A DNA stretch of 64,000 nt. It comes from Leptodontidium sp. MPI-SDFR-AT-0119 (Eukaryota > Ascomycota > Leotiomycetes > Helotiales > Leptodontidiaceae). The stretch lies in the NCBI GenBank assembly GCA_020726505.1, contig JAHLEZ010000012.1, positions 1,860,001 to 1,924,000 of the forward strand. Direction: 5' to 3'. The position numbers and the translations under genes were made by a program. This document shows, piece after piece, positions 1 through 64,000 of the stretch (position 1 is the stretch's first letter; each line of letters starts with the position of its first letter). The notes beneath the pieces were generated by a model. It did no database searches. It was not told where the DNA came from and saw only the letters and a list, made by a program, of their open reading frames with translations.

Positions 1-306
1 GCCTCTTCGGGTTGATGCCATAACCCTTCCCACCCATCAACCTCTCTGCTGCTTCCTTTCAAAATCTGGCGACCTCGTTCGCACGTCCATGAACGGGACT
101 GCCGTTGGTCAACAACCTCCTCTAGCTTCTCTGCTCCTCGTCCCACCCTCTTCTTCCTGGTCATCCCTAAACACCTCCTTGGTCTCATCTGCCTATGTGA
201 ACTTCAGCTGCTTCGCTTTGGTCCTCTCCACTGCCGGTGGTCCCTCGTCTGGCCACCTCCCCACAAAATCATATGCTGTGTTCTTCCACCGCATCCCTAC
301 AACGGT
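1..306. other. no gene recognised
   Basis: A short open frame at 89-310 is proline/serine-rich with no recognisable domain. I see nothing supportable here; it may be the flank of the kinase-like remnant that follows. Confidence 0.3.
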
Positions 307-1795
307 CTAACCACTAATCACAACGCTCTTATACTCATGATCCTCTAATGTCAGCCTTGAAGCGACGGTTCCAGTCACGGATTTCTTGAGATGCTTTCCT
401 CGTAAACCTAGTAGTGCCAATTTTTGCCTCGATGTCGCCCTTGCTGAAACCCATCCAAATAACACGGGTTTCCAAGGTGGAGAAAATGGCATTGAGGAGA
501 TTCTTCACATCGCCGTACAAGACGCCCCGCTCGTGAAGAGCTTCAAGACCTTCTCGACCAGATCGAGCAATGTCGGGGTTCGATGCATCATTGTCACAGA
601 TATGCCAGGCTGCCACAATCTCGTCGAGAACAAGACCCTGAAGAATGCAGTTTCCAGACTTATTCAAGAAATAATCCGTCCAAGTATCATCTTGTATTGA
701 TTCGTTGTCGCCCCTCGATCCATGAGAAAATCAGTGTATACTGCGGGTCGGTACGTTGTCGACTTGAAGAGCTTTCGGGGTAGGCTCCCCGGCCCATTTA
801 CCTGGGGAGGTTTGGTAAACCTCATGTATCCGAAGTAATTCGGTACTGACGCAAGTGGGGACTCGCTCGGGGAGGAGAGTCGAGTATACGCGTCGTGTTC
901 GCTCTCGAAGAAAATGTTCGGTTTCGGGATACCGGGTTCTGATATGGCCTCATTCTTGTATTTGTGCTAGTTATAAAGGGTTAGACATACGACTTATCTT
1001 ATGAAACGTGCGAATACTTGCTACTTTAAGTGCGAAAGTCCTTCCTCCAGCAGCAATGCGGTACACTACCGAATGGTCTCCGGATCCAATAACTTTGAGA
1101 ATCTTGATTTCCGACTCCGAATACTCGAATTCGTGTGGCACATCTGAGCACCCAAGACAAGCGAGAGGTGTTGTTTTGGATCCAGTTAATTGATCCAGGG
1201 GTTGGATGTTGCTGTCGCGGGGTTGAAGGGTAAGTGGGTTGGCGCGTTGACGTTTGACTGTGAAAGCAATACTCTCATCCCCTTCGTTTTGAACGCGTCG
1301 TCTCGTCCGACTTGCCTTTGCTGAAACTTCCGCAGCTCCGCATACTGCATCCGGACCCATGTTGGTTGCTTAGTGTTGATGAAGTCGAGTCGAAGTCGAG
1401 TCAAAGGTGCAGAGGCGAGCTGCCATTCGAACGTTCGCGGCAAAACATCGGCCGGAGTATCTATAAGTACCTTGTGTGCCTGAAATGCCTTGACCAAATT
1501 TTCCTGACGGCGCCATCAGTCCTTCTTCGCAATAGCCTCAAGATCTACAGCTCACGGCTAGCCGCGTACCTTCTACAATAGAGCCAGTTATTGTGCAGGG
1601 GAGGAAAATAATATTGAAACCAATGCTGGTCATTTCCTTGACTAGCTCTTGGAATGCCTTACAATCAAGACATTGGTCCTTGCTAACGTAAATGTCCTTT
1701 TTCATTCGTAACACCGCCGGTTTCGACCTTTCTAGCGCCTTCAGCTCAGACTTCTGCCATCTCATCAGAGTAGAGTCCAACCAACTCCACATCAC
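307..1795 (-). CDS. protein kinase-like domain protein, fragmented, exon structure unresolved
   Basis: Pieces of a eukaryotic kinase-like fold can be read on the minus strand. The part ending near 1000 has a glycine-loop-like stretch (KVIGSGDHSVVYRI) followed by FALKV, the usual context of the ATP-binding lysine. The part at 667-335 has LHERGVLYGDVKN, resembling the LHGDxxxxN catalytic loop of fungal kinase-like proteins with the histidine replaced by tyrosine. Between them the reading frame is broken by stops, so either several introns are present or the gene is decayed. An N-terminal piece (1795-1538) ends at a plausible GTACGC donor. A substrate cannot be guessed; such proteins are common and mostly uncharacterised in filamentous fungi. 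It sits 41 bp downstream of the NYN gene on the same strand. Confidence 0.4.
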
Positions 1796-1836
1796 TATTC
1801 CACTTCCCTACAACGTCTGGTGCTCTGTCGAATCCT

Positions 1837-2637
1837 TCAAGATCGAAGTTCCTCCTCTCTGTCCTCTTTGAGGCAGACCAAGGCGATTGGAGGTTTATCA
1901 CCCATTGGTTTATACTTGACATCGACTATTCCAGTTGCTTCAACAAATTCGCGAAGCCGTTCATACCCGTAATTGCGCGCATGTAGATTGGGCGCCAACT
2001 TGTTGAGATGGTTTCCGACCTCCGCCAAATTGACCCAACTATCGCCATACTCCCTGGAGTTCCTAATTGCCAGAGCTATGCCAGCGCGTGCTCTGGCGTC
2101 GATCGGTCGTTTATTCATTGGTTGGTCTCGCACTACAAGCGGTCCCATGCTTGGCTTTGATGACTCGGCGGCAGGTGGTGGCGGCGCTTCTAATTCCTCC
2201 GACTCTTCGTTCAGTACATCAAAGTATATGAACTTATCACAGGCCGCAATGAAAGCGTTGCTAGTCTTGCGTTCTCCGAAGCCATAAACTGTAACACCCT
2301 GCTCACGGATGCGGGATGCGAGCCGTGTGAAGTCACTGTCGCTTGATACGAGACAGAAACCTGAGAAGCGACCAGTGTACAGTAGATCCATAGCATCGAT
2401 GATCATGGCGCCGTCGGTGGCATTCTTTCCAGTCGTGTAGGCGAATTGTTGTATGGGCGTTATCGAGTGATCCAGAAGACATGCTTTCCAACCCTTGAGT
2501 TGTGGACTGGTCCAGTCCCCATATATCCTCCTGACGCTCGCGGTTCCGTAGTTGGCAATTTCTACCAAAAGGCCAACGATGTTCTTTGGCGAAACATTGT
2601 CACCGTCAATTAGCAAGGCCAAGTTGGAGTTGGCCAT
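1837..2637 (-). CDS. NYN-domain (LabA/DUF88-like) protein with C-terminal OST-HTH/LOTUS-like domain
   Basis: Intact single-exon frame of 266 residues. Residues 1-140 form an NYN (PIN-like) RNase domain: the first acidic motif is LLIDGDNVSPKN, the second lies in NATDGAMIIDAMDLL, and the third is CLVSSDSDFTRLA, giving the cluster of aspartates that binds metal in this family. A short proline-rich linker (around 155-175) leads to a C-terminal winged-helix-like segment of about 75 residues (GDSWVNLAEVGNHLNKLAP), typical of OST-HTH/LOTUS domains in fungal NYN proteins. The family is linked to RNA binding or cleavage; the exact target is unknown. The start is the ATG just before the conserved NLALLIDGDN motif. 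No disruption is seen. Confidence 0.9.
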   Translation of the reverse strand: MANSNLALLIDGDNVSPKNIVGLLVEIANYGTASVRRIYGDWTSPQLKGWKACLLDHSITPIQQFAYTTGKNATDGAMIIDAMDLLYTGRFSGFCLVSSDSDFTRLASRIREQGVTVYGFGERKTSNAFIAACDKFIYFDVLNEESEELEAPPPPAAESSKPSMGPLVVRDQPMNKRPIDARARAGIALAIRNSREYGDSWVNLAEVGNHLNKLAPNLHARNYGYERLREFVEATGIVDVKYKPMGDKPPIALVCLKEDREEELRS

Positions 2638-3480
2638 GATTGTTTCCGAGTACTTGATATGGATTGTTTAAGAGGACGGCGTATACAAAGAATGGCGAAT
2701 CCAGATGGTCGCGTCACTTACAAGGAAGGAGGAGCTCTTACCCCGCGCTAAAACAGTGGTGGGATCACATGGACTGCTGACGTGTCTGCGTGTATCTATG
2801 TTACTAATAATGTTACGTAAGCGACTTCACATGCAAGGCAGATTGACAGACCTAGTTAAAGAACGTGCTAAACAATTTAGGTTTATGGCGGTAATGGGCA
2901 TCATGGTGTGTTCCATAACAACAAGGTGGCCATCTTGCTCATATAATTACTTACAGTAAAGGGCAAGGGGCCATGGCAGCTTGATAGAATCCTCAGCATT
3001 ATTATTTATTAAGACAAGGTGGGGTGTTCTGAGGATATTGAGGACAGGAACGACCGTAAGAGACAGGTGTCAAAAATAACTAATCAAAGTACAGTGAACT
3101 AATTATTGAAGGGGGAAAGTCTCCTAAGTGCTTGAAAGCTTCCATAGAATTATATTCCAGCTTGAGACTCGTACGAGTGCTGCTCATTTGCTGCAAATTT
3201 TGGTAATCTCTTGTCTCCTCTACCTGAACATGACAAAGGCCCATTTGGATTCTATTCGTACCCGGTTCTTTCTTCGGCAGCTCATAGTTCTTTGCTGTGA
3301 GTAGGTAACTCTTTGAAACCCCCATTGAATGTAATTTTACACTTTGAATTTCCATTGCTTTTAACAAATAAATTTTAGATTGTTCTATTTAAATCCCCTT
3401 CCTCTCACTCATTGCATAATGTCTTTACCATCAACTAGTTTCTGCTGTTGATCACATTTGCAGACCGGAAATCAGCAATC
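2638..3480. other. intergenic, no gene recognised
   Basis: Promoter side of the NYN gene, then AT-richer sequence. Short open frames at 2705-2959 and 3080-3367 show no family resemblance and no coherent start or splice context. Confidence 0.4.
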
Positions 3481-4456
3481 ATGGATTCAGTAAATCCGTT
3501 TTGTTCCGGCTTGATGTCGAACGCCAGACAAGCAATCGTAGCAAAAGCTGATAGTAGCGTCACTAAAGCCAGTGACTGAGGAAGGCCCAAGCCAGCACAC
3601 ATCCCTTAAAAACCTTTCGATCGTCTGCCTACCGAGATCCGCCTGAAGATCTACGAAGAGCTCCTCCTCACTCCGCACACCATCTTCATTACCTTAGCGA
3701 AGGAGCATGACTGCTACCAGAGCGTTCTCTCCTCCCTTCTTCTGGTCAACAAAGGCATCCGCCATGAAGTCCTGGGATGGCTTAAGAAGACCAACATTTG
3801 TTGTCAAGATGGCGTCAGCCCTGATATTCCGATCAAAAACTTCAGCATCTTCAATCCTAACGTAACCACCTTCTGCATTGTCGCCATGCGGGGCGGGAGT
3901 CCTGTGATTCGGGATTTCATGATGTTGTCTTTGTGGCACATGCTTGCTATTATCTATCAATGCGACTCCAACCATCGAGTCAGACTACGTTCCTACAACC
4001 TAATGCTATGGAATGATGAAATAGAGGAGCACTTCAGTAGCTGGGAAAACAGCAATCATGAATGGTCAGACATGAGTTCCTAACTGGGTACAAGTCTCGC
4101 AAATGCTATACGCCGAGTTCAACGCCGAGTTTGGGTATGACATCAAATTTCAGTACCTCACCCCCAAGTACTATGATTCCTCCGTCCAAGAACAACTTTT
4201 GCGGATCCCGTTTGCATACCACCGTGCCCTGTCAAATCAGAACCTCGATCCTGAAGAGATCATAAAACAGGTCTGCCTATTGGAAGAGATCAGGGTGGGA
4301 GACGCAAATGATTCCTTTGACGGCTTCTATGAGCACAGAGATACCGAGTACCACTACAGTGGCGATGATTGGGAAGCATACCGAGCCTGGAAGCTCTTCG
4401 ACTGGAACTGGGTCCAACAGTGGGGGGCAATTTTCCATGACTTTTGTGAGAACTGA
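3481..4456 (+). pseudogene. F-box-like / 2EXR-type fungal protein, broken
   Basis: From the ATG at 3481 one frame runs into FDRLPTEIRLKIYEELLL at about 3613, the classic N-terminal motif of fungal F-box-like/2EXR proteins of unknown function. Before that motif lie two in-frame stops, TGA at 3577 and TAA at 3607. A third, TAA, closes the frame at 4081. All three could arise by C-to-T change from CGA or CAA. From about 4103 the coherent protein continues one base over (MLYAEFNAEFGYDIKF to the stop after IFHDFCEN), so there is also a frameshift; the gap is too short for a normal intron. The rest of the sequence looks well conserved, so inactivation may be recent. No ATG lies in frame between the second stop and 3886, which argues against a shorter intact gene. 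Confidence 0.6.
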
Positions 4457-5324
4457 CCGGTCATCTGATGGTAACCTTTGATTAGGCTCATCATCTTTCG
4501 CTTTAGAAGACTTGAAGCATAAATATAAATGTTAATTTTTAACATCATAGTATTTTGAGAATCATGTGATGTGATCAACAGTAGAACTTTAAAACCGAGA
4601 TAAATTTGTCAAACAATCCTTTTCTATCAATATGTCAATGTCGTACAATTTCGATGTGTTAATAATCTGGCGTGACCTTATTTGCCATGCACTTATAGCA
4701 ATGAATGTTACGCAAAAACACCACAACATTCAGAGCCGCAAGTTGCACGAGTTATTGAAGCTTCATCTTTGCGAGTCCAACGAACGTCGGCACGTCGTCT
4801 AATAAACAGAAGATACGAGGGGCACTGAATGGTGTAGTCGGGTCATCGCTTGTATCCTGAGGCATTAAAGGGGTTCAGAAACAAAAGTCCATTGCGGGTC
4901 ACTGGCAGCTTTAGAGGTATAGATAAAGATTTTTTAGGTAGAAAAACTACATGGCTCTGCTGCTTAGAGCCAGTGTCTGGTGTCTGCTGGCTTTCCGAAA
5001 AATGAATTTTTCGATGCTGAATCGCTTTCGGACGACGAGAGTAATCAATTTTGAATAGGAGTTGACACCCTCGAATTACCAGACAGAGGAAATTCCAACT
5101 CCTACTTGAGACCAGACTCTATCAATCTATTCGCAATTCACCAGCACTTACTTCTTACAGTTCTTCCCTTTTAGATAGGTCGCATGTTCTATATATCACA
5201 TTCGGCATTATTGGTCAGGGCATTGCATTTGGAGTGTGTGTTTTGATAATCTAATACAAGTAATAAACGTCAAGGAGACGGCAGCAATAACAACAAAAAT
5301 GTTGAGCTTGAAAATTACAGTGGA
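4457..5324. other. intergenic, no gene recognised
   Basis: Convergent space between the F-box-like pseudogene and the hydrolase gene. AT-rich, with no open frame that resembles a protein family and no RNA gene that I can recognise. Confidence 0.4.
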
Positions 5325-6373
5325 TTAAGCCCCTTGCTTGATTTCATTCACAAGCGTCCCCAGACCATGACTTATCCAAATCTTCAAGTCTGCTCCCTTC
5401 TTGAGATAAATAGGAGGGATGTAACTATGGCCAATTCCAGCAGGTGTACCAGTGAGGATGACTGTCCCTCGCCTAAGAGTGGTTCCCTATTCGTGATGTT
5501 AGACTTGGTCACATTTTCAAGCTAACTCAATTAAACTCACCTGTGAAATATGCGAGACGCACTCCGCGGCACTGAAGATCAAGTTCTTTGCCGCTCCATT
5601 CTGCATCACCTTTCCATCCAAAGTCGTTCTCAAAAGTAGCACGCTTGGATCGGGAATTGACTTCGTTGACACTAGACACGGACCCATAGGACAAAACCCA
5701 TCAAACCCCTTCGAGTACCCCCACTGACTGCCTCTGCCTTGAATTTTCCTTGCAGTGACATCGTTTGCAGTCATATAGCCCAGCACGTAGTCCAAGGCTT
5801 CGTCAGGCGAGACGTCTTTGCATGTTTTTCCGATGACAACTGCCAATTCCACTTCAGGATCGCATTCCTCGGAAGTGTTTTTGGGGAGAGTGATGGGAAG
5901 AATAGGAGAATGTACGCAAGTATCTGGCTTCATAAATATTTCTGGATGTGTAGGAAGTGCGAGTTTCATCTCTGCTGCGTGGTCTGTATAGTTCAATCCC
6001 ACACAACGAATTGTCCCAACTTCTTGAGCAGTCACTGGCGTGAGAATCTGTTCCGCGTTCAGTGAGATTTCGAAAGACAGCGATACTGTTACTTACTGAG
6101 GTGGCCGTCTTGATATCTCCAGTGAAAGATGCATGGATATCTAGCGCTGAGCTCGAATCAAGGACTTTGATTAGGATGGGCTCTTTAGCTACGAACGCCA
6201 AGCCGATGTCAAGTTCTGAATCGACAGGCTCGCCACAGTATTCTTGACCATCTTCTACAGTGAAGCGAACAAATCTATCCCACACCTAGAAACTCGTCAG
6301 CATTCCGAGATTCTCCTTCGAAGGCAAGAAATGTGATCCTTACGGGAAATTTGACTTTTTCTATCGAGCCCAT
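5325..6373 (-). CDS. fumarylacetoacetate hydrolase (FAH)-family protein
   Basis: Four exons join cleanly: 6373-6344, 6285-6097, 6047-5541 and 5486-5325, giving 295 residues, the usual length of this family. The first exon is only ten codons (MGSIEKVKFP). Family motifs are clear: CVGLNYTDHAAEM, MKPDTCV, the metal-binding acidic stretch CDPEVELAVVIGK, TANDVTARKIQ, and the C-terminal ILTGTPAGIG. FAH-fold enzymes are Mg/Mn-dependent and act on beta-diketo or oxaloacetate-type acids (oxaloacetate decarboxylase, acylpyruvase, isomerase or hydrolase in aromatic acid catabolism); the exact substrate is not readable. It is divergent from a Dal5-type carboxylate/anion transporter, separated by about 630 bp that contain a perfect palindrome, so the pair probably imports and cleaves an organic acid. 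All introns are 40-55 bp with GTAAG or GTGAG donors. Confidence 0.9.
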
Positions 6374-6564
6374 GGTGATTCAAGGATTTTTTCTTGCTTC
6401 CTTTCCTTCCTCAGAAAATTCGATATTGCTGGGATGAGCAGTTCTCGTACTTGATATAATAGAAGCCGCCGATTGTTGGTCATCGAGCCCACCACGACAG
6501 GTTTGGGATCGCCTCTACGGCTGAGCTTTCTGGCGTATCATATCAGATGAATGCATAACGGGCA

Positions 6565-6579
6565 TTCACCGACGGTGAA
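6565..6579. promoter_or_regulatory. 15 bp perfect palindrome in divergent promoter
   Basis: TTCACCGACGGTGAA is a perfect 7+1+7 inverted repeat lying about 190 bp upstream of the hydrolase start and 420 bp upstream of the transporter start. Its centre is CCG-N-CGG, the half-sites that Zn2Cys6 regulators recognise. A further TCACCG half-site follows at 6580. It is a candidate co-regulation site for the divergent pair; binding is inference. Confidence 0.45.
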
Positions 6580-7002
6580 TCACCGTTGGTCTATTGCCAA
6601 ATGTCATCGGCTTTTGGCATCGATATCATCGGGAAATGTAAACGGGCAACGAAGTTTGTTGGGGTCATGCATGTCGTCGGCAAATCCTGCAGCTTATCAT
6701 CCCACCTTCGAAAAAGCCGATCAGTCCATCATTGTCCGAACCGAGAAAAAAGGGGGGCAGATGATCCTCAAACCCCTGCAGTGTTGCCCATTCATAGTTG
6801 CATTCCAAAATTTGGTTCAATACCAAGCTTCATGGTATAGAGTCTTATCTGCGATATGTCGGGCAACGAAATATTTTTCTCGTGTGGCTTTTGTATAAAG
6901 TGTCTCGACCAACTGACTGGTCACCATCTTCGCTCCCCGACGCTACCGAGAAAATTGTTTTCAGTTCGCCTATTTTCCGAACTCTTGAATACACCAACCA
7001 GC

Positions 7003-8509
7003 ATGAGTGTCGATCTAGAGGCGCTTCCTGAGAAGGGTAGCACAGTCTCTTGCCGCACGATGGCAATACTTTCGAGGATTCTGTCGAGCTTTACATCGAT
7101 CCGGCTTATCAGAAGAAGCTCCTTTTGAAACTCGATCTTTACCTTGCCCCTGTCTTCACTATAATATTCCTCGCTGCCTACTTGAATCGATCGAACATCG
7201 GAAATGCTGCAAGTGCTGGAATGACCAAAGACCTTGGAATGACAGCCGGTGAACTTGGGAGTATGTGAACTCAATTAGTCATGCATTGGGATGACTTGCT
7301 AATGTTGTGATCAGATGCTGTGACTTTATTCTATGTGACATATGTCATTTTCGAGGTGCCATGCTCTCTGCTCATGAAGCGAGTCCGTCCTCGTACGTAT
7401 CTTCATACACTAATTTAAGATACACGCTGACTTACGGATGCACAGAGAGAATGATCCCCGCGCTGATGTTTTGCTGGGCTGTAACAATCATCGGAACTGG
7501 ATTCATGCACAACGCTGGCCAACTCTACGCCTCTCGACTCCTACTTGGCGTCTTCGAATCGGGCATGTTTCCCTGCCTGGCGTTTTACCTCAGTACATTC
7601 TACACCAGAGAAGAGCAAGCCCTCCGAGTGTCCTACCTTCTCGTTTCGGCGGCACTTTCGGGTGCATTCGGAGGTCTATTCGCGTTCGCTCTTCTGAAGA
7701 TGGATGGCATCAGTGGCCTAGAAGGGTGGAGATGGCTTTTCATCATCGAAGGAGTCGCAACAGTCGCGGTCGCGATTCTCGTCTATTTCGTCCTTCCAGA
7801 TGACTTCGAATATGCACGGTTCCTAAACGAGGAGGACAAGAGGTTGATGCGCACTCGTGCTGAGATTAATCGGCGCTACAACGGACATCCCATTTTCCAA
7901 TGGAAAGAAGTTAAAAAGGCCATGACAGATCCAAAGCTGTACATCAGTTGTTGGAGTCAATTCTGGGGCGACATCTGCTCCTTCGGCCTGTCGACCTTTC
8001 TACCCCTCATCATCCGAGGCTTCGGTTACGGAACAGTCACGACACAACTCCTCACTATACCAGTCTTTTTCTGGGCAGCATCTGCATATGTCTTCGTCTC
8101 GTGGATGTCAGATCGGTACAATATTCGAGTCGCATTCATGCTTCCAGCATGTCTAGTTACTGCTATCGGGTACGCTCTGCAGATTGGCGTACCAGTACAC
8201 ATCCGAGGCGGACTCTACTTTTCCACATTCCTCATCGCACCTGGTATCTACTGTATTCTCGGACTCAATGCAACATGGCTCTTGAATAGCCACGCAGGAT
8301 ACTACAAAAGAGCAACGGCAATCGGAATGAACCAATCCATTGGAAACTCTGCTGGACTGGTTGTTGGTCAAATATTCAAGACTTCGCACAATGGGAAATA
8401 TATTTTGGGATTGAGCTTCTCGCTAGCAAGTATTTTCATGGCTGCTTTGGGACACATCAGTCTGGCACTTTGGCTGAGAAGGGAGAACAGGAAGAGAGGC
8501 AATGACTGA
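7003..8509 (+). CDS. Dal5/ACS-type major facilitator transporter
   Basis: Membrane transporter of the anion:cation symporter group (allantoate/tartrate/nicotinate-like). Exons: to 7260, 7315-7392 and 7446-8509, the introns having GTATGT and GTACGT donors. The first transmembrane region holds the family signature LAAYLNRSNIGNAASAGM; later come GVFESGMFPCLAFYLSTFY, GWRWLFIIEG at the end of the N-terminal half, the central loop, and a C-terminal half with WLLNSHAGYYKRATAIGMNQ. About 12 helices are expected and the total is about 465 residues, normal for the family. The start is uncertain: the only suitable ATG (7003, MSVDLEALPEKG) is in a different frame from the conserved part, which is open from 7038 without an ATG. 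A one-base error or a tiny intron must be invoked. It is divergent from the FAH-family gene, suggesting uptake of its substrate. Confidence 0.8.
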
Positions 8510-9212
8510 AGAAGGAAGGGAGAAGGCAATTGCTGACGGCGCTGACGGAGATTTCCACCTGGATTATCGTTACACGATGTAAATAAAAGCTTAGAAGTGG
8601 TGATTTTGTTTGTTGCTCACTTGCCGAGATTGGAAGCAACTTTTCTGATGGAAAACTGGCCATATAAAGATATAAGTTCCTGTAGATGGCGAATTGACTT
8701 GAACAATGCCCTCCTTTGAACTGCCTCTTCACTCAGTGTCCTGGCCAGGTGCCCATTCTGCTTCTTTGGTTTATGGTGACGCCTCATGCTGCAGTTCACA
8801 ACCGATCATCTGAGAACTCACTTCCAACAATCATAATTTCTCCCCTGCATCTTCAGGCCTTCCTCCTATATCATGTCAGACCATCAGTTCATGGCACTAA
8901 AATAAGCGAAAATCTCCCCTTTCTCAAGCGAGTATAAGTAAACAAATAAAGCACATCGCTCAACTGCCATTTCTAAGCTCGAAACACCCATGGGCTCAAA
9001 AAATTCGAGTGGTTTCAAAATAATTACTTTGCGTTGCTAGTATTGATGTGGGAAAATGGTGAACATGAGTCCAACATTCACGTTGAAAGAATGAGACCTG
9101 TGGTCCGCCTTTGGGCAGCAGTCATTTCCGACACAATCGTTACAATTTCCAGAGTACCCCCCCCCCCCCCCCCCCCCCCCCCAACCCTAACATCAGTATC
9201 TTAGAGAACCAA
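8510..9212. other. convergent intergenic region with poly-C tract
   Basis: 3' flanks of the transporter and the ferric reductase pseudogene. No gene recognised. The only notable feature is the C run at 9157-9182. Confidence 0.5.
9157..9182. repeat. poly-C homopolymer, 26 C
   Basis: An uninterrupted run of 26 C lies just beyond the stop codon of the ferric reductase pseudogene. A matching G run (13564-13578) lies at the other end of the same gene beside the inserted transposon. Confidence 0.9.
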
Positions 9213-11485
9213 CTACCAAGAGAAGGCATCGTCAATGAGTACATAAGACCTGCTCATCAAAAATCTCTCCGAGACCTCAGAAATCTTCTGTCTGACATCA
9301 TCCGCCATGCCGGGTGGTCCACAAACCACAACACCCAATAAATAATTCTCTTTGTTAGAACCAACCAACTCTTTACTGAGAATAGCATCCAAGTCGAGCC
9401 GTTCTCCGACGCTGGTCACGACCTGCAGGCTGTTGGGTAAAGCGGCCAGGACTGGTCTCAGCTCGGTTTCCAGCCCACTCTTCCTGTTTGACCAAAAGAG
9501 CTTTACAGGCTTCTGAGCAGCAGTCTTCTTAAGATATGGCAGGCACCTGCAGTATAGAGGATTCTGCTACAAGGAGAAAGCTGGGAGCTCACATGCCCGG
9601 AATGATGGTATGGTCCGTCAATGAGAACCCGGATGCGAGCAGAGCAATTTTCCTTGGCAACGCGAGCTGAAAGGTGCTTTGTTACTCCAGTCCAGGCCCA
9701 GGCGACGGAAGTCGTCGTTGAATGCTTGGAGTTGGAAAGTGCAGGCGCAAATGGGGTGCTGACTGGTACCACCGGAAAGGCGGTGCTTTCTGCCTTCTCC
9801 TGATCAGGTGTAGGCTCCACAGACGTTGATGGGAGACTCTTGTTGTTCACCAGATTCTCCCCGACGTTGTTGTCTGCAGAGAAGGCAACAGAGAATGGGC
9901 GTGTCTCCCATAAGCGCCAGCTAAGAGTTGGGAAGCAGATATATGCGACGCCGCCCTTGATCTCCTTCCCTTCAATATCAATGCGAATGTAATCTCCATC
10001 TGCATCCTGAATTGAAGAGACTAAGGCCGTTCGGCTACCATTCAAAGCCATACGTATGACTTGGACGAGACAATCAACACCCCACACTCCACCAGCAAAG
10101 AACATCCATATCTCATAGCCCCAGTTGTACTTGTACAGATACCAGATGTGGTAATAGTACCCAATGAGGAACAGTAGGGAGAAAGCAATGTGCGTCAAGA
10201 GAAAGAATTCGGGGAATTTCTGACGCACCCACAGGTGGGAGAAGGGTAGTATGGCACATGCGCAGACAGTGGCGACAATACCCCAGCTCCAATAATAGCG
10301 TGAAAACTCGGCCTTATACACTCCCAGCGCCATGTAATTTGCCATCAACATGAGTGAGTGTATAATTGTCCGAATAATTGTTCAGTATCCTAGCCAACGA
10401 TGAAGGAGGAGGTATGTGCCATAAGTCCAATCAGTGATATACAACACCGGATTATTTCTCGCAGCGAAAAAGAAACAGCACGACGACATTTCCCATGGCC
10501 ATGGTGCCTGCTCGATTGACAACAATGCTGAGAGCCTGCCATCCGAGGGTGGAGAAATTGGCTTGTGGTCGATGGTGGACGTATCGTGTGAGAAGCAGGA
10601 TCACGTTGAGGAAGTTGATCAAAAGGATGTACATCGTTTGTCCCCGGGTGGGTATGACACCTCCAGCGACAGGAACTCGATGATGAGATCCCCAAAGTGC
10701 TGGATATATGGCCCGTCTCTGTATTGCATTCCACAGGTCACTGTGCACTAAGCCGGGGATGAACCGAAGGACCGATAGAAGAATGGGTAGGAAGATGGCA
10801 ACCATCGCAATGACAATCCTAGTCATTGTTAGTTCTTTATTCGGTGTTCCTGATGCGGGTATGAAATGGGGATATACTGGGTATGAATTTGTGTAGTTAC
10901 GTCGTAGTGAAATGTCCCGCTTCGTTGATCTCAAAGTTCAGCATGTGGTTGTACCCCATCTGCCAAACCTCAGGGTCGACGAAGCTTGTGACATTAAGCA
11001 TGCCTTTGCCACCGATAGTAATAGGAAAAGGGCTGGAGACATCAAAAACCTTCATAGTAGCTGATTCAGAAGCACCGTGGCCATCGTGTTGCCGGATCTT
11101 GATCTTCATGTGGGAATGTCCTTCGCTTGCATTGCCCACTGTCATATTCATGCCGATAGCAGCATGAGCTTCGTAAGCCCGAGCAGCAGCTAAAGCATCT
11201 TCATACGACAAAGCCGGTACATATTTGGACGTTCCCAATGTTCCAGTCGCGAGATGCCCTACCTAGTAACTCTCCAGCAGACTTAATGGTGAATCGCCCT
11301 GCCAAAGGACAATAAGTGTCGATGCAAAGAGCCACAGTTTTCATAAACACTGGGTCTGAGCCGTAGCAGCTAGGTGGGGTCTTAACAGAATGATGCGCAG
11401 TCCCAAAGGTCTCAGAGCTTTCGGTGGGCGTGCAAGTCAACGACTGACTGCGAATTGCGTATCTGCACGCAAAGCTAAGTCCACA

Positions 11486-13567
11486 CCCCACCATTCGGGC
11501 CACCCCCCCATTCGAGCCACACCGCATTTTCCCCTCACTTTTAAAACAACACTTAATAACTCTATAACGCTTTAATTTCTATGCAATCTTTTGTCGCATT
11601 AGAATCTCCTGCTAAATCTGAATCAATAGGTACAATTTCCTGATCTCTAGCTACAATTTGGGCTTTATAAATAGCCTAAATATCCGCAAACTTGGAATTT
11701 AGACTAGTTTACACTCTCCTTTTTTTTTCTATAGTTATAATTAATCCAATTTAGCTTCTAATTGCTATATCTTTAACTCTGCCTGTCCTAATGCGAAGTC
11801 CTTCTAATCAAAAGCTTTAATAGCCTTATTAAAAAGTAATCGGCGCGTTAGAAAATTATATAATAATTTAAACAAAGTGTTAAGCTATAACCGGAGTTCT
11901 TTGTTAACCTTTGAAGTAGACTATATAATTAATAATTCCTTTACTTCCTCGGCAGCCTAAAGGTCCTTAGGGGCACTAGTTTCCAGCTCTTAATTACTAC
12001 TCTCCAATAGTAATCGGCTTATAAGTGGTTTTGCTATAGCCATTAGCTCATTAACTAGCTTTGACATTTATACCTATCAAGCTCTCTTGCTGTGTCTTAT
12101 AATAGTATATCAAGAAGTTACGCTTGCTAATTAGAGTAGAATCGGTTATTAATACTAAAAGGTTAAAGTGTTTCTAGTAGGCTGCTTTAAGAGGAAAGAA
12201 ATTTAATAAATCCAAAGGTCATAAGACATACGACGTATATGTAAGTAAAAATAACACAAATATATTATATTTTAAGTACTTTTATAGGAATTCTGTAGTT
12301 TTATGACTTCTATAACCGTTTAGAACTAATAATCGGGGTTTTTAATTACGTAGTTACGTTTAAGGAATAAAGACCTTTTCTAGCCAATCCAATGTGGTAG
12401 TATTATCTGTCTACCTATTCGTTGTTATTATGAATTGCTATAACTTAAATTTATTAATATCTATTAGAAACTATTATTATTAAACCGATTTTCCCTTATA
12501 TATTGTGGTGGGGAAGGCTCTCGGTAGCTCCTTTGTCACCTGACCGGATAGGCTCTTTCCACATAAAAGAGCTCAACACTTGAAAATAACTCAAAAACCA
12601 AGAACGTTTATAGATATTTATTATATACACTTTTTTCTCCTCTCCTCCCTCAACTTTTCATGCTCTTCGGATATGTATTATCTTTAGATTTGATCGATCC
12701 GCGATTTCCTACGCCTAGAATCTCTCCCGTACCTCACTACATGCTACCTCTCTTGTTGTGTGGTTTATTGGGCTTTATCCCTCCCACAATATCACAAGTG
12801 GAGTGGTTTTCTTATTAATTATATAGATATATTCCATAAACGAGGTTTAATTCCGAGAACTAGGCTATTTCTATTAAACAAAACGTCGTTGTATATAACT
12901 AATAACTAATTTATTAACTCTAAAGCCTTTTATGATTCTTGCTTCGTTTATATTTCATTGATTTTTAGGTAAAATTACCTTAATTACTAGAATCTCTAAT
13001 TTCTGAAATTAAGGCTTAATAACTTTAGTAGTTGCGTTATTAACACGTACAAAATTAATAGAATATTACTTTTTAGTACTAAGAATCGGATTCCGCTTAA
13101 AAAACCGTTGTACCTATCGTTTTCCGAGTGGAGAGGGGTCCCCTTAAAGTACATAAAGCCGAGTCCTAAAAAGCCGCACCTATGTATAGTAACACTAAAC
13201 CCTAATGCCTTTTAAGTCAAAATCCAGTGCGTAAGACGGTCCTCTAACACTAGGGGTAGCCTTTGCAAGTGACTAGCAGCTTCTTAATAGGTGTTTAGGT
13301 TATGGATTTGACATTAAAGAGTAAACCTTGACATACCCTACTTAATTAAAGTGTAACGTTTGGACTTGCCATTTTTAACTATATTAATAGCTTAGAGCAC
13401 GTCGTACTTAGTACATTTTAACTTTATAATCTTCTCAGCTCAAATGTAAAAAATTAAAGAAATCGATAAAGGAATAAGATAATTATTAATTATTAAAGTT
13501 AAGTTACTAAAAGTGGCGGTGTGCTAAGCGAGGCAGCCTAAATAGGAGGGTGGCCCAAATGGTGGGG
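11486..13567 (-). mobile_element. pogo/Fot-like DNA transposon (Tc1/mariner superfamily), RIP-degraded
   Basis: Inserted in intron 1 of the ferric reductase gene. Both ends carry related inverted termini: CCCCACCATTCGGGCCACCC from the left and CCCCACCATTTGGGCCACCC from the right, with further similarity (CACACCGC) inside. On the minus strand, decayed reading frames resemble Fot/pogo transposases: RFFKRNPILSTKK near the DNA-binding end and a coiled, Lys/Gln-rich tail near 11720-11830. The interior is strongly AT-rich with many stops. No functional transposase remains. The exact target duplication is hidden by the adjacent G run. Confidence 0.75.
12504..12788. mobile_element. possible solo LTR or short insert nested in the pogo-like element
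   Basis: A 285 bp island of clearly higher GC content sits inside the AT-rich element. It begins TGTGGTGGGGAAGG and ends CCCTCCCACA, so it starts TG, ends CA and has imperfect inverted ends. The flanks (TATAT and ATATC) are not an exact 5 bp duplication. It was probably inserted after the host element had been mutated. No coding capacity. Confidence 0.35.
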
Positions 13568-13578
13568 GGGGGGGGGGG
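13564..13578. repeat. poly-G homopolymer, 15 G
   Basis: Run of 15 G at the right boundary of the pogo-like element, 6 bp inside the intron donor (GTAAGT at 13584-13579). It may be part of the transposon terminus or a slippage product. Confidence 0.9.
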
Positions 13579-13702
13579 ACTTACAAGTTGGGTTGTACAG
13601 CGTCTTCCCCCATCCAATGAGGCCAATGCCATCGCCACAGACTCCAAGTGCATATAGGGTGACAAGAAAGAGAATAGAGAGTGGGTATTTGAAAGCTGCC
13701 AT

Positions 13703-15109
13703 CGTGGGAAGTACAAGTCTAAAATCTTGGTTGCCGAGAGACCGTGTTGGACATGGAATGGATTTTCTTCAAAGGAAAGTGACAGGTGTATGGCGAGGTT
13801 TATGTACTGCCTAAGCATCGGATATATGCTTGCAATGGCAACTCTACAATCAGACGCTCAGAGGAAAAGCTATCACTAGCTCACTCTCTTTTTCCACTTT
13901 GGGGCTGGACGTCCCGCTGTAATAAGCGAGCTGTTTACGTGTTACTCAAGTTCAACATCAAACACTTCCTCCATTCCTTCGACGGTTTATTCCGCCATTT
14001 GAAATATAAGTGCAGGTTAGGACATAAATTGACCTCTACTTCTGACAACAAACAGTAAAGCCAAATGAATAATGAAGCAAACCTATATTCCAACAACATG
14101 GTGAGCAGTCGTCCAGGTCTTGTTTCCAACCCCAGGTGACAATAATCACGGCACCATGATAGCTAAAGCCAGGGTTCTTATTCGCTTGTTCACAGGACTT
14201 CCGAGTGCATTTGAGCAGATTTTAAAAGATATTCTTACTGCTGGGTTCTTGGCTTCTGGGCATGCTTGACCAAGCATCAATGACAATATATGATGTCTTG
14301 GTCCTAGACTTCTGTATGACAGGTGGCCCACTTTAACAACGACTTTCTTTACAGAATCTGTTGATAGAGAGGCCTTAGATTCCCTTTCTTTTCGTTTTTG
14401 AGGCACAAATTTGCGGCCAATGAATAGTTAGACAAGCAGACAGACAGAGCCCAAGTGAGATGAAGTCCCTCGCTTTCGCCCAAGCTGAGTTTCCCTATCA
14501 TTTATAGAAAAGTTTCCAAAGAAACGATGGACACTACATCTCAATAACGGTGAGAGACAGTTAGGGCCTTAGGCTTCAGTTGAAAGACAGAAAGAGGACC
14601 TAGGCCAGCGGGCTTGACCTGTGACACCAAGATAATTGATGCTGAACTGTCGAGGCGCTGTTGTATAGGATCATGAGCTACGGGAAAGGCACCAAAGGTA
14701 TCGAGGTAGCCGACTGATAAGCCGTATTAATTTTAGATACTTCACGATTAACCTCTCTCCGTACTAAACTTGGTACCTTTCGTACATTGGAAAGAAATTC
14801 TCAGAGCCTCCTCTCGCTTATTTCTGGTAGGCCGAAGCGAGCCCCTGAAGTTGAGTAAAGAAGATAAGATCAAAGCCTTTATTGCCCAATTCTCACAGGT
14901 ATTTGCACCCTAGATCGACAACGGATTACAGACGATTTGTTCATATCCCACGATAATTCCTTACAGTGCATTGCATTTATGAGACGAAGCAGCTTCCACG
15001 TTCGCAAGTGTTCATTGCGACACATTTATTGAGCTTTGATCTTCCCCTGCCTCAATCCAGCCTCTCCCCCGATCGACTCTGTATCACGGCTATTTGAACC
15101 TGAACAGAG
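13703..15109. other. intergenic, no gene recognised
   Basis: Upstream region of the ferric reductase and downstream region of the CFEM gene. Open frames such as 14146-14406 minus have no family resemblance. Nothing else is supportable. Confidence 0.4.
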
Positions 15110-15904
15110 CTATAAAATACCGATCGCAAGCCCCAGTATCCCAACAACCGCAATTCTAACGTTCTCAACCTTGAAGGTTTTTGCACCGCCTGTGAAGGTT
15201 GCTTGCGCTACCTCACTTCTAGTCGCAGTCGCACTGCTTGTTCCACCTCCAACTGTCCGACTTTCTTGCACTGTGTTATCAGCCTGCCCTCCTGTACCAC
15301 TAGCCCTCGAAGTCGGCGCAGTCAACCTAACTGATTTACCTTCGGGTACTGATGTCGTCTCCGGTACTATTTCTCCTTCGGATTCCACTGACGAGGTCGT
15401 CGTGAGGTTAGTTGGTTTCGGCGCCTCCGTTGATGATGAAGGTCGTTCTCCCTCGGATACACTCGAAGGAGAAGAGATTCCCGAAGTCGTAGGCCGTGGA
15501 AAATTGGGCGTAGATAGAGCGCAGCTAGGCGTAATACTTATAGAGATCGTCGCATCGGGAATATAATATGGTATGGGCGGTTCATTGGCCGCTGGGGGGT
15601 GTCAGATATGATTCCCATGGTGAGTGGCTTGACTTACAAGCTACATCTGTACCATTGCACTCCTTGTCTACACACGAGTCATAGAACGACAAGTAGTTAC
15701 AGATACAAGTCTGATTGGTTAGGGGGCAGTTGGAGTTGCCGATGAACTCGAGAGCGCATTCTTTCTAATTTTGGATGAGCTCATGGCGGGGATGGGATGA
15801 GGTGGGGATGGGAGAAGACATACTGCACATGTCGGGATACCGTTGATAGTTTGTGCATTACTCAAGGAGAATGAGAGGATGGCGAGGCTCAAGAGGATTT
15901 CCAT
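15110..15904 (-). CDS. CFEM-domain protein, probably GPI-anchored
   Basis: Three exons join with correct phase: 15904-15824, 15764-15638 and 15591-15110, giving 229 residues. Residues 1-17 are a signal peptide (MEILLSLAILSFSLSNA). Next comes a CFEM-type cysteine domain: IPTCAKECALEFIGNSNCPL, then NQTCICN, DSC and DKEC. A long Ser/Thr/Pro-rich, probably glycosylated stretch follows, and the protein ends in a hydrophobic tail (VVGILGLAIGIL) typical of a GPI-anchor signal. CFEM proteins bind haem or iron at the cell surface or act in adhesion and virulence. The position before the CxC pair where haem-binding CFEMs have an aspartate is asparagine here (LTNQTCIC), so haem binding is doubtful. It lies on the same strand as, and about 1.4 kb downstream of, the ferric reductase pseudogene, fitting an iron-related locus. 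Confidence 0.85.
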
Positions 15905-17647
15905 GACAAGCGCGACCCCTAGGTGCCGAATTATGTGGAGAGCGGTGCGCTGTTTGGAGCTGGACGCCTGGGAGGATGCTTTACTGAGGCTGCGGAAATA
16001 TCAAGATCGCGAAAGCAGAGAGTGCGGAAGTAGGAACTAAGCGGATAATGGGAGCGAGAGGGAAGTGAGTGTTCCAGATTATAGAAAGAGGGACAGGAAA
16101 ATCGAGGAGCCGGCTGAGGTCCCACGACATAGAGCTCTGAAGTCAAATTTGGAAATATTAATTAATTGCAACACGTCACTAGGTGTATATCTCTGAAGAC
16201 AAAAACCCAAGAGAAGAATGGAAATCAAGGTTCAGCTTAGGCAGTCTGACATGAAGCTACATCCTGTGCAGCCAATGGGCATCAGATGAGGTTGCATTCT
16301 TGGCTTTGTCTGAAGTCTACAATGCCTTCGCGAAGGCGCGATTCGTGGGCAGCACAAACAAGCCTTCCAGATTAAGTTCTAGGTTTAGGTTGAAGTTTGA
16401 CTTGGACTTCTTGGTATGTGGGTGAAAGTCTTGAAATTGTTTCAGAAGCGTCTTCAAATGTGGGACATGGGGGAGCGAAGCGCGGAATACCCTGAAGTTG
16501 GTGTTTGGAACAATAAAGCTTAGTTACACTGCCTGTGAGGGCCCGACTTCCGTATTGGCTGTCATCCCGAGATTTCCCCTCTTTTTGATAGGTCGCAGAA
16601 CATTCTGGCAATAGTGAAATTGAGCTTGAGATGGATATTTTGAGGCCAGTTGTACAGATGGGGTAGCTAGCCAAAGTATGGGTGGGGCATTAGGTTTCTA
16701 GGCGAGACAACTGTTAGACTTCATGTGAGCAAATTTTCATGCTGTTGTCTACTAGATTTTGACATGGTTGGGCTGGGTACCAAATGCTGGCAAGCTGAGG
16801 AAGTCAAATTAAGCGAAACCAACATAAGGTCAAATTGGAGAGCCAGAAAATGCCCAAGAATAGCCATTTGGGACTAATATAACTTTAGTCGTACTGGTTT
16901 GTGCCACGGTTCGTGTGCATCTACGTACAGTTGGCTTACTCCATCATTCCAAAAATATATCTTCACGGTGCATGTTTTGCTTTCGCAACTACTTGTAACT
17001 CGTTGGCATCACTTGACACATCTGGGTCTCTTGAGCATTACTTGGGAGTCACTTCCTGGAAATATGCACTTCAGGCTACACCATGCTTATAGAGTCATAA
17101 GTTGCGCAATCTAGAAGCTTTTAGATTTTTCGAGTATCGACTAACTCTGTCAAACACTCCAAATAAATCGCTCTTTCATAGCAAAACTTCCAAGCGATTT
17201 GAGTCGTTTCAAAACATTCAGCTTTTTCCAATAAAAAAAAACACCACTCCTTATTAAAACATAGTATTTGATATATTACAGTCTATCCGATACCCACTAC
17301 AGTGCCACCGCGTTGGTGTTTCTATTTTTGTTGTGGGGTATGGGGAACACGATCCAGGTGCCAGGCGGATCAAAATAGCGAGAGCCAAAAATCTAGATTG
17401 GGCATCACAAGCTGCTACTAAACTACCCGTTTCCCAAATTATTTCTTCTTTTAGAGAATCGAACGCTCGTGGGCGATAACGTACGGATGGATTCTTTGGC
17501 GCAGTCACTATAATATTGTGGCTTTCGATTTCATTTTGGAGACGATGTGAGAGTATTATTTTCGAGGCAGATGACGGCCATCATTTCAAGAAATCTAATT
17601 ACTGCATATTTTTTTTTTACATGACAAGAAACCCACAAATCAAGATC
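15905..17647. other. intergenic, no gene recognised
   Basis: About 1.7 kb with only short open frames lacking domains (for example 15931-16146 minus, 16372-16674 minus, 17254-17508 minus). Nothing supportable seen. Confidence 0.4.
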
Positions 17648-18670
17648 CTAAGCAGGACGAGTTCCATCACCAGGAGCAGCAGGCCTGGGAGCCGCCGCAG
17701 CGCCTCCAGGTTTCTGCATGATTCCAACACCAGATCCCCCCTCTCCAGTCCCAAGTTGCACCTCAGGTGAGACTTGCATAGAACCCATAGCATATGCTAG
17801 AGCAGCATTGAAGCCAGCTAGATCCCTTTTCGCAGTCGTTTCGTCAGCTTCGTTCTTCATAAGCTTTAAAACAGAAAGAGACACACCTCGTTTCTCGTTG
17901 TCCTCGATATCAGTCTCTTCATCAATCTCCTCCACCTCTTCGGCTGTGAGAGCTCGCTTTGTGTTATCGGTAATAGCGGCTTCTTCTTGGGCTTCTTCCA
18001 AAGCTTCCTCTTCTTCCGCAGTTAGACCATCGAACTCATCACGCTTGGTATTATCCGTGATAGCAGCCTCCTCTTGAGCCTCCTCAAGTGCTTCTTCCTC
18101 TTCAGCGGTTAAGCCGTCGAACTCGTCCCGCTTAGTGTTATCGGTAATCGCAGCCTCCTCCTGGGCCTCTTCGAGCGCCTCCTCTTCTTCAGCAGTTAAG
18201 CCATCGAATTCATCACGCTTGGTGTTATCAGTGATGGTTGCTTCTTCCTGGGCTTCTTCGAGGGCCTCTTCCTCCTCAGCTGTAAGTCCATCAAACTCGT
18301 CGCGCTTATCAGGAGTCAGCACTTCGATGGTGTCGGCGCGAGAGTTGACGATCTTGCCCATCCCTTGGGGTAGAACTGCAGCGGGAATGCTCTCGGCGGC
18401 TGGGGCAGCAGGCGCTGGCTGTTGAGCGGGTGCTGGTTGAGTGATTGGAGCAGCAGCTTGACCATTGGCGGGTGCAGGACCGTTGGCTGTGGCGCCTTGA
18501 AGGGTGTTCATGAGATTGGCGACCTGGTTGGTACCACTGGCTCCTTCGAATCCAATAGCTCCATCACCGACTACCAGAGCTGGAGAATATGCTCCCATAT
18601 TGATGTTGAGAGGGAGGGAGAGGACGGCAGTGGCCGCGAAGAGGGCGATATATGGTGATGGGTACTTCAT
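17648..18670 (-). CDS. secreted Kex2-type repeat precursor protein
   Basis: Intronless, 340 residues. Residues 1-19 form a signal peptide (MKYPSPYIALFAATAVLSL). Residues 20-110 are Ala/Pro/Gln-rich. At 122-123 the first Lys-Arg pair begins an array: four 29-residue repeats (124-152, 153-181, 182-210, 211-239), each starting DEFDGLTAEEEEALEEAQEE and ending DNTKR. A shorter diverged unit ending DNEKR (240-261) and one ending TTAKR (262-282) follow. The tail (283-340) is Gly/Pro/Ala-rich. Lys-Arg is the site of the Golgi protease Kex2, so the layout is that of Kex2-processed repeat proteins, which include pheromone and dikaritin RiPP precursors; up to six peptides could be released. No UstYa/DUF3328, tyrosinase or other tailoring enzyme lies nearby, so a modified cyclic peptide is not supported. 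The peptides are strongly acidic and probably helical. Function unknown. Confidence 0.75.
   Translation of the reverse strand: MKYPSPYIALFAATAVLSLPLNINMGAYSPALVVGDGAIGFEGASGTNQVANLMNTLQGATANGPAPANGQAAAPITQPAPAQQPAPAAPAAESIPAAVLPQGMGKIVNSRADTIEVLTPDKRDEFDGLTAEEEEALEEAQEEATITDNTKRDEFDGLTAEEEEALEEAQEEAAITDNTKRDEFDGLTAEEEEALEEAQEEAAITDNTKRDEFDGLTAEEEEALEEAQEEAAITDNTKRALTAEEVEEIDEETDIEDNEKRGVSLSVLKLMKNEADETTAKRDLAGFNAALAYAMGSMQVSPEVQLGTGEGGSGVGIMQKPGGAAAAPRPAAPGDGTRPA
17954..18301 (-). repeat. four tandem 87 bp coding repeats
   Basis: Units at 18301-18215, 18214-18128, 18127-18041 and 18040-17954, each 29 codons. Copies 2, 3 and 4 encode identical peptides and copy 1 differs by one residue (Thr for Ala at position 22), yet the copies differ at many third codon positions. 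Confidence 0.95.
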
Positions 18671-20146
18671 GATTGCGGTTTTGATCTGAATGGAAACGCG
18701 ATGATGAAAGAATGGAATAAGATTGAAATGAGAATAGAAAAGGAAAGGCTAGCTTTCGAAATAATTGGGTATACAGAAATTAGAATGAGCCCCGCTAGAA
18801 GAGAATCAGAGAGTTTTGGGGACACGACGAACCTTTATGTAGTTACTATACACCACCAGAGTCATGGCTGGCCACTGTCATGCACGTCGTTCAGCATTTC
18901 TGACAACGTAGTCTAAAAAAGGAATATGAGCTCGTACTGAATCATCAAGTGGGCTTGCCATATTCGTCCAGAACCAAGTAACACATCGTTCAGGTACACG
19001 ACCAGAAGCCTGCGGGTACGGACGTGACAGCCAAGCATAGAAATCGATGCTTGATCTGTCCCACGGCTGAGGGAAGATGCAGAAACAGTCCCAATCTGGA
19101 TGTACATGGACTCTGCCAATGCTTGGCAACAGCTTCACCCTCGTTGCAGGAGCTTTTGAGATCTCTTGGGAGTTTTGTACCTCTTGGTATTCAAGGGCGA
19201 TGTGGGGATATCCTTGGCATGTTTCGCGGATGGGAGGGAGGCTCTGGCATGGCGTTCCGTCCTGCAGTCGAGAGTGCCGCAGATTGTTTCCGCTAGTCTT
19301 TGTCCACCAGTCAGAATACTTGATGACTCGTACTAGCGGTTAGACTCATGTTTCTTGCAATGCCGAGAGAAAGGAGGTTTCGTACGACTGAACGAGGTCT
19401 AACTCCCTGCAGGGCTGCGAGGCCCACAAATTTTCCCTGCCACGCCACCAGAAAATGCTGTGGGAGACCTCATCTCTTGGCACACGTGAATAGAACGTGA
19501 CTTAGTTAATAGAACTTATCGAGCTCGAGACTAGGCCGAACGCTTCGCGTTCGGACTAGTGGAGAGCGAGGTAAGGAAAATAAATAGGGAGTACAAGCAT
19601 GAGTTACGAGTATTAGAACTAGGTAAAGATTTCTCTCGGCTACAGTGGCGAGCGAAGCGCGGACATCTCAGTAGTGTTATCGCAGAAAGTTTGTTGAAAC
19701 AAGTCATGGCGCGAGCCACGTGACACTTGACTAAAATCGCAAGGCTCTCTAGATTTGGACAAGGCTGGATAAGCTTGAGCTGTGTGAATAATCTGCCCTG
19801 AGTAAACAAAATAATCCAAGAGAGCTTGCGGGTTGCACTAACTTCCGTCTCGGGGAGCGTCATTGGGAAGCGGACGAGGACGGATTGGCATCTGCAGATA
19901 CAATGAAACCACAAATACCAAGACACCTAAGACTTCTTGGAGCTCCAGATTAATCGTTACTTAAGAAAATGATGATCATAAAGAACTAAACTCATATATA
20001 TTTTAACTTCACAAACGCTTGGTTGCCGCTAACCGCTTAGAATCCTGCAGCTCAAGCCCGCTTGTTCTATTCGGGAACACCTGTCCGTTTGCAGAATTTT
20101 TTAATACTACATATAGTGAAATAAGCAACCCTGACAAAAGACACAT
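18671..20146. other. intergenic, no gene confidently recognised
   Basis: Promoter of the repeat precursor, then about 1.2 kb with no clear gene. A minus-strand frame at 18878-19138 (HPDWDCFCIFPQPWDRSS) looks somewhat protein-like but has no recognised family or flanking exons. Confidence 0.35.
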
Positions 20147-20218
20147 GGACTGCTGGCGCAACGGCAGCGCGTTCGATTCCAGATCGAAAGGTTATCCGTT
20201 CAAATCGGGTGTGGTTCA
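20147..20218 (+). tRNA. tRNA-Trp (CCA)
   Basis: A complete 72-base cloverleaf without intron. Acceptor stem GGACTGC pairs throughout with GTGGTTC (with G-U pairs), followed by discriminator A. The D arm is GCGC-AACGGCA-GCGC. The anticodon arm is TTCGA-TTCCAGA-TCGAA with anticodon CCA at 20179-20181. The T arm is ATCCG-TTCAAAT-CGGGT. The body closely matches eukaryotic tRNA-Trp. It lies about 320 bp upstream of the start of a DUF3435 tyrosine-recombinase relic. Confidence 0.9.
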
Positions 20219-20350
20219 ACTTTTGCCGTGCAAGTTCGAACGTTGTGGCCCCGGAGGCGCACCCCTTTTTAGCAATTTCTGGTGCCGCAGTGTCGCCAGT
20301 TTAATCGCCGGCGAGTGGGGTTCTGCCTGTGATTGGTTCTTTATTCCTGG

Positions 20351-20430
20351 TTCTCGCTTCCAAGTTCTCGCTTCCTACTTCTCGCTTCCTACTTCTCGCT
20401 TCTGTAGTCTCGCTTCTGTAGTCTCCGTTA
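20351..20430. repeat. 14-15 bp tandem repeat between tRNA-Trp and the DUF3435 relic
   Basis: About five and a half units of the pattern TTCTCGCTTCCTAC, drifting to TCTCGCTTCTGTAG. It lies between the tRNA gene and the recombinase start codon and, unlike the downstream relic, shows no RIP-like AT enrichment. Confidence 0.8.
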
Positions 20431-20537
20431 CTTTCCCCCAGGCTTCTCGTCAGCTACTTTTTACAAGTGCTGCCAGTACCTCGCTCCTCCCTTCTCTCCT
20501 CGAGCTGCATCACTGCGTTCGTTCTTTTCCCTAACTA

Positions 20538-22860
20538 TGCGTCGAACAGCTACTAAGAAAGTAGCGCTTACTAAAAAGGAATTATTAGTAGACATTAAGG
20601 AGATCAGCAAAGCCCCCAAAGCTAAGTCGAAGCTTGTACCTTCAACAAAGGGCTACTATAGAAAGATCCTCGCGTGATATAAGTCGTAAATATCTACTTT
20701 GTGTTGTCTCGCAAGTACTTACTAATATTAGTAGTTACTTGTCCTGCCTATAGAAGTCGTACGATGTTCTTATAAATATAACATTAATTAAAGGGTTCAT
20801 TAAAACAATAGCGAAAGAGGGTTATAGTCTTATTAACGATTATCAATTACTTTATAGCTTATAGTAAATTTACATCCGCCTTCTTCGGGCTTACGAGATC
20901 GACACTAAGAATAAGATCTCTGGAGATAGGAGACTAGAAGTCAAGAGTATATAGTTTCCCACTACCTCTAACTTACTAGCTTACGTCCTATCTAGCTACT
21001 AATAGTGAGATAGTGGCTATAGACTAACTTAAGATTAAAACTCAATCTAACAAGCCGAAAGAAGCCAAAACCCATCGCTAGCTCGAACGATCTAGATGTA
21101 ATCATTCGCTTCTTGTGGCTTAATGACTAACATAAGTACAAGTAAGAACAGTCTCGAATATAACTCGCCTTATATATTCTAATACTCGTATTCACCGCGG
21201 CGAGACCTAGGGCTGTAGTTGTCGCATCTGTATATTAAGATAGTAAGGAATACCTGTAATATAAAGTTAGTTAACGTATTTATGATAGGGATTTACGGCC
21301 AAGCGGCTAATAAATTCAAGTACCTAAAGTTTTCCCTTTATAGGAACGTAGACGGTTAGCCGCCTTAAATGAGCCTTACTATGACTTTTTAGTTTATAAA
21401 AGGCGATCGAGATGATAAGAGTAAATTACAAGTATATTCTATTGTCTAATCAAGCCCACTTTAAGCTAATCTTTTGTATAGCGTGACCCTGATACTATAG
21501 GAAGACCGAGAGTTCTTACACCTTTGTCTTATTATATTATTCCTTGCTTTAGTATTTGAGGACAATGTGTTTGACTTTACACTAGAACAAGTATTTAGAG
21601 TTTATATAAATTAGGACATTATCGAGGTCCCGTTTAAGGAAGAGATTTTAAACAAGTCACTTCTTCGTAAGTCAACGGGCGAGGCATAGGATTATGATTC
21701 TTGTAGCCATATACTAAGGAATCTCTTTTATTGGGCTAGATACTTAGTTCTAATAGGGGCTTACGCTATTAGACGTGGGGCCGTTAATGTTATAAATAGT
21801 AGGTAACCTAGCTATGTTTACGACCTAACTAACTTGCGATTAGAACACGTTACTACTGAAGTGAAAGGGCTAATACTTGGGCACACGAGGCCCTAGATTA
21901 TATAGTAGTTTTATATAAATAGACACGTCGATATTAATCTTTAAAATTCATTTGTTAATAAAAGTGCGCTAAGCTAAAGGGCAAACGCGGAGAAACTGCG
22001 CACTATAGGCTTATAGCGTTTTATTAGAGCGCTAATTAATCCCCGGGGAATAGTATAATACTATGTTATCTTATAGACTCCGTTAGTTTTAACTCTCCGG
22101 CACGAATGGGAGTACTTGAAAACAATCCTAGTAAGTAAAAAAGACGTCAAAAAGGCGAAAGCTTAAATAGATATCGAAATAGCGCGACTCCGAAGGGAAG
22201 GAGGCAGAGAGTTTCGAGCAGAATAGGTTCTCGCTAAACGGAGCAAAGTGATGGAAGCCCTAGACGAGCCTATACAACTCCTTAAGTCAATTAAAAACAA
22301 GCCCTAGCTTCTATTCTGGCGGGCTAAGGTAGATAGGCTACTTTATAAAACGCCTAGTTAAACACAAGAGGAGAGACTCGCACTATTAGAGGCGTACTAA
22401 GACCTGTTTAATATTAGGTAAAACAAGTATTAGTGTCCTTATTAAGATTGCCTAACTACGAAAAGGCGTTTTAGTAACCGAGATAATTTCGAGAAGTATA
22501 TTAAAGGTTACTCCTATTAATGTCCACAGACCTTTCGATATAGACGCGAACGAATCGTCTTTAAGACCAAGGAAGAACTCGAGGAACACAAATATAGACA
22601 CAAACGAGGTTATAATACGCGAGATCGCTATAATAGCCGACTAAAGCCTCAGTGGCTTTGTTTATTTGGGAGCTGCTTACGCCTGAAATACCCTTTTCTT
22701 AACGAGAGTAACCGCGATAAGTATTTCTAGCGCTATTATAGCTTACTGACATTTCGTTATTCGTTTTCGAGCTGTCCTCGAGCTAAGAAGCCGTTTGTTT
22801 ACCTTAAATCCTATACTTGGCACATAAAGGAGGTTCATCGAGTAGAAGTTAAAAAATCTT
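20538..22860 (+). pseudogene. DUF3435 tyrosine recombinase (Starship captain-like), RIP-destroyed
   Basis: The ATG at 20538 (MRRTATKKVALTKKELL) opens a long protein full of TAG/TAA stops, nearly all at places where glutamine would fit. Despite this the DUF3435 fold is readable: FLWLND then IQLALYILIL after changing one stop, FTAARPRAVV (first catalytic Arg codon at 21203), AYAIRRGAVN (Arg at 21771-21776), LILGHTR (His at 21882) and FYINRHVDIN (putative nucleophile Tyr at 21912). These correspond to the R..RxxH..Y order of tyrosine recombinases. Near 22435-22510 a C2H2-like finger remains, its histidine changed to tyrosine. At least one frame change occurs between about 20950 and 21110. DUF3435 proteins are the captain recombinases that sit at one end of Starship giant transposons and face inward, so the cargo would lie to the right. 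Dead copy; element edges are not determined. Confidence 0.8.
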
Positions 22861-23419
22861 CTCACTATAAATAAATCAGATGAATCATTCGACTGGAATT
22901 AAGTTAGTTCCCGGAGATTTTTAAAGGTCGAAGGGCTACTTTATCAAAGGAGCAGATTCATTTTACTGATTAAGTCTTTTAAGGAGGGGCTGTCGAGTAG
23001 TTTTCTATAGTAGATCCTGCCTGTTATAGTCTTGATTTTATTTAGTAATATTTATTGTGCCGAAGGCAGTAGTTGTGTAGAAGGAAGGGGCTAGTGAGAT
23101 TAAATAAAAGGTCTTTTTTAGGCCGCCGCTGTAGAGTACTAGCTACTTGAGACTAATAGTATAAGTGAGGGTATACCACGGGGCCGAAAGGCGGAGAGTT
23201 AATACACGTAGAAATTCTTAGTTGACGAAATCATGTGTTTAAGAAGTCTATATAAGTAGTGTCTCCCTATTCCTTGTTTTTTCTCATCTAGGCTCACGCA
23301 CCCTCGTTTACCACCCTCATTTACTACTCTCATTCACTACCCTCCCCCTAACTGTCCTATCATTTAAAGTATTCTATAACACGACACTAGACATAAATTA
23401 GCTTCCTAATATTAGTAAT

Positions 23420-24382
23420 ATGACTTCACTTATAGTGTTTAGCGAATTTAGAGACCGAGGAACATCCCTTCTAGAGGCCGACATTCTAGGCGACGGACTA
23501 TAGGGCGCTTAAGAAGAAGCACTCGCGTCGCCGTCAGACGAGATACTTCTACCTTCTGGGCACGATGTTTAGAATAACGCCGACGTAATTCCGGAATCTA
23601 ATTCTTAGGTACTTACTAGCTATACTCTATTAGGTTCTATAATCTGGGATTCTTGGCTCCCGGACGCCGATTTACTAGACCCCGCTGTTAGGAATAGCAT
23701 TAGCTTGTCCCTGGAAGCTAGCTCTAAAGCGCTTATAAGAGCTCTACCGCCAAACTATACTCCCGAGAATAACACTATCTTCCTCCTAGAAGCCTCTCCT
23801 CTACTGGGCTATACTCCACTGAACATGAATTTGCCTTCGAAAGACTTCACTCTAGAGTCTGAGAGTCCATCCGTCACCGCCGCTACGCTATACTTATCAC
23901 CTGCGTTGCCTTTTTATCCTGAAACGGAATTTGGATTCTGTATCTTAGATATATTAGAGGATGAGATAGTAGAACCCTAAGAGAGAGCCTAGAGTCCCCC
24001 AAAAGCGAGTAAGTGAACGACTTCTCATGATTCGCTTTCACGACTAATAGACCTAGAACGGGCTGTAATAATCCGGTGGTCAACGACGGAGTTAAAGTAT
24101 TTGCGGGACACGCGATCCCTTGGCGTAAGCGAATCCGTAGCCGAGCTCATGAGGTTGACCGGTCGTAGTAAGGAAGCTGTAACAAAGAAAAGACACATGA
24201 CATACTTAGAACGGGTTGTAGGTCTGTGGTCAACGACGGAGTTAAAGTATTTACGGGACACTCGATCACTCGGCGCAAGCGAAGCCATAGCGAAGCTCAT
24301 GAAGTTAACTAGTCGCGGTAGAAACGTAGTAACTAAAAGAAGGTGCATTTTCTTGGGCCTTCTCCTATTATCGCCACCTTAG
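23420..24382 (+). pseudogene. relic gene with duplicated Myb/SANT-like helix-turn-helix segment
   Basis: One frame from the ATG at 23420 (MTSLIVFSEFRDRG) stays coherent for 963 bases but contains seven TAG/TAA stops, consistent with CAG/CAA to TAG/TAA mutation. The C-terminal part has two in-frame copies, 150 bp apart, of a segment reading WSTTELKYLRDTRSLG, then a Lys/Arg-rich end. The W..EEL.YLR pattern with a basic final helix resembles Myb/SANT-type or homeodomain-like DNA-binding domains of fungal transposon-associated proteins. It lies between the DUF3435 relic and a LINE fragment, same strand, so it may have been cargo of the recombinase-bearing element. I do not recognise the protein family with certainty. 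Confidence 0.5.
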
Positions 24383-24648
24383 TATCTAGAGACGGAGACA
24401 ATGAGTATCATCGACTATTGGAAGGCGCAAGGCCAACTCTACGAGGTTACGACTACTAAGACACCCTAAGCTCCAAGACACACATGCGCTAAAAGTAATT
24501 TCGTTAGGATTAGTCCGACTGTCAATATCTTGGGTAGTTATACTCACATGTCTTCTCGTTATGGCTGTATCTCTTGTTCTTGGATACTAGCACGTCAAGT
24601 TTCTTAGTACTTTCCGGAAAGTAGGCCCTACGGCTCCCTAGGAGGGAA

Positions 24649-24912
24649 CTAGGCCGGATTCTGGCAGCTAGATCGAACCACGGCGACTTTAAGGACTACC
24701 ACGAGAGGTTTAACTATACAGAGGCCGAGCTGTATTGCTCTTGCGGCTCTCAAAAGTCACGATTCCACTTCTTCTTTTGCAGAATTGCTCGGAGGCGCGC
24801 TAGCCGCCCTCAAGGGCCTCCCTGTACCCTTATACCACAGCTAGTCGGCACTGGCGAAGGTAGAAACCGCTTCTACGAGGACACCTGTCCTTATCGAAAG
24901 CTAGCCTGCTAG
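24649..24912 (+). mobile_element. C-terminal fragment of a LINE-type (Tad-like) retrotransposon ORF
   Basis: An open stretch reads GRILAARSNHGDFKDYHERF, then ELYCSCGSQKSRFHFFFC and a basic RRRAS segment, ending in TAG at 24910. This HGDF.DYHERF/CSCG.....HFFFC pattern is the conserved cysteine-containing tail following RNase H in fungal non-LTR reverse transcriptases. No reverse transcriptase or endonuclease is visible upstream in the same frame, so only the 3' end is present, as is common for LINEs. Confidence 0.65.
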
Positions 24913-25210
24913 CAACTTCTCTTTATTTATTATACATAAGATCATTTCCTTTGTCTTTGAATTTAATGTGGTTGTGGGCGCTACGGAGAGTAGGAGGGCT
25001 AGAGTATAGAGGACGGCTCTGTGTCTGATTTCGGTTCAATTACCTGTCTTTCTAATACTTGCCGTTATAGAACAACGCAAGTATCTATACTTATATCAGG
25101 ACTTTAGCCTCTGGTTACTAGGAGTTTACTCCTAGCGTCTTATCTTCGATTTCGGAGGCTCTTAGAGCAACTCAGACGTTAAATAGTATCAATCAATCAA
25201 TTAATCATTA
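24913..25210. other. AT-rich spacer between LINE fragment and regulator gene
   Basis: Degraded repeat-like sequence; no gene seen. Confidence 0.4.
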
Positions 25211-26993
25211 TTAAAGTTCATAACCGCCTTCACTAATATCATTCTCAATTTCCACGGCTTGTGCCAGGAAAACATCATCCCAAAAGTCTTCAAAAATAGG
25301 ACCAAGATAAAATTCACTCCACAGAAACTCCGTCAAGGAAAGGGCAAGCTCAGCGGTCCCAGCTATTCCAGCAGCACGACACGACTCCTCAAGAAGCTTA
25401 ATAAACCACCCCTGATCTGGGGTCCCAATACTAGCCAACCCTCCCATCATGATTATCCAAAGCATCATCTCAGGATATGCTATCTGGAAAGATCGGAGAT
25501 TAATAATATCTAAACTTGTTCGTATTCGCGTCGACATTAATATTGGCACACCGACCCGTGGAGTTGCATTGCGCGTGAACATCACAATATGCGCTAGTGC
25601 TGCGTTTCCAAATAAGCTGTAAATCACAGCATTCTGATTCGACTTGGGAATTTTATGCTGAACAAGGGCGATGAGTCGGTGCATGAGTTGATCAGTATAC
25701 GATCGTAATGATTCGAACTCTGCTTCTGTCCCCATTTTCTGCGAGCCCAGGACCATCTCTTTCTCGGCTATTAGGTACCGCAAGATGCGGTAGACCTCTA
25801 TCGTCTCTTGGCTGAGATCTTGTATGCCAGCGAGGTTAGATAGCTTAGTCTTGTATCGTTCGCCTAGGAGAGTACAGGGCTCCAAATCTTCAGGATCCGG
25901 AGCTGGGCTGACGAGTTCAAAGCGTGGTTTAGAATTCATGGCAATAGAACAAAGGTTATCAACCCTATCGATGTGCAATATAATGAGAGAAGTCTCCTTA
26001 TTATAGTTCTAACGCTACTTACCAACACGTGAATCTCAATGTAAGCGGATGACTGACTAGAGCTCGAATGCCGCCTTTGCTCTTGACTAGAGCTTCCAGG
26101 CCATCAAGATGAATCTTGACTCTAGCTATAGGACTAGATCTGAGCTAATGATATAGCATTTATTAGCTATTATAAGTTAAAAAACAGGGGTAGAAAAGGT
26201 ACGCACCTCCAGGCTGGTGAGACAAGCGACGGCAAATATAGTTTCCTTTGTAATAGCTTTATGGCTGCGATTCGCGATTCGTTTGTTCACCAATGTAATT
26301 GCTTGACCAACGTGATAAACCAGATCGGGATTCGATTTGATACCTGCTAGATCGCATAAAGTCATAGCTACGTGTCCTAGCGTCGCATGCAAGATTGCAC
26401 AATCTGATACTGCGAAGCTGAGAAACTCCTCTTTTCGGAAGGCTGGTCTGACCGGTGAGTACGGGTGATTGGTGGGCTGGAAAGTAGTGTAATCTACTTG
26501 GTTGTCAGTAAGACACTGGTGTTAAGTCCGGTAGTTAGATACGAAAAGTCCCGGGGACTTTGAAATCCTTGCTTCTTTGGTTGGGGCAGAAATCACCCAT
26601 GATAATGCAGATGAGTTGATGTTATTATAGAGAAGAGAGGGTTCCCTGCCTGAAAATACTCAACTTACATTGACCGATTAAGTAGTGAGAATTTCCGCGT
26701 TTATCTACTGGTAGGGTATTGAACGGGTCGATTCTATTGCTTGCCAGGCCGCGGTTCAGGCTGGTATTTGCATTTGTCAGTATAAGATGGCTCAATAATC
26801 CGAGGGTTGCCGAATTCGAGGATTCCTTGGTTTTGTTCGATTCACTGTGGGGGTGAAGCAAACGAGGCACTTGTTTTGATAGGGAGTTCTGTTTGCGGTT
26901 CTGTTTCACGTCTCGTCTTACTTGAGAGCGGATCAGCCGTCGAGCTGCCCCTTTCGGAGGTGAGTGTCCAGTCTCGCTGATGAATTGAAATCG
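25211..26993 (-). CDS. Fungal_trans_2-type transcription factor-like protein
   Basis: Several exons assemble on the minus strand: a first recognised exon (26993-26669) with ISETGHSPPKGAARRLIRSQ followed by SNRIDPFNTLPVDKRG, hallmarks of the tachykinin-like/DUF3468 fungal regulator group. The next reads PVRPAFRKEEFLSFAVSDCA and continues to SLEV (ending about 26203). A short exon follows with KIHLDGLEALVKSKGGIRAL (to about 26022), and the last exon (to 25211) has YPEMMLWIIMMGGLASIGTP and FLWSEFYL. This is the Fungal_trans_2 (PF11951) layout. These proteins often lack the Zn2Cys6 finger, and none is seen here. The first exon with the start codon is not resolved; an ATG near 27045 is possible. 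The gene is free of stops although it is surrounded by RIP-damaged repeats, so it is probably functional. Total about 450-500 residues. Target genes unknown. Confidence 0.8.
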
Positions 26994-27267
26994 CTAAGGG
27001 AACCGAGATATTAGCAGAGTAGCAATGGCTCTGAGTCTGCCATGAAGGGGACTGACTAATCCAGCCAATTTAGGCCCTGCGAGAACGAAGATGTCAGCTC
27101 TTGATCTCATCAGGGGTTCCACTACATGCTTCCTACCAGTGTGGTCTAGTTCATCTTCAGGTGCTTCTACACACCCAATCTGCGGTTCCCGAGAGCCAGC
27201 TTCTCGCAGCGGCCCAGACCGCCACGGGATTGAAGACTCCATGAGCGAAGGAGGAACCACACCAGAT

Positions 27268-27425
27268 AAGATTTCTTTGGGTCGTAGCGTAGACTTGGCT
27301 CCAAAGGGACAACAATATCCTCCAACAAGATTTCTTTGGTCGTGGCGAAGACTTGGCTCCAAAGGGACAACAATATCTTCCAACAAGATATCTTGGTCGT
27401 AGCAAAGACTTGCAAAAGGACTACC
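27268..27425. repeat. tandem repeat, two full and one partial 58-59 bp units
   Basis: Units start at 27268, 27327 and 27385 (AAGATTTCTTTGG...GACTTGGCTCCAAAGGGACA). Units 1 and 2 are nearly identical; unit 3 diverges after about 35 bases. No coding sense on either strand. Confidence 0.85.
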
Positions 27426-28141
27426 ATGTCCAAAGAGCAGGTGGACAAAGTTGCAATCCCGTTTAGGCCATTCGGCGATCCAATCATGGAGAAGTTGATT
27501 ATTCAGTGCCGTGCATAACTAGCTTCCGAATCGAGTGATCAAACGCGCAGCCAGATATATTAGAATACTGGTAACGCGAGCTCCACAGCCGATGCCCTGA
27601 AACGGGGCTTCCGAAATGAGGAAAGGAGAACCTAGCGTTGGTTGTAAGGAAGCCGCGGCACACACACAACAGGAGATGCAAATCAGGTTGTGTGAACGGA
27701 AGGGGGTGTCAAGAATTGGTTGAAGGTTTGCAGCCGAAAAATGTATGTCGACAGACATCATCGACTCCAAATTTGAGAGCCACTCCCCTGTTCTGCCTCG
27801 GCCAGAGTAGGGAATTTGTGGGGCAAAATTGAGCAAACTGGTCTATTCATTGGCCCAAGAGCTCACCGCCTTAAGGGTTGAGACCCCGAGCTTATCAATG
27901 GATTGAAGCCCTCTTGGAACCAGTTTAAAGTCGTGAGACAACCCCGCACCTCCGCTAACATAAAGCGGTTGCGAATTAAAGAAACTCTTACTCAAAACCA
28001 GATTACGCTCCCACCGCTGTTAAGGTTTCCCGCTGCAGTCCTTGTAGCCTGTCCATCTCCGCAAGCAATCGACGGTCGGCTCCAGCCAGCACGAAGGTTC
28101 CCTCGTTCTGACCAGGCCAGAAGCTCAATGAGGTACGTAAG

Positions 28142-28303
28142 GTACGGAAGGGGGTTCCAAGTGGGTCTCGTCCACCGTGGTCAGTGGCAAGGTACTGTTG
28201 ACCATAGAATAACGTCGAACACTCTAATTCTCCCACAAATTTCTACAAGTAGCGAAAGAAAATACCAGGCTGGACGAGACCCACTTGGAACCCCCTTCCG
28301 TAC
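28142..28303. repeat. perfect 33 bp inverted repeat, 96 bp spacer
   Basis: The arm at 28142-28174 (GTACGGAAGGGGGTTCCAAG...) and the arm at 28271-28303 are exact reverse complements. The whole is the size of a small MITE or a hairpin-forming locus. No coding sequence. Confidence 0.9.
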
Positions 28304-28935
28304 AGTATGGTGCTCGTGGGATGTGAGCCACGCAGTCGCTCATGCCAAGGACATCGCCCTGGCCAGGTCTTGATTGAGCTATTATGAGGTTATCGGCAGA
28401 TGACCTCATCGGCTTGAAATTTGTCAGTCTTTGTAATGCGGGGAAGCAAAAAGGTGGTACAAAATATAAACCTTAATTAAAGTTTTTTCCTCTCCAATAG
28501 AAGGATGATCCTAGCAGGCTTGAGGCTTCTGTGGAAGACGGAACCGACGACGATGAACAACGCAGCGTTCACACACACTGCGAGGCGAGAGCGTCGTCGA
28601 GAATATTTCGAGCAGGGTGCCGCTGCACCTAGATTCTTTCTCATAGATGCCGGCGCAAGCGGTATAAGACATCGCTCCTGCTCTTAGATTCTCTCTAGTA
28701 GACGCCGATGCAAACAAGGTATACCTTGCCTTAACACCATCTGTATAGTGTAAAGAAGTGATTTTGGTATGAATGATTATTCTATTGTAAGGGGATAACT
28801 ACGTCTATATAACTACTCTCGATACTAAGCTCTCGTCGCTCTACTTGCCTAATTAGGTCTAGTGCTAAGCCTTCGGTATATATTCGGCTTCGCAAGCTTC
28901 GCTTTATAAAACGTTAGTTATAACGCCTAGCCTTC

Positions 28936-29110
28936 GGCTTATCCCTTCGTCCGTTGAGACATTGCCCAGCGCTAGTAGGGGCATAAACGAGAAGCTGTTA
29001 TTCGCCAGAGGATGAGGCTCAGCTGAGATCCCTTCTTGGACCAATTAGAGCCCTGGCTTTGCTTCCCTGCTAGCGCTGGGTAATGTCTCAGCGGACGAAG
29101 GGATAGGCTT
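28936..29110. repeat. imperfect ~40 bp inverted repeat, MITE-like
   Basis: Left arm 28936-28976 and right arm 29070-29110 share CCCTTCGTCC(G/A), GAGACATT and CCCAGCGCTAG as reverse complements with a few mismatches, enclosing about 93 bp. It lies inside the low-complexity CCTTCGGCTT block. Confidence 0.75.
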
Positions 29111-29795
29111 CTGTAGCTCGAGCGTACCTTTCGTACTTTAACAAGCTTTAGCGAGCCTTTACAAAACGCCTAGCCTTCGGCTTTTAGGCTTCCGAGCTTC
29201 AGCTGTGTTCTAGGCTTATATACGAGCTATATACGAGCTTTCGGCTTATATACGAGCTAATCTAAAACGCTTAGTCTTCAGTTATAACGCCTAGCTTTCG
29301 GCTTCTAGACTTCCGAGCTTCAGCTGTGTTTTAGGCTTATATACGAGCTTTACGAGCTCTAGCCGTCTCTCGGAATATATACGAGCTTAGCGAGTATTTA
29401 CTTTATTTAGACGAGATTAGGCGAGGTGCTTATTTATATTCTTATATATAGGAGGAAGGGGAACAGAATGCAAACAAGCTGGTCAAAGTTACCTGATTTG
29501 CCAAAAACTAAACTTATTCGGCATATTCGAGACCGAAGCAGCCAATCCGGGGGAAGACTTTGTACAGTAGCAACCAATCTGTTCGAAGCTTAGCAGAGGG
29601 AGCTTAGGCTGGGGGGCTTGCAGTTTTGGGCCTCTGTCTCTGGGCGCCGGTTAGTTGTCCCTTCCTCTCGTTTCCTCGTTTCAGGGCACACTTTGTTTAG
29701 AGACACAGGGCACGGCTTTAATAGAAGCCTGAGAATACAGGCCTCCAAGCGCTTGGGAGCCTAGAACTTCTGAGTATTCGAATGGTGGCTGGAGA

Positions 29796-29902
29796 GGTAG
29801 CTGGCACTGCCTCTCTGGTGAGCACCTGTCGTGTATACTCTTCTCGTTGCCAATGTCGAGGAAGACAGCTTGTGCTAGTAGGTTCGAATCCTCCGGCTGC
29901 CA
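29796..29902 (+). other. tRNA-like / possible SINE head with perfect B box
   Basis: GGTTCGAATCC at 29881-29891 is an exact Pol III B-box consensus. GGTAGCT at 29796 can pair fully (with G-U pairs) with GGCTGCC at 29895-29901, like an acceptor stem. However no D arm or A box is convincing and the length is 107 bases, so this is more likely a tRNA-derived fragment than a working tRNA. Confidence 0.25.
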
Positions 29903-30553
29903 ACCCGTCACGCTCAAGATAACAGCGTGGCCAGGTCAGTAGGACGATGCATTTGCGAGTTGCGCCGGCAACTTCGAACGACTGCGACTTCGAACACCAC
30001 ACATAACCTGAGTCAGCCAAGGCTATGATTCCGCAGGCCCCGGGCTTTCTCCCTCTGCAGAATTACTACACAAATCCTTCCACTGCATCAGACCTATTCC
30101 GAGCCCGTAATTCAGCCACTGCTTGGATGTTTCTCTGCGCTTACTCGGCGATTGGAGCGTCACCAGGGTTATCTTCAGAGGCATTCTTACCGTCGATGCC
30201 GATGCTGATGCTGCAGGTTCTTTCCATCGTCATTGATCGTGGACAAGCATAGTGAAGCTCCCGTTCTGTGTGTGGTGTACCCCGTAGCATTGTTCAGCAA
30301 CACAATTTGCCCGTAACACTGTGCATGTACTCAAGCAAGCTGTGATTACCACATGCTCTCATTATGAATTACTGTTCAGCAACAAGGAGATGTGTGTGGT
30401 TTGTATCGTCATTCATGTCTGAGGTTCGGCTTGGAGGGGTTGCGGGTGGAGATATAAACTGCGATGAAGTCCCATGTGGAAGTACCCTTCCCATTATCAC
30501 AATTCACATTGACAACGCAATCATCTCCACCACACCTAAAGCCAGCATCATTT

Positions 30554-30561
30554 TATATAAG
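30554..30561 (+). promoter_or_regulatory. TATA box of the NmrA-like gene
   Basis: TATATAAG lies 43 bases before the ATG at 30597, followed by a pyrimidine/A-rich leader with a good start context. Position is typical for a fungal core promoter. Confidence 0.55.
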
Positions 30562-30596
30562 TTTTACAACTCACTCCAACACAAACAATCTAAACA

Positions 30597-31549
30597 ATGT
30601 CTCAACCAATCCTCACCGTCATCGGCGCAACTGGCGCCCAAGGCTCCTCAGTGGTCGACGCGGTCCTCGCAGCAGGAATATATCACGTCCGAGCCATAAC
30701 CCGCAACACCACCAGCGACAAAGCTGCCTCCCTTCGGTTTCGCGGTGCCGAAGTCGTCTCAGCAGATCTTAATGACGAGTCCTCACTAATCGCCGCCTTC
30801 GCCGGCTCCAGCGCCATCTACGCCGTGACCGATTTCTTCGAGCCTTTCGCCAAAGCCGGTCCCGAAGAAGGCATGAAAGTCGAAGTCCTGCAAGGGAAGA
30901 ACCTCGCGAATTCCGCAACCAAGACACCAACTCTTAAGCATTATATCTGGTCGACTCTCCCCAACGGCTTCGAAATTTCAGGCGGGAAGTATCTTGTCCC
31001 ACATTTCGAGGCGAAGTGTAAGATCGATGCTTACATCGAGACGATCCGGGACCTGTACGCCAAGACGACGTTCCTCTGGATCACCTGGTATGCCACGAAT
31101 TATGCCTTCTCCATGTTCACACCCATCTTTGTTCCTACATCCGGCAAATGCCTTCAAATCGGGACCGGGCCCGCCACAACACCCATTCTATCCATCGGCG
31201 ACGCGAAATCGAACGTCGGGCTCTTCACAAACGCTATCCTCGTCCAACCAGAGCTCACTTACACAAGATACATCCTTGCATACATGGGGGAGACGACGAT
31301 GGGAGAGATGTTCAAGACGTGGGGAAGGAAGTGGCATATGTGCAGGTGAATGATGTCGACGAGTTTGATAATGTGTGGCCAAATTGGGGAAGGGAGATGG
31401 GTGTCATGATGGAGCTCTGGGGAGAGTATGGGAATAAGAGTTGGACTGGGCAGGAGGTTTTGACAACGAAAGATTTGGGCTTGACCAGCGGATTTGTTGG
31501 GATTGAGGAGGCGTTTAGAAAACAGGGGTTGAGTGGTCTTGGGCTTTGA
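30597..31549 (+). CDS. NmrA-like family NAD(P)-binding protein, one frameshift
   Basis: Rossmann-fold protein of the atypical SDR/NmrA group. The N-terminus has the dinucleotide-binding motif TVIGATGAQGSSVV. Later motifs HYIWSTLPNGFEISGGKY and HFEAKCKIDAYI match the family, as does a substrate-side segment with PTSGKCLQIG. The frame runs from 30597 to about 31320; the conserved C-terminus (VAYVQVNDVDEFDN to the stop at 31547) continues one base over, implying one missing base near GACGTGGGG. With that correction the protein has about 317 residues, the normal size. Such proteins sense NADP redox state or act as reductases in secondary metabolism; no biosynthetic partner is adjacent. A TATA box lies at a suitable distance. 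The single indel in a conserved gene may be a sequencing error. Confidence 0.8.
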
Positions 31550-31575
31550 GCGGTGATTCCGACTTTATGTTGGTG

Positions 31576-32331
31576 TTAGATTTCTTCTGTGCGAATACCA
31601 CTAATTACTTCTGTGGCGTCTGAATCCCTCCCCAGCATCACCTCCTCCATTTCCCCCCCAGAATTATCCCCGCCACAGCCTCCCCCATGGCTATACCCCC
31701 CCGCATCCCCACCACCATGATATACATTTCCCCCATCGTCTCCACCATGTCCACCATAACCATAATTACCATGTCCCTCCTATAAAAAAGCCCACCCCAT
31801 AGCTCCACTCACATTCGCCGAATCTCCTCCATATCCAGGTTGCACATTGTAATGCCTCCCACTCCCCGCCGCCGCTGCATTCCCATGATATCCAAATCCA
31901 CCATTGTTGTTATCATCAAGCATAGTTTGGAAATCTGTAGGCCGGCTCGTCATCCTGACAGGTTCAGACTTCTCCCTGCGATGCCTCTTCTGCTCCTCGC
32001 TCAATTTCCTTAATCCCTTTTCATTTTCGGAAGAATTATTCCTCCTGTGCCAATATCTTCAGACGAGAGTTTGCGCAAGCCTCCCTCTTGTTGTTTCAAT
32101 CTTCGCACGGATTCTACTGCACTGTCGTGATCATTTTTCGTGATTCTGGTGGAGGAGGAGTGGTGAGTTGGGGATGTTGGTGGAGGAAAGCGCGGCTCGA
32201 AGGCGCGTTGATATTTGTTGATAGTCTAACGCGGATTTGATATGAAAGGAGGATTGTGGTTCGATTGCCGACCGCGGCCAATCATCCTCATATTTTTTCC
32301 TCTTCTCATCATCGTCTTGACTCGTTTTCAT
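31576..32331 (-). CDS. uncharacterised fungal protein with Gly/His-rich C-terminus
   Basis: Starts at an ATG reading MKTSQDDDEKRKKYEDDWPR, although the frame is open further upstream. A segment SFHIKSALDYQQISTRLRAA and a basic part (EEQKRHRREKSEPVRMTSRP) follow. An intron beginning GTGAGTGG after SAN joins to a low-complexity tail of Gly, His, Asn and Asp (EGHGNYGYGGHGGDDGGN) that ends near ATEVISGIRTEEI. Two frame changes are needed, the first in an A run near 32135 after LLLHQNHEK, so the gene has at least one indel or an unrecognised intron. No enzymatic motif is visible. The charged N-terminal half is probably partly coiled. It faces the NmrA-like gene tail to tail. Confidence 0.5.
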
Positions 32332-32664
32332 GTTCAGCTTCCAGAACTTCAATTTCGCTTTTAAATCCGGTATTTTGATTTGTGGTTGCTAGTGACAATA
32401 GAAAGCTGATGAATGAGGGAAAGATTGTCGGGTCCATGCGGGGATGAGGATATATTTATGCAGGTTGGACGTCGCACAGCCCGCGCTTTCGAGAAACTTT
32501 CTACGCCTTGGGCAGCGTCGACGGCGCAGCACGGCGCAGTCACGGCAGCGTGGCGATTGGTTAGCTATGCCTTGCAATTGGACAGCTCGCCTGGCAGGGA
32601 GTTGTTGCCCATCACGCGGAAATAAAAAGTGAGTCGATACGAAGTACATAGTAGGCTTGGAAAC
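32332..32664. other. intergenic, no gene recognised
   Basis: 5' flank of the Gly/His-rich gene and left flank of the mariner relic. Open frames here are shadows without domain resemblance. Confidence 0.4.
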
Positions 32665-34150
32665 AGTTCAAGAAATTTTATTTGTGCGCACCCTGCAATA
32701 TTACTGGAAGATTTTATGACAAGGGTGTGCGAGCAGGGGTTTTAGCCAGTGAGAATAGTAATATAATGATGCTGCTTTTCAACCTAATATCACAACAAAA
32801 CACAATATACAATATTCAAACCTAATGGAGTCTACAATATTGATTCCAACACCTAAAACACCGCGTAAAGATACATCTCGAGACGAACCTTTACGCTGTT
32901 ATACACTCTTTTTTGATGCCGGTTGGACGCAAGAGCAAATTGCTCTTCAATTAAACCTTACTCCAAACCAAATCCAATATGCTCTTGCTCATCGACTTAC
33001 TCCTCAAAAGATACGTTCTGGTCGCAAAATTCTTCTAAATACTCCTCAATGGAAGCGCCTTATTAATTGGGTTACAGCTTCTATGTTACGGAGTTGGAAG
33101 AAATCGAGGCAAATCACATGTACACGGCACGTGCTCCCGCACGCACACTCCTCGTGTGTATAAACCTTTCCATCTCTTGAACTCTCTTCCTTCCTTACTT
33201 AGTTGTTCGCTCTACATAGCGGTATACACTTGACTCTTGTACCTCACAGCAAGTAGTGGTTCACTCCACACGTTTACATTCTAAAGAGAATCGACAAACA
33301 CCATAGGCCGAAATCCCTTCTATTCTAGGCATAGATTGTAGCGAATATGCTATTCGGACAGCCTTCAAAAAGTAAGGCTTTACTTGTACACTTGCTCGAC
33401 GCAAACCTCCTCTTTCGATCAATCATATGGCTGCACGATTGGCTTAGGCAGAAGAGCACAAAAATTGGACAGAAGAGCAGTAGTTTTCGATACTGTGGAG
33501 TGATGAAACATAGGTACAACTAGGAAGGCATACAAAGACTTGGATCACACGTCGAATTGAACAATCAGAGGTCTATCACAAGGACTGTGTGATAGATCGT
33601 CACCAGCGGAAGATAGGATGGATGTTTTGGGGGTCAATTTCAGGGAAATATGGTCGACATCGTGGCTTATTTTGGGAGAAGGATTGGGAGACGATAAATG
33701 AAGGCTCTTATTCTGGAATTGTTATTCCAATTATTCAAGAGCTTTTACAAAAGTACTCTGACCTCCAGTTTCAACACGACAATGCCAGCGGTCATGCAAC
33801 AGCTTTCACAAAGTCAGTTTTTACAGCAATTGGCATTCAACCGATTTACTGGCCTGCCAACTCTCCAGATTTGAATCCAATTGAAGCGTTATAGGATGAT
33901 ATGAAGGACTATATCTAGGAGCACTACCCAGTGGTTCATAGGTCATATCAGAAGCTACGTGCAGCTGTACAAGAGGCATAGGAATCAATTTCACATGAGA
34001 GAATAAAAGAACTAGTTCGAACAATGCCACAGCGCTGTCAAGATGTAATTAATGCAAAGGGAGGGCCTACAAAGTGGTAGATAGTTTGGAAGGAGGGAAG
34101 AATGATTAAAGCGGCATTGGACTATTTGGGTGCAGGGGGTGTGTGTGCAT
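32665..34150 (+). mobile_element. Tc1/mariner transposon relic
   Basis: The transposase can be followed from MESTILIPTPKTPRKDTSRD at 32825 through a helix-turn-helix part (GWTQEQIALQLNLTPNQIQY) to HDNASGH and WPANSPDLNPIEAL, which contain the last two residues of the DD34(E/D) catalytic triad, and a tail ending before 34080. It is broken by several TAG/TAA stops at Gln or Trp positions and by a solo LTR at 33084-33278. Terminal inverted repeats are only weakly visible: CACCCTGCA near 32680 against CCCCTGCAC near 34135 in reverse. The outer borders are therefore approximate. Confidence 0.75.
33084..33278. mobile_element. solo LTR (195 bp) inserted in the mariner transposase
   Basis: Begins TGTTACGGAG and ends CGTTTACA, with the TG...CA ends of LTRs and an internal TATA-like GTATAAACC. 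It is flanked by exact 5 bp direct repeats TTCTA (33079-33083 and 33279-33283). Removing the LTR and one TTCTA restores the transposase frame across VTAS and KENRQTP. This identifies it as an LTR retrotransposon remnant left by LTR-LTR recombination. Confidence 0.9.
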
Positions 34151-34157
34151 TGACTAT

Positions 34158-34350
34158 GAATACTTCGTACATGTTAGAACAATCTGACCTTTGGCGTCTG
34201 TGCGGAGTACTAAAATATTCCACTTTACATGGGGGGTCAACCAATAAACTAATCCAGTTTATTCTTTTTCTCTTCTGTAACGGGTAAAATATGGATCGTT
34301 CAGCACAGACGCCAAACGCCAGATTGTTCGGGCATGTACGAAGTATGAAT
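34158..34350. repeat. short inverted-repeat element (MITE-like), ~50 bp arms
   Basis: Left arm 34158-34206 (TACTTCGTACATG...ACAATCTG..CTTTGGCGTCTGTGC) and right arm 34300-34350 are imperfect reverse complements around about 95 bp of AT-rich sequence. It directly abuts the right end of the mariner relic. Confidence 0.8.
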
Positions 34351-34397
34351 TCATGCCCCGTAGGGTCCAGGGGGTCCCTGTACTACACTATGACTCT

Positions 34398-34568
34398 AAC
34401 CTACTGTGGTCTTTGGATAAATAAGTCCACCCCCTGAGGGTTTTGAAGACAACCTCAACTAGGGTGGTAAGCCAATACGAAAGGCGATTTTGGCGTAATT
34501 GTGGGGTCGAAAGTGCTAGAAGCAGATGCCAGGGGTGGACTTATTTACCCCAAGACCACAGTAAACCT
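34398..34568. repeat. second short inverted-repeat element (MITE-like), ~36 bp arms
   Basis: Arms 34398-34433 (CTACTGTGGTCTTTGGATAA..AAGTCCACCCC) and 34532-34568 are imperfect reverse complements enclosing about 98 bp. It is unrelated in sequence to the element just upstream. Confidence 0.8.
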
Positions 34569-34603
34569 AAACCTCAAAGCCCTACGGCTTCGACAGCTAG
34601 CCC

Positions 34604-35248
34604 TTAGAATCCTGCTTTGCAGATTTCTGTTAGGAAACACACTTCACAAGTCATCCAGAAGTTGCTTACCCCATGAACTATCTCTGTGATTCTCCATACA
34701 CGGGGACTTCCCCCCCTCCCCTTTCTCAACCTCCTCAACCGCTGATGAAAGCATTCCAGAAGCATCTTGTGTTTGGTTTGTAGTTCGACATATTTAGTCT
34801 CGAGCCCACTGACGTAACTTGCTTGCCGTTTCCGAAATGCTCTCTGAGAGTTTCGATTCTGTGCTTGTCTCTGTGATAAGTAAAGATGTATTCTTGAAAG
34901 TAAAGTTGTGGAAATAAATGCGGTGAGAGGTTGGCGTATCCTTTCTTTTTTAACCTGATCAGCTGGCCTTGGATAAAACGGAGCTTGAGTCGATGATGCT
35001 GGACTTTCAAGATTACAGCTTTTTGGACTTGCTGTCTCTAGTAGTGTATTGGTGAAAGCCGGAGGATAAGAAAATGCATCATAGCTACCAGCCATCCAAT
35101 CCAGGGAGGTGTCAAAGTATTCGTTGAATTCTGATCGGTAAGAGACTCGAGGAAATTCACTAGAGTCAGGCGAGTTCCTAGCATCACCTCCTTTGTTTTT
35201 GATTGCGTCTGTGTTGAACATTCTACCTGTGTTGAAGGTGAGTTTCAC
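34604..35248 (-). CDS. bZIP transcription factor, short C-terminus
   Basis: The basic region reads QAQNRNSQRAFRKRQ, the N-x7-R pattern of AP-1/Yap-like fungal bZIPs (usual form QNRAAQRAFRxR), followed by heptad leucines in YVSGLETKYVELQTKHKMLL. Upstream is an N-terminal part with FNEYFDTSLDWMAGSYDAF. The stretch VKKERIRQPL to about HLYLS looks like an intron (GTTAAAAAAG to ATCACAG) that happens to be open; removing it joins ADQ directly to RQAQNR. After the zipper the protein stops within about 60 residues, shorter than typical family members, and the stop is close to the second MITE-like element. It may therefore be truncated. The start may be either Met1 or the internal MFNTDAIKNKGG. Confidence 0.7.
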   Translation of the reverse strand: MKLTFNTGRMFNTDAIKNKGGDARNSPDSSEFPRVSYRSEFNEYFDTSLDWMAGSYDAFSYPPAFTNTLLETASPKSCNLESPASSTQAPFYPRPADQVKKERIRQPLTAFISTTLLSRIHLYLSQRQAQNRNSQRAFRKRQASYVSGLETKYVELQTKHKMLLECFHQRLRRLRKGRGGSPRVWRITEIVHGVSNFWMTCEVCFLTEICKAGF

Positions 35249-36446
35249 TGGCGATCATTCGGTTGTATTGGTCCTACTGAAACAAGTAAGCCTACTTGAA
35301 TCTTGACTTATGTAGTACTTGTCTTCCCGAAAGTATTGAGAAGCAGAGAAAGTGTCGCACTGCTCGCGAGATTACTAACCTTTGTTAACTACAACGAACA
35401 GGAAGTCATTTGCAGCTTTGGTTTTTTTTTTTTTTTAGGTTCAGGCGCCCGTTGAAATGGTCGACATGATCTGCGAGGCTTACAAGCGGCTCTGGGAGGT
35501 TGTTTGCCGCTTCCGGCTAGCGGCATATGCACCTCCACGAACATGCAGAGGGCGGGATCCTCGGGTGGGCTCCATCATGTTTCCAAGACTACAGTATTAC
35601 ATCGCAAGTACCATTATTTTCTGTTGTTACGGTGACTAAGTCGACAACAGCCATATCGCATACCGAACACTGTGGAAGCAGTGCCAAGCAGATCGATGCA
35701 TGAACGTGATGGCATACCAATCAGATTCCCAACAACGTGCGCAAGTGGAAATTGAGGGGGATGTGGAAAGAAGAGCTCCGTCATGGAACGTTGAAGGTGA
35801 AGGGCTAGGGCAACACTTTGCGTGGGTGGCTGAGGGTCCCGACGTCAGTCTACATGGGTCCTAGCCTGCAGCTCACACGAAGCCTTTGGAATCGACTAGA
35901 ATAGTAGAGTTTAGAAGGATACGTGTTGTAACTCATGTAGCAGGACCTCATGGATATACAATTGAGTGAAAATTCACTCAAGGGACTTTTGTAGTTCATT
36001 CAGGATCAAGGGAGAGCACGGAAGGTACGAAAGGGGGTTTGCAAGATTGATGCAACGGCAGGGGTTTTGGCGGTGAGCAGTTCTACCACTCTACATTGGT
36101 GATTCTACCACTTTCTTCCACTTTTCAAGTAAAGGATAGGTGGCAGAATACCCCCTTGCAGACATCAAGCTCATGCGGTGACAAAGTTAAGTGCAGAGAA
36201 GTGCTGATAAGCCTTTTTCGTACTCGGACAGGAACCGCGGGATTTGATCCGAACATCCTCCATGTTTTCCAAAATCTTCCCTTTAATGTCTCCTTGAGGT
36301 GCGGCAACTGGCTCTATATTTCGTGGCACGCAATCTTCCACATATTTATTGAATCTCCTCAAAGCATCTCGTTAGAACTATACCCGTTGCTCTCGGCTCA
36401 GAACTCTGGACAGATGCAGTCGTTTCCTCAGATAGACCATTTCACA
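35249..36446. other. intergenic, no gene recognised
   Basis: Shared upstream region of the bZIP gene (minus) and the Zn2Cys6 pseudogene (plus). A T run near 35420 and no recognisable gene. Confidence 0.4.
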
Positions 36447-38380
36447 ATGGACGACTCTCAATTCTTCCTAGATCCGAACTTTTCCTTCGATGGCAGTCTA
36501 GGTGCCTTTCCAGATATATCGCAATTAGCTACAGAGCCTATGTAGTCGGGTTCTGGCCAACAGCTTAGATTAAAGTCCCGCATTCGAGCCTCGAGGGCTT
36601 GCATTGCATGTCGCTCCTGGTCAGTATCCCTCACAACCATACAAAAAGCCTATCCCGTGACTTCGTACCAGCCTCAGGTTTTATAGCCGTTAGCTAATCA
36701 CTTCTCAGCCACATGAAGTGCGACTCAGTAGAGCCAGTCTGCACGAGATGTCAAACATTCGGCAAGACATGTATCTACACTAAGTCACGACGAGGAGGTT
36801 CTTATAAAGCACCTCCCACGCAGGAACCCAAAAGCTCTCCTAATACTTAGACACCCGGCTCAGTCGCTGGCCGAGCGCCGAGTCTCGACGCAGACACCAT
36901 TTCCAAGAGATCCTGGGAAACTATTAGTAATCCCCAGATCTTCCCAGACTACTTCCCTTTGCCTGCGACTATCTCAGGGTCGAGATCCAGAAACAAAAAT
37001 GTAGATTTGATAGCCAGCTACTACGAGTTTTTCAATGATGCTCATCTAGTTGTCCTTCCTAAGCAGTAGCAGCTAAAGCGGATGTAGTCCGATCTAGCCT
37101 CACTAGAGCATCTTCTTCTTGTCATGAACTACATCGGCTCCGTCTATATCCCCGAAATATCCTCGGCGCCATACTAGAAACTAGTAGAAGAATCACTCGG
37201 CTCGGCTATATTACCCACGAATGGATTCTCAGTGCAGGCTTTAGCTCTCTTCGCTCTCGCAAGACACTGTGTAGACGAATACGATATCGCAGAGCAATAT
37301 GTCAACAAAGCGATCGACATAGCCTTGTCTATCGGGATGAATGTCCAGGAGTTCGTCGAAGTAAAGGGAGAAGGTGATTGTTTTTTGCAAGAGAGCTGGA
37401 GGAGAACATAGTGGCTAGTCTATATACTCGATAGTTTATTCGCCACGATAAGTCATTATTGTAGCCACTGCCTACAAAACGCGGCTATAGATGTTAATCT
37501 CCCTTGCGAAGATGCGGAATATGAAAGTGGAGTAAGTATTTTTCTATCCCACCTCTTCTAACCTTCTAGGCCTGCGAAGACTAATATCCCCAAGCAAATC
37601 CCAACCCCTCACACCCTTATCGAATACGACTCCCGCGAGTTCTCCGAGACCGTAACAACCTTCTCCTCCCTAACTTACCTCATCGACGCCATCCGTATCC
37701 TTAGCGCCATCATGTCCACCGTACACTCGCCCCAAGAACCCGGGTCCAAAGCTATCACCAGCGCCGACGCCAAATTCGTAAACTGGAGTCTCTACTTGCC
37801 CCACAGCAAGCAAGAAATCATCCAGCCCAACGGCACTATCGACGAAACCCTCTTCCTCGCACACCTCGTAATCAATAAGGAGAAACTGCTCCTGCACCGC
37901 CTATACTCACACTTACCGTACTTACCTCTCGAATCCCGCTCAAAGTGCACGCCACCGCCGTCAACCCGCGGGACAAGATCATTTTTTTAGCAGTCGCTGG
38001 CGATGTATACGGCGAAGGCGCTGGATGCGCTAACGGCGTTGATTATGTTATTTGCGTTCCCTGGGAGGGCGATTATATATAGTCTGATTGCGACGTGTGC
38101 GTTGGCGTTGGCGGTTATGGCACAGGTTAGTGCTTGTGGTTTCTTTAAGGATGGAGAGGAGAGGGGTGGGAGTAGGGGTGAGAACGGTTTTGCGGGGAAG
38201 GAGAGGGCGTACGCGGAGGGGAGGGATAGGGTGAGATTGGGACTTGGGGCGCTGAGGATTGGTGTTAGGGTTTGGGGACTTGCGAGACGGAGTGTGAGGG
38301 AGGTGGTGGGGGTTTCGAGGGAGTTGCTTGTTGGTGATGCGGCAACTGAACGATGTGAGAGTGGTGGGGGGGAGGAGTGA
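36447..38380 (+). pseudogene. Zn2Cys6 transcription factor with in-frame TAG stops
   Basis: From the ATG at 36447 (MDDSQFFLDPNFSFDG) a frame leads to RASRACIACRS, then an intron (GTCAGTATCC to CTTCTCAG), then HMKCDSVEPVCTRCQTFGKT, giving the CX2CX6C..CX2CX6C binuclear cluster of fungal Gal4-type regulators. The middle homology region includes LVEESLGSAILPTNGF and WLVYILDSLFATIS. The C-terminus includes MYTAKALDALTALIMLFAFP and RVRLGLGALRIGVRVWGLAR. At least seven stops, all TAG, interrupt it; all could come from CAG or TGG. The reading frame is otherwise preserved through two introns. This is a recently killed regulator with a RIP-type signature although it is not an obvious repeat, suggesting leakage from neighbouring transposons or an unseen duplicate. 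Confidence 0.8.
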
Positions 38381-38584
38381 GGAAGGGGGCGTGGAGATGG
38401 TTGTCCGGTGACGAGGATATGCTCGGCATTTTACTATTTTGGACATGATGACTTACATTTTTGAGGGGTTTGAAACCTAGCGAGGATTCATGAGTTTGGT
38501 GTGTTAGACTTAGGACTCGAGTATAGATTGGGGTACGGTGTTTAGCGAGGCTGTTTTGCAAGTTATACACCCTATGCTCTAGGA

Positions 38585-39358
38585 GAAAGAAAAAGAAGTG
38601 CTCTAATAATACTCCGCTTGGAAATATGAAGGTAGAGAATGCGGCATTGAGACGGATACTATGTGCAGTAATGTCCCTGTCATTCATTGTAGTTTTCACA
38701 TCGCGGAGATTCATAGTAACGTCTGTCAAGTCTCCAAATTGCCTGTTTGACGATAATTCATCGGTAGCGAAGTCATCGAGGCTGAGACGAAGGACGTTGG
38801 TTAAATTATGGAAAGACCCGTCACCGGCCCGAAATGCCTTCCCAAGGTTAGCTTCAGCTCTTATCCATACAGAAGATGACATACCTGGGATGTAACTCTT
38901 GCTTCTGCCTCGAGGATTTCCAGTTCCTCTCTATCTTCACGGATGTACCGCGGTCGCTAAACGGACAACGTTGCCTCCTTGGTGTTGCTGTACTTGATGT
39001 CGATACCAATGGCTACTTTGATACCCCTATTTGAGTACTGAATATAATCCCACGCAAGCTTTTTCAGATCTTTCCTATCTTGTGAATAGGACACTTCTAG
39101 AACAACGCCCGGATACTCCGCATCTCGGTGCTGGAACTGTGCATCGGGTTCGCGCCGGTGAACAACTCTTGTGCCTCCATCTGGGTTATCCTTCTTCAGG
39201 AATATTCGAGCGCACCCTCCATTGGCTATCCGAGCAGAATACTCCGCAGATGAGTCTCCGCGGTGGCTGATACCCTCGAGTTGTTTGCTGATCTCATCTG
39301 CGACAGAGGCGGTAAAGAAATCGTGGACCGGTGTTGGCATGCGAACCGATAAAAGCAT
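38585..39358 (-). CDS. PDDEXK nuclease-like fungal protein of unknown function, one stop
   Basis: The first exon starts MLLSVRMPTPVHDFF and contains RREPDAQFQHRDAEYPGVVL followed by LEVSYSQ, then LAWDYIQYSN and VAIGIDIKY. This PD..(x)n..E-V-S pattern with KEAT afterwards is seen in a large fungal family with a restriction-endonuclease-like core and no known role. A TAG at 38957-38959 follows LSV; with Trp there the sequence continues RPRYIREDREELEILEAEA, reaches a GTATGT donor and joins AFRAGDGSFHNLTNVLRLSL in the next exon. The C-terminal end is not resolved. The lesion (TGG to TAG) matches those in the neighbouring Zn2Cys6 pseudogene, so this is probably also a pseudogene. Confidence 0.55.
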
Positions 39359-39815
39359 GGATATCTGTCAAACATAGTCGTGTCACCCGGCGGTTTTTCA
39401 GGTACTAAGGCGTCTTTGTCAGCAGAGCATCCAATAAGTCAGCCAGTCAGCTAATGACAACTGATTGACTTATGGGGACTAGCTTATAAGCAGCTTAAAA
39501 GCTAGTACCTTAATTTTCTATTTACTAAAGTTAAGAAGTGCAGTGTTTTAATAAGTTTCTATTTAAATAGCGCCTCTTCTTTGCTAATTCTTGAGGCATT
39601 CCTAGTGCCACAGTATATTACCACTCAAATTAGAGCTCTGTGGAGTAGTCTATAAAACGCAAGAAGAGAAGACACACTTATACTTAGAGCTTATTATAGG
39701 GACAGAAAGGAAATCAAACGCTATTTTATATAACTGTGGCCACTAGGCCTCTTTTAACAACTAATACTCTATAAGAGGCTAATCTATTAGTGTCTCTTCA
39801 AGATATTAAGTTAAC
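39359..39815. other. AT-rich flank of the transposon block
   Basis: No gene. The text near 39430-39520 (AAGTCAGCCAGTCAGCTAATG) resembles the ends of the hAT-like element at 56142-56813 and may be a fragment of a related copy. Confidence 0.3.
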
Positions 39816-40062
39816 TGTGACGCTTGCCCTAGAAAGACGGCAATCACGTGTAACTGACGCCTCACATATCAACACCAGACATATGACGATACTAAGCATT
39901 AACTTAGAATCTATAACTACAGAGGAAAGAAGGTAAGGAAAGAAGAAGTCTATATATAAGAGGTCGGTATGCCTAGTACTATAGTAATCTCGGTACGTCC
40001 CGATCGGGCAGTACTAAGTGGAGCTGGTGGAAATGAGGCTCTGGGCTGTGCCGGTCGTCACA
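39816..40062 (-). repeat. 3' LTR of the gypsy relic with polypurine tract
   Basis: Read on the minus strand it begins TGTGACGACCGGC and ends GCAAGCGTCACA, so 247 bp with 7 bp inverted ends. Immediately before it (minus strand) is the purine run GGAGGGGGGGTAG (40063-40075), the expected plus-strand primer site. Confidence 0.8.
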
Positions 40063-41248
40063 CTACCCCCCCTCCGGAAAAAGCTCGTCCTCGAGCGTTA
40101 GTCTATCTCTTTGTCGCCATCGAGGTCGTCGTAGTCGTCTATGCTATCTTCCTACGCCTTGATCTATTTAGATAGCCTAGCGGGGGGTCTTACTTACTCG
40201 GGGTGACTAAGGTGGAAATCCCTGACTTTGTGCGGCGTATACTTAAGGTCAAAAGCGTCGTACTAGTCTAAATCAACGTCTTAGTTAAGCTAAGTAACGC
40301 GGTAAGATAGAGTCTTGCCCTTTTTGTAGTAGGCAAGTACTTCTTCTAATTCTCACTCGTCGTCGCCTATAATATTAATCGGCGGGGGGGCATCTTATAC
40401 TTAGCCTAATAGGGGATTATTAGGATCCCTACGTAGCTTACTAGCCGGAAAGACGTTATAGACCTTTATACTCGCTAGTAGTTCTAGGCAATACGAGTGT
40501 CCTACCTTCTCGAGTACCTTAAATAGTCCATTAGTTGGTATATCCAACTTCTTAAATAGACGGAGTGTCTTAAGGTAACGTATATCGAGCTAGACTAAGC
40601 TGTCTTTATTAAAGTCGACATCGCAGCAAGAGGCGTTGTAAGACCTAGCTATCTTGGCCTAGGCCACAGTGAGGTTCGACCGAGCTATGTCCTATGCCTT
40701 CTTATAGTGTTAAGTATAGTCAATGGCTTATTAAGTATTTAACTTATTAGTAGGAGTCACTAAGTCTAGTAAGTTAATTTTCTAGTCTTAATCTGTGCGT
40801 AGTGTATATCTATAGACTACCTCAAATAGGGAGAGCCTCCCTAGAGAATCGTGGGGGATAGACATCTAAGTATAGTCTATAATAAGGAAGTACTTTAACT
40901 AGTCGTCTTAATAGTAGGTAACGAAAGGTCTAAGTCGTTTCTATAGGTACTAGTTATACACTTCAGTCTAAATATCTGTCTATAAGTGATTAGCGACGGA
41001 CAGCTGTCTCTTAGTGCCAAGGATCTTGCTAAGGGCGGTCTAAAACCTAGAGACAAACTAGGGACCTCTATTAAAAGTAATAGTCAAGGGATCGCCAAAG
41101 TAATAGTATATATAGTAAATATATATAGTAGCTAACTTCCGAGTATCTGTCGTCTTCTAGTAAGGGATATTAATAGCTTGTTTACTAAATCTATTAATAA
41201 AGACAAGAACGTTGTCAAATCTATACTTGTCTTTAGTAAAGGAGTATT

Positions 41249-42660
41249 TGTCGGTGCAGTACCGGTTTATGTACTACGCCGTAAGTGTGAATATATTCAA
41301 AATGCGTGTATAGCGACAGAGTAATAAAGTGTAGTTCAAAATCTATGTGTATTTTAAGAGAGTATAAAGAGAGTTAGACTATATAATACGAAACCCCACC
41401 GAATCTCCACCGAAACTAGTCAGGCTAGGCTTTAACCCCTGAATTTAACTTACACTCCCTTTTCTAAACTAAAGTATACTTATATAAGGACTTATAAATT
41501 AATATTAATAAAACTTCTTTTAGAAAAACTATTTTTAATACACGTAAAAGTAAATAATAAGTAATATATAAGAAATAACAAATAAAATAATAAAGTATTT
41601 AATAGCGTCTAATTCTAGCCTAACAGTGTCTCAAAAGTGCCTCGAAAGGGGTCCGAATATAGCGAGATGCCTTAGCAAAGCTAAGCGAGAACTAATAATA
41701 ATAAGAATTCTTAGTATTATATAACGTAATAAATATATATATATATCGCCTCCCCTTTAAAGGTTTAGAATCTCCTTAGTAAATACATATATAATAACTA
41801 TACGTATATTACTCTTTAATCTCTCTAATTCGTTTAATATAACTTAAAAACTAATATTTCTGAGAAGACTATATTAAATTAAATAGATAATCTAAAAGTA
41901 AGTATACTCTTTGGAGATAGTTCGGTAGGGAAATAGTGTACTAACTAGAAACTGTGTGTCGGTGCAGTACCGGTTCATATACCACGCCGCATGTGTGAAT
42001 ATATTCTAATGTGAGTATAGCGATAGAGTAATAAATGTATAATTTAAAATCTGTGTGTATTTTAAGAGAGTGTGAGGAGAGCTAGACTATATATTATAAA
42101 ACCTTACCGAATTTCTATCGAAACTAGTCCGGCTAGGCTTTGACCCCTAACTTTAATTCGCACTTACTTTTCTAAACTAAAGTATACTTATGTAAGGGCT
42201 TGTAGACTAATATAGGCAAAACTTCTTTTAGAAAAACCATTTTTAACACACGTAAAAATAAATAATAAGTAATATAAGAAATAATAAATAAAATAACAGA
42301 GTATCTAATAGCGTCTAACCCCAATCTAATAGTGTCTCGAAAGTGCCTCGAAAGGGGCCCGAATCTAGCGAGACGTAATAGCGAAGTTAAGCGAGAACTA
42401 ATAATAATAAGAACCCTTAGTATTATATAACGTAATAAATATATATATATATCGCTTTCCCTTAAAGATTTAGAGTCTCCTTTAGTTAATACACGTATAA
42501 TTACCGTACGTATACTACTTTCCGATTTCTTTAATTCGCTTAATATGGCTTAAAAACTAACATTTTTAAAAAGACTATATTAAATTAAATAGACAACTTA
42601 AAAGTAAATATAATCTTTAGAGATAATTCAGTGGGGAAATAATGTATTAATTAAAAATAA
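41249..42660. repeat. tandem direct repeat, about 706 bp unit, at the copia 3' side
   Basis: Unit 1 (41249-41956) and unit 2 (41957 to about 42660) each consist of an LTR of 256 bp followed by the same roughly 450 bp of internal sequence. The element therefore carries two LTR-plus-adjacent-internal modules in tandem at one end. Confidence 0.85.
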
Positions 42661-45600
42661 TACTTACACTAATACTTACAAGAGTACTCGACCTCGCCTA
42701 CTATAAATGCTATATTTAGTACGTCCGCCTCTTCGCAAAGAATCTATTTTACGAATATGCCTTTAATAATCTTAAGAGTAAGAAATACGCGTATTATATA
42801 AAGAAGAAGTCTTAGTATAACTTAGTAAGTATTCTTATTTCTTTTCCTTATTTTAAATTATATTTAAATCCTCGCCGAAAGTACTTTGAATATACAATTA
42901 CTAATATATAATAGATTTTGTAGTTTATTACTTTTGTTTAATTGTTGCCTTTAAGGCAAAAGATAAAGAAGCTATTATTACTACTACTAAATTAATTAAT
43001 TTAGTATTATTAGTTATTGTTACTAGCGTATTAAAGACTATTAAGGAGTTGTCGCTAGCGTTATTAGAGGAAACGCGCGTTATACGCCAGGAAATCGCTA
43101 GCTTAGTTAACTCGTAAGTAATAAGTTAACCTCTTTATCCCTTTTTAATATTAAGGCTCTTAAGTATTAACGTTTTATTATAAGAGATAGTATTAGTTTT
43201 GAACTAGCTTTTTACTGTCGTCTCCTTTACTATTACTAAGTATAATAGGGAGGACAGCGGTAAGGACGACGCTCTTATTAAGCGTCTCTACCGAAGTCGC
43301 TATTATAGCGTAAAAGAAAAGGACAAGGAACCTCTTTTAAATATTTATAAGTAAGGGATTCGGCCTTGTTTTAAATTAGCTTCGTAGTAAGTTCTTTATA
43401 GCGGCACTTTTTTTATATTATTATATAAGAGTAGCCCTTTATAATAAAACTAGTAATTTGTCCTTATTAAAGTATTATCGTAAGGCCGCCTATTAATACT
43501 TTAAATTAGAGGGTGTTTAAAACTAAATCGAGTGTGTTTTTGACTTTATAAATTAATTAAATATAAAAATAATTACAAGTAATAAATTAATAAATAAGAG
43601 TTATAAGGAAATATACAAAAAAATCAGCGAGTATAAGAAACCCCTCTATTACTAGTCCAAATCGATTCTGATTAACCGTTGAACTTAACCCTTTATTTTA
43701 ATAGTAAGGATATTAGTATTAATAAAATCCCGAAGAGCCTTATTTAAAGTACTCTTTATTATAGCGTTAATAAGATTATTAGCGCTATTAATCTATTAAA
43801 CCTTCGTTAACTCTTTACGCTCGTATAATTAACAAATAGCTATAATATCGATTATTAGGTGCTTCTTTTTAGTTGTATTAAGCTTAATAATACACTTATA
43901 AAGGGATAAAAAATTCGTATAAATAATAGTAAGAAGACGCGAGATACTAAGCTTATTAGTTATTATATTAATAATAATACTAAGGGAGATTAATATATTA
44001 ATACTAGATATTATAGTATATAACTCTAATGTAAGCACTACACGAGTTACTCTCTTATATTTCGTTAAGTTAATATATATAATGTTATTAGTTAATATAA
44101 ATTGCGTATCCTTTATTATTTTAATACTAATTACTAATATAAAACTTATTTGTAAACTTAAGTCTTTATTATTAATAAAAGAACTATTTATAAAAACGTA
44201 AACCTTTGTAAATCGTAAGTCAATTAATACGTATTAAAGTCCTTTCTTTAAGTTATCTATTTATTATTTAAGGCGTAAGTTTAAGGCTTAGACGTCGTCT
44301 TCCGTCGAATCCTAATATTATACTATAATTAAGAGATTAAATGTTACTTCTGACTAATAAATAATAGCAAAGTAAACCGCATAAGCTCGTTACTTTTTAT
44401 AAACCTTTTTATAATCCTCTTTTCTAGCGTCTATTAGCTCTAGCCTTACTCCTTAACCCTTCTGAGACATATAGAGGCTGTCCTTATTTATAGTAATAGT
44501 ATACTTATTAAACGTAATAGTTTTAATAAGAAGTAATACTTATATTAATTTCGTTAAAAAACTAGCCTTAGTAATCTCGTCTTACTCTTTTACTAAGAAG
44601 TCCCTATTTCCTAAAATTAATATGTCGTTTGTTTATATTCTTATAATACTAAAGTCATAGCTTTCCTTAGTATTAATTAATAAGTATAAGTCGTACGTTA
44701 AAGTCTTTATTTATAAGTTCTTTACGTAATATTTATAATATATATTAAACTAATAGTTTCTAAACTTAAGTATGCCGTATAATAATAGTACTATTATAAA
44801 TATTATATTAAGAGGGAAATCTCTTGTGATTTCTTTTAGTAGTTATATAAAAATGTCCCAGAGAAGCCTTATTTTTACTTAGACGTAAGCTTAAGTAATG
44901 TTTTTAATAGCTAGATAGGATTTAGACTAGTTTCGGAGGCGATTTAAGTGCTTAATAGTAGCGGCTAAGAAAATAAGTAACCGCTAGTTAGACTGTTAGA
45001 TTATTAGAAACTAAGTTAATATTTCTCTTTTCTCTTTGTTATTAAAGTACTAAATTACTAGTCTTGACTTCTTATATAAAGTTAACGTCTCCTTGCCTTT
45101 AACTTCGTTTATTATTCTTGACTTAAAGATATAATAGCCTCTTATTTTAAGGTTGTCTTTATAAATAAGCACAAAAATACTTTTTTTAATAAGTACTTCG
45201 TATTCCGTCTTTTAAGACTACTAGAATAGCGGCCTAAGCGCTATAATCTTTCTTTTAGTATAAAGTTTAATAAATAGCTCTTAATTCCTCGTCTTCTTTT
45301 TAATTAAAAATACTTTAATATTATAATTATTATTAATAGTTAATAAATTTAAAAAGTGTTTTATAAATAGAATTTAAATAGCGATTTGGGGTAAATTTAA
45401 TACTATTTTAGTAGTGTTTTTAATTAGGGATCTTAAATATTACTTATAAATATCCTTTAGTAAGTTTTCTTTTTGTTATTTAACGCTAAAAGTATTTATT
45501 TTAAAGGGACAAATTATAATTAATTAGAACGTATATATTCTCTTATTTCCTATATTAATCTTATATAATTCTCCCTTTATACTTAAGAAATCGTAAGGTC

Positions 45601-48600
45601 TTGTCTATCTTTTACCTTTTTAGTATACTAAAACTTAATTATTAAGGTAAATATAAGTAGTTCTAGGGCCGTTTTATGTAATTAACGTATTATTAACTTT
45701 ACGTATAATATAAATTTTTTATACTTTTTTTATAACTTTTTTAATTATAGCCGCACGTTACTCGACTAACGGATTTAAGGGGTTTAACTTTATTATTTTA
45801 AGGTATACGCTGAAAATAAGTAGTATAAGAATAAGCCCGTTAAGTTTAACTATATTATTTACTACTTTTACTACTATTTATAGTCGGTCTTTGTCTCTTA
45901 ACTTAAGGTACTCTTTTATAACGATTTTATAGACACGGCGTAATAAGCGGTAGTATTACTTTACTTTATTAATTAAATAGTATACCTTAATAAATACTAG
46001 CTTAGGGGTGTTACTTATAGATTTAAGTACACTTTAAAACTCCTCAAAATTAAAATTAGTGTTATAGTTATACACGACAAAATCTAAAGGTTTAAGGTAT
46101 ATGTTAATTTATATTAACTTAAATGCGCTAAAGGTGGCCTAAGCCGTAACAAAACTAGGGGCCTTTCGGAGTAGTTTCGCCGTATTAAAACCCGTTACCT
46201 CATTTATTATATAGAGGGTATATCGTTTTCTAAACATTATAATATTAACGTAAATTATATAATTAAAGTCAATGTTGTCTTATAACTTAAAGCGGAACTT
46301 ATATAAAGTATTTACGTGTTTTTAGTAATACTTATATATCTCTTTAACCCTTAATATAACTTCCGAGTTATACTTATAACTAGCTTAATTTAATAAGTGC
46401 TATAGACGTCTTATTAAAGGGTGTCTAAAACGCTTATAAAGCCGACGTATTTCTGATTTAGTTAAGTAGTATATATTTATTATTCCAATTAAAGTGTCCA
46501 GTAATTGACAAAATTAATTTAAAAGTAGTTATAAATGCCTATACTTTTATATAATTAAGTGCTTTTTGTTACCTTAAATTAAGACGTTACGTAAGTTATT
46601 ATATTACGCATTTAATATATTTAACTATTATAAACAAACTAGAAATGGGATATTTATGTCCACGATTTAGAAGTCTATTTCTTTAGCTAGAGTGTTAATT
46701 ATAGTAACTCTTAAAGACGGTCGCGAACAAACACTAAATATAATCCGGCTTTAGCCCGCTTAGTTAATATTAAACTTAATATTTTAAATTCTTTATAAAG
46801 CTTATAATTAGTTAATCCCTCCCGTGTTTTTATTAAATACCCTTATATTAATTAATAAACCTTAAAATTTTTTATTTATTTATTATATTATATAGGCCTT
46901 ACTAGGGGCGAGTCTCTTAATCTTGCTTTTTAAGATATAAGTAACTTTCTTCTTCTTAAGTTACCCTATAACTTCCCGTGTATTATATTATACCTTACTT
47001 ATTATAAATATAATCGTAAAGTTTATAATATTATTATTATTGTCGTCGTTAGAACTCTCTAAAGAATTATTAATATCTATTAAAGTGTTTAAATCCGCAT
47101 CTTAGTAGTTTCTTAAATAGTATTCGAATATAGTCCGGTTTTAGTCCGAATTAAGGTCGATCCCCTTAATATAAGCTAAGTAGCTTCTAAAGGTCTTATC
47201 TGTGGCTTTTACTTCTTCGGCCTTATACGCCGCGAAGTATCTTGCCTTAAACGCTACTTACTTTTCGTTTAAGTAGCGATTACTATAGTAATTTATCTTC
47301 TTATAAATAATATAACTTATATAGCCTAACATAAGCTAGAATTTGTCTTTACGTTTGTTTTTACTTAAAAAATTTATCTTATAATTAAAGTAATAAGCCG
47401 CCTTATTTGCGACATAAGATTAGTAGCGATTTATATTAAATCTAAAGTATTTACTTATTCTTAATCCCGAGTTATAAGTTACTTTAACGCCGACGGCAAA
47501 GCGAAGATTATTTATTAATATAAGGAAGGTAAGGGGTACTTAAAATAAGGCTATCTTAAAGAGGAGATTCCTTATTACTTCTTATATAAGCTTATTATAA
47601 AGCGTTTTATTGTTCTGTATATTATTATTCTTTAGGCTAAGTTAAATACTTTATAGTTCCTTAGCAAAGTTCTTTAATTAAGTTAATATTAGTTTTCCTG
47701 TCTAGTAAGGCTCTTCTTAAAATAACGAAAAGGTTAAATTAAACTACTAACTAAAGAACTTATTAACTCTCTCTTTTGTCTTAAAGTATTCGTGAGTCAT
47801 TTTAATAAGCTTATTAAATAAGTACCCCTTATTTTAGAGGTACTAATAATAATACAAACTAACTTTATCTCGTAGCATCGACGGAAAGGCTCAGTTTTAA
47901 ACCTTAGTCTTAATTAATACTCTTTAATATAAGTCGGCGAAGATATAGAGCTTCTTATTTAGGTGGTCATTGTCCCCGTTATATTAAAGCTCCTTAATAT
48001 ATATTTTAATAAGGTTTACTAACGATTTTACTTAGTCCGGGGTTAATAAATTTATAATATATTATAATAGCTAAATCGGCTTCGTATATAGTTTAATAGT
48101 CTTAAGAACCTTAAATAATAGTAATAACTTGTCCCGTGGGTATATTATTAGCGTTAATGTGGGATTTAGTAACGTATAGTCATTTAATTTCTATAAGTAG
48201 AGATTACTTAAGAGATCCCTTTTAAGAGTAAATAAGAACTTCTTCTTTAAGACTATAAGTAGGGGGGTTATACTATATAAATCCTTGACTTTATCTCCTT
48301 TAATAAGGGAGATCTTAAGTAATCTTAATAACTAAATCGTTTTTATAAGCTTTACTCTTAACCCTTTTAAAAAAGTGTCTTTTTCTATAGAATAAATAAC
48401 TACCTTTAGTTAGTGTTATAGAGATATTAAGGTTTAATTTTATTAAAGTGTTATTAAGAATAGTAGTAATAGTTAAGAGCGTAATTCTTAAATGTAATTT
48501 AATATTAATTTAAGGTAGTTCCGAATTTGCATCTCTATTTAGTCCTTTAGCCATAAATTTTCTTTAGCTTACACTGCCTCTATTAAAGCTTCTATTATTC

Positions 48601-49498
48601 TCGTCCCCCTTTATTATTATATAAATACATTAAAGGCTTATAAGTCGTCCCTAAGGTATATGCGTTTCGTAACCTTAATTAATTTAAACTCCTTTATTAT
48701 TTAACCCTTAAAATACTCTTAAAAGTCCTAAAAAAGGAATTTTCCCTTAATACGGCCGTTATAAAAGAACTTACAGAACTTCTGCGAGTATATCGTCGTA
48801 TCTCTTATAAAAGTTAAATTAGGATTTAGCGTTTCTCTTCGTATAGTTATATTATTAAATGTTTCTGGAGTTAACTCTAGTTTTGGCGTATAGTCTAAAG
48901 TATTTACTATTATATTAAATACAATTCGTAAGTAATCTAGTAAGTTCCTAGATAAGTTTCTTAAAAGTTCAAAGTTTTAAATTTAAGGATATTAAATTAA
49001 TAGTCTTTATAAAGTAACTATCGTATTATAATAGCTCTTTTTTAACGTGTAATTGTCTTAGTCGAGTCTTAAGAGAGAAGTTGCCTTCCCTTTATAATTT
49101 AAAAAAGGTAAAATGCCCTTTAAGGAAAATATAATAAAGTAGTCCTTAAGTTAAAGCTTAAAATCCGTTTTATAGCCTAAGACCTTTTTTATTTATAATA
49201 AGGTTAACGATATAAGCTTGCCACTAATTAGTGTTAATATAGTACTAGTTTATGTACTACGCCGTAAGTGTAAATATATTTAAAATGCGTATATAGTAAC
49301 AAAGTAATAAAGTGTGGTTTAAAATCTATATATATTTTAAGAGAGTGCGAGGAGAGCTAGACTATATACTACGAAACCCCACCGAATCTCCACCGAAACC
49401 AGTCCGGCTAGGCTCTGACCCCTGAATTTGACCTGTACCCCCCTTTTCCAGACCGAAGTATGCTTATGCAGGGACCTGTGGACTAACAGTAGTAGTCT
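41249..49498 (-). mobile_element. Ty1/copia retrotransposon relic inserted into the gypsy integrase
   Basis: Bounded by LTRs (41249-41504, 41957-42212 and 49232-49498; forward text TGTCGGTGCAGTACCGG ... ACTAACA) and flanked by 5 bp duplications GTATT/GTAGT, one base apart. Excising it joins the gypsy integrase in frame across ITIDY and SFTKDKYRF. On the minus strand near 44590-44650 the decayed reverse transcriptase reads TNDILILGN and KASFF, matching the copia YVDDxL region. The element is extremely AT-rich and no open frame survives. Confidence 0.85.
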
Positions 49499-50700
49499 AT
49501 TGTGATGTATTCCTAGGGTCGAGACGGAACAGGGAGAGGATAGAGGAATCTAGGCTTCTTATCCTGGGGGACTTGAATTCGTCGGCAGGTATGATAATTA
49601 CGGCAGTATTACTAAACTGTCGACGTAATTCCGTGCCACTAATACTAAGAAGAGAGTATTTAAATCGTCTTCTTAGTACTAAGGTGTACTGTGGTGACTC
49701 GATTATAAACCTCTCGTATAAGGAGGGTTCAGAGGTGATTGGCATTAGGGACTAAGAGACGGCTGTCGTGGAGCAAGAGGTCGCCTTTTAGGCTGAGTTT
49801 ACCTAGAGAGTCTGATATAGCTTGCTTACGTAGAGCCTGTAAGGAAGGAGTAGTGCGATTAGCCTCTAGGATTTATTATATGACGGAGAATATTAGTGTG
49901 AGGGTAGCGAGCTTAATATCGGCCACTAGCGCGTTAGCGTCGTCAAGTGGCCGCAACTTTGTAAACAATAAGCGAAAGTTAACTTAGTCTTAGCGTAAGA
50001 GTTATTAAAGGCGTTAAGTCTTCTTTATAAAATTCTATTAATTTAATTCGTCTAGCTTACGGGAAAGTACGTCTGCCAGGGGATTATGGATTCTAAGGCA
50101 GTACGTAATTATAAAATTGTAGTCCGCTAAAAGCTCTACTTATCGTACTTATCTAGCATTCAATTACTTAGAAGTCATAAAGTATTCTAAGGCCTTGTGG
50201 TCCGTTATAACACGGACTTAGTAGGGGGCTCCTACTAACTCAGCACGCTAGTGCCTAAAGGACCTAATAATAGCTAGTATCTCTTTGTCGTACACTACGT
50301 AGTTAAGCTTAGTAAGTAATATAATCTTTAAAAAGAAAGCAATAAGGAACTAGTCGTTACTATACTATTAGGAAAGGACTCCTACTATAACACTATTACT
50401 AACATCCGTCTCTAAGAGACAGGGCAAATCTTACTAGTAATATTTTAAGAGAGGTACAGACGTAAGAGTATGTTTTAGGAAGTCAAAGGCGTCCTTATAC
50501 TTTATAATAAAGCTGAAGGGAATATTATTCTTAATGAGCTAAATAAGAGGCTTTACTATAATGCCGTAGTCGCAAATAAATCTCTAATAGAAGTTACAAA
50601 AACTAAGAAAGGATTACACACTTTTGACAAAGCTAAGGTAAGTCTACTCACGAATAATAGAAACTTTCTCGGGATTAACTTCTAGGCCAGAGGTTATTAT

Positions 50701-52474
50701 TACTAAAGGAAAATTTGTAAACAAAATAAACTATTATACTATTAAATATTATTTTTCGTCTTTTTTTAGCCTAGTGTTATCGCTTTACAACTAGGGGGTG
50801 TATTACGGTATATAGTTAGTAATACTTCTTACGCGAGCCCACTAAACGGCCAAGTGTATTTCTTACACACCTATAGCTAGTTAAACTTACCTACTTAATA
50901 TATATATAGCTAGCCTTTTCCCTTAAAACTAAAGGGCAAAGCACTTCTTAATTAATCTTCTACTCCCCACTGCTTCTCCAATTCTTACTTTCTTCCCCTT
51001 TAGTATTCTACGTGATATCGGGTTAATATTACGCTTAGTAGCGGTTAAGGTAATTAATCTTTTCTTATATTACGGTTAATCTTAAGTTAATACGAAAGAA
51101 CTTCTTAAAAAGGCAAGAGAGTATTAGACTTGAATTTAGATATAAGGGTACGCTCGATAACTAAAAGAAAAAATAAAGAAAAAAGAAGTCTCAAAGTCAA
51201 CTCGAGTATAAGACTCTCGAAGAGGAATACTAGTGTAGCGCTAGTACAAGTTGCTTACTTATTCTCTTTAATATCATATCACGTATTTTAGCTATTTCTT
51301 AATACAGCTAGCCTTACCCCTCCTCCCCCTTAGCCCATAACATTATCCCCTTAAAAAAAGCTTAACTACGCTAACGCTAAGAAGTTAATTGATATATAAA
51401 AGAGAGGTAAGAGCTCGCTAAATCTAATATAAAGGCAGCTTAGAATCGTATAGCTCGCGCAAAGGATTAGAAACAAAGGATTATCGATTAAGAGGTTGGA
51501 AACGAAGTCTTTTTATTTATAAAGAACCTTAAGAACTATTAAGTTGATCGAAAGCTCGCTAATTAATAAGAGAGTCTTTTAAGATTCTAAAGAAAGTCGG
51601 CTACTCTTGTAAGCTTTAATTACCTTAAGGCTCTTAAATATATGATGTTTTTACCCCAGAATTCTTTTTTAAGAATTCGAAGGACCCTCTGCTTAGTTAA
51701 AAGACCTTTAAACCGCCTTTCGATATAATCGAGGGTGTAAAAGAATAAGAACTTAACGATATTTTAGTTGCATAATTATATCGTAATATTTTGAAGTATT
51801 AAGTTAGTTAATTAAGCTACGACTTTAATACTACTTGATACAACGCCTTCCTCTTCCTTATCCTTCTTTGTTTTCACAATTTACGACGGGTGAAACAATC
51901 CCCACGATTATTTTCTCGCGCGATAATTTACACGTAGAAGCAGAACCATGCTACTATGTCAAGGAAGACCAGACACTAAACCCCTGAAGTGTCAGCTATA
52001 ACTAATCGTCATTTTTGGTAGAATTGGCTCTTTTGTCTCCTTAGGACTGGCATCCTCAAATTACGAGCATTCGTAACAATAACTCAATGCCACTCCCATG
52101 ACCCTGGTCGGCATTTGTACACTGTTAGCAGCGCAGGTCGCGGGTCAGATCACCAATTATCCAGGTAAATTGATAGCGGAAGAGTTGCTGTTCTAACACT
52201 ATAACTACTAATGCTTATATGCATCAACAAGCAACACGCAGCTGTAGGCAATAAAGTAGTCAATGGAGTCATCCAGCTCGTGACTCAACAGGTGCCTAAT
52301 CTACCAAGAAGGTCAAAACAGCTCACCGTATTACATGCATGGCTTGAAGGCGTGAAGGCGCTAGTTTATCTTTCGGTATGTCAACACCAAAACATCCTGG
52401 ACGCCTTACCAGATTAAAATGTTGAACCGGACCCGGGCCGAAGCACCCCTCTTTGGGCTAGTTAGGCTCGGTAC
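50701..52474. other. AT-rich decayed repeat, then transition to normal sequence
   Basis: 50.7-51.9 kb is RIP-type AT-rich sequence with no readable protein. From about 51.9 kb base composition returns to normal. An open frame at 52211-52417 has no family resemblance. Confidence 0.45.
52434..52440. promoter_or_regulatory. CGGGCCG motif, copy 1 (sugar transporter promoter)
   Basis: Part of ACCCGGGCCG at 52431-52440, about 290 bp upstream of the transporter ATG. The same 10-mer occurs in the GH78 promoter. Confidence 0.35.
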
Positions 52475-52489
52475 CCCCGCATTCCCCGC
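52475..52489. promoter_or_regulatory. pair of CreA-type sites upstream of the sugar transporter
   Basis: CCCCGC occurs at 52475-52480 and 52484-52489, each the reverse complement of GCGGGG, which fits the carbon-catabolite repressor consensus SYGGRG. Closely spaced pairs are the functional form in Aspergillus. They lie about 245 bp upstream of the start codon. Binding is inferred. Confidence 0.45.
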
Positions 52490-52621
52490 GTCCGCTAAAC
52501 GTAGCTGTTTGTTTATGCATAAGTTACTCCGAAGTGCAGCCTTACCGAGGCACTATGAAAGCGGTCGACAATGTTCAAGCCTTTAGTCTCGCTGTTTCAT
52601 ATGCCGATGCCGTATGTTGGG

Positions 52622-52628
52622 TATAAAA
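52622..52628 (+). promoter_or_regulatory. TATA box of the sugar transporter gene
   Basis: TATAAAA about 100 bases before the ATG at 52729. Confidence 0.45.
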
Positions 52629-52728
52629 ACCCAGTGACGAACTCGTATGAGCAGCCCAACTCTCTACACCACAACTCTTCTTCTACAATCGTTTTCAACA
52701 CCCGAAGCACCATTGAACCACCGCAAAG

Positions 52729-54528
52729 ATGGCGTTGGTGGCCTCCAATTCCAAACCGGACGTGAGCATCGTTGAGAATTCGACAGACACAAAAGCTTAC
52801 GAAACCGTTGGCTATCTCGTCAACCAGGAACTGCACGAGGAGACCATCTCGCAGGCGTTCACGCGTTACCCCAAGCGCACGTTCTGGGTCTGCTATGCGA
52901 TCTGGGTCCTCGTTATCAGTGGTTTCGACAATACCGCAAGCTCAGCGGTTCTTGGTATTCCCCGCTTCAGACGGGATTACGGCTCTGCCTTTGATAGTAA
53001 TTATGTCTTACCAGCCAAATGGCAGGCGGCATTCACGGGTGGCCCTGCCGCAGCGGGAGTGCTTGGGGCATTCAGCACCTCATACCTCGCCGATCGAATT
53101 GGGAGAAAGCCTCTATATCTATCGTCGTTTCTTTTTGTGCTCGCCGGCATCACGTTGGAAATGGTCAGCAATGGGTCAAATGCCATGTTTTTTGGTGGCA
53201 AGTTCATGACAGGTTTGGCTACTGGAGGCTTCGTCACCATCAGCATGACATACATCGGAGAGGTAACACAAGATATATTTTACTCAGAATCGAAACAAAA
53301 GCTCACCGAGTGATAGTTCTCCCCTGTGGCCATTCGCGGTATCATGTCAGCGGCGGCTCCTATATCCGGGAGTTTCAGTCAACTCATTGTGTCCCTGCTC
53401 CAAAACGCCTACGGTTCGCTAGAGTCTCCCTGGGCTTATCGATCTCTATTCGTTGCTCAATATGCTGTTACCTTCACGGCAGTAATTCTATGGCCCTTTT
53501 TGCCCGAGTAAGCTTCGCTCATGTATCTATGTTCTAGATTCGTGCTAACTCAACGTCTTCAGGTCACCATGGTACCTAGTACGACACGGGAAATATGAGA
53601 AAGCCGCGCAGTCATTCCGCAGATTAGGGTTGCATGACACAGAGATTGAAAAGAGCATCGCAAATATAAAATTGACATATGAGACAAGCAAGAATGAGAC
53701 TGAGGGGGTCACCTACATGGAATGTTTTCGCAAGTCCAATCTTCGCCGCACCATTATCACCGTCGGCCCGTTCACAATCCAGGCCTTTTGCGGGATATTG
53801 TTTATCGTTGGATACAGTGTATACTACATCCAGCTTGCGGGTTACAGCACACAGGAGAGCTTTCGCCTGAACATTGCGCAACAAACTCTTTCCATTGTCG
53901 GGAACATAGTGTCCTGGTTCCTGATCGACCGGGTTGGGCGGAGGAATCTAATGTTATACGGATTGTCGCTCCTAATAACTCTACTGTTCATCACAGGTGG
54001 TCTTGCCGTTGCTGGTACGGCCGCTGCCATTAAAGGCACTGTGGCAATGATTTTGTTGTTTGGTTGTGTTTACAATGCTTCGATCGGGGCCGCGTCGTAC
54101 ACAGTACTTGTCGAAATTAGCACTCCGCGGTTGAGGAGTAAAACCGTGTCAATCGCCATCGCGATGCAAAGCAGCTTTGACGTACGTTCCCCTTCCCCCT
54201 TCCCCCTTCCCCTCTACCATTCCCCTCTACCCTCTGACGTAGAAAGCAACTAATGATATGAATATAGATAATGTGGGCTTTTGTATTGCCGTATATTTTC
54301 AACCCCGACCATGCCAATCTCGGCGCAAAAACCTCCTTTATCTTTGGAGGGTTTTCTATCCTCTGCATTGCTTACTTGTGGTGGTATCATCCAGAGACCC
54401 GTGGTCGCACTTTTCAAGAACTTGACGAGATGTTTGCAAACCACGTTTCTACTAGGAAGTTCAAAACTTATGTTTCTGAAACTGCACTGAGAGGCATGGA
54501 TGTCAAGAATCAAGTTGAGGCAGTTTGA
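52729..54528 (+). CDS. major facilitator sugar transporter (SP family)
   Basis: Four exons join in phase: 52729-53262, 53317-53507, 53563-54181 and 54268-54528, giving 534 residues. Family landmarks: FDNTASSAVLGIPRFRRDYG after helix 1, DRIGRKPLYLSS in the loop between helices 2 and 3, PESPWYLVRHGKYEKA at the end of the N-terminal half (PESPRWL motif, with Trp for Arg), IDRVGRRNLM between helices 8 and 9, and PETRGRTFQELDEMF near the end. These are the sugar-porter (hexose, disaccharide or glycoside) signatures. Introns are short with GTAACA, GTAAGC and GTACGT donors. The 5' region has a TATA box, two CreA-type sites and a CGGGCCG motif. It is the first gene of a block with an esterase, a GH78 and a GH3 enzyme, so it may import rhamnosides, glucosides or released sugar. 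No defects seen. Confidence 0.9.
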
Positions 54529-54952
54529 AAAATGAGTAAAATGGATAGAGCACGTTCTCACGTTGTCTGTGTGACCACATGTGTGCATGTGTGGCCTCAC
54601 TTATATCAAAGCCCATGTATTTAGCACAGAGGGAGTGTACATGACCTTCGTCCCCCTTTTGGTTTAGGATACGAAATTGAATCTTTTATTTGGACTTCCA
54701 GTCTCTGCTTTCATTTAAAGTGATACACATGAAACACCGGGATACAAAACTAACACCAAGTATTATTTTCTCAATTTGAAGATAATTTCAAGTTGTTTGG
54801 TTGAATGCTTCATTGCTCTCTCTCTTGCAAGTGATTCCAGTTGTGAATCTTCGTTGTGACTAGCTCTATTGGTTGCGGTACTTAGTATCTTAAATTGATG
54901 ACGCATGCTAAACTTCCATGATTTATGGCTATCAGCCCGCATTTACCGGCAC
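54529..54952. other. convergent intergenic region
   Basis: 3' flanks of the sugar transporter and the alpha/beta hydrolase. Nothing else recognised. Confidence 0.5.
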
Positions 54953-56022
54953 CTAAATGCGTGCAATGGCATGCCTGGCCAGGAACTCAAACCCCTCCGT
55001 CAGGATCGCACATTTTGGGTCATCTATGGTCAACTTCTCCTCAAAAGCATGGTCCTCGCCTTCAACAAGTCTTAATTCATTTTCAACCCCTATTCCTTTC
55101 AGTGCAGAATATGCTCTTTCTGTCAATTCAACAGGAATAAATTTATCCTCCGTGCCATGGATAAAAAAAATACTGGCGGAATTCTGCAGAGAAATAAATA
55201 TGTTGAAGGGTCAACGCGGGCGGAGTCTCCGTCAGGGATGATCTGACTCAGAAGATTCCCATTTGCTAGGCCAGAAGCTAGCCATGCAAGCCACGGATTT
55301 GAATAATCGACAGGGGATTCGGAATCCAATCTTCCAGGCTTGGAAGTCATGAAGGACGATGGCGGTGGCACATCGAGCCATACCTTGTCTATAATTACCC
55401 TCGGGAAATCCACGCGTGGTAGCTTCAGATTGCGCGTGTGCCAAGACTCGTCGAAAAAGTACTTGGCCCCGTAAAAATCTAGCAACGCGAGAGGAGGTTC
55501 TGGGTTCTGGGACTATAAGAGCGACTAATATACAAAGAATTTAACGCCGTCACCATTATATTTTGTGATCTCTTACCATCAATAGAGCGAGACCACCCCC
55601 AGCAGAATGACCCAATGCCGCCATGCAGGAAGAATCAACTAATATGCCAGCACCATCGTGTAACATTTTTGGCAAGCTTGACTTGCACCATGCATAGCAA
55701 TCCATGCAGTCCACCACCGGCCCATCATACAGAGATATCGTTAGACACAATCTGTAGTTAACAGAAACAACCACAAACCCCAGATCAACAAGTGCACCAA
55801 CTGACTGGGTGGTACCCATTCCTTTCCTCCGGTTGCAAAGCCACCGCTGTGGATCATGAAAGCTGAAATACATTCAGTATGGATTTGTTGGTCTATCATG
55901 AGCTCTCAAGGCGACATACCAACAGGAGCAGGCAAGGGCGACGTCCCTCTCCGATAGTGAACATCGGCGGCCAGATCTTGGCCTGATTTGACAGTCTTGT
56001 ACGTATAAACCGTTTTCTCCAT
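54953..56022 (-). CDS. alpha/beta hydrolase (esterase/lipase family), two frameshifts
   Basis: Exons 56022-55920, 55862-55577 and 55512-54953. The start MEKTVYTYKTVKSGQDLAAD is typical of the fungal alpha/beta-hydrolase_3 group. The oxyanion-type loop is IHSGGFATGG, the nucleophile elbow is LGHSAGGGLAL (GxSxG), and the C-terminal part has IHGTEDKFIPVELTERAYSA and EGEDHAFEEKL with the expected Asp and His of the catalytic triad. The total is about 316 residues. Two indels are required: one base missing near 55811 in a CC-ACCC context, and one in a run of eight T (minus strand) at 55163-55170. Everything else is conserved and both introns are canonical, so these may be consensus errors. It is divergent from the GH78 gene, their shared promoter being split by the hAT-like element, and may deacylate plant glycosides. 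Confidence 0.8.
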
Positions 56023-56133
56023 TGTGTTGAGTACCGTCCAGTTCCCGAAAGTTGTCGCAAGCTATGAATGTTATGCGCGCGAAAGGAACCTGGCCCATCC
56101 CTCGAAAGACGCTTAAATCTGTGCCAAAAATCT

Positions 56134-56141
56134 CGAGTAGT
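56134..56141. repeat. target-site duplication, left copy
   Basis: CGAGTAGT, identical to 56814-56821, flanking the hAT-like element. Confidence 0.9.
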
Positions 56142-56813
56142 TAGAGTGGCTAAGAAGTCAGCCGGCTTTTAAGTCCTTCAGTCAGCTGAGAAAAATCGTA
56201 AGCCAATCAGTTGTATTTAAGTCAGCTTAAACCTCTTTTAAAAGTTATTATCCCTTTAGGTGCCATAAGCGCCTTCCATATGGGCACGTGCCGCTACGCC
56301 TAAAAGAGCATAGCGGGACCATTAGTGATCGAATAGCGTGTTTTAGCCGGAATAACGCACTATTTCTCGCTTCTTAGGGGCTTTATATAGGGACACTCAC
56401 AGGGCGTTCAGGAGGGCGCTCCTGGTGACACCTGAGGGGATAAACTTAAGATTTTGTATTTTTAGAGTTATATTTAAGGCAAATTTATGCTCGAAGTAGG
56501 AAAATAGGCGGTACTATATAAAATTATTAACATTAATAAATATCTCTTATACTTTAAATTATCATTTATTGGTATAATAAACATTATTAGTAACTTATTT
56601 TATTTATGTAATTGTCTTATTCGTTAAGTATATTAGATTTTAAAAACTTTAATTTTTTTCGTGACGTTTCATTATATTTATTTTTAGAATCAGCTTCTAA
56701 GCAGCTGATCAGCTCTTCAGCTTAGTCCGTTCAGCTGGGTGTTTATATATCAGTCAGTCAGTTGAGAAAGTAGCTCAGCTGATGGCTGATTGATTAGCTT
56801 AATGGCCACTCTA
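56142..56813. mobile_element. non-autonomous hAT-like DNA transposon, 672 bp
   Basis: Ends are inverted: TAGAGTGGC(T) from the left and TAGAGTGGC(C) from the right. The TAGxG start is typical of hAT termini. Both sides carry the exact 8 bp duplication CGAGTAGT, the hallmark of hAT insertion. The interior has CAGTCAGC-type subterminal words and an AT-rich core without coding capacity. It sits in the promoter region between the esterase and GH78 genes. Confidence 0.85.
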
Positions 56814-56821
56814 CGAGTAGT
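56814..56821. repeat. target-site duplication, right copy
   Basis: CGAGTAGT, identical to 56134-56141. Confidence 0.9.
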
Positions 56822-56940
56822 GTGCTAATAGTCCCCCGAAATGAGGCAGTGACCTGTTTCGCAACTCCGGCGTTGATTTGACGTAGATTTCCACGTCCCC
56901 TACCTCGTACCCTCCGGATCGGAATCTGCCGACCACAACC

Positions 56941-56947
56941 CGGGCCG
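56941..56947. promoter_or_regulatory. CGGGCCG motif, copy 2 (GH78 promoter)
   Basis: Part of ACCCGGGCCGGCCGG, about 200 bp upstream of the GH78 ATG. It shares ACCCGGGCCG with the sugar transporter promoter. Confidence 0.35.
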
Positions 56948-57146
56948 GCCGGACTCCACACCTCCACTGGAACCTAGGTACGGTATGCGAACTTCTGGCG
57001 ATCACATCTTTCGCCTCGGTGCTATACTTCGCCAACATTCAGGTTTAGGTCCACGTACATATGTGAAGACTTGAATAGAGACTATCCCCCGGCGTGGGAA
57101 CCAGCATTCTACATCACAGACCAGGGACAACTGCTTCGCATCCAAA

Positions 57147-59918
57147 ATGACGCAATCGGTATTCGTAATTGGCCTGCGCTTTGAACACCATGCTGAAGGG
57201 CAAGCCCTGGGCACTGGCACTGCCAAACCGCGCATCTCTTGGAAGTACACAGCTCTCGGCCCGGAGTGTCGTGATTGGGTTCAGGACAGCTATGATATCG
57301 AGCTCCAGCGCCAGCCCACTGACCCAGATCCCATACTAGCAGCATCTACGCCTGCCCGCCAAGTATACCATGTCAACAGCACTGATTCGCTGTTTGCCCC
57401 GTGGCCGACAACCGCCCTCTCATCACGCGAAATAGTTTCTGTTCGGGTCAGGGGCTACGGGCATTGTGAAGACTTGGTGGACGAACAGCATGTTGTGACT
57501 CCAACGGCATGGTCGAATACTGCTGTTGTTGAGGCTGGATTGCTCCATCCGTCGGATTGGAGTTGTGAATTTGTTGGCAGTGGACGTCCACCTCAGCCAG
57601 ACGAGCCACTCCCACCACTGCTCTTTCGCCGCGAATTTTTGATATCCCCGGACAGGTCACCACTCATTAAGTGCGCGAGAATCTATGCCACTGCGTATGG
57701 CTTGTACGAGCTATTCCTCAATGGAAGCCGCGTCGGCGACCAAGTGCTCGCTCCTGGATGGACAGAGTACAGTACCCGATTAGAATATCAAACATACGAC
57801 GTCACAAAACTACTACAGAGCGGTCCCAATGTCGTTGCTGTGGAAGTTGCCGAAGGCTGGTTTGCAGGCCGCTTGGGTTACTCGGGAGGGATCCGTAACA
57901 TCTGGGGAGCGCAAGTCGCATTTATGGGGATGCTGGTGGTGGACTATGAGGACAAGACTGAGATCTCGGTGGCAAGTGATGCACAGTGGAAATGGTCGCA
58001 GAGTCCAACAACGAGCGCAGAAATCTATGATGGCGAGCACTTTGATTCTTTGCAGGATCCAGCTGGCTGGTCGACAGCTGGGTTTGATGATGGCGACTGG
58101 GAGTTTGTTAAATCTTTTGCAGCCAATGCCAATATCCTCTCCGCACCGCTGGGCCCTCCTATCCGCATTGTTGAGGAGATTCCTGTAAAACAGGTTGTTA
58201 CAAGCCCATCGGGGAAAACGATCCTTGACTTTGGACAGAATCTTGTTGGGTATTTACGTTTTTCGGTCCAAGGTGGCTCGTCGCAGAAAGGAAAGACCAT
58301 TACTCTGAGGCATGCTGAAGTCTTGGAACATGGGGAAATCGCTACCGAGCCTTTACGCTTTGCGAAAGCTGCCGATACTGTAATCCTGTCAGACCAGCCC
58401 ATGGTCTGGTCCCCTAAATTCACCTTTCATGGGTTCCGTTATGCTCAAGTTGACGGTCTGGAGAGTATTTTGCCTCTCGTATCCCCCACGACGATAAGCC
58501 AGCTGTTTACTGCCATTGTCATTCATAGTGACATGACACGTACTGGGTGGTTCACTTGTTCCAATCCGCTGTTGAACCAGCTACACTCGAACATTGTCTG
58601 GTCGATGCGGGGGAATTTCGTGGGCGTTCCTACCGATTGTCCCCAGCGTGACGAGCGACTTGGTTACACTGGAGACCTACAGGCCTTTGCAAGTACTGGT
58701 TCATTTCTCTATGATACCTGTGGAATGTTGAGCACCTGGCTGCGTGGCCTGGCGGCTGACCAAGACCGGGAGGGATTGGGCGTGCCACCGATGTATTCGC
58801 CCAACATTCACCGTGCACAGCCCAACTACGCGGCAGCAGTATGGGGGGATTGTACCGTCATTGTCCCATGGGAGCTGTATCGGTCGTATGGAGATGCAGA
58901 GATACTCAGAACACAATACCCTAGCATGAGAGACTGGGTGGAGAAAGGCATCAAGAGAGATTCACGTGGCCTGTGGGATTCGACGGCCACCCTTCAGCTT
59001 GGAGACTGGTTGGACCCGTATGCCCCAGTCACAGAGCCGGCGAGCGGTGCGACCGATCCACAGCTGGTGGCAAACGCATACCTGGTCTACGTTTCCGACT
59101 TGATGGCTCAAATCAACGTCGTCCTGGAATCCGATGAAACGGCAGACCGCTACCGGCAACAAGCTTTCGCCTTGCGAAAGGCATTCCAGGATGAGTATAC
59201 AACTCATAATGGTCGTGTGGTTTCTGACTCGCAGACATCTCTCGCCCTTGCTATTTACTTTCACCTGCTCCCGTCCGAAAGTGAGGAGCAGGTCGCCAGT
59301 GCTCGACTGGCGTACAAAATCCAGTATCACAGTCGCTTTAAAATCGGTACCGGATTCGTGGGCACACCCATCCTTGGCCATGCACTCACTCAATGTGGTA
59401 AATCACAGCTCTTCTACCGTATGCTGCTGCATAAAAAGAACCCCAGTTGGCTGTACCCTATCACCATGGGCGCGACTACGGTTTGGGAGCGCTGGGATAG
59501 CATGTTGCCAGATGGCAGCGTGAACTCCGGTACAATGACCAGCTTCAACCACTATGCGCTGGGAGCGGTGGGCGATTGGTTACACAAGACAGTTGCCGGT
59601 TTGCGGTGTCTCGCTCCTGGGTGGAAGCGATTTGTCGTGAACCCGGTCCCGGGCGGGGATCTGACGTTCACGGAAGCTAAGTTTGATAGCCCCTGTGGGT
59701 TAATCAAGTTTCACTGGAGTTTGCTAGAGAACGGCACTCGTTTGAAGGCCAGTCTACTGGTTCCGCCAAATACAACTGCAGAGCTTTTGCTTCCGGGACA
59801 GAAAGTGGAAGTGCTTGGGTCCGGGTCTTACGACTATGATGTGTCAATTGAGCAAGCTTCATGGCCACCGTTGCCTATTTATCCGCCATATATGCCCCAC
59901 GATGATGATGAGCCATAA
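57147..59918 (+). CDS. alpha-L-rhamnosidase, glycoside hydrolase family 78
   Basis: Intronless, intact, 923 residues, the usual size of bacterial-type GH78 enzymes found in fungi. The N-terminal beta domains (about 1-380) include YATAYGLYELFLNGSRVGDQ and AEGWFAGRLGYSG; the segment TILDFGQNLVGYLRF precedes the catalytic (alpha/alpha)6 barrel. The catalytic motif VPTDCPQRDERLGYTGDLQA carries the acidic residues used by this family, and the barrel continues through WLRGLAADQDREGLGVPPMY and MGATTVWERWDSM to HYALGAVGDWLHKTVAGL. It releases terminal rhamnose from plant glycosides such as flavonoid rutinosides. No signal peptide is visible, so it is probably intracellular, which fits import of the intact glycoside by the neighbouring transporter. 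The lack of introns is consistent with, but does not prove, bacterial origin. Confidence 0.95.
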   Translation: MTQSVFVIGLRFEHHAEGQALGTGTAKPRISWKYTALGPECRDWVQDSYDIELQRQPTDPDPILAASTPARQVYHVNSTDSLFAPWPTTALSSREIVSVRVRGYGHCEDLVDEQHVVTPTAWSNTAVVEAGLLHPSDWSCEFVGSGRPPQPDEPLPPLLFRREFLISPDRSPLIKCARIYATAYGLYELFLNGSRVGDQVLAPGWTEYSTRLEYQTYDVTKLLQSGPNVVAVEVAEGWFAGRLGYSGGIRNIWGAQVAFMGMLVVDYEDKTEISVASDAQWKWSQSPTTSAEIYDGEHFDSLQDPAGWSTAGFDDGDWEFVKSFAANANILSAPLGPPIRIVEEIPVKQVVTSPSGKTILDFGQNLVGYLRFSVQGGSSQKGKTITLRHAEVLEHGEIATEPLRFAKAADTVILSDQPMVWSPKFTFHGFRYAQVDGLESILPLVSPTTISQLFTAIVIHSDMTRTGWFTCSNPLLNQLHSNIVWSMRGNFVGVPTDCPQRDERLGYTGDLQAFASTGSFLYDTCGMLSTWLRGLAADQDREGLGVPPMYSPNIHRAQPNYAAAVWGDCTVIVPWELYRSYGDAEILRTQYPSMRDWVEKGIKRDSRGLWDSTATLQLGDWLDPYAPVTEPASGATDPQLVANAYLVYVSDLMAQINVVLESDETADRYRQQAFALRKAFQDEYTTHNGRVVSDSQTSLALAIYFHLLPSESEEQVASARLAYKIQYHSRFKIGTGFVGTPILGHALTQCGKSQLFYRMLLHKKNPSWLYPITMGATTVWERWDSMLPDGSVNSGTMTSFNHYALGAVGDWLHKTVAGLRCLAPGWKRFVVNPVPGGDLTFTEAKFDSPCGLIKFHWSLLENGTRLKASLLVPPNTTAELLLPGQKVEVLGSGSYDYDVSIEQASWPPLPIYPPYMPHDDDEP

Positions 59919-60982
59919 CAAGGGAATCAATAATCGCTCTTGATGCTACTGCTCATTTCAGGATCTATACCGTAGCACCCTAGCATTAAAGGATTAGGGT
60001 ATTCCTCCATCACTTTAATTTCATTACTTTTTGTCAAAGTTAGTCGCAACCACCGTTACAGGCATGTTTTAAGACTTGAGGGTCTCTGATCTTTAATCAT
60101 ATGAATTAGAGCTGTTACCACAATTGCTATGTAGAGAGATCTTTAAGGTTGTGATTGTGAGTGAACGCAACTTGCTTCATTCAACTGTAAGCGAAGCAAG
60201 CAGGCGAGACTCAACGATCAAATGTCTAGCGTCTCTGTGCAGCCCGGCTGCCGGGCCTCAAGGCTAGAAACTGCGCCCAGTCCTGATGTCTGTGATACCG
60301 TTCGTAACATGCAAATAAACGAAAGCTTTATTGCCATGCAAACGGGCGTGGTGAGTCACCACCAAGAAAACGAGCGCCAAGAGCATTATAACAAGAGGCT
60401 ATTTGATTTATCATGATATGAAAAACTCTCTTGGTGGACCTGTGCAAAAGAAAGCATCCTAACGCTACTTCTATATTTGCATTCCTGAGCACGGGGTTTT
60501 GGGTGAAAGTCGTAGTTCTTATTACGCCTAGAAATCGAGAATCCTGTATAATATCGACGTAGCGGCATGTATTCTCCGTAACCCAGCTGTTCAGGTCCAG
60601 TATTTTCAATTGAACGACTAAGGCTTCTGAAGTGTCAAACTAAGAAAATAAGCAGGATTCAAATTCATAGTCTGACAAATCAACAAAAGTGGCTGGCGAA
60701 GGCGTCAATAAGCCTTGGCAGCGTAGCATTCGGCGATTGCCCGTTGGAAGAAATGCGGCCCGGAATCATATGCTGACGCACGGAAGGTTGAGACACTAAC
60801 GGGCCGGCTGGTGCTTAATCAACTGTCGTCACCTGATCATCAACCCGTCGAGATCATTCGAACGAGATCGTAAAAAACTCCCTAAAAACCTTGAATCAAT
60901 CGCAGCCAAAACCCCCAAAAACAATCCACCTGACATTTCAGTCCGTGGCGTTGAACGTTGACTGGAAGTTCGAGTCGTCAGT
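59919..60982. other. intergenic, promoter of the GH3 gene
   Basis: About 1 kb; only short frames without domain resemblance (for example 60222-60416). The downstream part should hold the GH3 promoter, including a CGGGCCGG motif at 60800-60807. Confidence 0.45.
60800..60806. promoter_or_regulatory. CGGGCCG motif, copy 3 (GH3 promoter)
   Basis: CGGGCCGG about 180 bp upstream of the GH3 start codon, the third promoter in this block with the motif. Confidence 0.3.
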
Positions 60983-63900
60983 ATGGGAGAGGGAAGCACC
61001 ACAATCGATAGAGAGTTCCTTGTGGACAAGCTCAGTTTATCCGAAGCCTCCAGTCTACTCTCAGCGCGAGATCTGTTGGTGCTCATTTCTATCGCGGGTT
61101 TATCAAGCATTGAGGCGCTGACTGTAGCTCTCACAGGTGGCATACACAAGGGCTGCCTAGTCTAAATATCGCATCACTTCGCGTGAGTATAATACCCCAA
61201 CATCAGATTGGCCCCAATTACCCATAACTGGGGACCTGCCGAGAGAATGGAGCTCTGGTTGATTCTTCTCATACAATCTAGGTTTCCGATGGTCCGAATG
61301 GAGTAAGAGGGTAATAGCCTTTGCGTTCCTCCCCTCCTCCTGATCAGTATCTGGAACCTGACCAAACAATCTAATTTCTGCTGCAGTATTCGAACTTTCA
61401 ATGGAAGCAAAACGGGATGTTTTCCTTGCGCCTCGGGGCTGGCGTCCACATGGGACGTCGACTTGCTGTTAGAGATCGGTCAGGAGATGGGTAGGCAGGC
61501 TAAAGCCAAGGGCGCTCAGTAAGTGAACGGCCTTTGAGTCGTCACCCTTTCCACCAACCTTATTAACGAGAAGCGACCTGATAGCCTTGTGTTGGCTCCA
61601 ACAATCAACATCCATCGCTCGCCGCTTGGTGGCCGTAACTTCGAGGCCTTTTCGGAAGACCCTTTTCTCTCTGGCCATCTGGGTTCCAATCTGATACAGG
61701 GTCTACAGGGTGAAGGTGTGGGCGCGGTTGTGAAACATTTTGTCTGTAACGACGTCGAAACAGACCGCACGAAAGTTGATGTCATAGTTCAACAGAGGTG
61801 AGCTGCCGACGGCTAGAGCGTCGTTGCGATATCAAGCCGTAAAGATGTGCAGCGTTTCTAACGTGTGCAGGCCGCTTCGAGAAATCTACCTCAAGCCATT
61901 CGAGATCGTGATTCGCGATGCTAAGCCCTGGGCGGTAATGTCGTCGTACAACAAGGTGAACGGAGTGCACGTCAGTGAGAGCAAAGACCTCCTCGACGGA
62001 GTCCTGAGAAAGGACTGGGGCTGGGATGGCGTTATCATGTGAGTTATGAAATACTTTGCCTTGCATTGCCTTGTCTTGTCTTACCGTACCTTGTGTTGCC
62101 TTGTCTTGCCTTTCCTTGCCATTTCTTTTCGTTGCTTATGAACTCGATACTAATCGAGGAAGGTCTGACTGGTGGGGAACGTACTCGACCGTCGCGGCCT
62201 TGAACGCAACTCTTGACCTGGAAATGCCTGGTCCCGCAGTGTGGCGAGGGGTAGATCGTATTAGTCGTGCCATTAGCTGTGGCAAGCTGGAGCGAGCAGC
62301 CGTTAATTTCAGCGCAGCCCGCATCCTAAATCTCGTCGAAAAGGTCACGCAGACTTGCACGCCGGAGAATCTTCCCGAGAGAGAGGATAATTCACAAAGT
62401 TACCGTGAATTGAACAGGAGAGCTGCCGCTGCCGCGGTTGTGTTGCTCAAGAATGAAGGGAATATTCTCCCTCTGCGATTGAAATCGTGTCACAATATCG
62501 CAGTTATTGGGCCAAATGCCACCAAGGATATATCCAGTGGCGGAGGTTCGGCGAGTGTCAACGCGTACTATTACGTCTCAGCAATCGAGGGTTTGATGGC
62601 TGGGGCACGGGAAGTGTCTCCAGAGACAGTCATATCCTTTGCCCAGGGATGCTACTCAGATGAGCTGCTGCCGTTATTGAAGACAACAACAGCTTCTGGT
62701 GACAAAGGCTTAGACATCAAGTTGTTTCCACACCCATTCGACTTTGATATCGATTCAATGGCAGCTCCGGCTGCTTCTATTACCAGCGAAAATTCGAAAA
62801 TGTTCTTCTTCGACTGTCTCCCTTCCATAGCCTTACCCATAACATGGGCTCTTTGTGAAGGCGTCTTCGAACCACCCGTTGATGGCGATTATGAATTCGG
62901 AGTTGCGACCACAGGACGGGCTAAGCTCTTCGTGGACGACGAGATCGTGGTAGACAATTGGTCTAAGCAGCAGGTGTCGAGAAACTTTTTCAGTAAGTAG
63001 AGGCAAAAGCCAATTCGTCCAAGGAGAACTATGTATGACAACAAGCTAATGACATAGCAATGGGAACTCCGGAGGTAAGGTCAAAAATATGCTTAAGCGC
63101 AAGCAAGAGTTACAAGATCTCGATTCGGTATTCCTGCATCAGCTCATTCCCACACCGCAAGCCAGGGGATCTTGCAGGTGGAATACTTCGCGTCGGAGCA
63201 CGCCTGGTGTCCAGTAATGCAGACTTGATAAAAGAAGCGGTACAAGCAGCGTCAAAATCAGATACTGTCATCCTATGTCTGGGCACGGATGGGGACAGGG
63301 AATCAGAAGGCTTCGACAGAACACACATGAGGTTAGCTCCCGTTCGAGGCCACAGAACAAGTAGAAGACCGACCAAGTTGACTCTGATGCTAATGTGCGC
63401 GTCTGTGACAGTTTGCCCGAGGAACAGAACCTGTTAGCCGCTGCTATCCTTGAAGCTAATCCACGCACCATTGTTGTGAATTTTTCTGGTAGCCCGGTGG
63501 AAATGCCCTGGGCTTCAAAGGCACCAGCCATTCTGCAGTCCTGGTTTCTCGGCAGTAACCTGGGTGATGGCATTGCAGATATCTTGCTGGGTAAAGTGAA
63601 TCCAAGTGCAAAGCTTCCAGTCTCTTTTCCAATCAGCTTAAAACACAACCCTTCGTACGGAAACTTCCCCGGAACCAATGCAGTCATACGCTATGATGAA
63701 GGGTTACTTGTCGGCTACCGTCACTACACAACTCGAGAGGTGCCGACGCTTTTTCCTTTTGGTCATGGCCTCTCATACACCACATTTGATTTCAGCGACT
63801 TGGTTACGTCAGATCCCACAATCTCACCTCAGGGTCAGAACCAAGTCACCTTGCAAGTCACGAACTCTGGTGAGTTAGAAGGGGATGCGGTGGTCCAGCT

Positions 63901-64000
63901 GTACGTTTCAGCGCCTTCCGCGTCAGTATTCCGACCTGTACGAGAACTGCAGGGATTTGTCAAGCTGCATTCCCTTAAACCAGGTGAATCAAGACCCGCC
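60983..64000 (+). CDS. beta-glucosidase, glycoside hydrolase family 3, truncated by window end
   Basis: Nine exons join in phase: 60983-61074, 61137-61182, 61282-61310, 61387-61518, 61585-61797, 61871-62038, 62163-62992, 63058-63331 and 63412 onward; about 790 residues are present. The start reads MGEGSTTIDREFLVDKLSLS. GH3 landmarks: VSDGPNGVRG, TINIHRSPLGGRNFEAFSED, VVKHFVCND, and the nucleophile Asp in GVIMSDWWGTYS. These are followed by the second domain (LLKNEGNILPLRL), a PA14-like insert around GVFEPPVDGDYEFGVATTGR, LFPFGHGLSYTTF, and the start of the fibronectin-III-like domain (VQLYVSAP). No signal peptide is evident, so it is probably intracellular. With the GH78 enzyme it could strip rhamnosyl-glucosides completely. 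Introns are unusually many and short; the first donor (GTTGGT) is non-consensus. The last 40-80 residues lie beyond the window. Confidence 0.9.
62055..62130. repeat. CTTGC/CTTGT pentamer microsatellite in GH3 intron 6
   Basis: Intron 6 (62039-62162) contains about a dozen imperfect copies of the pentamer TTGCC/TTGTC. The intron still has a proper GTGAGT donor and an ACTAAT-like branch site near its end. Confidence 0.8.

Follow-up and report, generated by a model that had tools for sequence, protein, structure and literature searches.

Kex2-processed repeat proteins (KEPs; Le Marquer 2019, PMC6339444; Umemura 2020, PMC7329392) are among the described proteins closest to the gene analysed here, which we call KEP1. 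As defined in PMC7329392, a KEP carries at least three tandem repeats of 8–100 residues between KR, KK, RK or RR sites. The functions of these proteins are described as largely unknown (PMC9769878, a study in which Coprinopsis KEPs were expressed in Pichia pastoris), and which of the predicted KEP peptides matter is hard to tell. KEP1 has four units of 29 residues, each ending in KR, an architecture that would place it in this known class under the published repeat rule; it shares with the described KEPs a signal-like N-terminus and at least three dibasic-ended repeats of at least 8 residues, and its unit size lies within the 25–50-residue class of PMC6339444. The first-pass annotation of this DNA had recognised no described family, a statement that lacks support in this form, both for the array, which falls under the KEP rule, and for its flanks, which lie in a large secreted family. 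KEP1 differs from the described KEPs in that its array is framed by the two conserved cores of a secreted family whose members are mostly non-repetitive, in having related units in a second precursor, and in residues that are fixed at synonymous saturation; by eye, its unit also matches none of the shared motifs that are written out in the Results text of PMC6339444. KEP1 is most likely a new type of KEP that would yield acidic helical peptides. Cadophora appears in two of the KEP types in Table 2 of PMC7329392, and one protein discussed below, P0123 of Cadophora sp. DSE1049, a precursor of the type that the source genome has on contig C12, may already be in the supplementary list of that paper.

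Repeated peptides excised by Kex2 are also a feature of MFalpha1-like alpha-type pheromone precursors. According to PMC5850478, 16 synonymous 39-nucleotide versions encode the same alpha-factor in Saccharomyces, and the MFalpha1 repeats show concerted evolution, whereas none is seen at the DNA level among the KEP1 units. The latter are, in addition, longer than alpha-pheromones, strongly acidic and devoid of a Trp/Cys pheromone core: they begin DEFDG, contain neither Trp nor Cys, and lack the XA/XP dipeptides described in PMC6339444 as the Ste13 signature of alpha-type precursors. Given the missing core, the identification of KEP1 as an alpha-pheromone precursor was rejected. With W-C-x3-G-Q-x-C, which we take to be the pheromone core pattern, a search of the source genome (77 Mb in 69 contigs) gave six scattered matches and no array, against two matches in a reversed control.

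Dikaritin and ustiloxin RiPP precursors are likewise secreted Kex2 repeat precursors, as is predicted for KEP1, but the window (the whole 64,000-nucleotide stretch of DNA that was analysed) holds no UstYa match and the repeat unit no Tyr, on which grounds a dikaritin-type identity was rejected. The flanks of the array are shared with a two-core family, defined by its NINLGAYSPALVVGDG and LGTGEGGSGVGI cores, whose named members are, judging by name, Leotiomycetes; KEP1 has both cores and the Kex2 site before the C core, and differs in its dibasic-rich linker. Neither the core and unit sequence strings nor the combination of Kex2, synonymous, core peptide and repeats was found in openly licensed literature. 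We favour, with a probability of roughly 0.64, a reading of KEP1 as a Kex2-processed repeat precursor that would release acidic peptides, and the evidence for and against it is given below.

Results

Layout of the predicted KEP1 precursor

The KEP1 open reading frame spans exactly positions 17648..18670 of the window on the minus strand, is free of stops over 340 codons with no intron needed, and encodes a predicted secreted precursor. Its N-terminus reaches a 10-residue mean hydropathy of 2.56 from residue 8, against at most 0.79 in later 19-residue stretches, and residues 6–18 form a helix in a low-confidence structure model; the predicted signal peptide comprises residues 1–18 (18617..18670), with a cleavage site placed by eye. 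It is followed by the N core (residues 20–41, 18548..18613; PLNINxGAYSPALVVGDGxIxF), in which 18 of 22 positions are invariant among 50 aligned members, and by an Ala/Pro-rich stretch that leads into the array. Units 1 to 4 occupy residues 124–152 (18215..18301), 153–181 (18128..18214), 182–210 (18041..18127) and 211–239 (17954..18040), all ending in Lys-Arg; units 2–4 share one protein sequence, DEFDGLTAEEEEALEEAQEEAAITDNTKR, from which unit 1 departs at a single residue, Thr for Ala at unit position 22.

Beyond the array lie a shorter, related B-type unit (residues 240–261, 17888..17953; ALTAEEVEEIDEETDIEDNEKR), which has counterparts in P0002, P0003, P0008, P0010, P0012 and P0013, then a final Kex2-bounded segment delimited from the sequence (residues 262–282, 17825..17887) and the C core (residues 283–317, 17720..17824; DLAGFNAAL...LGTGEGGSGVGI), directly preceded by Lys-Arg; all of these features lie on the minus strand. 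N core, intervening Kex2 site and C core are thus all present and in order, making KEP1 a member of the two-core family. Each unit contains a helix in one structure model; the two models made are both of low confidence (mean pLDDT 64.4 and 58.8, pTM 0.28 and 0.22), and a Pfam scan of five two-core family proteins gave no domain over the cut-off. The frame, the signal-like N-terminus, the Kex2-type repeat architecture and the four units that are identical but for one residue had all been proposed in the first-pass annotation and agree with these results.

Unit residues are fixed while synonymous sites are saturated

At the DNA level, the four units are far less alike. The six unit pairs differ at 19, 19, 19, 18, 15 and 21 of 29 codons, and, with the exception of the Thr/Ala difference of unit 1, all of these changes are synonymous; for units 2 and 3, 18 of 29 codons differ, 18 of 18 synonymously, exactly as the first-pass annotation had it. 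Comparisons of two-fold codons show a difference in 50 of 96 cases and those of four-fold codons in 39 of 51, and the units are still detectable in DNA as a tandem repeat with a period of 87, 4.1 copies and 77% matches. Synonymous differences per unit pair amounted to 18.0, against 17.0 after shuffling synonymous codons among units. Because the observed and shuffled values are so close, the synonymous sites must be regarded as saturated, with no trace of common origin; a significant excess of synonymous change between units was not found by shuffling, since 93% of 2000 shuffles fell at or below the observed value. On the strength of this saturation, recent duplication or gene conversion of the units was rejected, as it had been on first inspection.

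We compared this pattern with a simulation of mutation alone (kappa 3, star tree, 200 runs). When matched near the observed share of same-residue codon differences (0.57 simulated, 0.63 observed), the simulation altered 25.5 of 29 residues per pair, with a minimum of 19, whereas KEP1 unit pairs differ by 0 or 1 residue. The combination of fixed protein and saturated DNA is far beyond chance, and strong purifying selection acts on the residues of the units. The nine Glu columns comprise 36 codons, every one of them GAA or GAG and never GAT or GAC (Asp), despite 27 of 36 four-fold codons in the units ending in C or T, showing that selection separates Glu from Asp; this exceeds what charge alone needs. 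Fixation of residues at saturated sites, with Glu never replaced by Asp, supports a peptide precursor, and it means that in KEP1 residue-by-residue selection can be read from sequence alone.

Related units occur in a second type of precursor

A search with the KEP1 repeat region, in which a capped set of 7985 candidates was scored, returned three proteins, namely P0002, P0003 and P0122 of Rhynchosporium agropyri (E=3.7e-12); Drepanopeziza P0004 was not returned from among these candidates. P0122 contains neither core, and carries two long-type units together with several short ones. Its alignment to the KEP1 repeat region scored 277, a value reached by none of 500 within-unit shuffles that kept Lys-Arg (maximum 137), and the reverse search with P0122 found, besides itself, P0123, P0002 (E=4.9e-20) and P0003 (E=8.0e-11). 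By these alignments, the KEP1-type unit recurs in a second, different Kex2 precursor.

A relative of P0122 is also encoded in the source genome, on contig C12 (L017, 1373..525, minus strand; best pieces E=6.5e-27 and 7.6e-27), unlinked to KEP1. The L017 precursor has four Lys-Arg-ended DLTPEEEAQIDAEDAEKR units of 18 residues that are identical in protein, and 11.67 of 18 codons differ per pair, compared with 11.41 after shuffling (an observed value that 68% of shuffles did not exceed), indicating that these units are synonymously saturated as well. Among the four Lys-Arg-ended copies, 7 of the 22 columns of the preceding linker are variable and none of the 18 in the unit (Fisher p=0.011), while synonymous divergence is alike in this comparison (0.61 and 0.65 of same-residue codons). 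In this test the copies were picked by unit; picking by linker brings in a fifth copy at the protein C-terminus, which has no Lys-Arg and a diverged unit. Once this copy is counted, variable columns number 12 of 18 in the unit and 7 of 22 in the linker (p=0.055, in the opposite direction). This may mean that only releasable copies are conserved, or that the linker-versus-unit control is weak.

The occurrence of related units in the core-less P0122 and in L017 supports a Kex2-processed peptide precursor, and two different scaffolds bearing such units point to the peptide as the thing kept. Against this reading stand the L017 control, which holds for the four Lys-Arg-ended copies only, the missing Pfam domain, and the direct comparisons of KEP1 with the L017 precursor, which falls short of significance (29 of 500 shuffles score as high), and with P0123 (14 of 500). 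For the C. gregata repeat region, 1 of 500 shuffles reaches the score against P0123, and 54 of 500 against the C12 protein. Direct homology of the KEP1 and L017 precursors was rejected on the non-significant direct comparison; a genome search with the L017 protein found only itself, and the ITDNTKR DNA pattern occurs nowhere in the genome but in the four KEP1 units.

The array is an exception in its secreted family

Searching with the whole of KEP1 gave 264 homologues at E<=0.001, and the counts in this section refer to the best 120 of these together with KEP1, 121 proteins in all; this selection favours proteins sharing words with the cores, so that the family fractions are no unbiased census. 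The N core pattern is present in 121 of 121 proteins and the C core in 118. Directly before the C core, KR or RR is found in 105 of the 115 members recognised by pattern and a single Arg in the other 10, with 6 of the 121 proteins unrecognised. Among the matches listed, the 118 members with both cores have linkers with one dibasic site in 82 cases, two in 23, three in 6 and none in 5; the remaining two, KEP1 and Drepanopeziza P0004, have 7 or 8, whereas the other 116 stay within 0–3. Arrays are also present in P0002 (C. gregata) and P0003, which fall outside the count of 118 because both records are without the C core.

A second Drepanopeziza brunnea record, P0006, equals P0004 minus exactly the array, sharing its first 109 and last 81 residues, which reflects either a predicted, perhaps mispredicted, intron in the array or its real absence. 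Of two Diplocarpon rosae records, which may represent a single locus modelled twice, one has a poly-Glu/Asp linker and the other almost no linker, and the source genome encodes two further family members, both without an array. From the linker counts and the array-less P0006 we conclude that, as far as these sequences tell, the two-core protein is common and the array the exception; elsewhere in the family a short Kex2-cut linker connects the cores, and the KEP1 array appears to be a lineage-specific expansion of this linker. Both the rarity of such linkers (2 of the 118 listed members with both cores) and the P0006 record count against a peptide precursor.

Alternatively, the acidic array may serve as a propeptide or spacer, aiding folding, transport or charge balance of the cores, and the peptides themselves would have no targets. 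Across the family, conservation is far higher in the cores than in the linker, whose length ranges from 16 to 179 residues among the matches listed; the poly-Glu/Asp Diplocarpon linker and the array-less Drepanopeziza record also favour a spacer. Candida Ywp1, as described in PMC6258133, offers a known case of a wall protein that keeps its Kex2-generated propeptide. We nevertheless regard a spacer as rather unlikely, in view of the second precursor type, which bears such units without either core, and of the Glu residues that are never Asp at saturated sites in KEP1, which charge alone would not require.

Other members of the family have features of their own. P0109 of Coleophoma cylindrospora has four tandem TEPFTYDAEGNE[IV]EKR units downstream of the C core, a different Kex2 array within the same family, and P0098 of C. 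crateriformis has one such unit. Four Monilinia and Sclerotinia members (P0058, P0064, P0086 and P0113) carry the UniRef label 'CSEP0039 effector protein'; no mention of CSEP0039 was found in openly licensed literature.

The unit drifts between species

We aligned 17 long-type units from five sources (15 from P0001–P0004 and two from P0122). Mean identity within a source is 98.3% for KEP1, 89.1% for C. gregata and 90.8% for Drepanopeziza, and the KEP1 units are on average 86.2% identical to those of C. gregata, 68.1% to Rhynchosporium and 51.3% to Drepanopeziza. Ala17, Glu19, Glu20, Ala21 and Thr27 are invariant across all 17 units. The differences within and between species indicate that the peptide drifts between species and that near-exact identity is a lineage feature. 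Strong selection on the peptide, as asserted in the first-pass annotation, is thus borne out within KEP1 and does not extend to an identical peptide across species; the variation within C. gregata (mean 89%) and the 54% identity between C. gregata and Drepanopeziza units weigh against a released peptide. The Kex2 spacing that the annotation had proposed to check in homologues is kept in P0001–P0004, where 15 of 15 long units end in KR; P0006 has no array, and the Diplocarpon rosae linkers are poly-Glu/Asp or nearly absent. In P0122, one long unit ends in KR and one in KQ.

At unit position 4, all four KEP1 units have Asp, and six of six aligned C. gregata and P0003 units have Glu. This species-specific residue points to an amplification more recent than the split from C. 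gregata; the saturation at synonymous sites points to great age. In two sister secreted proteins, C. gregata and the source fungus differ by only about 9% (194 of 214 and 176 of 193 residues identical); the second of these, L007, is identical to a Leptodophora protein at 192 of 193 residues and to a Cadophora gregata protein at 176 of 193, which makes the source fungus a probable near relative of these Helotiales. The conflict has two possible explanations: the split between the species may already be old as measured at synonymous sites, or change at these sites may have been favoured.

In the latter case, one copy would have been amplified fairly recently and the copies would then have diverged unusually fast at synonymous sites, selection against DNA repeats, which are lost by unequal crossing-over, favouring recoding. 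The shared Asp4 would fit such a history, as would the small distance between the two species, with which saturation is hard to reconcile. We consider it improbable, however, as the synonymous excess falls short of significance (in KEP1 and L017, 93% and 68% of shuffles, respectively, did not exceed the observed values), and old amplification followed by long purifying selection gives the same picture. A further reading, to which we give a similarly low weight, holds that one acidic helical Kex2 peptide family occurs on two secreted scaffolds as a mobile module, its arrays invariant in protein and their DNA driven apart against recombinational loss of copies; if true, this would be a recognition-grade peptide system under selection for both DNA dissimilarity and protein identity.

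Predicted processing and products

The proprotein-convertase P domain (P_proprotein, PF01483) has one match over the cut-off in the genome, on contig C5, covering positions 1–57 of 86 and crossing an in-frame TAA, perhaps an intron. That KEP1 is not cut at every Lys-Arg and is instead one long acidic helical wall or surface protein, to which the repeats give length and charge, is very unlikely: a helix in each unit of a low-confidence model is compatible with it, as is the failure to find the unit strings, and hence any peptide evidence, in openly licensed literature, but 15 of 15 aligned long units of P0001–P0004 end in Lys-Arg, 105 of the 115 members recognised by pattern among the matches listed carry a dibasic site immediately ahead of the C core, and the genome has the P-domain protease match.

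A Kex2-processed precursor that releases acidic peptides is supported by the four Kex2-bounded units that fall under the published KEP rule, and by the 15 of 15 Lys-Arg ends together with the P_proprotein match. Under this reading, the KEP1 protein would enter the secretory pathway, Kex2 would cleave behind every Lys-Arg, and the two basic residues would then be removed by a Kex1-type carboxypeptidase. The predicted products are four acidic 27-residue peptides, DEFDGLTAEEEEALEEAQEEA[A/T]ITDNT, with a net charge of -12 and a mass of about 2970 Da (near 3254 Da if Lys-Arg is retained), which are probably helical, as well as one shorter related peptide; the N and C cores would be separated. The peptides may have a recognition-type role, signalling to the fungus or to its plant-associated environment, or may serve a structural purpose outside the cell. 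The sequence itself shows the array, its Kex2 spacing, residues that stay fixed at saturated sites, related units in a second type of precursor and one genomic P domain. The unlinked L017 gene has the same pattern among its four Lys-Arg-ended copies, and together the two patterns name exact peptides to make and test.

Genome neighbourhood

The first-pass annotation had also seen no RiPP tailoring genes nearby, and this proved correct for UstYa (DUF3328, PF11807), which has no match in the window: the nearest match ends at C4:1640489, about 237 kb from the start of KEP1 at C4:1877648. Genome-wide, there are 70 exon-level UstYa matches at E<=0.001, on contigs C12, C45, C31, C22 and others; several are clustered, for example at C45:1436392-1447866, and may mark dikaritin-type loci. 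The window has 11 further open reading frames of at least 190 codons, ten of which were scanned with Pfam (that at 62056-63000 being left out; intron-split genes may escape such a list). The ten encode MFS and sugar transporters, a ferric-reductase-like piece, an NmrA-like protein, an alpha-L-rhamnosidase and others, and no peptide tailoring gene was recognised among them. The longest window frame listed (57147-59918, plus strand) runs in a single frame over 923 residues with five alpha-L-rhamnosidase-type Pfam domains, and a frame at 1837-2637 on the minus strand combines an NYN domain with a following OST-HTH/LOTUS domain.
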